From contig OX578146.1 of assembly GCA_951213105.1 (NCBI GenBank), forward strand, positions 55,037,569 through 55,101,568: DNA of 64,000 nucleotides, in the 5' to 3' direction. The first letter of the stretch is position 1. The number at the start of each line of letters is the position of its first letter. Below the pieces are notes generated by a model. The model ran no database searches. It saw only the letters and a list, made by a program, of their open reading frames with translations, and was not told the origin of the DNA. This document shows positions 1-64,000 of the stretch, one piece after another. Source of the stretch: Amaurobius ferox (lineage: Eukaryota; Arthropoda; Arachnida; Araneae; Amaurobiidae). The translations under genes and the position numbers were made by a program.

Positions 1-81
1 AAACTCTCCGCCAAGTATGAAAAATATACACCTCCTTCCAAAAATTAATGAAATTTCAAAATTTTTTGCAGCAAGTTTCTG

Positions 82-237
82 ACGAAGCTATATTTACAGG
101 TCTGGGTACGAAGCTATATTTACAGGTCTGGGTACGAAGCTAAATTTACAGGTCTGGGTACGAAGCTATATTTACAGGTCTGGGTACGAAGCTATATTTA
201 CAGGTCTGGGTACGAAGCTATATTTACAGGTCTGGGT
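82..237. repeat. 26-bp tandem repeat, 6 copies
   Basis: Six head-to-tail copies of a 26-bp unit starting ACGAAGCTATATTTACAGG, at 82, 108, 134, 160, 186 and 212. Only the third copy visibly differs (one T to A). There is no unique spacer between copies, so it is a simple minisatellite. Near-identity suggests recent expansion. Sequence from 238 to 438 is AT-rich with nothing recognised. Confidence 0.95.
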
Positions 238-438
238 ACTCAATCGAAACATTTTAACTCTTCATTGAATCAAACCTAGCCCTTTTTAGCCGCAGTCAAT
301 TAAAAAAACCACAACGACTAAAAAGAGTTATCGTGTAATTTGAAAAAGGGTTAAGATCTTTCGTTAACGCAAATTATTTAGCGATTTTATAACTTTTAGA
401 AGGAGATTTTTGTTTAACGTACGTGGAGTGCAGTTCTT

Positions 439-1337
439 ACTTTCTTTATATACATAATGTATAAGGAAAGTATTGTGGCGGGGTCGAAAATTCGAATTCG
501 AGTTTTCGACGGGAGAGCACGCTACAAGCATCCCCGATCACGAATCAAACATTTTTGAAGGGAAGTCTGTGTGTGTGTGTGTGTGAAAGTATGTGCGTTT
601 GTGTGTGTGCGTCAGTGAGTTTGTGGAGACGATATCTCACGAATGAATGAAGTGATTCGAATGGAATTTTGTACAAAAATTACAATCGGTAAATACTAGA
701 AGCCTACTGTTTTTAAACGCAATCGAATGTTTAAAACCCTCCTAAATTTTCGAGTGAAATTTTGAAAATATCATTAAAAAATCAAAACCATTAATAAAGT
801 TACGCAAATAGACATTTCTTATGTAATTTTTCCTTAGAAAACGATTGACATAGAACTCTAGCATGAATCGTTTACATCATATTGTACATTTTTCAAGTAA
901 ATTTATCAAAAAATTCCATACATTAAAAAAATATATTTACTGCTGACAAATATGTTCACTTTTCATATGTAATATCATGCGAAATTTGGTGACATCATTC
1001 TCGTGGATCTAGCTTGTTCCATTCATTAGAAAAGATACTTTGAGTGACACTTTTGTATTTGAACGCCAATAGTCATTTATCTGCTATAAGAATAATTTAT
1101 TTCTCTATCCATAACGCTTGGCGAGATTTTGGCGACAAATTTGGCGGAATATCGCCAAATTGACGACTTTTTAAATGTTTCCAAATTAATGAAAATTTCC
1201 CCAAATGGATAATAATGACGCTAAATCAATGAAATGACGACTAATTGACGAAAATTCAATATTTTAGAAAGATATATAGTTTTGGAGATATCTTTCGATA
1301 TTTTTGGAAGTATCTACTATAAGAATAACCTATTTTT
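439..1337 (+). mobile_element. Family A element, 3' truncated
   Basis: Begins with a near-palindromic 5' hairpin: ACTTTC, a short spacer holding ACATAATGT, then GGAAAGT. A (GT)n tract follows, then an AT-rich body ending in short repeats built on GCCAAATTGA. The copy lacks the family 3' end (GGAAAGT, then the ATGTG/CACAT hairpin) because it runs directly into the next copy at 1338, making a head-to-tail pair. No coding capacity; short open frames here are translations of the GT tract. Classed by inference as a non-autonomous rolling-circle (HINE/DINE-1-like) element. Confidence 0.75.
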
Positions 1338-2302
1338 ACTTTCCTTATATACATAATGTATAAGGAAAGTATTGTGAAGGGGTCAAATATTCGAATTCGA
1401 GTTTTCGACGGGAGAGCACGTTTCAAGCTTCCCTGATCCCGAATCAAACATTTTTGAGGTGACGTTTGTGTGTGTGTGTGTGTGTGTGGGTGGGTGGGTG
1501 TGTCAGTGAGCCTGTTGAGACGATAACTGACGAACGAATGGAGCGATTCGAACGAAATTTGGTACAAAAAATTACAATCCGTCAACACTGGATGTTGTTT
1601 TTGTACGCAATCGAATATTCAGAACCTCCCTTAAATTTTCGAGTGAAATTTTGAAAAAATCTTCAAAAAATCAGAACCGCTAACAAAGTTACGCAAATAG
1701 ACATTTCGTTTGTAATTTTTCATTAAAAAGCGATTGAAATGGATTTTAAAACGTTAACATGAACCGTTCTCGAGATATTGCACATTTAAAAGAAAAAATA
1801 TCAAAAAGTCATATAAAATGAAAAAAAAATATTTCTTATTGAGAAACATGTTCACTTTTTATATGTAATTCCATGCGATAAATTGGGTGACATCATTCTC
1901 GTGGATCTATCTCGTTTCATTCAAGAAAAAAGATACTTTGAGTAATACTATTTTATATGAAAGCCAATAGTCATTTATCTGTTGTAAGAATAACTTATTT
2001 CTTCGTCCATAACTCTTGGCGAGATTTTGGCGACGAATTTGGAGGAATCTCGCCAACTTAGAGACTTTTTTAAATGTTGCTAAATTAACAAAAAACTCGC
2101 TAAATGGATAAAAATGGCGCTAAATCAATGACGACTCATTGATGATGACGACGTGGAAAATGACGATTCATTGATGAAAATTCAATATTTTGGAAAGAAT
2201 ATAAAGAAGTACTATAAAAATAATCTATTTTTTACTGTAAAATTAGTAAATTCATTGCATTATATAAGGAAAGTCATGTGTTGTCCACATCAGACTTTTT
2301 TA
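1338..2302 (+). mobile_element. Family A element, full length
   Basis: Complete copy of about 965 bp. The 5' hairpin ACTTTCCTTATATA...TATAAGGAAAGT is followed by a GT microsatellite (about 1468-1502), the motif around ATGGAGCGATTCG, and the GCCAAATT-type short repeats. The 3' end carries the inverted motif TATATAAGGAAAGT and then the hairpin ATGTG-TTGTC-CACAT, followed by CAGACTTTTT. It is the second member of a head-to-tail pair. No protein is encoded. Confidence 0.8.
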
Positions 2303-2385
2303 AATATTGAACTAAAGTACTTCAAGACGTAATGCTTGCATTTTAACTACAGCCCCCTTTTCATAAAAAAAACAATAACATGAAT

Positions 2386-3703
2386 AACAAGAAAGATCAA
2401 TCATGCTTAAAGCATTGATTATAAAACACTTTCCAACTTCAATGCAATTTTATTTAAAAAAAGTCGAAAATGCAATACATTCCTCGGTAATATTTTAAAA
2501 CTTATCACAATACTACATTGATTTATTATATTTGAAAAATTAAACCTTCATTGAAAAAAATGAACTTCATGCAAATGACGGCATTGAAATATAAATTGCC
2601 TGGTTTAAATATCTCTAAAATGCAATACATTCCACGGTAATATTTTAAAAACTATCATAATACTACGATAATTTATTATATTTGAAAACTTCATCGAAAA
2701 CAACTGAAATTAATTCAAATGACGTCATAGAAAAAATAACACGCCTGGATCTCTCTATAAAAACAGGATTCCATTCATAACTTTCTCCCATTCATTCATT
2801 CATCACAGTACTATAATAATTTATTTTATTGAAACATTTTATTTAAGACCATGGAGCTACAAATAATTAAACTCTATGCTTAAAACTTCATCGAAAAAAA
2901 TCGTCCATCTCTTTATAAAATCAATTAATATTTCATTCATATCAACCATGCAGACTCCATGGACTAAATTATTTTGTGTTAAAAAAATACAGGAATTCTA
3001 ATACAACTCATTCTACATATTTTGCTGTTTACATTTTACATAGGTGAAAAATAGGCTTAGTTGAAGAAATAATCAAATTTAGATGAGCATTTAAATTCAA
3101 ATATATTGTCATTGCGTTGTTTCAGTATGTAGATGCATAGAATTTAATCAAAAATAAAGTAGTTTTATGACGGATACAACACTCAATATGAATTAAAAAG
3201 AACTTTAAAAAATCACGATTTTGAAACAAGATGGATGCCATATATCATTTTGAAGTGGGTCATGTGATCGTTTCATATCATGGTCACGTTATCGTTTCAT
3301 ATAAGAGGTGTAATTATTATTTTAATTTTTATTTAAAAAACCACTGAATATATTTCGCTGGATTTTTTTTATATATTTTATGGAACAATTTGACTGTTAT
3401 CTAAAATTTTCGAAGCAATTTGTGAATTTTAAATCCGCTTAAAAAATGTTTGAAAAATTAGGTCCCATAGGGCTCAATGTATTTCATTTTTTCAACCCGG
3501 ATTCAATCCAAAACTAATTGGGTGATATTATTCATTTATATTCCCTTAGGTCCTACAGACCGTCTGAACAATATACTGATATTTAATTTTGATTAAATCA
3601 TTTTTACGGCAGTTATCGTGCTAACGGACAGACAGACAGACAGAATGAACACTTGACTATGAAGACAAGTCATAAACAATTTTCAACTTTGTTGTAAAGT
3701 GTT
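2386..3703 (-). mobile_element. Family C element, full length
   Basis: Reads 5' to 3' on the minus strand. The 5' hairpin (3703 downward) has arms AACACTTT/AAAGTGTT-like, followed by a (CTGT)n tract seen here as GACAGACAGACAG near 3628-3641. The 3' end has an inverted copy of the 13-nt motif AACACTTTNCAAC and a hairpin around AATCAATGC/GCATGATTG, ending in CTTTCTTGTT. About 1.3 kb with no open frame of note. Other copies lie at 18.8, 20.8, 24.7, 27.4, 27.9, 47.8, 52.2 and 54.7 kb. Confidence 0.8.
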
Positions 3704-4248
3704 AAAAATATTTGAAGATCAAAAATTCGACTTTGTACAGAAATCTGCCATTAAGATTTATTTTTAAACAAAATAATTCTTTTGTAATTTTGACATTTTG
3801 AACCATTTTAAAGGTCACATATCCCTTAAGCATTACTACATTTCTCATTTAAAATAAATCACTGAAACTACTGAAAATATTTTTTAATTTAAAATAAATC
3901 ATTACAAAAAATAAATAAATAAATTTAAAAATAATCACTGGAAAAATAACTGAAAAGTGAAACATTCGTTAAAAACGCAACATGAAACAAATTAGTAACA
4001 TATAAACTGGTTTTGGAGACCCAAAATAGCTTTCTTATTCCGGACATAAAAACAGAGCATCCACACCAACAAATATAAGTAGGTCGAAAACCCAGACCAT
4101 TCGGCTCGTCCAAGGACTTAGGAAAAAAAAAAAATAGGTGTATTTCCTAAGTTATTTCAGCTCCATATTGGTTTTATCGAAGATTAAAAAAAAATAATTT
4201 TACAACGTATCTGCAGAATTCATTTGAAATTGTGTATGTACAAGAAGA
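3704..4248. other. Unassigned AT-rich spacer
   Basis: No gene or named element seen. Around 4076-4115 there is a short GC-richer piece (AGGTCGAAAACCCAGACC...) resembling the insertion inside the family C copy at 48.3-48.4 kb, so it may be a fragment of a dispersed repeat. Confidence 0.5.
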
Positions 4249-5001
4249 AAAAATCTTATGTGGACAGCACATGACTTTCTCTGCAGACTTATATCCACGT
4301 TCTCTTTATTTTAATTAAATTTAATTAATTTTTAATTCAATTTTCGTTCTTGTTTGTTAACTGGACTCATTTTCAAAGGTGGCGTAGAGAAAATACGAAA
4401 AAACTAAAATACATTGGAAACAGCAAGTCCTAGTGTAATGGGGTTAGTCTTATTATTTTCTTTATTAAAAATTACGTATAAAACAAGCATTTAATATATA
4501 TATTTAAGCATGCGTAGTTTTTAATTTAGATATTGATGATTTTTGCGGTTCATTTCGCAAAAAAGGCAGGTTATTTTTTTTCGAAGCGTACTAAAATCTA
4601 ATCAGCACCAGAGTAACCCGCAGGCGACTTATCTACCGAATTTTGTGATATTTGGTCCATTAGTTTTTCAGCTAGAGTGGATACAGGCTTTTACGGGTCA
4701 TTTCGCCAAAAATGGCGGGTTCTTTTATTCCGAATCGTACCCAAAGCCAATCAGTACCAGATTCGCCCACAAGTGACTTACCTACCAAATTTTATGAAAT
4801 TCGGTCAATTAGTTTTTTAGTTAGAGTGAATACAAAATCTGCACAGACAGACACACAGACACACACACAGACGTCACACGAAAAATGTTTTTTTCGTATT
4901 CTAGAGGTCTCGAAACGCGTAGATCCGTCGAAAACTCGAGTTACGATTTTCGACATGATTCCAATACTTTCCCTATACATTACCATGTTTTGCAGGGAAA
5001 T
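4249..5001 (-). mobile_element. Family B element, full length
   Basis: Minus-strand copy of about 750 bp. The plus strand begins with the reverse of the 3' hairpin (ATGTGGACAGCACAT) and the motif ACTTTCTCTGCAGA, and ends at the reversed 5' hairpin (ACTTTCCC...GCAGGGAAA). The body contains two tandem copies of a ~150-bp segment around CCATTAGTTTTTCAG and ACCAAATTTTATGAAATTCG. A CACAGACACACAGA microsatellite lies near 4845-4872. Confidence 0.8.
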
Positions 5002-5733
5002 AAAACTGTTACGGCTTAAATTTTATTAATCATATATGTACGGTCCTATTGTATTGCTATAACTTTACGTTAAGGATAAATTAATCTTATTTAGTTAAAA
5101 AAACGTAGCGTCTAATGTATTAAGGTTATCTTATATTACTCTTATTTTTCAGCGCTTCACACTGCGTTCAGGTGCAAATTCCATTAAATCATTTGATTAA
5201 ATGCATTGAATCATCTGCAAATTGGTGAATTCGTTTTATTCACGGATTTGATTAGATCGTTTTGTAATCAAAATTGGATTTTAGACGCTTGATGTGAGCC
5301 TTTGAATTTTCTAATCACATGCTACGAGTTATCTGAAGATTTCTGTTGGAAAATTAAATTCGAACTTTTACTTTCAAGACCACTTTCAAGAGCACTAAGG
5401 ATTTCTATGTAAATAGTTCTAGGCATCATGTTTGTCACTTTCTAACAGCTGGATCTCAAGTAAAGGTGAATACAAAGGAGAATACCTAAACAATGTTATT
5501 ATTTTATAATTTGTACATTCTCATACGCAGTATTGAGAAAGTGTTATTTTCACAAAGATTTTCGAATTCGCGATTTTGATGCCAATATATGGTAAAAGAC
5601 ATTCGCAGCATGTTTTGACTATTTTTGGATGCCAGTCTGTCGTTTTGCTCTGTATGTCTGATTTTTGTGGTCGATTTCTTGTAGACGCAAATATTAATGG
5701 GTTTTCACGAAATTCTATATTCGAATTTGTTAT
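5002..5733. other. Unassigned AT-rich spacer
   Basis: Lies between two minus-strand B copies. No coding signature, RNA gene or terminal repeat recognised. Overlapping short frames on both strands near 5521-5761 have no family features. Confidence 0.5.
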
Positions 5734-6661
5734 AAAAAAATCTGATGTGGGCAGCACATGACTTTCCCTGCAAAATTATAACAACGTTCTCTTTATTTTA
5801 ATTAAATTTAATTCACTTTTAATTCAATTTTTGTTCTCATTTGGTAACTGGACATATTTTCAAAGGTGTCGTAGAGAAAATATGAAAAAATTAAAATATT
5901 TCGAGTACGGTTAGTTCTACTGTAATGTGGTTGATCTTATTCGTTTCTTCGTTAAAAATTACGTATAGAACAACGTTTAATGGATATATTTGAGCATACG
6001 TAGATTTGTATTTTAGATTTAGCCGACTTTTGCGAGCCACTTTGGAAAAAAAAGGCTGGTTATTTTTTTTCGAATCATACCAAAATCTAATCAGCACCAG
6101 GGTAGCCCACAAAAGACTTATCTACCGAATTTTGTGAAATTCAATCCATTAGTTTTTCAACTAGAGTGGATGGAGGCAATTTTTGCGTGCCATTTCGTAA
6201 ACAAAGGCGGCCTCTTTTATCCCGAATCGTACTAAAATCTAATCAGCACCAGGGACACACCCAAGTGACTTACCTACCAAATGTTATGAAATTCGGTCCA
6301 TTAGTTTTTCAGCTAGAGTGGATAAAGTCAATTTTTGCTGGCCGTTTCGCAAAAAAAGGCGGGCTTTTTTATCCCGAATCATACTAAAATCTAATCAGCA
6401 CCAGGGGCACGCCCGAGTAACTTACCTAACAAATTTTATGAAATTCGGTCCATTAGTTTTTGGGTTAGAGTGGATACATACATTGCACAGATAGTCAGGC
6501 AGACACACAGAAAGACACACACACAGACATCATGCTAAAAAATTTTTTTTCGTATTCTAGGTGTCTCGAAACATGTAGTTTCGTCGAAAACTCCAATTTT
6601 TGGAAGTTTTGGCATGATTCTAATACGTTCCCCATGCATTACCATGTATTGGAGGGAAAGT
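5734..6661 (-). mobile_element. Family B element with three internal 152-bp repeats
   Basis: Same termini as other B copies but about 150 bp longer. The internal block recurs three times instead of two: CCATTAG is found at 6146, 6298 and 6450, exactly 152 bp apart. The extra length is one added internal repeat, a likely unequal-exchange or replication-slip product. It is immediately followed by another minus-strand B copy at 6662, sharing the boundary AAAAATCTGATGTGG. Confidence 0.8.
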
Positions 6662-7452
6662 AAAAATCTGATGTGGCCAGCACATGACATTCCCTGAAGA
6701 CTTATATCCACGTTCTCTTTATTTAAATTAAATTTAATTCACTTTTAATTCAATTTTCGTTCTCCTTCGTTAACCGGATTTATTTTCAAAGGTGGTGTAG
6801 AGAAAATACGAAAAACTAAAATATCTCGAGAACGGCTAGTCCTAGTGTAATGGGGTTGGTCTTATTCTTTTCTTCGCTAAAAATTACGTATTAAACAAGC
6901 ATTTAATGGAATTATTTGAGTATACGTAGTTCTTCAGTTTTGATTTTGATGATTTTTGCGGGCCGTTTTGAAAAAAAAGCAGGTTATTTTTTCCGAATCG
7001 TACCAAAATCTAATGAGCACCAGGATAACCCACAAGTGACTCATCTGCCAAATTTTGTGAAATTTGGTCCGTCAGTTTTTAGTTAGAGTCGATACAAGCT
7101 TTTGCGGGTCATTTCGCAAAAATAGGCGGTTTTTTTTTATCCCGAATCGTACCCAAAACTAATCAGCACGAGACTCGTCCACAAGAGACTAACATACCAA
7201 ATTTTGTGAAATTCGGCATATTAGTTTTTTAGTTAGAGAGGATACAAAATCTTCACAGACAGACAGACACACAGACACACAGACAGACAGACAGACGCAT
7301 AGACACACAGACACACACACAGACGTGACGCTAAAATTGGTTTTTTCGTATTCTAGAGGTCTCGAAACGCGTAGATCAGTCGAAAACTCGAGTTGCGCTT
7401 TTCGACATGATTCCAATACTTTCCCTATACATTACCACGTATTGAAGGGAAA
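6662..7452 (-). mobile_element. Family B element, full length
   Basis: Second member of a minus-strand head-to-tail B pair, with reversed 3' hairpin at the left and reversed 5' hairpin at the right (CCCTATACATTACCACGTATTG, then AAGGGAAAG). A GACA/CACA microsatellite lies at about 7256-7322. Only about 29 bp separate it from a plus-strand B copy, making a head-to-head junction. Confidence 0.8.
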
Positions 7453-7481
7453 GAAAAAATCTAGAACTAGATAGCATTTTT

Positions 7482-8257
7482 ACTTTCCCTGCAATACATG
7501 GTAATGTATAGGGAAAGTATTGGAATCATGTCGAAAATAGCAACTCGAGTTTTCGACGGATCTACACGTTTCAAGACCTCTAGAATACGAAAAAACCATT
7601 TTTAGAGTGACGTCTGTGTTTGTGTCAGTGTGTCTGTCTGTGTGTCTGTCTGTGCATATATTGTGTCCACTCCAACTAAAAAACTAATGGACCGAATTTC
7701 ATAAAATTTGGTAGGTAGGTCTCTTGTGGGCGATTCTGGTGCTGATTAATTTTGGGAACGATTTGGGATAAAAGAAACCGCCTTTTTTTGCGAAATGGCC
7801 CGCAGAAGCTTGTATCCACTCTAGCTGAAAAACTAATGGACCGAATTTCACAAAATCCGGTAGATAAGTTACCAGTGAGACAATCTGGTGCTGATTATAT
7901 TTTGGTATGATTCGGAAAGAAATAACCTGCCTTTTTCTGAAAAATGGCCCGCAAAAATCGCTAAAATCTAAAATAAAACACTACGTATGCTCAAATATAT
8001 CCATTAAATATTTGTTTAATACTTAATTTTTGACGAAGAAAAGAATAAGACCAACCCCATTACCCTAGGACTAACCATTCTCGAGATATTTGAGATATTT
8101 TAGTTTTCCGTATTTTCTCTACGCCACCTTTGAGAAGAAGTCTAGTTATCAAATGAGAACGAAAATTGAATTAAAAGTGAATTAAATGTAATTAAAATAA
8201 AGAGAACGTGAATATAAGTCTGCAGGGAAAGTCATGTGTTGCCCACATCAGATTTTT
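7482..8257 (+). mobile_element. Family B element, full length
   Basis: Plus-strand copy that gives a clear family model. It starts with the hairpin ACTTTCCCTGCAATACATGG...ATGTATAGGGAAAGT, then TTTTCGACGGATCTACACG, a GT/CTGT tract, and two ~150-bp internal repeats. It ends TCTGCAGGGAAAGT, hairpin ATGTG-TTGCC-CACAT, CAGATTTTT. The next copy starts at once at 8258. Confidence 0.85.
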
Positions 8258-8816
8258 ACTTTCCCTGCAATACATGGTAATGTATAGGGAAAGTATTGGA
8301 ATCATACTGAAAATCGCAACTCGAGTTTTCGACGGATCTACACGTTTCGAGACCTCTAGAATACGAAAAATCCATTTTTAGCGTGAAGTCGTTGTGCGTG
8401 TCTGTGTGTCTATCTGTGCAATGTATGTATCCACTCTAACTCAAAAACTAATGGACCGAATTTCGTGAAATTTAGTAGATAGGTCACTTGTGTGTAACCC
8501 TGGTTCTGATTAGTATTTGGTATGATTCGGGATAAAAGAACCTTCTTTTTTCTGCGATATGGCCTTCAAAAATATCTTGTATCCACTTTAGCTAGAAAAC
8601 ATAATTAACCATATTTCAGAAAATTTAGTAGATAAGTCTTTTGAGCGATGTCCGGGTACTGTTTTGATATTGGTACGATTTGATAAAGAGGAACCCGCTT
8701 GTCTTACGGAATGGCCCGCAAAATTCGCCAAAATTTAAAATAAAAGACTACATATGCTCAAATGTATCAATTAAATGATTGTTTTATACGTAATTTTAGA
8801 CTACAAAAAGACCCTC
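8258..8816 (+). mobile_element. Family B element, 3' truncated
   Basis: Head-to-tail follower of the preceding B copy. The 5' hairpin and the first ~550 bp are recognisable; the 3' third is lost and replaced by unrelated sequence with a C8 and CTCTCT tract near 8883-8900. Sequence 8817-8983 has no other recognised feature. Confidence 0.75.
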
Positions 8817-8983
8817 CTAATTTTCGTGGGACAGTATTAGAATTTTCCTGTCGCCACTTCACTTCTAGAAAATAGTACACCTCCCCCCCCTCTCTCTCTT
8901 TGAAAACGTTTGAAATTCCAATTCCCTGAGTGGGAGACTAGATGCAGTCGTGAGAAATTGGCAAAGGACGCTATGTTCTTTTT

Positions 8984-9943
8984 AAAAAATATGATGTGGG
9001 CAACACATGACTTTCCTTATATAATGTGATGTATTTACTACTTTTACAGTAAAAAAAAAAGGTTTTTCTTATAGTAGATACTAATATTTTTTCCAAGATA
9101 TTGAATTTTCGACAATTAGTCGTCATTTTCATTGATTTAGCGTCATTTTTATCCATTTGGCGGGATTTTCGTTAATTTGGCAGCAATTAAAAATGTCGCC
9201 AAATTGGCGATATTCCGCTAAATTTGTCGCCAAAATCTCGCCAAGCGTTATGGGCGGCGGAGAAATAAGTTATTCCTACACCAGATAAATGACTATTGGC
9301 GTTCAAATACAAAAGTATTACCCAAAGTATCTTTTTCATGAATGGAACGAGCTAGATCCACGAGAATGATGTCACCCAATTTATCGCATGGTATTACATA
9401 TGAAAATTGAATACGTTTCTCAATAGGAAATATTTTTTTCATTTTATATGACTTTTTGATAATTTTTTTGAAAAATGCTCAATATCTCGAGAACGGTTCA
9501 TGTTAGCGTTCTAAAATTTATGTCAATTGTTTTCTAATGAAAAATTACATAAGAAATGTCTATTTGCGTAACTTTATTGGTGGTTTTGATTTTTTGACAA
9601 TTTTTTCAAAATTTCATTCGAAAATGTGGGGGGTTCTAAACATTCGATTGCGTAAAAAAACAATAGGCTTCCAGTGTTTATGGATTGTGATTTTTGTACC
9701 AAATTTGGCTTGAATCGGGCCATTCGTTCGTTAGTTGTCGTCTCCACAGTCTCACTGACACACACACACACACACACTCACACACACACATACTTTCACA
9801 CATACACACACACAGACATCACTTCAAAAATGTTTGATTCGTGATCAGGGATGCATGAAACGAGCTCTCCCACCGAAAACTCGAATTCGAATTTTCGAGC
9901 CCGTCACAATACTTTCCTTATACATTATGTATATAGGGAAAGT
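8984..9943 (-). mobile_element. Family A element, full length
   Basis: Minus-strand copy. The left end is the reversed 3' hairpin (ATGTGGGCAACACAT) plus ACTTTCCTTATATAATG; the right end is the reversed 5' hairpin (ACTTTCCTTATACATTATG, then GGGAAAGT). The CA tract at about 9758-9814 is the family GT microsatellite on the other strand. The GCCAAATTGG-type short repeats lie at about 9110-9245. No protein is encoded. Confidence 0.85.
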
Positions 9944-10363
9944 AATAAAATGGACACCTGCAGGAGGGATAACACGGCCCAATTTTAGCCAACCCTTTGG
10001 AAGGGGCCATATCCAATGATTCGATAGAGCCCGGCCGCGTCACGGAATTTATGGGTTTCACAATCTATAGCGGTCAAGCATCAGCCATGGGGCCAGGTTA
10101 GGGTCGTAGCCCGTTTCCCAGCGAAGAGGCAAAGAGTTGAGAGAGAAGGAGTTGCGTTTTTGAAAAGTCAAGCGTCTGGTCATCAAAAAACGACGGAGGA
10201 GGACCGTCCCGATGTGTGCCTGCCCTTGCTGTAAAAGGGGTAAGTCCTTTGTCCGCTGCAGTCTGAGTACCAGAGATTAGAATTAGAGTTTGATAAGGAA
10301 TCTGACTGAGGTATGCAATTGTTAATATGATAATTAAAAGTTCAAATAGAAGATTAAGTTGTA
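9944..10363. other. GC-richer unassigned segment next to satellite
   Basis: About 420 bp of markedly higher GC content than its neighbours, directly between a family A copy and the 198-bp satellite. It has a possible splice-donor-like GGGGTAAGTCC at about 10237. No coding frame or RNA fold is recognised. It could be the edge of an element whose body is the satellite, but nothing confirms this. Confidence 0.4.
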
Positions 10364-12567
10364 GCTAAGTTATGACTCGAAAATCCTAACTGTGGGATTG
10401 TTGGGATAAGAGTAGGGTCATAAGAACAGTTATGGCTATGATATGCCTCACATGACATCGGTATATAGTGCTGAACTGTGGAAGACGGGAGAGCAGTCTC
10501 TCGTAATGTCCACCTCGCATTGTATCGGTGTTGATGTTGAATGGGCGTATTTAAGTTACAGCTAAGTTATGACTCGAAAATCCTAACTGGGGGATTGTTG
10601 GGATAAGAGTAGGGTCATTAGAACAGTTATGGCTATGATATGCCTCACATGACATCGGTATTTAGTGCTGAACGGGTGGAAGACGGGAGAGCAGTCTCTC
10701 GTAATGTCCACTTCGCATTGTATCGGTGTTGATGTTGAATGGGCGTATTTAAGTTGCAGCTAAGTTATGACTCGAAATTCCTAACTGGGGGATTGTTGGG
10801 ATAAGAGTAGGGTCATTAGAAGTGTTATGGCTATGATATGCCTCACATGACATCGGTATATAGTGCTGAACGGGTGGAAGACGGGAGAGCAGTCTCTCGT
10901 AATGTCCACCTCGCATTGTATCGGTGTTGATGTTGAATGGGCGTATTTAAGTTGCAGCTAAGTTATGACTCAAAAATCCTAACTGGGGGATTGTTGGGAT
11001 AAGAGTAGGGTCATTAGAACAGTTATGGCTATGATATGCCTCACATGACATCGGCACATAGGGCTGAACGGGTGGAAGACGGGAGAGCAGTCTCTCGTAA
11101 TGTCCACTTCGCATTGTATCGGTGTTGATGTTGAATGGGCATATTAAGTTGTAGCTAAGTTATGACTCGAAAATCCTAACTGTGGGATTGTTGGGATAAG
11201 AGTAGGGTCATAAGAACAGTTATGGCTATGATATGCCTCACATGACATCGGTATATAGTGCTGAACTGTGGAAGACGGGAGAGCAGTCTCTCGTAATGTC
11301 CACCTCGCATTGTATCGGTGTTGATGTTGAATGGGCGTATTTAAGTTGCAGCTAAGTTATGACTCGAAAATCCTAACTGGGGGATTGTTGGGATAAGAGT
11401 AGGGTCATTAGAACAGTTATGGCTATGATATGCCTCACATGACATCGGTATTTAGTGCTGAACGGGTGGAAGACGGGAGAGCAGTCTCTCGTAATGTCCA
11501 CTTCGCATTGTATCGGTGTTGATGTTGAATGGGCGTATTTAAGTTGCAGCTAAGTTATGACTCGAAATTCCTAACTGGGGGATTGTTGGGATAAGAGTAG
11601 GGTCATTAGAAGTGTTATGGCTATGATATGCCTCACATGACATCGGTATATAGTGCTGAACGGGTGGAAGACGGGAGAGCAGTCTCTCGTAATGTCCACC
11701 TCGCATTGTATCGGTGTTGATGTTGAATGGGCGTATTTAAGTTGCAGCTAAGTTATGACTCGAAAATCCTAACTAGGGGAATGTTGGGATAAGAGTAGGG
11801 TCATTAGAACAGTTATGGCTATGATATGCCTCACATGACATCGGTATATAGTTTTGAACGGGTGGAAGACGGGAGAGCAGTCTCTCGTAATGTCCACCTC
11901 GCATTGTATCGGTGTTGATGTTGAATGGGCGTATTTAAGTTGCAGCTAAGTTATGAATCGAAAATCCTAACTAGGGGAATGTTGGGATAAGAGTAGGGTC
12001 ATTAGAACAGTTATGGCTATGATATGCCTCACATGACATCGGTATATAGTGCTGAACTGGTGGAGGACGGGAGAGCAGTCTCTCGTAATGTGCACTTCGC
12101 ATTGTATCGGTGTTGATGTTGAATGGGCGTATTTAAGTTACAGCTAAGTTATGACTCGAAAATCCTAACTGGGGGATTGTTGGGATAAGAGTAGGGTCAT
12201 TAGAACAGTTATGGCTATGATATGCCTCACATGACATCGGTATATAGTGCTGAACGGTTGGAAGACGGGAGAGCAATTTCTCGTAATGTCCACCTCGCAT
12301 TGTATCGGTGTTGATGTTGAACGGGCGTATTAAGTTGTAGCTAAGTTATGACTCGAAAATCCTAACTAGGGGATTGTTGGGATAAGAGTAGGGTCATTAG
12401 AACAGTTATGGCTATGATATGCCTCACATGACATCGGTAAATAGTGCTGAACGGGTGGAAGACGGGAGAGCAGTCTCTCGTAATGTCCACCTCGCATTGT
12501 AACGGTGTTGATGTTGAATGGGCGTATTTAAGTTGCAGCTAAGTTATGACTCGAAAATCCTAACTGG
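10364..12567. repeat. 198-bp satellite array with higher-order structure
   Basis: Eleven complete units and a partial twelfth. GCTAAGTTATGACTC begins at 10364, 10561, 10759, 10957, 11154, 11351, 11549, 11747, 11945, 12143, 12340 and 12538, giving a 197-198 bp period. Units are nearly identical. Diagnostic variants (AACTGTGGGATTG, TTAGAAGTGTTATGG) recur every four units, so the first three units (10364-10956) are repeated as 11154-11746. It is more GC-rich than the surroundings and has no lasting open frame. Confidence 0.95.
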
Positions 12568-12944
12568 GAGACGAAAAAACTATTATTCCGTTATAGATTT
12601 ATACATTACCATCTTTGTTGAGAATTACTTTTATTTTCCTTAAAAAATAACATTTCTAAAATCTTAACATTCGAATAAATCGAGTTCTAATCATTCAAAA
12701 TGTCTTTCGAGTTCTCGCTTCTCATATAAGAAAACAGCACGTTAATTTTTATAGTGTTAAATGAATTCGTTCTTGACTACCACCTATGTTTTTGATCAAG
12801 GAAAAATATAAATAAGTTTTTAAATTTTCATAATTCGAATCAATGCAAAATATAATAAATTTTACTCAAGATTTTTACATACTTATATTATGTAAAAATT
12901 TGCTTTTTTCGTAATATTATGTACATTATACATAATTATATTAT
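12568..12944. other. Unassigned AT-rich spacer
   Basis: Sequence after the satellite breaks off within a unit (after TCCTAACTGGGAG). Nothing recognised up to the A-derived region. Confidence 0.5.
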
Positions 12945-14160
12945 GCGATAATTTCGTTACCATCATTCTCGTAGAACTAGCTCGCTCCATTCACGAGAGC
13001 AGATACTGTGGACAATATTTATGTATTTTATAGCCATTAGTCATGTATCAATTATAAAAATAACTTGTTTCTCCAGCCATAACTCTTGGCAAAATTTTGG
13101 CGACGAATTTGGCGGAATATCGGCAACTTTACGATTTTTTTAAATGCTGCCAAATTGACGAGAATATTGCCGAATTGATAGAAATGTCTCCAAATTTATA
13201 AAAATGTCGCCAAATTGATAAAAATGACTCTAAATCAATGCACATGACTACTAATTGATGAAAATTCAATATCATGGAAAGAATATAAGAATCTACTATA
13301 GGAATAACCTATTTTTTCATCCGTAACTCTTGGCGAAAATTTGGTCACAAATTTTGGCAAAGTATCGCCAACTTGGGAGATTTTTTTAAATGTCATATTG
13401 ACGAAAATGTTGTCAAATGAAAATGTGATAAAAATATCTCCAAATTGATTAAAATATTGCTAAATTCATAGTGTCGCCAAATTGATAAAAGTATTTTCAA
13501 ATTGATAAATTTATCGTCAAATTGATAAAGATGTCACCAAATTGATAAAAAAAATAACTCTAAAACAATGAAAATTGCGAATAATTGATTCAATATTTTT
13601 TGAAGAATATTTCGGAAAGATTAGATATATTTGGATTCAATATTTTGGATAGAACCTTGGAGAGGTGGGTCATTCTCATGGAAGATTTGCCTATGAGTCT
13701 AACCTATTTCTCTGTTCATAATGCTTGCCGAAAAATGTGGCGGCGTGTTGCCAAATTGATAAATTAAAAAATGTTGCCAGATTGGTGAAAATGTCGCTAA
13801 CTAATAAAAAGATCACCAAACCGATAACAATTTCGCTAAATTGATAAAAATTGTGCTAAATGGGAAATTATGTTTCGCAAATTTTTAATTTTGTCATATA
13901 ACAGGCATAACTTCGAGTGCATTGGAAATTTTCTTCTCTCCGTTTGTTTATGACACTTAGCAATACATTTGAGCTGAATAATCTAGCGAAATATCGCCAG
14001 ACTGGTGATATTTTCCATGTGATTGACGAAAATATCGTTAAAATTGAAAAAAAATATGCTAAGTTAATGGAAATGATGCCTAATTGATGAATTTATCACT
14101 CTATATTTAAAAAAAATCTAATGTGGGCAGCACATGACTTTCCTTATATAATGCAAAGGA
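12945..14160 (+). repeat. Family A-derived copy with expanded GCCAAATTGATAAAAATG repeat
   Basis: The left part matches the interior of family A (ACCATCATTCTCGTAGA, then TTGGCGACGAATTTGGCGG). From about 13080 to 14090 the ~20-bp motif that family A carries a few times (GCCAAATTGATAAAAATG and variants) recurs, degenerate, many more times. The right edge, 14117-14160, is a family A 3' end in the opposite orientation (ATGTGGGCAGCACATGACTTTCC), so the block is rearranged. Sequence 14161-14307 has no recognised feature. Confidence 0.65.
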
Positions 14161-14307
14161 ATTATATAAGGAATGCTTCGGCCAATTCAATTCAATACCC
14201 GCGGCTGATTTTATCAGTTTTCCACATTTTGGAATTATATCTTGCTTTGGTGGATGAGGGATAACATTTCCTGCCAGGAGTAAACACGTAAGAGGCTAGT
14301 TATTTTT

Positions 14308-15052
14308 ACTTTCCTTAGAATACATGGTAATGCATAGGGACAGTATTGGAATCATGCCGAAAATCGCAACTCGAGTTTTCGACAAATCTACATGTTTCGT
14401 GACCTGTAGAACACGAAAAATCCATTTCAGCGTGACGTCTGTGTGTGTGTGTGTGTGTCTGTCTGTTTGTGCAATGTATGTATGCACTCTAACTTAAAAA
14501 CTAATGAACCGAATTTCATAAAATTTGGTAGGCAAGTCACTTGGGTGTGACGCTGGTACTGATTAGTTTTAATACGATTCGGGATAAAAGAACCAGACTT
14601 TTATCGCAAAAATTGTTTTATCCACTCTAGCTAAAAAACTAATAGACCGATTTCGCAAAATTCGGTAGATAATTCACTTGTGGGTTACTCTGGTGCTGTA
14701 TAGTTTCTGGTACGGTTCGAAAAAATATAACCTGTTTTTTTTTTGCGAAAAAGCCCGAAAAAATCGTCAGATTCTAGAATAAAAAACTGCGTATGCTCAA
14801 ATATATCCATTAAATGCTTATTTTATACGTAATTTTTAACGAAGAAAATAAGACCAACCCCATTACACTAGAACTAGTCGTTCTCGAGATATTTTAGTTA
14901 TTTCGTATTTTCTGTACGCCACCTTTGAAAATAAGCCCAGTTAACAAATGAGAACAAAAATTGAATTAAAAGTTAATTAAATTTAATTAAAATAAATAGA
15001 ACGTGGATATAAGTCTGCAGAGAAAGTCATGTGCTACCGACATCAGATTTTT
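14308..15052 (+). mobile_element. Family B element, array copy 1
   Basis: Full-length plus-strand B copy. The first hairpin arm is slightly diverged (ACTTTCCTTAGAATACATGG). It ends with GCAGAGAAAGT, the hairpin with one change (ATGTG-CTACC-GACAT), then CAGATTTTT. First of four head-to-tail copies. Confidence 0.8.
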
Positions 15053-15813
15053 ACTTTCCCTGCAATACATGGTAATGTATAGGGAAAGTATTGGAATTAT
15101 GCCGAAAATCGCAACTCGGGTTTTCGACGGATCTACACGTTTCGAGACCTCTAGAATACGAAAAAACTATTTTTAGTGTGACGTGTGTGTGTGTGTCTGT
15201 GTGTCTGTCTGTCTGTCTGTGCAGATTTTGTATCCACTCTAACTAATAAACTAATGGACCGAATTTCATAAAATTTGGTAGATGAGTCACTTTTGGGCGA
15301 ATCTGGTGCTGATTAGTTTTGAGTACGATTCGCGATATAAGAATCCGCCTTTATCTGCGAAATGGTCCGCAAAAGTTTGTATTCACTCTAGCTGAAAAAT
15401 TAACAGACAGAATTTCACAAAATTCGGTAAATAAGTCACTTGGGGGACACTCTGGTGCTGATCAGATTTTGGTATGATTCGAAAAAAAAATAGCCTGCAA
15501 AATGGCCCGCAAAAATCGCCAAAATCTAAAATAAAATACTACGTATGCTCAAATATACCCATTAAATGCTTTTTTAATACAAAATTTTTAAAGAAGAAAA
15601 GAATAAGACCAACCCCATTACTCTAGGACTAGCCCTTCTCGAGATATTTTAGTTGTTTTTTTTTCGTATTTTCTCTACACTACATATGAAAATAAGTCCA
15701 GTTATCAACTGAGAACGAAAATTGAATTAGAAGTGAATTAAATTTAATCAAAATAAAGAGAACGTGAATATAAGTCTGCAGGGAAAGACATGTGCTGACC
15801 ACATCAGATTTTT
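15053..15813 (+). mobile_element. Family B element, array copy 2
   Basis: Full-length copy starting exactly where copy 1 ends (ATTTTT|ACTTTCCC). Two internal ~150-bp repeats and a GT/CTGT tract at about 15184-15220. The 3' end reads GCAGGGAAAGACATGTGCTGACCACATCAGATTTTT in two recognisable parts: motif and hairpin. Confidence 0.85.
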
Positions 15814-15942
15814 ACTTTCCCTGCAATACATGGTAATATATGGGGAAAGTATTGGAATCATGCCGAAAATCGCAACTCGAGTTTTCGACGGATCTATGCC
15901 TTTCGAGACCTCTAGAATACGGAAAAACGATTTTAGCGTGAC

Positions 15943-15981
<39 letters not shown>

Positions 15982-16553
15982 TGTCTGTCTGTCTGTGCAA
16001 TGTATGCATCCACTCTAACTAAAAAACTAATGGACCGAATTTCATAAAATTTGGTATGTACGTCACTTGGGTCAGACCCTGGTTCTAATTAGTTTTTGGT
16101 AGGATTCGTCAACACAGAATCCGCTTTTTTTTGCGAAATGGCCTGTAAAAATTTCATGTATACACGCTAGCTAAAATAGTAATTCGCCGAATTTCACAAA
16201 ATTTTGTAAATAAGTTACTTGTGGGACACTCTGGTGCTGATAATATTTTGGTACGATTCGGAAAAGAAGAAACTGCATTTTTTTACGAAATGGCGCTAAC
16301 CGTTATAGGACTGACGTGAGGACTAACCGTTAATAGGACTAACCGTTTTCAAGATATTTGAGATTTCTTGCATTTTTGTTACGCCGCTATCGGAAAAATG
16401 TCCAGTTAACAAATAAAAAAAAATGAATTAAAATTGCAAATTTAGTGTTATTTGGTGCAATTAAACTCAATCTAATGAATTATTAAAGAAATAAAAAAAA
16501 AATATGAATTTGAATCTGCAGGGAAAGTCATATGCTGCCCACATCAGATTTTT
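15814..16553 (+). mobile_element. Family B element, array copy 3
   Basis: Full-length copy, again directly abutting. It has a long pure GT tract at about 15945-15980. Its 3' third differs from siblings (16290-16500 is shortened and diverged) although the terminal motif and hairpin remain. Confidence 0.8.
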
Positions 16554-16665
16554 ACTTTCCCTGCAATACATGCTAATGCATAGGGGAAGTATTGTAATCA
16601 TGCCGAAAATCGTAAGTCGAGTTTTCGACGGATCTGCACGTTTTGGCATCTCTAGGCATCGCTTT
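16554..16665 (+). mobile_element. Family B element, array copy 4, 5' fragment
   Basis: Only the first ~110 bp: the 5' hairpin ACTTTCCCTGCAATACATG...GCATAGGGG and TTTTCGACGGATCTGCACG. The rest is replaced by AT-rich sequence up to the family A copy at 16822. Confidence 0.75.
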
Positions 16666-16821
16666 TGGCATCATTATATTAAAAGCTCCTTGCCAGGGAT
16701 ATTTTTAATAAAATAAATTGATTGTGAGCTGTTAATGCTATTAATTTTTCTTAATCAATGAAACTACTGCTGTTCTTTATTTCGCATTTTCTATTTATAT
16801 TGTAATTTTCTTTAACTTGTT

Positions 16822-17752
16822 ACTTTCCTTATATACATAATGTATAAGGAAAGTATTGTGACGGGGTCGAAAATGAGAGCACGTTTCAAGCATCCCTGAT
16901 GACGAATCAAACATTTTTGAAGTGATGTCTGTGTGTGTGTGTGTGCGTGTGTGTCTGAAAGTATGTGTGTGTGTGAGTGTCAGTGAGTCTATGGAGACGA
17001 TAACTGACGAACGAATGGACCGATTCGAACCAAATTTGGTACAAATATCACAATCCGTAAACACTGGGAGTCTATTGTTTTTATACGTAATCGAATGTTC
17101 AGAACCCCCTTAAATTTTCGAATAAAATTTTGAAAAAATCGTCAAAAAATCAAAACCACTAATAAAGTTATGCAAATAGACATTTCTTATGTAATTTTTC
17201 ATTAGAAAACGATTGACATAAATTTTAGAGCGTTAACATGAACCGTTCTCGAGATATTGCACATTTTTCAAAAAATTATTAAAAAGTCATATAAAATGAA
17301 AAAAAATATTTTCTATTGAGAAACATGTTCACTTTTCATATGTAATACCATGCGATAAATTGGGTGACATCATTCTCGTAGATCTAGCTCGTTCCATTAT
17401 TGAAAAAGATACTTTGAGTAATACTTTTGTATTTGAACGCCAATTGTCATTTTTCTGCTGTAAGAACAACTTATTTCTTCGTCCATAACGCTTGGCGAAA
17501 TTTTGGCGACGAATTTGGCGAAATGTCGCCAACATGGCGACTTTTTGAAAAGTTGCCAAATTAACGAAAATCTCGCCAAATGGATAAAAATGGCGCCAAA
17601 TCATTGAAAATGTCGACTAATTGTCGAAAATTCAATATCTTGTGGAAAGAATATTAGTATCTACTATAAGAAAAACCTATTTTTTTACTGTAGAAGTAGT
17701 AAATTCATTACATTATATAAGGAAAGTCATGTGTTTCCCACATCAGATTTTT
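16822..17752 (+). mobile_element. Family A element, full length
   Basis: Complete plus-strand copy with the perfect 5' hairpin ACTTTCCTTATATA...TATAAGGAAAGT, a GT tract at about 16928-16975, the short GCCAAATT repeats at 17490-17630 and the 3' end GGAAAGT, ATGTG-TTTCC-CACAT, CAGATTTTTT. A segment after TCGAAAAT is missing relative to other copies (about 16872). Confidence 0.85.
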
Positions 17753-18727
17753 TTATTCTTATCTTTGCTCATTTGACCTTTGGTCTCTCTTTATTTTAGT
17801 TTTATTTAATTTTCTTTCTAAATTGCTTTTCTTTTACTCTTTTTTAATTTTCTTTCTAAATCCTTTTTTCTTTTGGGCCTTTTCATGCTTGATTTTTTGC
17901 TTTTGAAAACTCCTCTAAATTTTCTCTCCTCCAGTTTTAAAATAATTTTAAAAATTTAAAATAATTTCAAATAACCAATAATGCAGAAAAGTATGTCTGA
18001 TGCTGAGAAACATTTATTTTTCATTTCACCCTCCTGTTTGCCAATCCCTGAACTAGACTGTCACTGACTTTTTCTTTCATGGAAACAAAAATTTAAATCT
18101 TTTAAAACGTTATAGTTGACGCAAAACACATCAATTAATATTTGAAGGATTCATGCCATGATCATTTTGATTCCGCGCTTCAATTGACCTTGAGTGCAGT
18201 AGTACCAATTGATTTTTGAATAAATTTTGGTGATACATAACAAAAGATTTTTGGCAACAGCGTGTGAAGTCTGAACAGTGAATTAAAATAATGTGTATCC
18301 AACGCATGAATTTCCTTACAGGTAATGAAATTTTAATTTTCCAAGAAAAATAAAACAAAATCGAATTTTCCTTTCAAAAAGATTTTTTTTTAAATCATTA
18401 ATTTTCTGTTATTGCCCATTGAAATGAAAAAAACAAAACAAATTCCATTTAATTCGCTCATTATTACGGTAGATATCGCTCTGCTACAATTGTATTAATT
18501 AATTTTTGACTATTTATATACTTAGAAAATATACAATTACTCTATAATAGTGGCGGTATTTTAATTTTTCTGAAATTCATTTTAAAGAAAAAATTTGCAA
18601 TGTCTCAAGAACGTTACATGTTGGAATAGTATAATTTATCTTAATAGAGTCTGAATAAAAATGTATTTATAAACAGGCTATTTTTAACGATATTTCCATA
18701 ACTATGTTTTAAAGTTTTTCGATTTTC

Positions 18728-18758
<31 letters not shown>

Positions 18759-18838
18759 TATTAAGCTACTAAAAGTGAATTTTTTTGTTTATACACCACA
18801 AAGATAGCCCCCTGCGTTAATTAACCGCGGCAATTTTT
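17753..18838. other. Unassigned AT-rich spacer, about 1.1 kb
   Basis: Pyrimidine-rich at the left (TTTTCTTTCTAAAT-type runs, 17760-17940), then plain AT-rich sequence. One (AAAT)n run lies near 18730-18755. No coding, RNA or terminal-repeat signature found. Confidence 0.5.
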
Positions 18839-19575
18839 CACACTTTACAACATAGTTGAAAAGTGTTTATGACTTTGTTCGTTCTGTCTGTCTGTATGTC
18901 TCTCTGTCTGTCCTCTGTCTGTTAGCACGATAACTGCGGTAAAAATGACTTTATCAAAATGAAATTTGAGAATGTTGTTTAGACGGTCTGTAATATAAAC
19001 TAATAATATCATCCAATTTGTTTTGGATTGAACTCGGGTTGAAAAAATGAAATACATTGAACCCTATGGGATCTAATTTTTCAAACATTTTTTAAGTGAA
19101 TTTCAAATTCACAAATTGCTTCGAAAGCTTTAGGAAATATTTAGATTATGACGTAAGATATATAAAAAAAATTTTAGAAAAATATATTCAGTAGCTTTTT
19201 AAATAAAAATTAAAATAATAATTACACCCTTTATATGAAGAGATCACGTGGCCACTATATGAAGAGATCACATGACCCATTTCAAAATAATATAAGGCTT
19301 CCATTTTGCGTCAAAATCGTGATATTTAAAGTTCATTTTAATTCATATTTAGTGTTGTATCCGTCCTAAAACCGCTTTATGTTTGCTTAATTTCTGTTCA
19401 TCAATGTTCTGAAACAACGCAATTACAATATATTTGAATTTAAATGATCATCAATTATAATTATTTCTACAACGAAGACTAATTTTCACTTATGGAGATT
19501 GTAAACACATCAAGATGTAAGATGATTTGTATAAGAATTCCTGCATTTCCTTAACGCAAAATTATATAGCGCTGC

Positions 19576-19961
19576 GGTGTGCTGCTGAGACCCAGACCGT
19601 CCGACCTACCAGAAAGGTGTAAGGTAACTGTTTGGACTGCCGGGAAGTGCCACCCAATTTTGACCGGAACCCAGTGGGGGAGGCATCCACGAGGACCGTA
19701 CTCTCCTTCCCCTACCACCAACCTCTCGGAAGGACTTACGGACCCACATGTTTAACGTGATCGTACTCCGCATGAACACGGCGGCAGTTGTGGCAGCGTG
19801 CAAATCCAGCGCGCAAACCACCGGGCTACCGCGTCCGAAATGTGCCAACAGTACGCGGTGTTCCCAGGTGATCACCTACCCAAGTACTAACCGCGCCCGA
19901 TGCTGCATGACTTCGGTGATCTAACGAGAACCGGTGTTTTCAGTACGGTACGGCTGTTGGC
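19576..19961 (-). mobile_element. Composite SINE with 5S rRNA head
   Basis: A 386-bp GC-rich insertion in family C, read on the minus strand, flanked by a 6-bp duplication CGCTGC (19570-19575 and 19962-19967). Its first ~118 nt are a near-complete 5S rRNA. A remnant of a tRNA-type A box follows (GGTAGCCCGGTGGTTTGCG, about 19823-19841), then a body (GAGAGGTTGGTGG, GTCCAAACAGTTACCTTAC). The body is shared with the tRNA-headed SINE at 30.2 kb. 5S-derived SINEs (SINE3) and 5S/tRNA chimeras (AmnSINE1) are known in vertebrates; the resemblance here is in architecture. Confidence 0.85.
19844..19961 (-). rRNA. 5S rRNA-derived sequence (SINE head)
   Basis: About 118 nt matching animal 5S rRNA from end to end on the minus strand. 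Landmarks are the complementary termini (GGCCAACAGCC at the 5' end and CTGTTGGC at the 3' end), ACCGGTTCTCGTTAGATCACC, GAAGTCATGCAGCATCGGG and the internal control region GGTAGGTGATCACCTGGGAA. It is continuous with SINE sequence and lies inside a target-site duplication, so it is most likely a retroposed pol III promoter, not a functional 5S gene. Confidence 0.85.
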
Positions 19962-20298
19962 CGCTGCAGAGTGCAATATAGTTAATCTGAATGAAACAGT
20001 CATTGATTTTACATAGAGAACAGACGATTTTATAGCTGACTTTTTGGTTGAAGCTTTAAGCTTAGAGTTAAATTACTTGTATCTCCATGGTTTTAAGTTT
20101 TTAAATAAAATAATTGATTGTAGTATTGTGACGAATGAAAGGAATAGTATAAATGTTTATGAATGAAACTTTTACTGCTTTTCATAGAGAGCCGAACAAT
20201 TTATATTTCAGTGACGTTATTTGAATAAAGTTCATTTGTTTAGAAAGTTTTAAAATACAGAAACGTATTGTAGTAATGTGATAATCTTAAAAATATTA

Positions 20299-20349
20299 CC
20301 GCTGAATGTATCGCATTTTAGAGATTTAGAGATGCGATACATTCAGCGG
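20299..20349. repeat. Perfect 18-bp-arm inverted repeat
   Basis: CCGCTGAATGTATCGCAT (20299-20316) and its exact reverse complement (20332-20349) around a 15-nt loop. Family C normally has only one copy of this sequence here, so the palindrome is private to this copy and probably arose by local inverted duplication or template switching. Confidence 0.95.
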
Positions 20350-20844
20350 ATTGCATTTCAATTGGAAAGAGTTTCATAATCTAAATATTTCAAAAATATA
20401 TCGTTTTTCAGAAGCGTTTCATAATAACAATATTTCAAAAATATATCCCAAAAATTAATTCTTTATACATGATTGATTTTTCTTGTTTGATTTATGACCT
20501 ACACTGTGTGTGCGTATGTGAGTGTGTGTGTATATTGGTCAAAACGGATGCTTGAAAGTTTGTGTAGAAGTTATATTTAGGCAATACTATCTATAACCCG
20601 ATGAAACTTTTAGTAATTCGATTAACTTTTAGTCTTTTGTAATTCGCATGATTAAAACACAAATTAATTTAAGACAATTAATTAAACTATAAATAATGCT
20701 CTGATCTCTATAAAATTTTACGTGTAGAAGATGAAATATTTCAAAAATTATATCTCAATATTTTTTTTAGTAATTTCATAGATGTTTTTGTTATTCACAT
20801 GACTAAAACTGAAATTATTTGAAGACTAATTCGATAGAGTTTTT

Positions 20845-22144
20845 AACACTTTACAACATAGTTGAAAAGTGTTTATGGCTTTGTTCATTCTTTCTGTCTG
20901 CCTGTCCGTTAGCACGATAACTGCCGTAAAAATGACTTTATGAAAATGTAATTTTAGTATGTTGTTCAGACGGTCTGTGGAACCTATGGGAAAATAAATG
21001 AATAATAACACCCAATTAGTTTTGGATTGAACCCGGGTTTAAAAAATGAAATACATTGAATCCTATGGGATCTAATTATTCAAACATTTTTTATGCGAAT
21101 TTAAAATTCACAAATTGCTTCGAAAGTTTTAGGAAATATTCAAATTATCCCATAAAATGTATAAAAAAATGTTCAGCAAAATATATTCAGTAGTTTTTTA
21201 AATAACAATTAAAATAATAATTACACCTTTTATATAAATAGATCACTTGACCATTTTATGAAGAGATCAAGTGATCCACTAAAAAATAAAATATGGCATA
21301 CGTCTTATGTCAAAATCGTAATTTTAAAAGTTCTTTTTAATGCATATTTATTGTTGTATCCGTCCTAAAACCTCTTCATTTTTGCTTAAATTATGTGCAT
21401 CTATATACTGAAACAACGCAATTGCAATATATTTGAGTTTGGATGATCATCCAATTTTAATTCTTTCTAATTGAAGCCTAATTTTCACTTATGGAGAACG
21501 TAAATACCAAAATATGTGGAATGAGTTGTACAATAATTGCTGCATTTGTTTAACGCAAAATTATTTAGCTCATGGAGTCTGCAATATAGCTGAAATTAAT
21601 GAAATATTCATTTAGTTTACACAGAGAAGCAGACGATTTCTTCGGTGAAATTTTAAGCATAGAGTTTAATTTCTTGTATATCCATGGTCTTAAGTTTTTA
21701 AATAAAATAAATTATTACAGTATTGTGATGAATGAAATGAATAGGAAAAAGGTAATGAATGAAATGCTGCTTTTATAGAGAGAACTCGGCGTGTTATATT
21801 TCGATGACGCCATTTGAATAAATTCCATTTGTTTTCGATGAAGTTTTCAAATATAATGAATTATTGTAGTATTATGATAATTTTAAAAATATTACCGGGG
21901 AATGTATCGCATTTTAGAGATGTTTAAACCAGGCAATTTATATTTCAATGCCGTCATTCGAATGAAGTTCAATTTTTTCGATGAAGTTTTAAGTTTTTGA
22001 ATATAATAAATTAATGTAGTATTGTGATAATTTTAAAAACATTACCCAGGCATGTATCGCATTTTAGAGATGGTTATATAAAATTACATTGAAGTTGGAA
22101 AGTATTTCATAATCAATGCTTTATACATGATTGATATTTCTTGT
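20845..22144 (+). mobile_element. Family C element, full length
   Basis: Clear type copy: AACACTTTACAAC at 20845, inner arm CATAGTTGAAAAGTGTT, a CTGT-like tract, about 1.2 kb of AT-rich body, then GTTGGAAAGTATTTCAT, hairpin AATCAATGC...GCATGATTG-like (here TTTATACATGATTG) and TTTCTTGTTT. Sequence 20488-20844 between the two C copies is AT-rich with a short GT run near 20520-20533. Confidence 0.85.
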
Positions 22145-22944
22145 TTCTAATTCGCATGATTAAAATTCAAATTATATGAAGACTATTCACTAGAATATGA
22201 ACAATGAAATATTAATAAACTGAATGAATAGTTTTAAAATTAAGTATTTCTCCATAATGTATTAAAATCATACATATCATACAAACCAGACAAATTGATA
22301 TGGTGCATCGATTTGACTGATATATTTCCAAATTAAAATAATGTTTTTACATATTGAATAACGTAAACAAAGACATGTAAAAAACAGCATGCATCTTCCT
22401 GATATTAATTGAGTTAAAAATGAACGTACAAAATGAAAGATGCAGGTCTCATTTTATTTATTCATTTTAAATTGCGTAAAAGCACATCAAATATTTTAAT
22501 AACTTCATATTGCCATTTTAAATTAAAAATAATCTACAATTTAATGAAAAAAGAAAAATATTTTATTTTATTAAAAATTATTTGAATTTCTTTTGATAAT
22601 AATTTTTACACAAATAAATTGAATTTTGAATTGATTATCGATTTTAAATAAAACTGTTTTCACTAACATAATGTATTCCTACGTAACTAAAAACATTTGC
22701 AAATATAAAAACTATTTTTAATAAATAAGCTTTCGAAGTATGCATTTTGCATTTATATAAAATGAAAAAAATTATGTATTCTAGACGGCTTTGTTGACAA
22801 AAGGTTTTGATTAAAATTACTTTTGTTACAATCAAACAATATGCAAATCACATTCTTTGGAGTTCGAAATTGTGAGGCTATTAATGTAGGGAATTTGAAG
22901 CCACAACGAGTTGCCTCACGAGTCAAACTTGAAATCAACTCCAC
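22145..22944. other. Unassigned AT-rich spacer, about 0.8 kb
   Basis: Very AT-rich; nothing recognised on either strand. Confidence 0.5.
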
Positions 22945-23262
22945 TTAGAGAAAGGCCCCCGTGCATGAGTGGTATGATCGTAGCCGTCCTTGTGCTGTTT
23001 GATTGGGGCAGGCAGTAGGGGAGAATAGACGGCTCTGCCCAGACTCCGCAGCGGCCATCTTCGTGCTCTTTGGCATGTGTTGGGTTCTAAGGTTAATTCC
23101 CTTTGCCCGAAATGCAATTTGGTTCAGGCCTCTCCTGACCATGTCTTGACATGTATTGCATGCCAGAGGAGTCAGCTGTACTCCAGTCCTGGAGCAGATC
23201 TTCATCTTTTGAAGACTCACGGGTTTATGGACTTGATCTGATATTGCTGTCGGTCAAGTGGG
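22945..23262 (+). pseudogene. Non-LTR retrotransposon C-terminal (post-RNase H) remnant
   Basis: A broken reading frame matching the end of the RNase H-bearing ORF2 seen in arthropod non-LTR retrotransposons. Visible pieces are PVHEWYDRSRPCA (frame 1), then after a frame change TALPRLRSGHLRALW, and the cysteine motif LCPKCNLVQASPDHVLTC, ending GFMDLI and a stop. It has at least one frameshift and one in-frame TAG (about 23026). Immediately downstream is an A/C-rich tail GATAAGAAACAACAACAAG. The family call is from memory of the motif; the cysteine/histidine pattern is what supports it. Confidence 0.7.
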
Positions 23263-23280
23263 ATAAGAAACAACAACAAG

Positions 23281-23667
23281 CCACAGCTAATCGTATAGTA
23301 AAGATCACGCCTCCATTACACATATCAGCATCCGTGGACAAATTCTACCCTATTTCATCAACTAATTAATTCCTTAATTCTTTTAAATACTTTTAACATT
23401 GAAATACGTGAATCCGTTTAAATCCAGATTTTTTAAATGTGGTTCATCAAATACCTGATAGATGGCAGTCCGCAATAATATCGCTTTACTTAATTTGAAC
23501 AAATGAAAATCGAAATGTTAAATAATGATATAGAATATTCAATTAGAAAACAGAAAACATTGCATTTTATTCGTTAAAATTTAATAGAAACAGCAAGAGT
23601 CAATATGGGTTTTAAAATGTTGGGCCGGATTATGAATTTCAACAAACTATTATAGATGCCAGTAGAA
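23281..23667. other. Unassigned AT-rich spacer
   Basis: Nothing recognised. Confidence 0.45.
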
Positions 23668-23815
23668 CCATCAGAACCATCCCAGTAGCCATAAGAACCA
23701 TCCCAGTAGCTCAATTGGAAGAGTATTTGCTGTCCAGTATGGATATCTGCGGATTTAGTCTCACAAAGGGCAGCAAGGTTCTGTACATTGGTTACCGAAC
23801 AAATTTACCGTGCAG
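23668..23815 (+). mobile_element. Degenerate tRNA-derived SINE
   Basis: CAGTAGCTCAATTGGAAGAG (about 23704) reads as a tRNA/pol III A box, and GCGGATTTAGTCTC about 40 nt later as a worn B box, giving tRNA-head spacing. Just upstream, AGAACCATCCCAGTAGC is tandemly duplicated. The body after the B box is short and not matched to another element in the window. Confidence 0.5.
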
Positions 23816-24665
23816 GTTAGTGAAATGATGATAATTGGCTAAAAGTTACCCTAGTACGATTAGTACGAAATCTCTGAAAATTAAGTGCTGCACAACTCTT
23901 AAATGTGAGATTGACTACCTGGATTTTATTTCCATTTCTAGAGATTATAATCTTGCTATTATTGGCAAGATAATGCATAAACTCAACACGTCGAATTAAT
24001 TTTCTAGCCATCAACGTCAAGAGGTTTATTCACTCAATTCTACCGTTTTATAAATTTATTCAACTGTTATCAATAATGGCGCCAATATTCTTTCACATTA
24101 AAATTTTAGATGTGTATTTAAACATCTTAGCTAAAATATGTCCCTTGTCTTAAAGACCATATTCCTGTGTTGAATAGTTTGGGTTGTTTATTTCCTTCCA
24201 TACGAATGGTTATGTGGATAAATATATACCTCCTTAATTCCATATTCAGTAGCGCTTGTGCAATGTTTGGAAAAATAAATGTTTTAAGTCTGCAATTGTT
24301 GAACATTCTTAGGATTCTAATCATGTTTTAAAATTTCTGATATCTAAGAACATTTTAACTCCGAAATATAATTTTAAATTCGATTCGACTTTCTTGAGTT
24401 TTGGACTGTCCTGAATGTTTCTCAATCAAACTTCTTTATTAATGATAACTGCCATTTCTTCCCTTTTGCTTGGAAATCTCTGATTTAATTTTTCGAATTT
24501 GTTTGAGCCCATTCTCTTATTTTGTAATTTCCATCCTCCACCTGAATTTTTTTTTCGCATTATTTGTTGAGTCCGTATTCTGTATCAAATTGAAAAACTG
24601 CACACTGATCAACGGGTGAATAACGTGTGTAAAGTTAAAATTAGCAACACTGTGACATATATTAA
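23816..24665. other. Unassigned AT-rich spacer, about 0.85 kb
   Basis: No recognisable gene, RNA or repeat. Confidence 0.5.
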
Positions 24666-25963
24666 AACAAGAGAGATCAATCATGCTTAAAGCATTGATT
24701 ATAAAACATTTTCCAAATTCAATGCAATTTTATTTAAACATGTCTAAAATGCAATGCATTCCTCTGTAATATTTCAAAACTTATCACAATACTACATTAA
24801 TTTATTATATTTGAAAACTTAAACCTTCATCGAAAAAAATGAACTTCATTCAAATGACGGCATTGAAATATAAATTGCCTGGTTTAAACATCTCTAAAAT
24901 GTGATACATTCCTCGGTAATAATTTTAGAATTATCATAATACTACGATAATTTATTATACTTGAAAACTTCATCGAAAACACCTGAAATTCATCCAAATG
25001 ACATCATAGAAAAAATAACACGCCTGGCTCTCTCTTTAAAAGCAGCATTTCATTCATAAATAATTTCGCATTCATGTCATTCATCACAATATTATAATAA
25101 TTTATTTTATTTAAAAATTAAGACCAAGGAGCTACAAGTAATTAAACTCTATGCGTAAAACTTCATCGAAAAAATCGTCCTTCTCTTTGTAAAATCAATG
25201 AATATTTCATTCACATCAGCTATGCAGACTCCATGAACTAAATGAGTTTGTGTTAAAGAAATACAGCAATTCTAATACAACTCATTCTACATATTTTGCT
25301 GTTTACATTTTACATAGGTGAAAAATAGGCTTCGTTGTAGAAATAATCAAATTTGGAAGAGCATTTAAACTCAAATATATTGTATTTGCGTTGTTTCAAT
25401 ATGTAGATGCACAGAATTTAAGCAAAAATAAAGTGGTTTTAGGACGGATACAACACTCAATATAAATTAAAAAGAACTTTAAAAATCACGATTTTGACAC
25501 AAGATGGATGCCATATATCATTTTGAAGTGGGTCATGTGATATTTTCATATCATGGTCACATGATCGCTTCATATAAGAGGTGTAATTAATATTTTAATT
25601 TTTATTTAAAAAACTACTGAATATATTTCGCAGAATTTTTTTTTATATATTTTATGGAACAATTTGAATTTTATCTAAAATTTTCGAAACAATTTGTGAA
25701 TTTTAAATCCGCTTAAAAAATGTTTGAAAAATTAGGTCCCATAGGGCTCAATGTATATCATTTTTTCAACCAGGGTTCAATCCAAAACTAATTGGGTGAT
25801 ATTATTCATTTATATTCCCATAGGTCCTACCGACCGTCTGAACAACATACTGAAATTTCATTTTGATTAAATCATTTTTACAGCAGTTCTCGTGCTAACG
25901 GACAGACAGACAGACAGAATGAACAAAAATCATAAACATTTTTCAACTTTGTTGTAAAGTGTT
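24666..25963 (-). mobile_element. Family C element, full length
   Basis: Minus-strand copy. The left end is the reversed 3' terminus AACAAGAGAGATCAATCATGC and hairpin partner AAAGCATTGATT. The right end is ACTTTGTTGTAAAGTGTT preceded by the GACAGACAGACAG tract (about 25901-25917). It is close in sequence to the copy at 2386-3703. Confidence 0.85.
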
Positions 25964-26089
25964 AAAAACGAGCTCGGGCGGAATTTGCGTTATTGTTGTT
26001 ATGTTTCAAAAGTGGAAAATATCCTCGAAATATTTATATGTCGCACATAATTGTTTGATTCAGTTAGAAATTTACATAGGTGATGACCA

Positions 26090-26625
26090 GTCAGCATTCT
26101 AAATAAGGAATTAGTAGATATTTTTTTAGATCACAACTAATTGGGAGAACCAAATTACAACTACATAAAATACTCTTAAGACCTACCATAATCTATGTTT
26201 TAAGAACCTTGGACTCTCACAAGGCATGTTGTAAAAGTTCTTTGCACATTTGGGAGAAAATACGCAGTATTTATAGTGGAATTCAGTAAAATAATATTTG
26301 GAGAAGAAAATACAATTTTGAACTACACAGATTATATAAAGATTCTGATTTAATTACATTAAAATTAACAGAATATAATGAAAATAACGTTTGCTAACAG
26401 TGGATAACAATAGCACCATAAAGAAAATATTTATATCCACAGCAATCCGGAAAATACTTAGAGGAAAACCAAAGTTGAGATGGATCCATTGTGTGGATAA
26501 TTACTCTGAGGCTTTAAGTTTAAAATATAGAAAACATTGTTCCAAAGAGGACAGTTTGGAAAGAATTTCTGAGAAAGGTTAGGGTTCGCAGCGGACTATC
26601 AAACCACTGATGATTACGATGACTC
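26090..26625 (+). pseudogene. Non-LTR endonuclease/reverse transcriptase, C-terminal remnant
   Basis: Decayed plus-strand frames resemble the C-terminal part of endonuclease/reverse-transcriptase ORFs common in arthropods. LLRPTIIYVLRTLDSH is the usual 'IRP..TYG.E.W' segment, WRRKYNFELHRLYKDSD follows, then VDNNSTIKKIF and GKPKLRWIHCVDN (the 'GRP+LRWIDCV' motif). Another frame gives SGLSNH and two TGA stops before a TGATTACGATGAC tail. Several frameshifts and stops are present, so it is not functional. The reverse transcriptase catalytic domain itself is not present. Confidence 0.7.
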
Positions 26626-27365
26626 CAAGTCATTGTCTTACTATGTAGAACAATCGATAAAATCTTAGCTTATTAAAAGCAGATTCTGCGTTTTAAAAGG
26701 CTTGCCAACTGCTGAGGTAACATGACTCATTATTGAGGCTAAGCGTTTGACTTTGAAAAATGGATACTTTCAGATTATGTATTTTGTTTTTGTTTTGCAT
26801 AATAATATGTCTTTTCTGATATGGACCAATATATTAAAAATTTGTCTTTGAGTCCATATTGTTAATTTTTGTTCATTACTGCTCAGTTTTTGGAGCTTGT
26901 TCATTATCCGTAACATGTTTGTTAGGATAAAACAATCACTCAAATTGAGTTTTTACGATCTCAGAAGTAGTTGAAGTACTTTAGAGAGTAAAATTTTAAT
27001 TAGGCAGAAATTCTAGAAGGTGCTGTAGGTTTGACAATAAAAAGGCTCGTTGTATTTTACCATTTAAGGACTTCACCTATAATTCGCAATTTCCATGGTT
27101 TTAAAAAATCCTGTCTCAGATTTAAAATGTTTAAGTAGGGTAATTATTTCAACGTTGGTAAAAGGAAGCAAATTTCGGGGTAACATATTTGCATTGGCCA
27201 ATTTTGTAAAATACAACTAGATTTATTTTTCATTAATAATGGGCACCAGAGAGAATTACCAACTATAAATTTCAAGAAAATTCTTGGCCAAGTCTTGAGT
27301 GATAGAAGACATATACGGCCATTACATTTTAATTGCATAAATAGACATGCCACACACGCATATAT
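26626..27365. other. Unassigned sequence, about 0.7 kb
   Basis: No gene recognised. An 82-codon minus-strand frame at 27144-27392 has no family features and runs into a family C copy, so it is treated as chance. Confidence 0.45.
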
Positions 27366-27759
27366 AACAAGAAAGACATCAATCATGCACAAAGCATTGA
27401 TTATGAAACACTTTCCAACTGCAATGCAATTTTATTTAAACATCTCTAGAATGCGATGCATTCAGAGGTAATATTTTTAAAATTTTCACAATGCTACAAT
27501 AATTTATTATATTTGAAAACCTAAAACTTCATCGAAATGAATAAACTTTATTCAAATGACGTCATTGAAATATAAATCGACTAGCTGGCTCTCTAAGAAT
27601 TTATTCTCTAATAATCTCCACAATAATTTATTTTGCTTAAAATCTCAAAATCATGGAGGTATCGTACGGCAGGTACGGAGGTATCGTGCGAACGGACAGA
27701 CAGACAGACCGACAGAATGACCAAAGCCATAAACATTTTCAACTATGTTAGAAACTGTT
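27366..27759 (-). mobile_element. Family C element, internally deleted
   Basis: Both ends are present (AACAAGAAAGACATCAATCATGC at left, GACAGACAGACAG and TTTTCAACTATG at right), but about 900 bp of the interior is missing. The deletion joint near 27655-27690 shows a short duplicated phrase (GGTATCGT...CGGAGGTATCGTGCG). Confidence 0.75.
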
Positions 27760-27919
27760 AAAAACAGTATGTAGGCGACTTTCTTCTCTGAAGTTGTCAA
27801 ATGATGAAATGCATAGCTGTGGTTATCAACTTCATTCCATTTGTCCGCAACCAGCACAGTTTTTCAATTGGAAAGAAACGACAAGTTTCCACTTTCCAGG
27901 TTACACAAAATAGTTACAC

Positions 27920-28710
27920 AAAATAAACTTCATTCAAATAATGTCCACGAAACATATATCGTCTGCTTCTCTATGTAAATTAAATGCATATTTCATTCAC
28001 ATCACTTTTATTCCAGACTCCAGCGCTAAATAATTTTGAGTGAAATAAATTCAACAATTCTTATACAACTCATCTTACAATCACTTGTTCACATTCTGCA
28101 TCCATTAAAATTAGGCTTCGTTGTAGAAATAATCAAAGTTTGATGATTATTTAAACTAAAACAATATTGTAATACCGTTGGCACAGAAAATACGCAAAAA
28201 TAAAGCGGTTTTAGGACGGATGCAACACTAAATATAAATTTTAAAGAACTTTAAGAATCACGATTTTTACACGGGGAAAAAAAAGATGGATGCCATAATT
28301 TATTTTGAAGTGGGTCATGTGATCTCTATTATTATTTAAATTTTTAAATAAAAAACTGCCAAAGATATTTTGCTCAATTTTTTTTATATATTTTATGGGA
28401 TAATTTGAATATTTCAGAAAATTTTCTAAACATTTTGGAAATTGTAACTTTGCTTAAAACATGTTCAAAATAATTGGTCCCATAGGGTTCAATGCATTTC
28501 ACTTTTTCAAACCGAGTTCAATTCGAAAATAATTGTTTAATACTATTTATTTCTATTCTCACATGTCCCACAGACAGTCTCAACAACGTAGTAAAATTTT
28601 ATTTTGATAAAATCATTTTTACGGCAGTTATCGTGAGAACGGACAGACAGACAGACAGACAGACAGAATGAACAAAGTCATAAAACTTTTCAAATATGTT
28701 GGAAAGCGTT
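27920..28710 (-). mobile_element. Family C element, 3' truncated
   Basis: Minus-strand copy lacking the 3' hairpin side. The body (AAACTTCATTCAAATAATG) and the 5' end (GACAGACAGACAGACAGACAG, then TTTTCAAATATGTTGGAAAG) are clear. The CTGT tract is longer than in sibling copies. Confidence 0.7.
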
Positions 28711-28904
28711 AATAAAAATAATCATTCTTATGGAAAGTTACCCTTGCTCATATGTTCAAATTTTTTAGTTTAATATTTAAACCATTTTCGTGAAATGCTA
28801 TCAAATGTCCAAATAAATATATATTTAATTAGTAGAATTATATCGCTTATTATTACAAACACTGCAGTCTATTCTTCACATTATCTTTATATAATTAATT
28901 TTTC

Positions 28905-29694
28905 ACTTTCCCTGCAATACATCGTAATGAATAGGAAGAGTATTGGAATCATGTCGAGTTTTCGTCGAGTTCTCCGCGTGTTTCGACTTCTACAACACGA
29001 AAAAACTATTTTTAAGGTGACGTCTGTGTGTCTATATGTGCCGTGTGTGTATCTACTCTAACTTAAAAACTAATTCACCGAATTTTATAAAATTCTATAG
29101 GTAAGTGGCTTGTGTGTGAACCTGGTGCTGATTAGATTTTGGTACGATACGGGATAAAAGAACCCGCCATTGTTTGCTAAATGGCCTGCAAAAGTATCAT
29201 GTGTCCACTCTAGATGAAAAACTAATTGAACAAATTTCACAAAATTTGGTAGATAAATCACATGCAGGACACTCTGGTGCTGATTAGATTTTAGTAAGAT
29301 TCGAAAAGAAAAACCTGCCTTGTTTTACGAAATGGCCTGCAAAAATTTTCAAAATTTAAAATAAAATACTACTTATTCTGAAATAGAACAATTAAATACT
29401 TGTTTTACACGTAAGTTTTGACGAGAAAAATAATAAGATCAACCGTATTGCTCTAAGACTCACCATTCTGGATATATTTTATTTTTTCGCAATTTTGATT
29501 CGCCGCCTTTGAATATATGTCCAGTTACCAAATGAAAACGAAAATTGAATTAAAAGTGAAAATCCAGTGCAATTTAAAATAATTATGGGCGTTATTTCGT
29601 GCAATTAAACTCAATTTAATAAATTGTTACAGAAATAAAGAGAAAATTAATTTGAGTCTGTAGTGAAAGTCATGTGCTGCCCACATCACGTTTT
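28905..29694 (+). mobile_element. Family B element, full length, diverged
   Basis: ACTTTCCCTGCAATACATCG...AATAGGAAGAG hairpin (arm partly decayed), TTTTCGTCGAG, short GT tract, two internal repeats, then GTAGTGAAAGT, hairpin ATGTG-CTGCC-CACAT and CACGTTTTTT. Older-looking than the 14-16 kb copies. Confidence 0.8.
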
Positions 29695-30165
29695 TTATTT
29701 TCATTTTTTATTTATCACTCTTTGCTAGAAATGTGTGATAACTAATTTATCCTCTATCCCTAAATTTCTTATAACTGTGGAAATAATTGATTTTGCTTCC
29801 TTTCAGCAGACGATACGCTTGTTATCACGCCCACTTCATTCCTCACAGCTGCCTTCTGATAGTTTCAGAGTGTATTAACGAGATCTTTTCTGGTTCTGAC
29901 AAATTTATAGCTCTGGGGCGGGGTTTAGAATTTTGAATGTTCAAGAAAGCTCAAAAAGAGTTTCACTGCTGTTGAAAACATGTTTTTACTACACATTAGA
30001 TAAATAGCAAAGAGTTAAAAGTATTTAATTATAAGAAATAAACATTGATATAAATTTACTAAACCAGTTTTTGAGTGCCAAATATTGCGGAAATACACAC
30101 ATAATGCTCCATATGTTAGTAATCTTCCAGATAGGATTGATCTTCCAGTGAAGATAATAGTAGAC
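29695..30165. other. Unassigned AT-rich spacer
   Basis: A polypyrimidine tract with CAG (GCTTCCTTTCAG near 29796) looks like a splice acceptor, but no exon could be recognised after it. Confidence 0.4.
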
Positions 30166-30405
30166 ATGGATCGGCGCGAGAGGGACCAGTGGTTAAGGTT
30201 CAGGGATCTCACTCGGATGACCCGGGTTTGATTCTAGGATATGCTCAAATTGTCCCCATGTTCACGCAGAACACGAGTACGTTAAATTCGCAGGTTTGAA
30301 ATTCCTTCCACGAGGTTGGTGGCAGAGGAAGGAGGGTATGGTCTCTGTGGTTGCATTCTCGCTGTGTTTCGGTCTAAATTGATGTCTATACCAGCCATCC
30401 AAACA
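30166..30405 (+). mobile_element. tRNA-derived SINE sharing the 5S-SINE body
   Basis: Head with A-box-like GACCAGTGGTTAAGG (about 30183) and B-box-like GGGTTTGATTC (about 30223). The body then follows (ATGTTCACGCAGAACACGAG, CACGAGGTTGGTGGCAG, GGAAGGAGGG, ATCCAAACAGTCATCTTAC). These blocks occur in the same order in the 5S-headed SINE at 19.6 kb. The 3' end passes into an 18-bp repeat. Confidence 0.75.
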
Positions 30406-30815
30406 GTCATCTTACATTTATTACCCATCTTACATTTATTAGCCATCTTATAGTTATCAGTCATGTTACACTTATCAGGCCGCCCAGGCGATGAAGTGGA
30501 TAGCGTCTTCGGCTGCTGCCTGGTGGGCTCGGATTCGAATCCTGAGTAAGGCATGGATGTTTATCGAGGATAAAGTCAGTCTTCCGCCTTCTGGGTCCTT
30601 GGCTAAATGTGAAGCTGCATCCTTTCCGAACTTCGTCAGTGATGCTTGGCTGTAAATAAACTTTGTTCTCTTGTCTTGTGTCTTTCTTCGTTCTGTCCTG
30701 CTTCCTGGGTCACTGGTCCTGTATCGACTCCGTCGCAAACAGGAGGTCATAAGAAACAACAACACACTTATCAGCCATCTTACACTTATTAACCATCTTA
30801 CTTGATCTATCAGTA
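30406..30815. repeat. 18-bp minisatellite (SINE tail) split by a SINE
   Basis: About six units of ATCTTACATTTATTAGCC type, 18 bp apart. Four lie before position 30478 and about two after 30764. It looks like the 3' tail of the preceding SINE. A second SINE inserted inside it and duplicated ACACTTATCAG. Confidence 0.85.
30479..30763 (+). mobile_element. tRNA-derived SINE with 11-bp target duplication
   Basis: 285-bp insertion flanked by perfect ACACTTATCAG (30468-30478 and 30764-30774). The pol III head has GATAGCGTCTTCGG and B box GGATTCGAATCC (about 30530). The body (CATGGATG, ATAAAGTCAGTCTTCCG, GTGAAGCTGC) matches the SINE at 56.1 kb. The 3' end is A/C-rich: ATAAGAAACAACAAC. Sequence 30816-31275 after it holds nothing recognised. 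Confidence 0.9.
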
Positions 30816-31284
30816 ATGGATGTAAACTGTTAGGTTCTGGTGGCACGTCCAAACAGATACCTTACACATTAGTAGGTTGGACGACCTGGATCGAGAAAAA
30901 CAACACATGGACAGTTTACTCGCTTGTAATGCACTCGTGAGCATAATATAATTATGGAATAAGATTATGAACATGGCCATTAGAGCCTCGTTTTCCCCTG
31001 AGTTCAGTATTTGAAAAATTTGAAGCCATCCGCATGGTAGGATTGAATTTATCGATTTTCATGAAGGTTCGTAAAATTGTAGAATATAGTAAGTTATCTT
31101 GTAACCATTGCAGATTCGGAAAAATAGGTTATTTAATAAATCGCCCTGTGAAAATTGGAAGATTTTGGATCGGGCGGCTAATTTGTTCAGTTGTTCTGCA
31201 AAGGATAACTTCTAACCTGTTGCAGAATGAACATGTTCCTTCAATATAGAAACCTTTATCTCATCTTAATTATTTATTCTCATA

Positions 31285-31559
31285 GTGTTGTTGCTTATAA
31301 CCTCCTGTTTCGGTGGAACCAGAAACAGGACCAGTGATGCCAGAAGACGGACAAAGAATGACACAAGATCACAAAGTTTATTAACACAAACAACATCACT
31401 GAAGAAGGTCAACGGGGGTGCAGCTTCTCATTTAGCGAGGACTCAGAGGGCGGAAGACTGTCTTCATCCTCAAGAAAACAACCATGCCTTACTCGGGATT
31501 CGAACCCAAGCCCACTAGACAGCAGTCGGAGACGCTATCCACTTCACCGCATGGGCGGC
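31285..31559 (-). mobile_element. tRNA-derived SINE, minus strand, 9-bp target duplication
   Basis: Same family as the SINE at 30479-30763 but inverted, flanked by ATTCTCATA (31276-31284 and 31560-31568). The B box reads GGATTCGAACCC on the plus strand (GGGTTCGAATCC on the coding side, about 31496-31508). The tail is GTTGTTGCTTATAA at the left. With its neighbour it forms an inverted pair about 0.5 kb apart. Confidence 0.9.
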
Positions 31560-31568
31560 ATTCTCATA

Positions 31569-33560
31569 TTAATTAGGAATCGGAAGATTTCTGAAATAGG
31601 AAAAATATATATTTCGGGAGAAGCAGATTTATTCAGTGTAATTTTAATCAATGGTCACCAGATGGGTGCAGCTTTGTACCTTAACTCTACTGAATTAAGT
31701 GTTCGGCTAGATAGTTTCAGAAAATTTATTAATTCGCTTCAATGTACAGATGTGAGTCATCATGCGAATTGTGCGGCTGATTGCGTACTTCAGAATGGAG
31801 AAGAAAGGTTATGTGAAACTCATTACAATGAACCTCATACTCTCACATGTTTTGGTGGATATGTAATTAAATTATTGTTCCAGGAATGTTGATCTGAGTT
31901 GAGTAATTCCAAAGACGTATTTGAAAAGCGTTTCAAGAATATTGTAAGACGAATGAAATCTCTTGTGATATACTGTGAAAGGTATCCAGAATTTCAAAAA
32001 GAATATTCTAAATTGAAATACATGGAAATTCTACTTCCTAATGATTATGTATCTTAATCTTGACTGCTACTACTTGACTGCTACAAATGACTGCTACTAC
32101 TTGACTGCTACAAATGACTGCTACTATCTCCTGTATCACGCAATTATCAAAACCGTCAGTTCGGGTTCTAAGTTTCTTATCGCTATTGATGCTTCTGCTA
32201 GACCATCTGAAATTTTTCTAGATCAAAATATTCCAGTTTGTCCAAATGTACAACATATCATTTCCAGAACTTAATCATTTGCAAATGAACGAGTGAACAT
32301 GAAACGATTCTTGCGTTTAAACTTGCAGAAAATTTTTGACCCCCAAAAATCGTTAGTCTTTCAGGAATGCATGGTTTTTGCAATTCGTCTGACAAAGCGT
32401 CTGCAACTGTATTTTGTCTTCGAATAATTTCACAAAGAGATACAGCCAAGGTCAATGTTCTGGTTGGGAAAACAAGATTAGCGCTAATTAGGGTTCAGTT
32501 ACTTCCTCTTTTGAATTTTTTGGCTAAATTTGTAGATCTTATCAAAACTACTTCAGAGCTAAACATTTCGAAAAATTATTGTTGGACTAATTAATCAATT
32601 GTACTCTCGTGGCTGGAGTCCCATCCTGGCCGATGGAAACCATTCATCGTAGTTCACGTATTACAGTTTCAGAATATACGTCTTGACTAGCATTAGTATT
32701 ATTCGAACACTAAGGATAATCCTGCTTTTGACATATCGCAAATATTTAGTGAAATTGAAGATGCACCCCTGACTAAAGAATGGATACGCATTAATACCAG
32801 CACGTTCATTCAGTACGTTCAAGCAATTGAAATGCTTAACTTATCAGCATCAGTAGTTGTCAATATTGGAAAATCTAATCATCATACGTGAATGTTCATC
32901 AGGGACTAAACTAATTTGCATACTTACTTAGCGCTTGAGATTGAAACACAATAGTTCCTTTCGCATCAGATGGAAAAGAACAAATATTCCCATCTAGAAC
33001 GGGAACTCGATATAACTAAGAAGACGCTCCTTAAAGGTGTTAATACACGGAGCAATTCCTTCCAGCAATTTTTTAGCAACACCATGCAGTTCAATGGGAA
33101 GAAATCTTGCCTCAAATTTTTCGAACTCCAATAAAAATTGCTCATTTTTTGAGCACGAACTCATCGGAAGACGATAAGAAAAGAAGTCACCCCCTGTGAG
33201 ACCAGATATAGATCTCACACCATTTGTTGGTGAAACAATTTTATGTTCAATATTTATGGTTTGTTGCAATAGCAAACAATGCTTCAGACGAAACGGCGCC
33301 AGTTTTTACAACTCTTTGACCCGAGAGGTCAAATTAGTCGCAAGTGTTGTACAGTGTTCCGTAGAGATTCCAAAGAAATGGCTAGATCAATTGCAGTACA
33401 ATTAGCAGTACGAGTTGGAGCCAAACACGTACGGTTACGGCCAATACGATATGCTGATGCAAGAATTGCATCAGCACATTGTACTATGGCCTATCGTACT
33501 CGTAGTATCGGTCTATGGCCAAAGCCGAAAGAGGAGGTATGTGCCCATTAAGAATTGTTG
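31569..33560. other. Unassigned sequence, about 2 kb
   Basis: Several medium open frames occur (for example 31551-31892 plus, 113 codons; 33279-33551 plus, 90 codons; 32994-33275 minus), but none shows a family motif. The first begins inside the SINE next door. GC content is a little higher than in typical spacer, so it may be an old, decayed coding element. A 27-bp repeat is listed separately. Confidence 0.4.
32061..32127. repeat. 27-bp tandem repeat, 2.5 copies
   Basis: TGACTGCTACTACTTGACTG... of 27 bp at 32061 and 32088, with a half copy at 32115. Each unit is itself two related 13-14-bp halves. The copies are identical. Confidence 0.9.
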
Positions 33561-34637
33561 CAGGTCTTGAATACATTTCAGGCATTTTTAAGCCATGGTC
33601 TCAAACTTGCTCTCTCCTTCTCAAATAAAATATGCAAATTGTGTAACGAATTTAATATTAACCAAATGTTGTTAATAAATGATTTTATTGTAAAGCTAAC
33701 AATAGTGCAATTAATGGAGTAGTATTATGTTAATAAATATTCCTTTACAGAACTCGCACTGAAAATAAGGTGGGTTTTAGCGGCACAATGCATAATTTAA
33801 TGAGTTCCACGTTTTACGATAATTACGGCCATGTTTAGATAAATCAATTTAATATGCTTTTGCATAATTCTCATATGACTGTATTAGTAAATAATCAACG
33901 CAACTAAGAACAAATAAACTTTTATATTTTATTCTCAAAGGTGCGGTAATAATTGTAATCAACGCATTAATAATCATATGAACAATTATAACAAATCTTA
34001 AGAAAATAACAGTTCTAAATACGTGTAAAATATTCTTAATACTGCGACACACTCTGTTTCGCCTTTCTTCTTCTCATTCGTATTGAAGATGGCAATGACG
34101 ACTGCAGGCACACCTCAAAAAGCTCAATTACGTTGGAATCTGGAAGAAAAAAATAATAGAAATTCTACCAAATTACACACAACTGTGGAATATAAAAGAT
34201 CCAAATTATAGGAAAAATATTAAATAATGCTTCAAGGAATAAAATCGTCGGCAGACAACAGGGGCCTAAAGTATGATTCTTGGACGGAATTACCGAAGTT
34301 CGGCAATAACAATTATCCTGTGTAATAACACCATAAGTGTGTTTATGAGATATATTGTCTTAATGAACTACGTGGTCTACAATCTTGTAAGGCTTTTGAT
34401 TCTAACAATGATGTTTTCCGTTTAAACCCCTTTATTGATTGCCTCTGGGGAAACAGAAAAAAAAAAAACTTCGTGCATTGCAATAACGGGTCCAGGCTAG
34501 CCAGATTATGCTCTATAATTTGATCTACTTTGGTGATTATCTAGTTTATATTAAAAGTGAACAATTCTAATTTTTTAGAATGCCAAGTCAATCAAAGATA
34601 TGCATGACATTATCATTTCTCTCTTTTGTATACATAA
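33561..34637. other. Unassigned AT-rich spacer, about 1.1 kb
   Basis: Nothing recognised on either strand. Confidence 0.5.
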
Positions 34638-35305
34638 CTAGCAATATACCCGTTCTTCGCACATAATATATAATATAAAGAAATTAAAACTCCAATTGCG
34701 TGCATATTCCTATAATACTTTAAATGAATGCTATTTTAAACATTTTATTAAAATATTTAATTTTATTCTCCTAAAAAGATGTATCAGGATCTCTGTTCTC
34801 GCTATACAAAATTATTTTCAGAGGCAGATTTGAAGAAGTAAAACCATCGTGGTCCCGTTTGTAAACACATTTACAAAAACCAATATTTAATTCCAACAAA
34901 GCGACAGAGGTTATCAAGGAAATTGAACTTAATTTTGCAAATATGGAATTTTGATATATATATATATATTTCAAATATACAAATACAAACTCACTGAGTT
35001 TAAGTTTAATTCCTTCTCTTAACAACATTATATAATTTATTTTTCAAATAATTTTGCGGAACAAATATAGTTTGCATAATGCTATCTCAATGGGAGGCTT
35101 AATAGTATGTTTTTATTTATATATCGATAACCCCTGGTGTTAAAAACTCGAAACACAAACTATATTTTAAGTAGGACTATTCCAAATCTATCCCGAAAAT
35201 TTCATCTAATTCGGTGCAGTCGTTCTTCCATGGTGATGAAACAAATAAACCCAAATATATCGACAAATAACCACACAGACAGATTTTCAATTTTATTTAT
35301 ATAGA
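34638..35305 (-). mobile_element. Helitron-like family D element
   Basis: On the minus strand it begins TCTATATAAATAAAATTG and ends GGGTATATTGCTAG followed by T, the TC...CTRR|T ends of canonical Helitrons. Near the 5' end are ATCTGTCTGTG and the motif TCACCATGGAAGAACGAC...ATTAGATGAAATTTTCGGG. It is shorter than sibling copies and encodes no Rep/helicase. Confidence 0.7.
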
Positions 35306-35308
35306 TTA

Positions 35309-36910
35309 TTAGCAATATATCCGTTCTTTGTATGGAAAATATAATATAAATAAACTTATCATTCACAATTATGTGTAAATTCCTTTAAAATTCTAAATGG
35401 CTATGTTATTCAAAATATTCAATTAAAATATTAAATTTAATTCTTCTAAAAATGTATAAGAATCTCAGGGTTAGATATAAAAAATTATCCTTACAGACAG
35501 ATGAAGAATAAAGCGTCTTGGTTCAGTTTGTAAAAGAATAATTAGGAAAAATATTTTTTAATTCTCACAAAATGACAGATTATCTAGAAAATCGTACTTA
35601 ATTAAGCAAAATATTGAATTTTTATTTTAATTGAATCGGTGTTATTTTGATAAATTTAGCGTCATTCAATCAATTTGGAGAAATTTTCGTCAATTTAGCG
35701 ACATTTTAAAAATCGCCAGATTTATCGCCAAGTGACACTGTAGAACTGATAGTCCCACTTGACTACAAATTGATGAAACGCCATCACAGTACTATATCCT
35801 AACAAAACGCAATTAACTTCAATATTTAGCGTAATTTTATCAATTTCAAAATATTTTTATGGATTTACAAACATTTTTCTCAATTTGGCGATGTTTTAAA
35901 AAATCACTAAATATGTTAAATACGATTGGATTGACAGATAAATGTTACCGAAACATCGTTTCAGTACCCTCTTCTAACAAAACAAAATCAATTTCATTGA
36001 TTTAACGTCGTTTCTATCAATTTGGCGACATTTCTGTCAATCTGGCATCGTTTAAGAAAAGTTGCCAAGTTAGTGATACCACGCAAAATTCGTAGATCTG
36101 TAGTTGCAGATCTGAAGTATAAAACATCCTGATCTCGTTTGTATATACTAAATGAAAACACTAAAATTGTATTAGAAGATATACCCATTCAACTCTTCTT
36201 CTGTTTCAACAACCGGCTAAATGAGTTTATTGACTAAACACAATATATAAGTTTGGAAACTCTTTGCCAAAATAAATGAAAGTGATGCACGAAGTCCGCA
36301 TTTAATATAATTAAAAGAAAAATCAAACAATTCATTTCTAAGATACATTTTTATATCCATTTATTTATTATTCGAATTGAAGGAATAATAATAAAAATTA
36401 ACAAACACATTTGATTTAATTGCGTTGCTGACAACATGATATAATAAAGAATTGCCCTCATAAAATGCTGATAATTAAATAACCATTTTGATTTCTTAAT
36501 ACTTTTCATTGTTGAGTTAGAACATGTGAAAATCAACTATGGTGATAGAGTTTTCATTTAAATTCACGTTTCAAACCTGCCATTTTCAAAAGTGACTAAT
36601 AAGGGCTATAAACTCCTACCAAACTCAGAGATAGAATTTTATTTCACGTTCACGTTTTAAACTACCGTTTTCTAACTTTTTGCGTTTGGAGGAACCAGGC
36701 AGTTAGAAAGTAGAACTCCTAGGGAAAAGTTTGGTTTTTCATTAATTTATCGGCAACTCCTGGTGTTAGAAACTCGAAACACGGACTAAATTATAAGTGG
36801 GGGCGATTTTAAGACTACACACAGAGTTTCTTTAAATTCTGTTCAGCCGTTCTCCCGTGATGATGGGGCAAACAAGCAGACAGACATATTTTCAATTCTA
36901 TTTATACAGA
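35309..36910 (-). mobile_element. Helitron-like family D element, long copy
   Basis: Three bases separate it from the previous copy. The minus-strand 5' end is TCTGTATAAATAGAATTG, then ATGTCTGTCTGCTTG, CACGGGAGAACGGCTGAAC and, internally, TAACACCAGGAGTTGCCG. The 3' part (35640-36070) holds the degenerate ~20-bp GCCAAATTGA-type repeats also present in family A, and ends near GGATATATTGCTAA (CTRR with R = A). No protein is recognised; a rearranged or double copy is possible. Confidence 0.65.
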
Positions 36911-38186
36911 TTGTCACGCCGTAAGCATCCATGCAACTCTCGTGAATTGAAAATTACTGCTATAAATTGAGGCGTCTATGTCACTTTAGTGACCCACTAT
37001 ATATGACTCGCGTGGTATTGCATTAAAGAGCAACAGTTTGGAATTAATATCAACTACCAATATAGCACTAGACAATTGTTGGAACTCAGATTGCTTCAAC
37101 ATAGGCTGCAAAAACAAAAACAAAAGAACATGCAATTATCCCAGCCAATGGCGTTACTAAGGTTGGAATTTTGCGGTATCATACAACCAAGGGACCCATC
37201 GAAATCCATTGAAGTTCTTAGAATTGATATTTGCAAAGATAGGAGACAAGATATTTGCTTACCAAATCCCCATTCAAAATTTATTTCTGGCGAGTTTACT
37301 AATCTCCGTTAGATTTGTATGCGACTGCTTAATGAATTCATTGTATCGACAAGCAATAAAAACCCAAAATAGTTCAGGAAAAAATAATCTTTTACCAGTA
37401 ACCCGTACTACGATGTCAATGAGTTTTTAGGTATGAATATGGACATAATGTAGGACTTATGTTTCACTTCCTACAGTTTTGAACTGTACTTTCAAAACTT
37501 TAAAATGTTTACAATTATAACTTTTCATAACTTTTAACACTTTTCTTGCTGTACTCTTGGTTTTGGATCTGACTATACAAAACTATTTTATTTTTATAAT
37601 ATATACATGTCAATAAAATTGAACTGGATTAATCGAAGAAATTACAGAAGTTTTGACATCTGGCAAAGTTCATCAAATATAGGAGGAAAATTAATTGTTT
37701 TGAGCAGTTTGGCAACTTTATTGAACCAACTGGAAATTGGTAACTCGATTTTTCTTAAAAAATGCAAGTTCTTTAAGGAGTTCTAGAAAATTAGATTGGC
37801 TGCTGATTATGCGCTGGACAATGAACAGCGCCGGAATGGGACCATTTTTAATACCCTATTATTCATGGAAGTGGGTTCAATTCACCGAGTCTACATCGAA
37901 GAAGGTATTCTTTAGGGTAAAAAGGCAAGGAGTTAATTTCTGAATTCATTCAACACGGAAGTTGATCTCAATCTGAAATTTGAAGTTATTAAATGTAAGT
38001 TTCATTTCAAATACAGAACGGACGACAACTGCCTCAGTTGCTCTGTGTTCCAAAGCATCAACTGGTCAGCAAGAAATCAATGATTCGATTCCCCCATGAG
38101 ATAATAATTATTTAAAATTACGCCGATTGATTTAGGGAAATCACATTTTTACATCATGGGGAAAATTAACTTCCGTATATTATGTA
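36911..38186. other. Unassigned sequence, about 1.3 kb
   Basis: Two overlapping plus-strand frames at 37076-37430 and one at 37737-37943 show no family features. No RNA or terminal repeat recognised. CAGTTGCTCTG...GATTCGATTCCCCC at 38037-38093 could be a very worn tRNA-type SINE. Confidence 0.4.
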
Positions 38187-39947
38187 CAGCTGTGGAAAAA
38201 AAACGCCCCACCCTCTGTTAATCGAGCATCGTTCATCGTAGAGAAAATTGAAAGATACCATTCGATTAGGAATAACATCCTCTACAAATTATTGTCCGTA
38301 AAATTTGCATAAGGGGCCGTCTTCATATCTAAAGGCGCACAAACTTTGAAATTTTCAATTGAAACATCCAAGTTTGACAACATTGTTCAAATCTAGAGCA
38401 AAATTCAACCTGGGATACCAAATTTCAAGTCCTTTGGGTGAAGCGTTTCTGAGTTGTGAGTATGTAAAGTTTTGAGCTCCTAATGGTAAATTAGTTTCCA
38501 AGACTTCTATTCATATCTTCTGTAATAATTATCTGCTCACGCTGATTACTTGCATGACTTTACTACTAAACAACCCAAACACATTTACGTGATTTTTATT
38601 TTTGTGGAAATAATTGTTTGTATGAAATATTAATTATGAAATCAATAATTGAAAAAATATGAATACAAACTAGGGACATGTTTTGATAGGAATGTATTCA
38701 AAAAGACTTTTTATATGTTTATGTAAAATTTCAGGTGTTTTCTCCCTCCAGTCCTTTCGAAATGTTTAAATATTCAGGATCACGATGATTTTAGGGGTCG
38801 TATATTAGTTTAAAGAAAATGACTAATTTAAAAAAATTATATTAATTGTAAGTTAATCTTTATTTAAGAAAACAGGCATTTATTTTTACCCAGTTTTAAT
38901 AAAAACTTTGCATAAACAGTGTTGTATAGATGCAAACTAATCAACGCAATTCTGCTACTCTATTGAAGGGTGAAAACTTGTATCGTTATAAATTGGATCT
39001 ACTTATGTTACTGTCGATTAACAGTTCCGGAGCTACTGCGATTTGAAATCGCCCACAAAATGTGATAATTTACAACAAAAAGTTTTTATATAAAACAATA
39101 ACAAATTATAAAATTATGTGATACCAAAGACCAACTTAAGCGGTGATTGATAATTACACAGTATTGATACTTTTAAATTCGTCACAAAGTTTCAACGAAG
39201 TTGGTTTGTCGCGTGATCTGTAGATATTTGTTAGTCTTATAAATTCTTTTTAAAACAGTATTATAAAATAACATTTGAAAATAAACATTTCATTCTTCTT
39301 TATTTCTTCTTTCTTTTATTGACCCTGGCACGAATGCCACATTAGTTTTTAGAAACGTACCCAGTACGGCTCTTTACCCCTAATAATCGTGCCCTATTTG
39401 AGGCTCACATAACCCTACCCATTACAGACCCACTGCCTTAGTAACACACACACACACAAGACAACATCACACCCAGCCATGAAAATGCTCACCCTCTCAT
39501 GCAGGAATCGAACCTGTGACCCTTTGGCTGTGAGGCAAGCCATAGTGCTAAATGTCAGAAGGATAGTTCAATAATTTACAACAGTGCTGTGGTCAATCAA
39601 CGAAACATCGCCCTTCAAATTGCGGGTTTCAATATGGAGCTGATCTCCGAAGATTGCACATTCCGGAATATTGAATATCTTCGGATATAAAGATAGAAAC
39701 GTCGTGAAAATTTGAATTTGGACTAATTTGGGGGGTATAGAACTTGTGGGTGGCGTCAAAATTGGGTGTTGCCATTGAAAATTTCAAAGTTTGTGCCCGT
39801 TTAGATATGAAGACGGCTCCTTATGCAAAATTTACGCCCATTAATTTGTAGAGGATGTTATTCCGAATCGAATGGTATCTTTCAATTTTCTCTACGATGA
39901 ACGATGCTCGATTAACAGAGGTGGGGCGGGTTTTTTTTCCGCAGCTG
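38187..39947. mobile_element. Tc1/mariner-like element with ~190-bp inverted termini
   Basis: The termini CAGCTGTGGAAAAAAAACG (38187) and its near-perfect reverse complement (ending 39947) are flanked by TA on both sides (38185-38186 and 39948-39949), the target site of Tc1/mariner elements. Inverted similarity continues for about 190 bp to ~38375 and from ~39760, then fades. The 1,761-bp element includes a later SINE (39290-39555). No transposase frame is recognised, so it looks non-autonomous. Confidence 0.85.
39290..39555 (-). mobile_element. tRNA-derived SINE nested in the Tc1-like element
   Basis: On the minus strand: TAGCACTATGGCTTGCCTC (A-box region), B box GGTTCGATTCC (about 39508), a GT tract, then ATAAAAGAAAGAAGAAATAA as the 3' tail. 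The head differs from the 30-31 kb SINEs, so this is a separate family. Confidence 0.75.
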
Positions 39948-39949
39948 TA

Positions 39950-40702
39950 CGTAGAAAAAAATAAAAATAAAAATGTTTATTAGAAGCTCAAAAGTGTTTG
40001 CAAAGAAAACATATAATTATAAGGTCACCAGTCAGTCAGAGGTTGATAAACCTTTACTTAAACCATATTTTGACAATGTGCATGTTCAACTTTCATAGTT
40101 TCTTTTTTTTTGGCATGATTTGTAATTAAGAAGAGTTCTCATTAGATATTAACCACTTGATTAATAGAGTAGATTATGAGACCATATTTAGACCTTGCTT
40201 TAATGAATCAGTTCCTTTCTGTTCTTTCCCTAATTACTTTTCTTTTCAAGAAACACTAAATTATGTAATCAATTAATGTTTTAACTTTGTGGCATATGTT
40301 TTATTTATAAACTGAAAGAGTACTTGTACATTAATGAAATGAGCTGAATTTTAGATGTAGGAACTTTAACTGAATATTTTTAAACAACAGAGCGTAATCA
40401 TTATCATCATTGTTATGGGAATTATCGTGTATGTGAGACTACATATGTGAACCAAAAGATTAAATGGAGGCCTTATTTTATTTTTGGTTTTTTAGTATAA
40501 AGTATTATTTATAAATGTATATGTTATAATCCTTAAAAGCTACTAAAATAAATATTGTAATTCAAAAGTAACATATTGTAGTCAATGACAAGTAATTTAC
40601 TTTTCAGATTAGATAAGTTGGTATTCACTGTCGAGATAAATTCAGAAGGTTATTCCATGAAAACACTTCAGAGTTATGCCAGAAAGTCACTTTTATGAAG
40701 TA
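39950..40702. other. Unassigned AT-rich spacer, about 0.75 kb
   Basis: Nothing recognised. Confidence 0.5.
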
Positions 40703-41566
40703 CTAGCAGCGATTACCCGGCGTTGCTCGGATTTAAAATGCAAAACTCTGATAAAAATTACACCGGAACATATATGGCCGTGAATCTTATGCATTGCTTT
40801 TTCACTGTGAAAGAAATTAATTCATTGTATTACGTAATAAAAACGAATGAATCTGATTGTCTACTCTTTGGCCAATCAGATCCATTGGATCATACATACA
40901 TACTTTTCTTCTTTACACACACAAACACACACACACACACATACACACACACATATATATATATATATCAATAAATATCTTTACATTTATTTATTTATTA
41001 TTTAAATTAATAAAATTTGTTGAATAAGCCTGTGAAAAATAAACCATGGTGATAAAGTTTCCATTTAAATTTATATTTTAAACCTGCGATTTTAAGAAGT
41101 GACTAATACGTTCAACAAATTCCCACAAAACTCAGAGATTTAATTGACTTTTAAGCTTTAAACTAACGATTTCCAACTTTTTCCGTTGGGAATCATGGAG
41201 TTAGAGAGTAGAACTCCTAGGAAAGAATTTGGTTTTCCATTAATATATCGGCAACCCCTAGTCTTAGAAACTCGAAATTTGGACTAAGTTTATGGAGGTC
41301 TATTTTAAAGCTACCCAAAAAATTTCATTAAATTCGGTACAGCTGTTCTCCCGTGATGATGAGATAAACGGAAGTTTCATTATTCATGAATATTGCAACA
41401 GCCCCTGGTGTTAGAAACTCGAAACACAGACTAAATTTTAAGTTGTACTATTTCAAGACTACCCACCAAATTTCATCAAATTCGCTTTCACCAAATTTCA
41501 TCAATTTCGCGGGGGCCGTTCTCCCGTGATGTGAGATCATACATACGTACATACATACAGACTTTT

Positions 41567-41606
<40 letters not shown>
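40703..41606 (-). mobile_element. Helitron-like family D element with canonical 3' hairpin
   Basis: Best-preserved family D 3' end. On the minus strand it reads CCGAGCAACGCCGGGTAATC, then GCTGCTAG and T: a GC hairpin about 11 nt before CTAG, as in canonical Helitrons. The 5' end is TC adjoining a long (TA)n run (41573-41604). The body contains CACGGGAGAACAGCTG-type sequence twice, so an internal segment is duplicated. CA/TA microsatellites also lie at 40917-40970. Confidence 0.75.
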
Positions 41607-42607
41607 TTTAAAAATAATAAAGTTTATTTAAATGAATATATAACATTTTTGTACTACAACTTATAACAGTAATCAATGTATAGACGATTACCGATTTCCA
41701 GAAATGTTATCTGTACACCTTACGATTAAATTACCTGAAATCATACAATCGGTAAACGCTTACAAAATGCCCAATTTTAAATGATAATACCGTCTAGAAA
41801 AAACAACGATATATGTTCGACACTCACTGTGTTGGCTGCAGTCACTGTGCATTTTCAATTATCGGAAATTATTTCTCAAATTTTTAATGATGAATTCTGG
41901 AAATATTCGTGATTAACGTTGACTCATTCAAATTCCATTTAGAAGATTATTTTTGCGAGGGTCAAATATATTGATTTCTGATAATGATTTAATTTTCAAG
42001 TTTTCAATCTTAAAATAAACCCCTATATCTCGAAACAGGCTCGTGTTACGTCCTTTTCAATAGTTTTCAATTCGCTTTCTAACATAAAGTTACATAGGAT
42101 CCGTCTATTACATTGACGGCATGGTGCATGTTTTACATCCAATGATATTAGGCTGTTCGGTGGGGGGAAAATGGCAGATCGGAGGTGTTATACAACAGAT
42201 TTTTCTTAAATTTATCGCTAAATGAAAAATATTGCAAAGGAAAAAAAAAGAAAACGAGTAAAAAATGTGATTATTATTTGCGTTATTCCTAGCAAAAGAT
42301 AATTTCTTGCAGAAGATAAATAAAATTTTTAGGTCTTTACAAAGTATCTCTCAAATACGTTGAATAAACATGGATTGACATTTTAAGTAACCCTGTACAG
42401 TGGATAGTCATAGAGTGAAATAAATTTCAAATCTCCTATATCTAATTAATGTTGTATGGCAATCAATAAATTTGTTTTATTTATTGAATTTGCTGCTTGT
42501 TTTTTTTTCGGATATACACAACCTTTTATATACATAATGCATAAGCTTATATGCATGAATTCATCTGAAACCATTTTTTATGTTATTTACAAATGCCGGT
42601 CGTTTGG
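41607..42607. other. Unassigned AT-rich spacer, 1 kb
   Basis: Nothing recognised. Confidence 0.5.
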
Positions 42608-43215
42608 TCACAGGGCCATTAGGCAGTGAGCTCTCCAATATTTCTCAATGATTGAGTTAAAATACAGTAGTATAGGGCACTCGTCCAAATGTTTTCCTGA
42701 CATAGACTGTCCTAGATCACATAAAATACAATCTGGGGAAACAGCAAGTTCAATTCGAGGAAGATTAGCCTTGAGACGGACATGACCAGTCAGAAGTCTG
42801 AAACTGGCAACTGCTTCTCGTCGAAGAGTCTCTGGAATGACTGAAATGTTCTTGCTGAGGACGCTCCATGACTTTCCCTTTGATACCACCAGAGATTATG
42901 CCTCAATTTCTTTTTTGTGTAGAATTTTAATTTACAGTTGTGTTGAATGAAAAGTCTTAGACTTTGAGAATCTCTGCTCGACCATAGCACCCTTTTTAGC
43001 CAAGAAGTCAGCTTTTTCATTTCCTGGTACTCTGCAATGCGCAGGCACCCACTGAAAGTGATTCTGTGCGTTAAATCTTTTCAAAGCGCCACGGATCATT
43101 GTTTCTACTGGTTGCCGGGAATTTCCTGGAGAGCCGAACTAGAGTCCGAGAGGATAACTGCTTTGTTGAATAAAAAAGGGCGAAGTGCTACTTGTGCCAT
43201 TTTTTATAGAATAAA
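42608..43215 (-). pseudogene. Non-LTR retrotransposon RNase H domain remnant
   Basis: Minus-strand pieces in order: AVILSDSSSALQEIPG (an RNase H 'SDSxSAL' segment), ETMIRGALKRFNAQNHF, WVPAHCRVPGNEKADFLAKK (the 'WVPxHxGxxGNExAD' signature with its terminal Asp), and after frame changes REAVASFRLLTGHVRL, DCILCDLGQSMSGKHLDEC and SIIEKYWRAHCLMAL before a stop. This is the C-terminal RNase H and cysteine motif of an arthropod non-LTR element. At least two frameshifts and one stop make it inactive. The reverse transcriptase is not in the window. Confidence 0.85.
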
Positions 43216-43814
43216 TTATTAAAATATTATCGATACCTATGAACTGTATACATGGACCGTTTCGCAGGAACCGTACATATAAACCGTAGGATACACATGA
43301 GCGCTACTCATTGACTTTTAATTTTTAACAAATTCATATTCTGTGCAGTGCTAGAATAATTTCAGACAATAATTTTCAAAGGCTGTTCAAATGGGTGATG
43401 TCGACAAAAATTCACCAATAACCTGTTAGGCCATAGATAGAATGAAATGGAATTTTAGACTTCATGTGGTAGAATAAGTACCAATATGAAATTCACACCA
43501 AAATTATTTTTCTTTCATATTCCCGCTAAAATATTGATTTAGAAAGAAACCGCCTGTTTAAAAATTCACCCCCCCTCTCTTTCATATTTATTGCAAATTA
43601 ACACTATTTCAATGCCCCAAGAGAACTATCTCCGAATGTTAAAAACTGGAAACAGCAAAATGTGGGCGTGGACAAAAATTTAAGGATACTTCGCACTGCC
43701 GAAATGACAGAAAAAAAAATAATATTTGCCAGAAAAGAAGGATAAATATTTAAAGAAGTAAATATGTCATTTAAGTGCAGAAATTATTTACATATATTAA
43801 AATAATAGAATCAA
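43216..43814. other. Unassigned AT-rich spacer
   Basis: Nothing recognised. Confidence 0.5.
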
Positions 43815-45388
43815 TCTATCTATACATAATAATTGCCAAGTGGCCGTCTGTCTGTCTGTCACGCATATTTTAGGCACTTGCAATTTGGTACACGGCTCGG
43901 TCGTTCGATAAAACCCCCTGGAAAAATCGAATTTTTTAAAAACGTTCTCGAACGATAGAGGCGATATAAAAACGATAGAGACTTCAAATTTGGTGTATGG
44001 GTAAATCGCTTGATAGGAAGAAAGAGTGCAATTTCAGATTTCCAATATTTTCTACTTAAGGGGGTGTCGCACACCAAATTGTTCGATTTACCGAATAAAT
44101 GAGACACGACTCTTTTAAAATTTGATAGAGGCTTGAAATTTGGTATATGGGCTAATCAATTGACGAAAACATCCATGACGAATATAGTTTTTCAAAAATG
44201 TTCGATTAAGGGGATGCTCCAGAGAAAAACGTTCGAAAAGTGAATTAATAAAAACCATGCTTCGGGATGAGATAGAGACATCAAATATGGTGTGACGGTA
44301 GATAGTTTAGAAGGAAGAAAGCGTACAATTTCAGTTTACCAATATTTTGTACTTTAGGGGGGTGCCGCACACCAAAATGAGCGGTTTTCGGAATAAAGGA
44401 GAAACGTCCCTTTTACAACGTAATAGAGGCTTGATATTTGGTATATGGGTGAATCATCTGACAGAAATCACAGAAAGAATAGAGTTTTCAAAAATGTATA
44501 GTTAAGGGGGTGGGTACTCTACACAAAAACATTCGAATAAAGAAATGCTAGAAAAGCTAGAATGCTTCATGATGAGATAGAGACTTCAAATTTGGTGTAC
44601 GGGTAAAAAGTTGGAAAGAAAGAAAGTGTGCAATTTCAGTTCTCCAACATTTGAGATTGTAAGGGGTGCCGCTCACTAATGGGATGTTTTAATTTGTTCG
44701 ATTTACCGAAGAAATGAAAAACGCCGCCTTTACAATGTGATAGAGGCTTGAAATTTAGCATATCGGCTAACCATTTGACAAAAAATCCAGAGATGAATAC
44801 GGTTTGACAAAAATGTTCATTAACGGGATGCTACACAGAAAAACGTTCGAAAGGTGAAGTCATAGAAAGCATGCTTCGCGACAGGATATACACTTCAAAT
44901 TTTTTTGTACGGATAGATAGTTTGAAAGAAAGAAAATGTGAAATTTCAGATTTCTAATATTTGCTATTTTAAAGGGTGCCACACACTAATATGTTCGATT
45001 TACCGAATAAATGAGGCACTTTTCCTTTAAATGTGATAGAGGCTTGATATCTGGTATATGCTCTAATCATCTGATAAAAAACCCAAGACAAACAGAGTTT
45101 TTCAAAAATGTTCATTTATGGATGTGCTTCACAGAAAAACGTTCGAAAGGAGAAATAATAAAGTAGCATGCTTCGGGATGAGATAGACTTTAATATAGTG
45201 TACGGGTAGACAGTTCGAAAGGAAAAAATGCGCAAATTAAGTTTCCCAATATTTTCTTCTTTAGGGGGTTTTGCACATCAAAATATTCGATTTGCCGAAT
45301 AAATGTGAAACACGAATTATTCACAAATTTACATTATTCAGAGGTTGCTCATTGCGAGACTGTTGATTTTCAACGGGTATTCGGCTAG
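43815..45388 (+). mobile_element. Helitron-like family E element, copy 1
   Basis: Starts A|TCTATCTATACATAATAA, then GTCTGTCTGTCTGTCACGC. It ends with hairpin GTTGATTTTCAAC, ten bases (GGGTATTCGG) and CTAG|T, matching Helitron 3' ends. The interior is five ~300-bp subrepeats; the marker GGGGTGCCGCACACC (or variants) lies near 44057, 44357, 44661, 44970 and 45263. The next copy begins at the following base. No protein is encoded. Confidence 0.75.
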
Positions 45389-46993
45389 TATATACTAATT
45401 GTCAAGTGCCCGTCTGCCCGTCCCTCTGCCTGTCACGCTTTTTTTAGGCACTTCCCGAATAGATAGAGACTTGCAATCTGGAACACGACTCGATCGTTCG
45501 ATAAAACCACCTAGAAAAATCGAATTTTTCGAAAACGTTCTCTAGAGGGAGTGCTCCACACCAAAATGTTTGAAAAGTGAAATGATAGGAAAGCATACTT
45601 TGCGATGAGATAGAGACTTTAAATTTGGTGTATGGGTAAATTGCTCGAAAGGAAGAAAGTGCCCAATTTAAGATTTCCAATATTTTCTACTTAAGGGGGT
45701 GCCGCACACCAAAATGTTCGATTTTCCGAATAAATGAGAAAGGCTGCTTTAAAATTTGATAGAGGCTTAAAATTTGGTATATGGGCTAATCATTTGACGA
45801 AAACACCCAAGACGAATATAGTTTTTCAAAAAAGTTCGTTTAAGGGGGTGCTCCAGAATAAAACTTTCGAAAAGTGAGTTGATAAAGAACCATGCTTCGG
45901 AATGAGATAGAGATATCAAATTTGGTGTAAGGGTAGATAGTTTGGAAGGAAGAAAGTGTACAATTTCAGTTCACCAATATTTTCTACTTTAGGGGGTGCC
46001 GCACACCCAAATGTTCGATTTCGGAAAAAGGAGAGACACCCCTTTTAAAACGTTGTAGAGGCTGGGTATTTGGTATATGGGCGAATCATCTGATAGAAAT
46101 CACAAAAAGAATGGAGTTTTCAAAAATGTATATTTAAGGGGGTGGGTACTCCACACAAAAGCATTCGAAATGTAAAATGCTAGAAAAGCATGCTTCACGA
46201 TGAGATAGAGACTTCAACTTTGGTGTACGGGTAAAAAGTTGGAAAGGAAGAAAGTTTGCAATTTCAGTTTTTTAACATTTGCTATTGTAGGGTGTGCCGC
46301 TCACTAAAATGTTCGGTTTGCCGAACAAATGTAAAGTGCCTCCTTTACAATGTGATAGAGGCTTGAAATTTAGTATATGAGCTAAACATTTGACAAAAAA
46401 ACAAAGATGAATATGGTTTGCAAAAAATATTCATTGACAGGGTGTTGCACAGAAAAACGTTCGAAAGGTTAAGTGATAGAAAAAACATGCTTTTCGATAG
46501 GATAGAGACTTCACATTTGGTGTAAGAGTAGATAATTTGAAAAGAAGAAAGTGTGAAATTTCAGATTTCCAATATTTGCTATTTTAAGGTGTGCAGCACA
46601 CTAATGTGTTCGATTTTTCGAATAAATGATGCACGCTTCCTTTTAAATGGGAAAGATACTTGATATTTCAGATATGGGCCAATCATCTGATAAAAAACCC
46701 AAGACAAACAGAGTTTTTAAAAAAGTTCATTTATGGGAGTGCTTCACAGAAAGTTCGGAAAGAGAAATAATAAAATTGGGGTGTCTCGGGATAGATAGAC
46801 TTTAATGTGGTGTACGAGTAGAAAATTCGAAAGGAAGAAATGCGCAAATTAAGTTTCCCAATATTTTCTTCTTCGAGGCACACCAAAATATTCGATTGGT
46901 CGAATAAATGTGAAACGCAAATTATTAAAAAAATTACATTATTCAGGGGTTGCTTATTGTGAGACCGTTGATTTTCAACGGGTATGCGGCTAG
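45389..46993 (+). mobile_element. Helitron-like family E element, copy 2
   Basis: Directly abuts copy 1 and repeats its whole plan: GTCTGCCCGTCCCTCTGCC near the start, subrepeat markers near 45693, 45991, 46290, 46586 and 46873, then GTTGATTTTCAAC, GGGTATGCGG and CTAG|T. Corresponding subrepeats of the two copies are more alike than neighbours within a copy, so the five-repeat block was duplicated as a unit (about 1.6 kb). Confidence 0.75.
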
Positions 46994-47763
46994 TATTTAC
47001 TGATAGCCGTGGAAAGACAAATCTCTACATAAATAAGTAAAACTACGGAAAGGAAGTTGGGCAAGAAAGGCCCGAGCACACCCTAATGAAAATGATTTAA
47101 GTTTTGTTGCATGTAATAAAAATTTAGCGCATTATTACTTATAATACTTTTATTTTTTAAATGAATATACAGACAATAATATTTTCTACGTAATGCCTAA
47201 ACGTGTTACGTATATTTATATTATTAGGATGATCAGAATATAATAGGGCATCTAAACAATTACGTAATTACAAGTACAACCGTAAAAGAAACCCTATCTC
47301 CCCCCGTTATTACATTGAAAATATGTATCGTCACCACTGGGCAAACGCCAATTACGTTAATGTTTGATCAACACTTTTCCATAATAACAGTATCAATTAT
47401 TTAATTTTTTCAACCCTTTTATTTACATAGTGAGAGCCTAATAAACAGCTATATCTGTACACTTTTACTGGATTATAGATTAATGTTTATATAAATTCAA
47501 TAAAGAAACTACTAAAAAGTTACAAATTTTGAACCATAGAAAATATGTTCTATCTTGATATGTTACACCGTAGCACCGTCGTGTATGTCTCAAAGGCATC
47601 TCTGTACACAACTTTCTATATCAAAGCAGAACAATCAGTTCTAATTGTTCGTGAGTGAGAACAACGGTCGTTTTAAATGCTTCATGATGTGTATTCCTTC
47701 TGCATATTGCACGACCACTATATCATCATTGGCGTTGACAATTTGATTATCAGACTAACTCTT
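46994..47763. other. Unassigned AT-rich spacer, about 0.8 kb
   Basis: Nothing recognised. Confidence 0.5.
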
Positions 47764-48852
47764 AACAAGAAAGATCAATTATGCATAAGCATCGATTATG
47801 AAACACTTTCCAATTGAAATGCAATTTTATTTCAACATCTCTAAAATGCAATTCATTCAGCGGTGATCATTTTTACATTATTACAGCACTACATTAATTT
47901 ATTATGCTTGAAAACTTAATAGAAATATAAATTTCTGCTCTTGTTTGTAAAAGCAATGAATATTTCATTCATATTACTTATATTCCAGACTCCACAGCTA
48001 AATAATTCTGCGTGAAAAAAATTCAGGAATTTTTATAAAGCTCACTTTACAATCTTTTGATTTGTTTACATTCTTCATTAGTAATAATTTGGCTTCGTTG
48101 TAGAAGTTTAGTGATCATTTAAAAGCAAAATATTTTAATTGCTTAGGAACGGAATTTAGATACACAGATAATACGTAAAAATAAAGCGGTTTTATGACGA
48201 ATGAAACATTAAATATAAATTTAGCAGATCCATAAATATCACTATATTTACACACGGAAAGAAATGTATGTCATATTTTATTTCATAATGAGTGATATCT
48301 TTATATATCATGGGTCGAAAGCCCAGGCCGAAAGACTCGTCGGAAGACATGAAGCAGCAAAATGGGCGGCCGGCATATATCATGGGTAGAAAGTGTAGAA
48401 AGCCCAGACCACACGACCAACCCAAAGGCTAATGGTAGCATTCTGTGGCATATATCATAGGTGTAATATATCATGGGTGTAATTATTATTTTAATTTTTA
48501 TTTAAAAACTACCTAACATATTTTGCTGACATTTTTTCCAAATTTTATGTAATAATTTCAATATTAACTAGATTTTTCGAAGCAATTTGTGAATTTTAAA
48601 TTCCCTTAAAAAATGATTAAAACATTAGATCCCATAGGGTTCAATGTATTTTATTTTTTCAACCAGGATTCAATCCGAAACTGAATTTGTGATATTATTC
48701 ATTTATATTCCCATATGTTCCACAAACCGTCTCAACAACGTCTTAAAATTTCGCTTTGATAAAGTCATTTTTCGCCAGTTATCGGGTGAAAGGACAGGCA
48801 GACAGACAGAATGAATAAAGTCATAAAGACTTTTCAACTCGTTGGAAAGTGA
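47764..48852 (-). mobile_element. Family C element with a small insertion
   Basis: Minus-strand copy with left end AACAAGAAAGATCAATTATGC and right end GACAGACAGAATG...CTTTTCAACTCG. At 48305-48475 it carries about 170 bp of GC-richer sequence repeating CATATATCATGGG and AGAAAGCCCAGACC, absent from other C copies. Confidence 0.8.
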
Positions 48853-49389
48853 TAAAAATGCATTTGTATCCCGAGTTTCGGGGATGTAGCTCTATCATTT
48901 ACGAATGCAAATATTTTTTGCAAGAGTGTGTGCTCATTATAGAGTGTCATCAACTTAAAACTTTTACAATACAAATAAGAGAGATTTATGTACTGAATAA
49001 ATTATCCACTTCCTCGATGATTCGTTAAGACCTTCATTCACTACTAGTGTTCGCAAATCCCAGCGTTTCATCAATGTAATTGCTTCACTTTGTTATCTTA
49101 ATTAGATTTCGAGCTTTTGAAATGCTGGATGCAGAGACGTAATCCTGTATTGCACATCAACTATTCTATAGCAATTGATTTATATTGATTGCATGTGTGC
49201 ATGTTTACTGTTTTACATATTAAATAATTCCTTAGTCAAATATCCACGAATGTTAAGAACATCATATTGCTACTTTAAATTTGTTAAAATGTTTAATGTT
49301 TATTTTAGTTGTTGAGTTGCAAAAGTTGCCTTGGACGGAGCTTATATTACCGCTTTACTATATCATATGCACATCGATGTATCAGTTGC
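48853..49389. other. Unassigned sequence with a dispersed repeat
   Basis: The stretch TTTGTTATCTTAATTAGATTTC and following ~150 bp (49092-49250) is similar to 57178-57340, in the same orientation, so it is part of an unnamed dispersed repeat. Nothing else seen. Confidence 0.5.
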
Positions 49390-49399
49390 AACTCTAATA

Positions 49400-49608
49400 T
49401 ATATTTTTTTTAATGACCAGGCACTTGAATTTCGTCATTCGCCTTTCGTCAGCGGCCAGAACGTGAACCATTTAGCCATCCTAAGATGTTGCCCCAGCCG
49501 CACCAGAGGGGGGCGGAACACACTACGCCTGCACTCGAACTCACAACGCGGCGGTCGAGCGATTGCTGTGGAAACGCTCGCCTTGACCACTCGACCACTG
49601 CGTCGGCT
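49400..49608 (-). mobile_element. tRNA-Ser-like SINE with 10-bp target duplication
   Basis: Minus-strand head resembles a serine-type tRNA: GCCGACGCAGTGGTCGAGTG, GGTCAAGGCG, a long variable arm region, then GAGTTCGAGTGC as B box. Flanked by AACTCTAATA (49390-49399 and 49609-49618), with an A-rich tail (TTTTTTTT on the plus strand at 49404-49411). The SINE explains the short overlapping frames seen here on both strands. Confidence 0.85.
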
Positions 49609-49618
49609 AACTCTAATA

Positions 49619-50014
49619 AATAGTTGTAAAATATGAAAAGCATAGGAAATCAATATTAGCTTGAGCTGTTGGCTAATTTATGAGCAGCTATACACTGTAA
49701 AACATTTTGCAACCTTTGCTAATTTTTTCAGCTAATTTGTTGATCATTTCGGCAAACTGAACTGATAAGGAAAGCCACAATTACAGGCTTTCATGAAAAC
49801 TCCATATGTTGCTTGGATTTTATTTGATATTATTTTATCGATTCCCTTCCATTGATGTTTTTTGTTTATCTTCAGATTGATGACTAGAGGTTTGCATTTT
49901 TATTTTCCACTTGATTGATGATTCTCTGTTTGATACATTTATTTGTAAGGTATTTTGTAATGTTGGGGTTTTTTGAGTTGAAACTTTCCTCTATTCGCTC
50001 ATTGGATTTTCAAA

Positions 50015-50020
<6 letters not shown>
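49619..50020. other. Unassigned AT-rich spacer
   Basis: Nothing recognised. Confidence 0.5.

Positions 50021-50104
<84 letters not shown>
50021..50104. repeat. (AT)42 microsatellite
   Basis: 84 bp of uninterrupted AT dinucleotide. It is self-complementary and able to extrude as a cruciform. Tyr/Ile-rich frames across it are artefacts. Confidence 0.98.
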
Positions 50105-50108
<4 letters not shown>

Positions 50109-51086
50109 AACCTTATTATAAATATTTCTGGCATATATACTTCTGCAATAAATAAAATAAATATTTTATAAACTTGTAAAAACTCAATTATGTTTTTACT
50201 GTCAATTTCTTCAATATGCTTACATGATGCAGAATTTTTGTCAATGCTGTACTTAAAATTCAAAGAAAGGAAATCAATTTAGAGTAAAATTTACGTTTAA
50301 AATTTATTAAAATAGAACCAGATGCAAAAGAAACTAATTTCTGCCAAGCGAGCACAAATGGCATGTATAATCATTTTGTTAATTATTTTGTTCGTTAATC
50401 AATCGTATTTATTATTTTTGTTCAATTGTTTTTATTAGAAACGAAATAAAAATATATGACAATAACGTAATTATGCTAATAGTCTTCTATTCCTATTTGT
50501 ATACAAGACATATTTTTATTGGTGGTACAGCAATTTATGAATTTCGGCTTTGATGGTACGCCTCTGTGGAAACGTTGAGAACACCTGACAAAGCAATTTT
50601 AATGCTATATTGGATATGGTATAGCCAGTTTGAAAACTTACATGTGCCACAATAATATTATTTTATAAATATTGAGCATATTTCATGTTTCAAAAATTTA
50701 CTTTTCACCACGTAATATTTTCCTATTGACATGTCAATCTTTGATTTTGTATCTCAAATTTTAATTATGTTTCTTATTGACATCTCATAATTTTATATAA
50801 TTGGGAATATTATTGGCAACGTCTAAGTGCTTATATGTATTTTGCTGTTGTTGCTTGATTACGGCATTTTAATGTTTATTTATATGTTTGGAGATTAACT
50901 ATGCTAAAATAATTTGCATCTCACTTAATAAAGGAAGATGTCTGAATATGTGTGTGTGTGTGTGCAGTCCGTAGCGGGTAATTTAAGCATCGTACGACCA
51001 TGGAATTTAATACACAGACACCTCAGAATCCGAGTAGCTGCACCTTAGCTGTACTTTTTTAAATTTCGAATTAATCTTTAGCTATT
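50105..51086. other. Unassigned AT-rich spacer, about 1 kb
   Basis: A (GT)n tract near 50948-50964 is followed by a GC-richer patch (GTCCGTAGCGGG). No gene recognised. Confidence 0.5.
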
Positions 51087-52017
51087 ACTTTCCTTATATA
51101 CATGATGTATAAGGAAAGTATTGTGATGGGGTCGAAAATTCGAATTCAAGTTTTCGACGGGAGAGCACGTTTCAAGCATCCCTGATCACGAATCACACAT
51201 TTTTGAAGTGATGTCTGTGTGTGTGTGTGTGTGTGTGTGTCAGTGAGTCTGTGGAGACGATAGCTGACGACCAAATGGATCGATTCGAACGAAATTTGGT
51301 ACAAAAATCACAATCCGTAAACACTGGAAGCTTATTGTTTTTATACGCAATCGAATGTTCAGAACCCCCCTAAATTTTCGCGTGAAATTTTGAAAAAATC
51401 GTCAAAAAATCAAAATCACTAATAAAGTTACGCAAATAGACATTTCTTATGTAATTTTGCATTAGAAAACGATTGACATAAATTTTAGAACGCTAACGTG
51501 AACCGTTTTCGAAATATTGCACATTTTTTAAAAAAATTATCAAAAAGACATATAAAATAAAAAATATATATTTCCTATTGAGAAACATGTTCACTTTTCA
51601 TATGTAATACCATGCGATAAATTGGGTGACATCATCCTCGTGGATCTAGCTCGTTCCATTCATGAAAAAAGATACTTTGAGTAATACTTTTGTATTTGAA
51701 CGCCAATAGTCATTTATCTGCTGTAAGAATAACTTAGTTCTTCGTCCATAACGCTTGGCGAGATTTTGGCGACAAATGTGGCGGAATGTCGCCAACTTGG
51801 CGACTTTTTGAAATGATGCCAAATTAACGAAAATCTCGCCAAATGGATAAAAATGACGCTAAATCAATGAAAATGACGACTAATTGTCGGAAATTCAATA
51901 TCTTGGAAAGAATATAAGTATCTACTATAAGAAAAACTTATTTTTTTTTATTGTAAAAGTAGTAAATTTATTACATTATATAAGGAAAGTCATGTGTTGC
52001 CCACATCAGATTTTTTT
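51087..52017 (+). mobile_element. Family A element, full length
   Basis: Complete plus-strand copy: ACTTTCCTTATATACATGATG...TATAAGGAAAGT hairpin, GT tract at about 51216-51240, GCCAAATTAACG-type short repeats at about 51760-51890, and the 3' end TATATAAGGAAAGT, ATGTG-TTGCC-CACAT, CAGATTTTTTT. One of the best preserved copies. Confidence 0.85.
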
Positions 52018-52229
52018 ATGATTTAGTCCGATTCACAATGATTTTGGCCGATATTCGCATAAATAGATTCCTTAGAGACCTCAAACTTTATCGCAGTTTC
52101 TATCTTAACACTTTCGGCAAGATCGAAAAATCCTATTTTGAACAAATTATAAACGGAGTCCATACGATGGATAGACAAAGTTCAATGATTTTTTTTTTTA
52201 AATATATACTTTTCGTGCGTTTTAAATTT

Positions 52230-52514
52230 CTCTAATTTGATATTGCATGGAGTTTAATTTCTTGTAGTTCCATGGTCTTAAGTTTTGAAATAAAAAAAAA
52301 TTATTTTAGTACTGTGATGACTGAAATGAATGGGAAAATGTTATGAATGAAATGCTGATTTATAGAGAGAGCCAGGCGTGTTATTTTTTCTATGACGTCA
52401 TTTCAATGAATGCCAGTTGATTTCGATGAAGTTTTCAAATATAATAAATTATTGCAGTATTATGATGATTTTAATAATATTACCGAGGAATGTATCGCAT
52501 TTTAGAGATGTTTA
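52230..52514 (+). mobile_element. Family C fragment
   Basis: Interior to 3' portion of family C (AGTTTAATTTCTTGTAGTTCC...ACCGAGGAATGTATCGCATTTTAGAGATG). It is cut before the 3' motif and hairpin where mariner sequence begins, so the mariner copy may have inserted into it. Confidence 0.7.
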
Positions 52515-53112
52515 GAGATTTGGGCCAAACAAGTTCCCCATGTTATCCACCCAGTTTCATTGCATTCTCCTAAAGTCGCCGTTTGGTGTGGTATGACAGC
52601 TAGTGTCGTAATTTGGCCATTTTTCTTTGAAGATCAATCGACATTTGGGCCCGTGACTAGTACTGTGACTGCTGCTGGCTTAGAGTCGATGTTAAGACGT
52701 TTCGTGATACCTGAACTTCAGCAACGTGGCATTTTAGACACTAAGATTTTTATGCAGGACGGGGTTCCACCTCACATTGGTACATGTGTCAAATAGTTAC
52801 TTAAGCAACATTTCACAGAAGACCGGATTGTAAGCCGACACTTCCCTATTTCTTGGCCATCTCGGTCACCAGACCTCAACTCCTGTGACTTCTGGCTATG
52901 GGGTTACCTCAAAGCCACTGTTTATGGTGATAACATAGACAATTTGACGGATTTAAAAATGTGATACACCAACATGTCCGTAACATTCCTCCTGATATGC
53001 TAAGAGCTACTGTTGAGAACTCGGTAATACGATTTAACTTACTTTCAGAAAATGGTGAAGCCACATTGAACATAATTTGTAACACGTTTTTGAAACGATT
53101 AAAAACTTTTTA
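52515..53112 (+). pseudogene. Mariner-like transposase, 5' truncated and broken
   Basis: Reads IWAKQVPHVIHPVSLHSP, then KVAVWCGMTASVVIWPFFFE, MQDGVPPHIG (second catalytic Asp), an in-frame TAG at 52794-52796, then SWPSRSPDLNSCDFWLWGYL with the third catalytic Asp. Counting across the stop, 37 residues separate the last two Asp (DD37D spacing, as in maT-type mariners). A one-base loss near 52962 shifts the frame before VIHQHVRNIPPDML. The region with the first catalytic Asp is missing, so it cannot be an active transposase. Confidence 0.85.
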
Positions 53113-53312
53113 AACCGATGTCTTCATGTCTTATTCCGTTTAACAATATTGCATGCCATTCCCCGCTGGCGATGAGTTTTTGAACTTTTTTTTTTTGCGG
53201 AAAATAAAATCCCATGACCTCCTGTAAACTATTACCATGTTTGATAACATTTTGTCCAGTAGTTTTCCTTTTATGGACATTTCAAAGTGGAACTTTAATT
53301 TTAAAGACCCTG
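52515..53312 (+). mobile_element. Mariner-like element, 5' truncated
   Basis: The broken transposase plus its 3' flank. The right end GGAACTTTAATTTTAAAGAC then CCTG meets TA at 53313-53314, as expected for a mariner terminus and its TA target. No matching left inverted terminus is present. Confidence 0.75.
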
Positions 53313-53919
53313 TATATATATTATACAGAAGTAAAAGCTTTGTAATTTAAAACAGGTTGATATAACTTAAAAACCTTAATGTAAACAACACTACATGGCA
53401 TGATGCTGCCCTTGTAACTAGTTTACAAATATAATATCTAAATAGAAAGTGTAAAACACATTCAAGTAGAAAATTGAATGAAAGCAATGAAAAGTACCAC
53501 CCATTGGCCGGGGGGAGTTGTGATCCCCACTATGAACCATGAACCACCTCTGTTAGAGGTGGTTCATATGTAATGAAGAATTTGTTTAAGTGAAAGATTT
53601 GAGATCAAGCCTAATATAGTTTTGAAAAGTTCAATACAAGGTAACAAGTACTGGTGGTAATGGTTTTATACTTTATGTGAGAAATGGTATTGTTTGAGTA
53701 GAATACACATTGAAGTATGGTGTTTGGTTAATAGATAGTCCATTGAGTGAATAGGTATTAGGATTTTCATGCATAACTTTAAATGGGTTTTGTTTTCAAT
53801 TGGTGATTGCTGTTGGTAATAAGGCCATCCAAAGTAAAATTATCGACTTCCGGGAGTGTTGCCTTGGCATAAAGCATGCCCAACATGAGGGTGGGGGTCA
53901 ACCGAAGAGTAAGTTTTTG
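53313..53919. other. Unassigned sequence containing a strong hairpin
   Basis: Mostly AT-rich. A GC-richer patch (CCCATTGGCCGGGGGGAG, about 53501-53520) precedes the perfect hairpin at 53539-53567. No gene recognised. Confidence 0.5.
53539..53567. repeat. Perfect 13-bp hairpin, 3-nt loop
   Basis: ATGAACCACCTCT, loop GTT, AGAGGTGGTTCAT. The arms are exact reverse complements. It is not followed by a T run and is not part of a recognised element. Confidence 0.95.
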
Positions 53920-54147
53920 ATGATTTTTCCAAAATTTTATTAAAGATTTGCAGGTCTTACAGACAATCGATTGTGTTTAAGATCAACAAGCTTCCAATAT
54001 TAACTGATTGTAATTTTTGTTCCAAATCTTGTTCGAAACGCTCCATTTGTTCTTGAGAAACAAGCACGCAAACATACCACAATTCGAATTTTAAACCCTG
54101 TCACAATACTTTCCATATACATTATAATATGCATATATGGAAAGTAA
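53920..54147 (-). mobile_element. Family A 5' fragment, diverged
   Basis: Reversed 5' part of family A: AACTGATTGTAATTTTTGT, CGAAACGCTCCATTTG, then CACAATACTTTCCATATACA...CATATATGGAAAGT as the 5' hairpin. The GT tract is almost lost (AAGCACGCAAACATACC). Confidence 0.7.
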
Positions 54148-54693
54148 TAAAGAAATTGAGCTTTTTTCAAATGAAATAACGAAATGTTAAATACATTATT
54201 GATATATAGAACACATACTTATATTTTGTATTTTGAATTTTAGACATTTAATGATGGAACTAATATCACTGGTTTTATATTAATAATTAAAGCTGCTTAA
54301 TATATGAACTACATTTCTTACGGTACTATTACAATTTTTCTTATGAATGTTGATTTCCAAATTACTTTTGTCTCAATTTTAAGTAAATTTGCTATTTCTT
54401 AGTAGTTTTACAAGTTCTCCTAAAGAAAAGCGCCAAAGTACAATACAACGTCAAAAATTCTTGCCGTGAATCTTGTATATCATAATTTCACTGTGAAAGT
54501 CATTGCATTATGTGAAAGTCATTGCATTATATAGGAAACGTCATGTACTGCTACATCAGATTTATAAAAAAAATAGTAGATTTCACCTAAGTCTCTTTAC
54601 TTTTAAGTTAATTGTTTTCCCCTTCTTTCATCAGTTGGACATCTTATTCACGAGATATATTCGTAAATCCTTGATTTCTAACATTAATACACA
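54148..54693. other. AT-rich spacer with a family A 3' end
   Basis: At 54513-54563, GCATTATATAGGAAACGTCATG and CTACATCAGATTT resemble the family A/B 3' terminus on the plus strand. Otherwise nothing recognised. Confidence 0.5.
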
Positions 54694-55817
54694 TCAAAAA
54701 CTTTCCAACTGCCATGCAATTTTATTTAAACATCTCTAAAATGCGATACATTCAGCGGTAATATTTTAAAAATTATCACAATAATGCAATAATTTATTAT
54801 ATTTGAAAACTTCGAACTTCATCGAAAAAAATGAACTTTATTCAAATGACGTCATTGAAATATAAATCGCCTGGCTCTCTATGAAAAAGCAGTAAATATT
54901 TCATTCATACACTTTTATTCTATTTCTTTCATTCATCGCAATGCCGCAATAATTTATTTTACTTTAAAACTTAAAACCGTGGAGGTAAAAGTAATTTTTA
55001 TCTATGCTTACAATTTCATGGAAACTGTCTGCTATAAATTCCTTTGCTTCTCTAAGTAAAATCAATGAATGTTTCATTCATATCAACTATACTTCAGACT
55101 CCAGAGCTAAATAATTTTGCGTTAAAGAATTTCAGCAATTCATATACAACTCATCTTACAGCCTAATGTGTTTACATTCTCCATAAGTGAAAATTAGGCC
55201 CCGTTGTAGAAATGATCAAAATTTGATGACCATTTAAACTAAAATATATTGTAATTGCGTTGCTTCAGAATATTGATGCACAGAAATTAAGCAAAAATAA
55301 AGCGGTTTGGGACGGATACAACACTAAATATAAATTAAAAAGAACTTTAAAAATCACGAGTTTGGCACAAGATTGATGACATATTTTATTTCGAAGTGGG
55401 TCACGTGATCTCTTCATATGATATGGGTGTAATTATTATTTCACTTTTTATTTAAAAAAATCCCGAATATATTTTGATAAAAAAAAAATTATATTTTTTA
55501 TGTGATAATTTGAATTTTTCCTAAAACTTTCGAAGTAATTTGTGAATTTTAAATTCGCTTAAAAAAACGTTTGAAAAATTAGACCTCGTAGGGTTCAATG
55601 TATTTCATTTTTCCAACCCGGGTTCAATCCAAAACTAATTGGGTGATATTAATTATTTGCATTCCCTTCGGTCCCACAGACCGTCTGAACAACATACTAA
55701 AATTTCATTTTGATAAAATCATTTTTACGGAAGTTATCGTGCGAACGGACAGACAGACAGACGGAGTGACAGAATGAACAAGGTCATAAACACTTTTCAA
55801 CTATGTTGTAAAGTGTT
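54694..55817 (-). mobile_element. Family C element, 3' hairpin lost
   Basis: Minus-strand copy starting at ACTTTCCAACTGCCATGC (the inverted 13-nt motif) without the outer hairpin, and ending at GACAGACAGACGGAG and ACTTTTCAACTATGTTGTAAAGTGTT in two parts. The body is well conserved. Confidence 0.8.
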
Positions 55818-56092
55818 AAAAGTAAGTAGACAATAGACACCTGATCATCGTTTGATCAGTTAACTCTTCATAGTTTAATGTAGAACCGGAATTTTTTAGC
55901 AGGATTTTCAGCAAATAAGCCGAGTTTTATAAATAAATCAAACTGTGAGCACAATAAATAAATATCAAAGAATGTGACTGTTCCACCTTAATGTTGCATT
56001 ATCCACATGCCTGTTAACATTAACAAGAATGTATAAATAGGTAACGCATTTCAACCAAAAATGGAGAATGTGTGATTTGCAGTTCGGCTACA
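55818..56092. other. Unassigned AT-rich spacer
   Basis: Nothing recognised. Confidence 0.5.
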
Positions 56093-56099
56093 TTATTTG

Positions 56100-56350
56100 T
56101 ATCACCGGTGGTCGAGCGGTCAGGGGCAAGTGTTTCCGGCTGATCGCTGGATTGCCGGGTTGTGGGTTCGAATCCCGCCAGCGGGCATGGATGTTGTATT
56201 GTCGAGGCAAAGTCAGACTTCCGATCTTGGGGTGGCTCATTATAAAGTGAAGCTGCAAATTTCTTCCCTTCGCCATGGGACCAGAGGTCCAGTGGACGTA
56301 GGGCACAGGCGCTCCTTCATCACGGGGGAATAAGTAACAACGACAACAAA
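56100..56350 (+). mobile_element. tRNA-derived SINE
   Basis: Head with A box GGTGGTCGAGCGGTCAGGGG and perfect B box GGGTTCGAATCCC (about 56163-56175). The body CATGGATG, GCAAAGTCAGACTTCCG and GTGAAGCTGC matches the SINEs at 30.5 and 31.3 kb, and the tail is AACAACGACAACAAAC. Short frames on both strands across it are artefacts. Confidence 0.85.
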
Positions 56351-56562
56351 CATGTTCCAATTGGTTGAATCTGCGCATGAACGTTGTTTTGCTTAGTTGC
56401 TAATTCAAGTGTTTCTTTGTTGTTAATGTACTTTTTCTTTGTTGATAAATTTATTTAAAACGTATATTTCTGGCGCAAAAATGACTTATTACGACTTTCT
56501 CGTCTTTATTAGAATAGTGCTCGCATCGCAGATCACAGAGTAAATACATGGAACGGTTTAAT

Positions 56563-56660
56563 TCTTCTTCTTCTTCTTCATCTTCTTAAGCACGACAGCC
56601 GGTTGCCAGCCAAGGCTGTCCCAGTCAGTTTCTACCATTTCGACCTATCCGACGCCGCTG
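56563..56660 (-). mobile_element. Non-LTR retrotransposon 3' tail
   Basis: Minus strand: GACTGGGACAGCCTTGGCTG, GCAACCGGCTGTCGTGC, then TTAAGAAGATGAAGAAGAAG. A unique GC-rich end followed by a short trinucleotide tail is typical of a LINE 3' end. I recall this sequence as a frequent arthropod repeat end, but it is not tied to coding sequence here. Confidence 0.5.
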
Positions 56661-56733
56661 TCCTCCATCTATAGAATGTCCTCCATCTATATATGTGGAG
56701 AAGTGGCTGATGAACGTTGGTTTAATTATTAGC

Positions 56734-56885
56734 ATTAACAAACATTTTAGCTCACTAGTGAGCGGTAGCGAAATTATGTGAAAACTATATTTAAAATAAC
56801 ATTAACAAATATCTTAGCTCGCTAATGAGCGGCAGCGAAATTGTGTGAAAATTATATTAAAAATAGTATTAACAATTAATTTAGT
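56734..56885. repeat. 67-bp tandem duplication
   Basis: ATTAACAAACATTTTAGCTC at 56734 and ATTAACAAATATCTTAGCTC at 56801. Each continues GAGCGG(T/C)AGCGAAATT, and a third partial start lies at about 56870. Copies are diverged by several bases. Confidence 0.85.
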
Positions 56886-57406
56886 AACTGCTAATTATGA
56901 GCTGTTAATAAAATACTAATAATTAAAATTAATAAATTATATTAATTAATAAAATATTAAACTTATAATTAATTCAATTAGCGAATTTCCTATCGAGCTC
57001 TAATGGTCAATAGCTGTAAGCCTTGTGTGATTTGTTAGTAAAACACTTATTATTAGAGAATTAAAGTATGTGATATCTCTAAGTAAATAATTCCTTTCCT
57101 CGAGTATTTATGAAACTCGCCATTAACGTGAATCGTTCGCTGCTCCTTATATTTCACCAATTTAATTGTCAAACTTTGTTATCTTAATTAGATTTCACCT
57201 TAGAATAGCTTTATTGAGATGCGAAACCTTGTATCACACATCAACAGTTTTATAGCAATTTATTTCGTATTGGCTAGTTTAACGCACGGACATTGTTTTG
57301 TAAAGTAAACAAGTTCTCATACAAATATCTACGAATATCAAAACAAATTACTTCAGCAGGTCTTATTAGTGGCATCTCGTGTCCGTATTAAGACGCAATA
57401 AATAAA
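56886..57406. other. AT-rich spacer with a dispersed repeat
   Basis: 57178-57340 is similar to 49092-49250. Nothing else recognised. Confidence 0.5.
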
Positions 57407-58575
57407 TCTATATAAATAAAAATGAAAATCTGTCTGTCTGTCTGTCTGTTTGTCCCATCATCACGGGAGAACGGCTGAACCGAATTTGATGAAATTTGGT
57501 GGGTAGCCCTAGAAATAGCCCCACTTAAAATTTAGTCTGTGTTTTGAGTTTCTACGATTAGTGGTTCTCGAGATATTAGTCAAAAACGAAATTTTCGTTT
57601 GTCTCATCATCACGGAAAAACGACTGAACCGAATTTAATGAAATTTTGTGGATAGCCTTGAAATAGGCCCCCATAATTTAGTCCAAGTTTCGAGTTTCCA
57701 AGACCAGGGGTTGTCGAGATATTAATGAAAAACGGAACTTTTTCCTAGGAGTTCTACTCTCCAACTCCGTGGTTTATCCAAACGGAAAGGATGGAAATCG
57801 TTTGTTTAAAACGTCGAAATGAGATAAAATTTTATTTCCGAGTTTGGTGCAGGATTTTCGCATTAATTAGTCACTATCGGAAAACATGAATTGCTTGAAA
57901 CATGAATTTAAATGGAAAAATATACCTCCATGGTTTAACTTTCACAATTTTTACTCAACGATGAAAAGTATAAAGAAATCAAAATGGCTAATTAATTTCG
58001 CATTTTATGAGGAAGATTCTATCTTATACCATGTTGCTCGGCAACGGAATGAAATTAAATGTGTTGTTAATATTTATTATTATTTTTTCTATTTGAATAA
58101 TAAATAAATGGATGTAAAAATATATATTTTGAATGAACGGGTTGATTGTTCCTTTAATTATATAAATTGCGGACTGTGTACATCACTTTCATTTATTTTA
58201 GCAAAGAGGTTTCAAGCTCATATATTGTGTTTAGCTAATAAACTCATATATTGTATTTACCCAATAAATTCATTTAGCCGATTGTTGAAGCAGATAAAGA
58301 GTAGAACGGGTGTATCTTATAATACAATTTTAGTGTTTTCATTTAGTATACACAAACGGGATCAGGATATTTTATTCTTCAAATCTGCAACTTCAGAGCA
58401 ACGAGTTTAGCGGGATATCTCTAAATAACTTGGTAACTTTTCTTAAACTTTACCAAATTAGCGGAAATGTCTCCAAATTTATAAAAATGACGCAAATCAA
58501 TGATTTGTTTTTTTAGAATACAGTACTGAAATGATGTTTCGGTAACATTTGTCGGTCAGTCCATCCATCCCACTT
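57407..58575 (+). mobile_element. Helitron-like family D element
   Basis: Begins A|TCTATATAAATAAAAATG with (TGTC)n at 57429-57453, then CACGGGAGAACGGCTGAAC and TTGATGAAATTTGGTGGG. That block recurs at about 57600-57650, as in other D copies. The tail (58440-58510) carries the ACCAAATTAGCGGAAATG-type short repeat shared with family A. A CTRR end is not clear: near 58300 AACGGGTGTATCTTATAA stands where siblings have GGGTATATTGCTAG. Confidence 0.65.
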
Positions 58576-58578
58576 AGT

Positions 58579-58609
58579 AACATGTAACACAATATTTGTA
58601 TTACATGTT
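58579..58609. repeat. 9-bp inverted repeat at probable LTR start
   Basis: AACATGTAA (58579-58587) and TTACATGTT (58601-58609) are exact reverse complements around 13 nt. It contains the TGTAAC that probably opens the LTR. It could instead be the end of the neighbouring family D copy. Confidence 0.7.
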
Positions 58610-58702
58610 TCCACCCAATTACAAATGCCAACCTAGCCATTTTCCAATTCCAATTGCGGATGCCAACCTAGCTAATGAGCTATTTAAATGCTGCGGAGGG
58701 AG

Positions 58703-58750
58703 CCAATGGCAATACAAACATAAATAAGCAGCGCATCCCCTTCTTCACTT
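58703..58750 (+). promoter_or_regulatory. LTR promoter: CCAAT, TATA-like, initiator
   Basis: CCAAT at 58703-58707, ATAAATAAG at 58720-58728, and an initiator-like TTCACTT with A at 58747, 27 nt downstream of the TATA-like box. Spacing is right for RNA polymerase II. The two ATGCCAACCTAGC repeats upstream are possible factor sites. The start site is inferred. Confidence 0.6.
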
Positions 58751-59336
58751 CAACGAATCAACAACGACACTACAATGTGAAAAGAAAAAGGTTTGAGAGA
58801 ATGTTCTAGAACTTTCCAGGAGATGCAATTTTTGCGACAGCGTCCTAGACGCACCTGAGGTTTTTTAGTCGACTTAAAACTTTCGAACGAGTCAGCATCA
58901 TGTTTTCTTGGGTTTGTGAAAAGTGTATATAGAACGTGAGCAACAAAATGGTAGCGAGTACAGTTAGATGTGTAACGGTGTTCCTACATCATTGAAATAG
59001 CACGAATATGCACGTAACACAAAGAGAAAAGGTAACCAACTTTCAATTGTCACTATTAGCACGGAAGGCACACCTTTTACAATTATTAAATTAATAGACT
59101 ACCAGTTCGTATGAGTAGACCATATGAACGAGTTCGTAATATTGAACTGTAAGAACTATTCTTTATCGATTGTTTAAAGGAAACTGTTTTTAAGAAATTT
59201 AAGTCAACGTTATTATGTGTGTAAATATATATATATATTAATGTAATATTGTTAGTATTATGTGTCTTTTAATAATTGATTTAATTATAGCATAGTTACT
59301 CCAGATACAATAGATATCTATTAAGTAAAATATTAA

Positions 59337-59390
59337 AATAAATTGAGCAATTAAGCATGTGTATTTCTTTATGTTTTGTGTGTTCGTAGT
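59337..59390 (+). terminator. LTR polyadenylation signal
   Basis: AATAAA at 59337-59342 followed about 20 nt later by a GT/T-rich stretch (GTGTATTTCTTTATG, TTTTGTGTGTTCG), the usual cleavage-signal arrangement. In the 5' LTR it would be bypassed; the 3' LTR copy would be used. Confidence 0.6.
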
Positions 59391-59541
59391 CCGAGCTTGA
59401 GAACCGGGAGCTTACATGCTCCACCCTTAGTGGCGGCATCATAGGTAAGTCCTATACAGGTAATTTTTGATAAGGACAATTTTACCTTATAACATGATGT
59501 CGCCGCGCGAATTGGTGCCGTATGTGGTCAAGCTCGGAGAA
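59391..59541 (+). promoter_or_regulatory. Structured leader with nested stems and splice-donor match
   Basis: Outer stem TCCGAGCTTGA (about 59391) with TCAAGCTCGGA (about 59530). Inside are hairpin GGAGC-TTACAT-GCTCC (59408-59423) and an 11-pair stem GGCGGCATCAT (59432-59442) with ATGATGTCGCC (59494-59504), one G-U pair. ATAG|GTAAGT (59441-59450) matches the 5' splice-site consensus. TGGTGCCGTATGTGG at about 59513 could be the primer-binding site, but I could not assign a tRNA. The role (packaging, dimerisation or splicing) is inference. Confidence 0.6.
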
Positions 59542-59590
59542 AATTAATTTTCATAAGAGAAAGTAAAATATATAAGTAAAAGGCAAAATT

Positions 59591-59712
59591 AAATTTAATA
59601 ATAAGTTTGAATATAATAGTAAATTTAATAATGAGTTTGAATATAAAAGTGAATTTAATAATAAGTGGAATGTAATATTGAATTTAACAATGAATTTAAT
59701 AATGAGATATAA
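59591..59712 (+). repeat. 30-bp tandem repeat in the retrotransposon leader
   Basis: About four imperfect copies of AATTTAATAATAAGTTTGA..., starting near 59591, 59621, 59651 and 59680, upstream of the gag start codon. AT-rich and unlikely to be coding. Confidence 0.8.
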
Positions 59713-59822
59713 CTCAGTAGAATGATAAGAAAATGCATGAAAATGATAATTTAAATATGTATTATATGATTGTATATATATGTATGTATTAGCATAAATA
59801 TTTAATATAGAGTCAGAATTGT

Positions 59823-60497
59823 ATGACAGTGTATCAAATCATGGCGCCGAATAAAACTAGGCAATTAAGTAAAAGATCGAGGCAAGATGCTCCAATTATC
59901 GATAATATACAGCAGGAGGTACATATAAATAACAGAGTAACAGATAGTTCGGCAAATAACGCGATCCAGATACAGATGCCCGCAAATCAAGCGCAGCAAA
60001 ATACATCGTTGCCAATTATGCAGATGTTGCCATCATTTGATGGACAAAAGGAAAATAATGTCAATTTTTTTATTATACAATTTAAGGAAATAGCGGATTT
60101 AACATCATGGTCCGAACAAGAGAAAATTATAATTGTCAAATCAAGATTAAAGGGAAAGGCTCAACAATTTCTAGCAGAAAATATTGCTCTGCAAAAGGAA
60201 AAATCATATGAAAAATTCATGGAGTTATTAAAAAACAAATTTGAAAGGAAACAAACATTAGTGCAAAAACACAACAATTTTAACAATCTGAAACATTTAC
60301 CAAATATGACAATTAAGGAGCTTGCACAAGAAATCGAAAACCAATCGATAATTTTTCTAGAAGTAGATGAAACAATGGACGCAAATGTAAAAAAAATTAC
60401 AGAGAAAATTAAACTTACTAAATTTTTGCAAATAGTTCGAGAGGATTTAAGAACAGAAATAAAAAAAATGACCCGAAAACCTTTGACGAAGCAGTGA
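59823..60497 (+). CDS. gag: Gag, capsid region (first reading frame)
   Basis: 224 codons giving the capsid part of a Ty3/gypsy Gag, the structural protein of the intracellular particle. Visible family features are LPSFDGQKENNVNFFIIQF, then WSEQEKIIIVKSRLKGKAQQ and LKNKFERKQTLVQKHNNF. The N-terminal ~65 residues are polar and Gln/Asn-rich. An in-frame ATG at 59841 (MAPNKTRQ) is an equally plausible start. The frame ends at 60497, before the nucleocapsid. The normal continuation lies in the -1 frame, which overlaps from 60422. The probable switch point is a run of eight A (60461-60468). Confidence 0.85.
   Translation: MTVYQIMAPNKTRQLSKRSRQDAPIIDNIQQEVHINNRVTDSSANNAIQIQMPANQAQQNTSLPIMQMLPSFDGQKENNVNFFIIQFKEIADLTSWSEQEKIIIVKSRLKGKAQQFLAENIALQKEKSYEKFMELLKNKFERKQTLVQKHNNFNNLKHLPNMTIKELAQEIENQSIIFLEVDETMDANVKKITEKIKLTKFLQIVREDLRTEIKKMTRKPLTKQ
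60461..60468 (+). other. Capsid/nucleocapsid frame break at A8
   Basis: Eight A directly after GAACAGAAAT. The capsid frame reads them as A AAA AAA A, which is formally a slippery heptamer. No stable stem starts 5-9 nt downstream, and the frames overlap broadly (60422-60497). A one-base loss in a homopolymer, in this copy or in the assembly, is the simpler explanation. Confidence 0.7.
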
Positions 60498-60970
60498 AAA
60501 TAGCGGAGGTAATAGAATCCGCATTGGAGGAACAAAATGATTGTGTAAATAGTATTGATGTAGAAAATAAAATAAGTGAGAATCTGGAAATAAATCATGT
60601 AAAAACGGAAAATACTGCAGAAAACCCGCCACAGAAATTCTGTATAGCGTGTGGTCGTAACAATCACTGGATGTCCGAATGCTATATGCTTCATAATGTA
60701 CAAGACAATTTAAAAAAGGCGATGACAAATGGAAATAACATTCAGGAAACTACCAATTTTCAACAAAGACCCACTATTCAAAATAATTATGCACACTATA
60801 GTAGGGCGAATTTCAGAAGAGGTAATTTCATAAATAACCGGGGAATACGACGGCGTGCAGGAAATAACAACAGACAATTTCAAAGTAATAACAGAAGATC
60901 ATATCAGAATAATGGACCACATTATGAAAGCAATCATAGGCAATATCAGAATAATGAATATTTAAACTAA
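60468..60970 (+). CDS. gag: Gag, nucleocapsid region (-1 frame)
   Basis: C-terminal part of Gag in the -1 frame relative to the capsid. It carries one zinc knuckle C-X2-C-X4-H-X4-C (codons at 60641, 60650, 60665, 60680) and then a basic Asn/Arg/Gln-rich tail with RGNFINNRG and RRAGNNNR, expected to bind the genomic RNA. The first codon often suggested, 60494, is GTG, and there is no early ATG, so the segment is probably made only as an extension of the capsid frame. It ends TTA AAC TAA at 60962-60970, inside the frameshift signal for pol. Confidence 0.85.
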
Positions 60971-61036
60971 GAAAGGGACCTCGAAATAAAAGACATATAG
61001 AAAGTTATAAGGCATCAAATAAGGATTCGAGATCCC
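60958..61036 (+). promoter_or_regulatory. Programmed -1 ribosomal frameshift signal, gag to pol
   Basis: The slippery heptamer T TTA AAC (60961-60967) is in the gag frame and followed at once by the gag stop TAA (60968-60970). After 7 nt a stem begins: GGGACCTCGAA (60975-60985) with TTCGAGATCCC (61026-61036), ten pairs and one A-C mismatch around a 40-nt loop. The pol frame opens at 60958, one codon before the heptamer, because TGA in that frame ends at 60957. Heptamer, spacing, stem and minimal overlap all fit. Confidence 0.9.
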
Positions 61037-64000
61037 ATAAAATTGCAAGCAAAATTAATAAGGATGCACAAAATTTAAATGAACATGTACTGAATTCAAC
61101 ATATGGACAGAGTGACGCATTGCCAATGATTAACATAAATTTAGAGAACATAAAAACAGTGGCTCTCATAGATAGTGGCGCAAGTGTCAGTTTATTATCA
61201 GATCAAATATTTCAAAAAATCAAAAATAAAATTAAAATTAACTATTTATCTAGACAAGTAAAAATACAGACTATGACCAAAGAAAACATTCAATTTTCAA
61301 AATGTATCAGCTTTAGCTTTAAAATTGAAAACAAAAGATGCAAAAATTCTTTTTTCATAACTAAACAATTAAATAACACCCCTTATGAAATTATTTTAGG
61401 ATTTGATTTTCTCAAAAATCATCATGCCATAATTGACACAAATAAATTAATATTAAAGTTTGTCAAAGAATCCATATCCATACCATTTCAAGACAAAAAT
61501 CAGAAAAAAGCACAGCAACCAGAAAATAATAATACAAGAGTTGAACATATTCAATGCTTAAATGCAAGCTTAGCGCATAAAATTAAATTACTCCCTCAAG
61601 AAACAAAATCAATAAAATTAAAATTAAATGAAAACTATGTTGAGGATAAGGAGGTATTGTTAAATATTACAAATTCATTAAAAGATTTACACGCTGAGCA
61701 TTCTTTACATTATGTAAATAATAGAAAATTTATTTCTACTCTTTTAACAAACAAAACAGAAGACGAGATTCATCTAAATAAAAATATGATATTTGGTACT
61801 GTAACACCGCAGTTTGAAATTTATGAAGAGAAACATGATACTGATAAAATTTTACAGATTAACAATATCGAAAGCTTAAATGATCCACAAAAAATGGACA
61901 TTTCAGCTTTACGAAAAGCGGAATTAACACCGCAAGATTTTAAACTGGATCACTTACAAGAAAATGAAAAACATATATTGCTAAAATTACTGTTACAAAA
62001 TTATGATGTATTTTCGAAATCATACAAAACGCTGGGAATGACAGAAGAAATAGTACCGGAATTTAATTTACTACACCAGTACCCAATACAGTGTAAACCT
62101 TATCCCTTGCCAAAAATGTTAAAACCTGTACTAGAAGGTGAGATAAAACAATTGTGTGAAGCAGGAATAATTGAAAAGTCTAACAGTAACTACGCCTTCC
62201 CATGCATATTAATTAAGAAAAAAAGCAATTTTAATAATAGTCATACAGATAAAGTACAAAAGTATCGTTTAGCCGTAGATTACAGATTATTAAATCAGAT
62301 TACTGAATTACTGCCCGTAAATATTGGTAAAATTAGCGACATTCTGCACAACATCGCAGGCCACAAATTGTACACGGTGATAGACTTAAAGTCCGCGTTT
62401 TTTCAAATAAAAATCAAACCTGAGGACAGTTTCCGATTAAATATCATAACAAATAATGGATCGTATAGACCTAATAGATTACCTTTTGGGGCAAAAAACT
62501 CATCAGCATATTTCTCATTACTAATGATGAAATGCTTAGGAGATTTAAAAGATCAGAAAATTGAATTTTATTTAGATGACATTGTAATTGCCGCAAATTC
62601 ATTCGAGAAAATGTTGGAGAAATTAAAAACGGTATTTTCGAGATTAGCTAAATTTGGTTTAACCATTGACCCTTCAAAATTACAAATGTGTAAAGAGAAC
62701 ATTAAATTTCTAGGATTTAAGATAAGTAAGGAAGGCATAACACCTTCAGATGATAATGTACAGAAAATAACGAAGTTCCCTGTGCCAACGACAGTAAAAA
62801 AAGTAAAATCATTTTTAGGTTTATGTAATTATTTTAGGCAGATCATACCAAATTTTTCTGAACTATGCAACCCATTAATTGAGTTAACAAAGAAAGATAA
62901 AAAATTTATATGGACGGAGAAATGCGAAGAAGCGTTTGTAACATTGCAAAACGCGATTTTATCGAAACCGGTAGTCAAGGCAGCTGATATGACAAAGCCG
63001 TTCTTTTTGTCGACTGATTGTTCAAAAGTAGCCGCGTCAGGAATTTTACTTCAATCAGTGAACAGAAATTTTCATCCTATCGAGTATTATAGCAGGAAAC
63101 TTTCAGACAGTGAAAAGAAATATCCGAGCATGAAGCTAGAATTGCTAGCAATTCACGACGCTATAATACATTTCAAAGATTTTTTATATGGTACGCATTT
63201 TACGGTATTTACTGATTCTAAAGCTTTAACGCACTACATACACTTAGAAAATCAAAATTCTGATTTAATCGCAAGATGGTTATTAAATTTACAACAATAT
63301 TCTTTCGATATAAAATACATTAAAGGACAGGATAATCCCAGTGATTTTATGTCGCGACAAATTTTTGCTGAACAAACTAAGACTAAATTAATAAATAACA
63401 TTATTGCTAATGACAGCGCGATAACAATAGCCAAAATTTTAGAAGAGCAAGCAAAAGATAGAGAGATAAAGAAAATTATTAACGGACTGAATGCAAAATT
63501 TAAACAGCCAAAATATGTAAATAAATACTATAGAGATGTAAATACAAGATTAATTATGATAAAGACTGCTAGAAATATCAGAAATCCTATGCAAAAGGAC
63601 AGAATTCTAATACCTCACAGTCTAAAATTCGCAGTTATTGAGTTAGCTCATACACCGCATTTTGGAGTAGAAAAAACATATCAAATTCTGAATAGAAAGT
63701 ATTACTGGAAAGGGGCATACAGTGATGTAAAAAATTTTTGCGCATCATGTGATGCATGTTTATGTTACAAAAATAAGGTTATAAGACCTATGCCATTACA
63801 ACATGTGCCACGTCCATGTCAACAAAATCACACGGTGGCATTAGACATTGTAGGGAAGCTACCGAGAAGTAACGGACAGCACGATTACATCATAACGATG
63901 ATAGACCATTACTCGAGATTCCTGGAGGCAGTACCCGTGAGAAATATTACAACTGCGAGTGTATTACAGGTCCTAACGAATTGGATTTCACAAATTGGCG
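60961..64000 (+). CDS. pol: Pol polyprotein (protease-RT-RNase H-integrase), cut by window end
   Basis: About 1,013 codons without a stop, continuing past the window. Protease: IDSGASVSLLS (Asp at 61171) and ILGFDF. Reverse transcriptase (about 62080-62860): VIDLKSAFFQI, LPFGAKNSSAYF (62479) and the catalytic YLDD (62569-62580). RNase H: Asp in STDCS (63016), Glu in KLELLA (63139), Asp in FTDSKAL (63214). Integrase: zinc-binding HTPH (63649-63660) and CASC (63739-63750), then the first core Asp in VALDIVGKLP (63844). The first ATG in frame is far inside (61126), so expression must come by frameshift from gag. It copies the element RNA into DNA and inserts it into the genome. Confidence 0.95.

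Follow-up and report, generated by a model that had tools for sequence, protein, structure and literature searches.

The 5S-like sequence at this locus raises two questions: does it represent a chance retroposed copy or a member of a dispersed family, and how could a complete 5S rRNA have come to stand at the head of a tRNA-like SINE? We addressed both in the genome of the spider Amaurobius ferox, starting from a 64 kb window (the whole stretch of DNA that was analysed) and extending the comparison to the entire assembly.

A 5S-headed SINE inserted into an older repeat

An earlier note on this DNA had read the locus as an arthropod SINE in which a 5S head is fused to a tRNA-like remnant, and this reading is borne out, with the correction that the element lies on the minus strand and runs from 19961 to 19582. 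Rfam 5S_rRNA (RF00001) matched at 19961-19843 on the minus strand over model positions 1-120 of 120 (89 bits, E 9.6e-18), and this is the sole Rfam RNA at gathering scores in the 64 kb window, in which ARAGORN found no tRNA genes. The element, which we assign to a family called here family A, is 380 bp long (19582-19961, minus strand); it has many full-length relatives, and its ends are fixed by the target duplication and by empty sites. Its layout, from 5' to 3' on the minus strand, starts with a complete 5S rRNA head of 118 nt that begins at 5S nucleotide 1 (19844-19961), followed by the linker ACATTT (19838-19843), which resembles the start of the 3' flank of the host 5S genes, ACATTATTTTT (array genes L067-L069, L074 and L077). 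A tRNA-derived remnant with an A box and without the B-box segment comes next (19798-19836), then the SINE body (19645-19797), and finally a LINE-like 3' tail with a covarying hairpin (19582-19644), the arms of which are GGCCGTCC and GGACGGTC in the family. The remnant was delimited by blastn against an intact tRNA-headed sibling SINE (L005:2991-3276), and the partial tRNA A-box region noticed earlier corresponds to 39 nt at 87% identity to the head of that sibling. The body is also found in the sibling, with 93% identity over 219 nt of body and tail. The element is a short, dispersed, non-coding repeat with target-site duplications, and its head comes from a pol III gene with an internal promoter (a full 5S by Rfam, the promoter being predicted from the sequence), as in other SINEs; the 5S rRNA-derived head places it in the SINE3 class.

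Flank comparison revealed a 12-bp target-site duplication, given here on the plus strand, with one copy at 19570-19581 (CGCTGCGGTGTG) and the other at 19962-19973 (CGCTGCAGAGTG), identical at 10 of 12 positions. The CGCTGC duplication described previously is real, but it is merely the identical half of this longer one. When the two flanks are joined with a single duplication copy, the resulting sequence can be aligned, junction included, with further copies of the repeat that encloses the element, that is, with paralogous empty sites, both elsewhere in the window (for example over 361 bp at 82% identity and over 359 bp at 79%) and outside it (L045, L046, L036, L031 and L033). These alignments confirm that the element sits within the repeat that had been called family C. 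Given the 12-bp duplication and the empty-site alignments across the junction, this is an ordinary 380-bp insertion into an older repeat.

Copy number and age of family A

A single occurrence of the junction between the 5S part and the body had been named in advance as the sign of a chance retroposition. We counted 11,939 junctions of family A (5,918 + 6,021) in 3.56 Gb, using a 30-mer pattern with at most one mismatch over the 3,564,777,782 bases and 276 contigs of the assembly, and none with the reversed control pattern, so a single chance event does not account for the element. A DNA search with the window element, in which the best 40 of 6450 candidates were scored, listed 43 matches, 40 of them nearly full length at 95-100% identity and three short. 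Target duplications were recognised at a score of at least 9 in 26 of the 28 family A copies read, the window copy (7) and L027 (3) falling below that score. Two of the 26 lie in CA repeats (L006 and L025), and two pairs share flanks as duplicated loci (L003/L008 and L019/L020); after their removal, 22 distinct informative sites remain, which answers the call for copies with differing target duplications. The window element belongs to an amplified SINE family of Amaurobius ferox.

The median distance of the 28 copies to their consensus is 1.8%, and that of the window copy is 3.7%. Because the copies examined were the best matches, family A is older than this median implies. A sample of 18 ten-kilobase stretches at set positions yielded one complete and one interrupted 5S-headed copy. 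Exact body patterns had 0 matches in viral and bacterial/archaeal collections, as expected for a host SINE. At L038, an LTR retrotransposon some 7 kb long separates the two parts of a 5S-headed copy (2465-2510 and 9577-9614).

A tRNA-headed sibling and a second 5S-headed family

The sibling SINE at L005 adjoins a family A copy. Its body and tail are of the same type, but its tRNA-like head is intact, both the A and the B box being present, and by eye it is bounded by a target duplication of its own. Searching the genome with it (best 40 of 3994 candidates scored) gave 41 full-length matches among the 43 listed. In blastn, family A aligns to sibling positions 1-39 and then to 66-284; the 26-27 nt B-box segment of the sibling is missing from family A, and the tRNA B box was probably lost from the amplified family.

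The window also holds an old relative of the sibling SINE at 30210-30892 on the plus strand. It has diverged (72%), is aligned by blastn at 30210-30416 and 30842-30892, and is broken by an insert. Nested in this relative, at about 30485-30757, is a different tRNA-like SINE with a AACAACAACA tail, flanked by CACTTATCAG on both ends; both the SINE and its flanks were recognised by eye. Elsewhere, L044 (C9:120000001-120010000) consists of tandem units of about 230 bp made of the head and body of a tRNA SINE, mostly without the tail, which recur in a larger period of 5,086 bp. This array looks like a SINE-derived satellite.

A second 5S-headed family, family B, is distinguished by the linker TCATTTCAG and by a tRNA-like part of another kind, in which both boxes are present. 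It came to light in the loci of a genome-wide Rfam 5S search in which 47 of 104,121 candidates were scored: of the 47 loci listed, 20 were fetched, and by eye 15 belong to family A, 5 to family B and none to a 5S gene.

5S genes of the host

Since all 20 fetched Rfam loci were SINE heads, a gene-specific 5S core was used to locate the genes. The SINE heads carry CGTTAGATC at a site where 5S genes are expected to read CGTCCGATC, which we take to be the gene sequence at that position. The gene-type core has 94 exact matches in the genome; all 26 bases of the core had to match exactly, so that closeness of the matches to the gene is partly due to selection and young copies are favoured. By position, 31 of the 94 lie in tandem arrays (10 on C24, 10 on C181, 5 on C145, and 2 each on C16, C22 and C135). 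Eight of these array matches were fetched; in the five with full coverage, all 118 nt agree and ACATTATTTTT follows; the 3' flank of the array genes reads ACATTATTTTTATTTTATATTTCGG or a longer T-run. On C16, C22 and C24, all three of them chromosome-scale contigs, the array copies stand right at the beginning, within the first 5-120 kb.

Another 12 of the 94 matches were taken as copies of one 5S pseudogene within a larger repeat on C1 and C3, four of the 12 having been read (L071, L072, L078 and L079). In these four and in L089, the first 18 or so bases of the 5S are missing and the pseudogene is carried by the larger repeat; these repeat-borne copies, L089 included, were kept out of the count of chimeras given below. 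The other 51 matches are dispersed, and 48 of them were read.

The comparison of the SINE head with the host 5S genes, which had been suggested as a check, shows that, relative to the gene, the family A consensus is changed at 7 of 118 positions and family B at 10 of 118. The head of the window copy has 13 differences in 118, seven of which are common to the family consensus.

Gene-type 5S joined to SINEs at dispersed loci

In 32 of the 48 dispersed loci that were read, an automatic test found the gene-type 5S followed downstream by SINE or LINE-like sequence. One of these, L118, was removed, a copy of the target duplication being placed at its junction, which leaves 31 chimeras. L093 and L094 are kept among them; their automatic partner is a neighbouring SINE, and by eye the joined piece is a tail fragment. 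Three of the 16 loci that had no automatic partner (L097, L104 and L106) look by eye like tail chimeras and were left uncounted.

The 5S part begins at nucleotide 1-3 in 29 of the 32 loci with an automatic partner. It ends at nucleotide 126-132, in or one base beyond the terminator T-run, in 25 of 31, and at 119-123 in another five, while in L120 the 5S contains an insertion and its end, judged by eye, lies in the T-run. The T-run is the pol III stop, and positions 119-121 are near the end of the mature 5S. Partners are joined in sense orientation in all 31 chimeras, and a second run on both strands (the first test considered the sense strand only) detected no antisense partner near the junction in the 48 loci. 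The points at which the partners start are many: the start of a tRNA SINE, the start of a complete 5S-SINE, the body, or the tail. For instance, the 5S is joined to the start of the tRNA sibling with its B box in L085, L114 and L116 (97%), to the start of a diverged relative of the sibling, also with its B box, in L102 (81%), to the start of a complete 5S-SINE in L082, L083 and L117, and to the SINE body in L080, L084 and L091. Among the near-complete 5S parts, 19 of 27 match the gene with no more than one difference, which suggests that the chimeras are recent events, with the reservation that the exact search core favours young copies.

A single duplication surrounds the whole chimeric unit in 26 of 31 cases (score of at least 9), and the same 26 exceed their own controls when the upstream sequence is shuffled. 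Five chimeras (L073, L110, L111, L116 and L123) are without a convincing outer duplication. In L121 some 90 nt separate the tail from the matching stretch downstream, in L093 and L096 the score belongs to a more distant copy than the one adjoining the tail (nearer copies were seen by eye), and in L093, L096, L113, L114 and L115 the score is inflated by a CAAC-type repeat in the matched stretch. These figures bear directly on the possibility that each unit was built in two steps, a 5S pseudogene being inserted first and a SINE landing beside it later. L118, with its duplication copy at the junction, does resemble such a serial insertion, and at several loci inspection by eye showed stacked insertions with a common target. 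However, a duplication around the SINE part alone, as two insertions would leave, was found in just 1 of the 31, a poly-T run in L088, as against the outer duplication in 26. Overall we regard a two-step history as most improbable, though it may apply to the five units that have no clear outer duplication. A duplication of 5S genes at the DNA level was also considered; it fits L099 and L124, which have clear gene spacer, and not the 31 chimeras. Taken together, the duplications, the orientation of the partners and the position of the junctions at RNA ends indicate that each of the 26 loci was produced in one RNA-mediated step.

Origin of the 5S head

The anatomy and copy number of family A, its tRNA-headed sibling, the target duplications, and gene-type 5S chimeras of the same layout call for a common explanation. 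In our opinion, it is very probable that this is an amplified SINE family whose 5S head was gained when a LINE reverse transcriptase jumped from a SINE RNA to a 5S-bearing RNA, some of the products of such jumps being subsequently amplified. Target-primed reverse transcription at a nicked target would begin at the SINE tail and run along the RNA of a tRNA-headed SINE. The LINE enzyme would leave this RNA at its 5' end or earlier, resume at the 3' end of a 5S RNA, and stop at 5S nucleotide 1. The product would keep a pol III promoter inside the unit, namely the 5S internal control region, and could therefore be transcribed and recopied; we infer that the 5S promoter may well be the one used for SINE transcription. 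L085, L102 and L114, which combine a B box with an outer duplication, would be the intermediates expected along this path.

The same sense orientation, layout and junctions would also be obtained if the 3' ends of 5S rRNAs were ligated to fragments of SINE or LINE RNA and the joined RNA were then reverse-transcribed, and the available text of PMC13174262 names ligation as an alternative for U6/LINE-1 chimeras. Yet the 31 junctions are spread over many points between the very first base of the partner and the neighbourhood of its tail, and many different RNA fragments would be needed to supply them; moreover, a few junctions seem, by eye, to carry extra bases. PMC6740152 states that template jumping has been reported as a source of SINEs and that bases without a template may be added in the process, with reference to studies of the R2 enzyme. 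We consider ligation unlikely, and infer that jumping is what makes the joins.

Family A itself presumably arose by such a jump. Against this stand its head, which is 7 bases off today's gene, and its linker ACATTT, which is not an exact match to the flank ACATTATTTTT; in view of these seven differences and the inexact linker, the founding junction is old and blurred. The acceptor that provided the head could have been a true 5S rRNA or an older SINE RNA that already carried a 5S part. The latter case, an exchange of heads in which family A took its 5S from another 5S SINE through a jump between SINE RNAs, and only that earlier SINE had taken it from 5S rRNA, is compatible with the jump that we favour. 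It would explain why families A and B have in common six head changes that are absent from the gene (positions 16, 26, 39, 40, 84 and 112) together with a CATTTC linker. On the other hand, an older variant of the 5S gene could explain these common changes, and direct joins of gene-type 5S to SINEs are observed. We regard an exchange of heads as a possibility to be taken seriously, if somewhat less likely than not.

If LINE enzymes habitually jump onto the free 3' end of 5S RNA, the birth of SINEs in this genome may be recurrent and perhaps ongoing, having drawn on SINE or LINE-like tails of at least three kinds and given rise to at least one, and probably two, dispersed families; we lean towards this view with some caution. 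Were it true, the source gene, the parent SINE, one-off intermediates that retain the B box and a family that lacks it would coexist, and one could measure how often a newborn SINE succeeds.

Comparison with known systems

As far as we can judge, the acquisition of heads by SINEs has mostly been argued from finished families. In Amaurobius ferox, the proposed step of head gain is visible at many loci, beside the source 5S genes and the tRNA SINE that donated the body, which makes the template-jumping model testable: junction positions would tell which RNA ends were used, target duplications would mark single events, and the ratio of one-off fusions to amplified families would give the success rate. 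Among vertebrates, AmnSINE1 has a chimeric 5S-tRNA head, and the body and the LINE partner of AmnSINE1/SINE3 differ from those of the spider family. Szafranski, in 2004, reportedly described a Dictyostelium 5S retropseudogene formed by LINE template jumping. Judging from the title of that work, the proposed step is the same, a jump of a LINE reverse transcriptase onto 5S rRNA, but it concerns one retropseudogene, as opposed to 31 chimeras and amplified families in the spider.

The idea that an arthropod 5S SINE would be new in kind did not survive comparison with the literature. HaSE3 of Helicoverpa armigera (PMC3272025) is a 5S-headed insect SINE and a 5S/tRNA-SINE chimera, with 16 H. armigera copies named; the accessible part of the same paper also cites SINE3-1_TC as an insect 5S SINE, and its authors propose template switching for HaSE3. 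As in family A, the 5S head precedes a body and tail that a tRNA-headed sibling (HaSE1) also has, and the host is an arthropod. HaSE3 differs in belonging to an insect and in that the accessible text describes no one-off fusions with the source gene, the two being compared here by description. PxSE4 and PxSE5 of Plutella and their lepidopteran relatives (PMC8010984) are 5S-headed SINEs as well, PxSE4 and PxSE5 having 4415 and 1952 copies in Plutella; by description, and as far as the excerpt of that paper goes, they differ from family A in having no tRNA remnant mentioned and in their tails, (TGA)n and (ATGT)n instead of (AAC)n-like. Mammalian 5S/LINE-1 and U6/LINE-1 chimeras likewise begin with a small RNA and are bounded by target duplications (PMC13174262). 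The same paper describes the 5S/LINE-1 chimeras as typically antisense and truncated, whereas the 31 spider chimeras are sense and nearly always start from 5S nucleotide 1-3. The introduction of PMC10886601 has SINE3 born several times.

No report of a spider 5S SINE was found in the mainly open-access literature, nor, among the best-ranked papers, one of a series of 5S-SINE birth intermediates in one genome. Insect 5S SINEs and template jumping are already known, and what appears to be new, as judged by the searchable literature, is a 5S SINE in an arachnid and a birth series within one genome. Our data extend 5S-headed SINEs to arachnids.

The tail hairpin and a putative partner LINE

In twelve tails picked for diversity, the tail hairpin pairs in 87.5% of 144 cells, and sliding the partners along the arms lowers this figure to 44% or less. 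Cells with a double change number 17, compared with a shuffled mean of 6.4, and the covariation score is 0.415 against 0.254 in the shuffled tails, with 0 of 500 shuffles as high for either measure; both values are to be read knowing that the structure was drawn from the same sequences that were used to test it. Two further measures are not above the shuffles, namely the number of pairs in which a double change occurs (5, a value reached in 101 of 500 shuffles) and the number of further pair types (14, reached in 323 of 500). The hairpin is also present in other tail-only insertions. Such a structure fits a LINE recognition hairpin, and a putative partner LINE may recognise it in the tails of family A. 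That partner would contain an ORF and have, at its end, the covarying hairpin together with CTTCAACA or CAACAAC. A LINE carrying the tail hairpin was not found, no reverse transcriptase being recognised by eye upstream of eight tail-like matches among ORFs of at least 70 aa. The LINE at L039 was considered as a partner and set aside; its 3' end is (CATTT)n, a different tail. The window also contains retrotransposon gag fragments at 59811-60970 on the plus strand, where DUF1759 scores above its cut-off, and Retrotrans_gag and a zinc knuckle score below theirs.

At L010, L007, L028, L047, L048 and L118, fragments of about 60 nt that carry the hairpin tail adjoin SINEs and, by eye, are bounded with them by copies of one target duplication, as if the duplicated target had been reused in stacked insertions.
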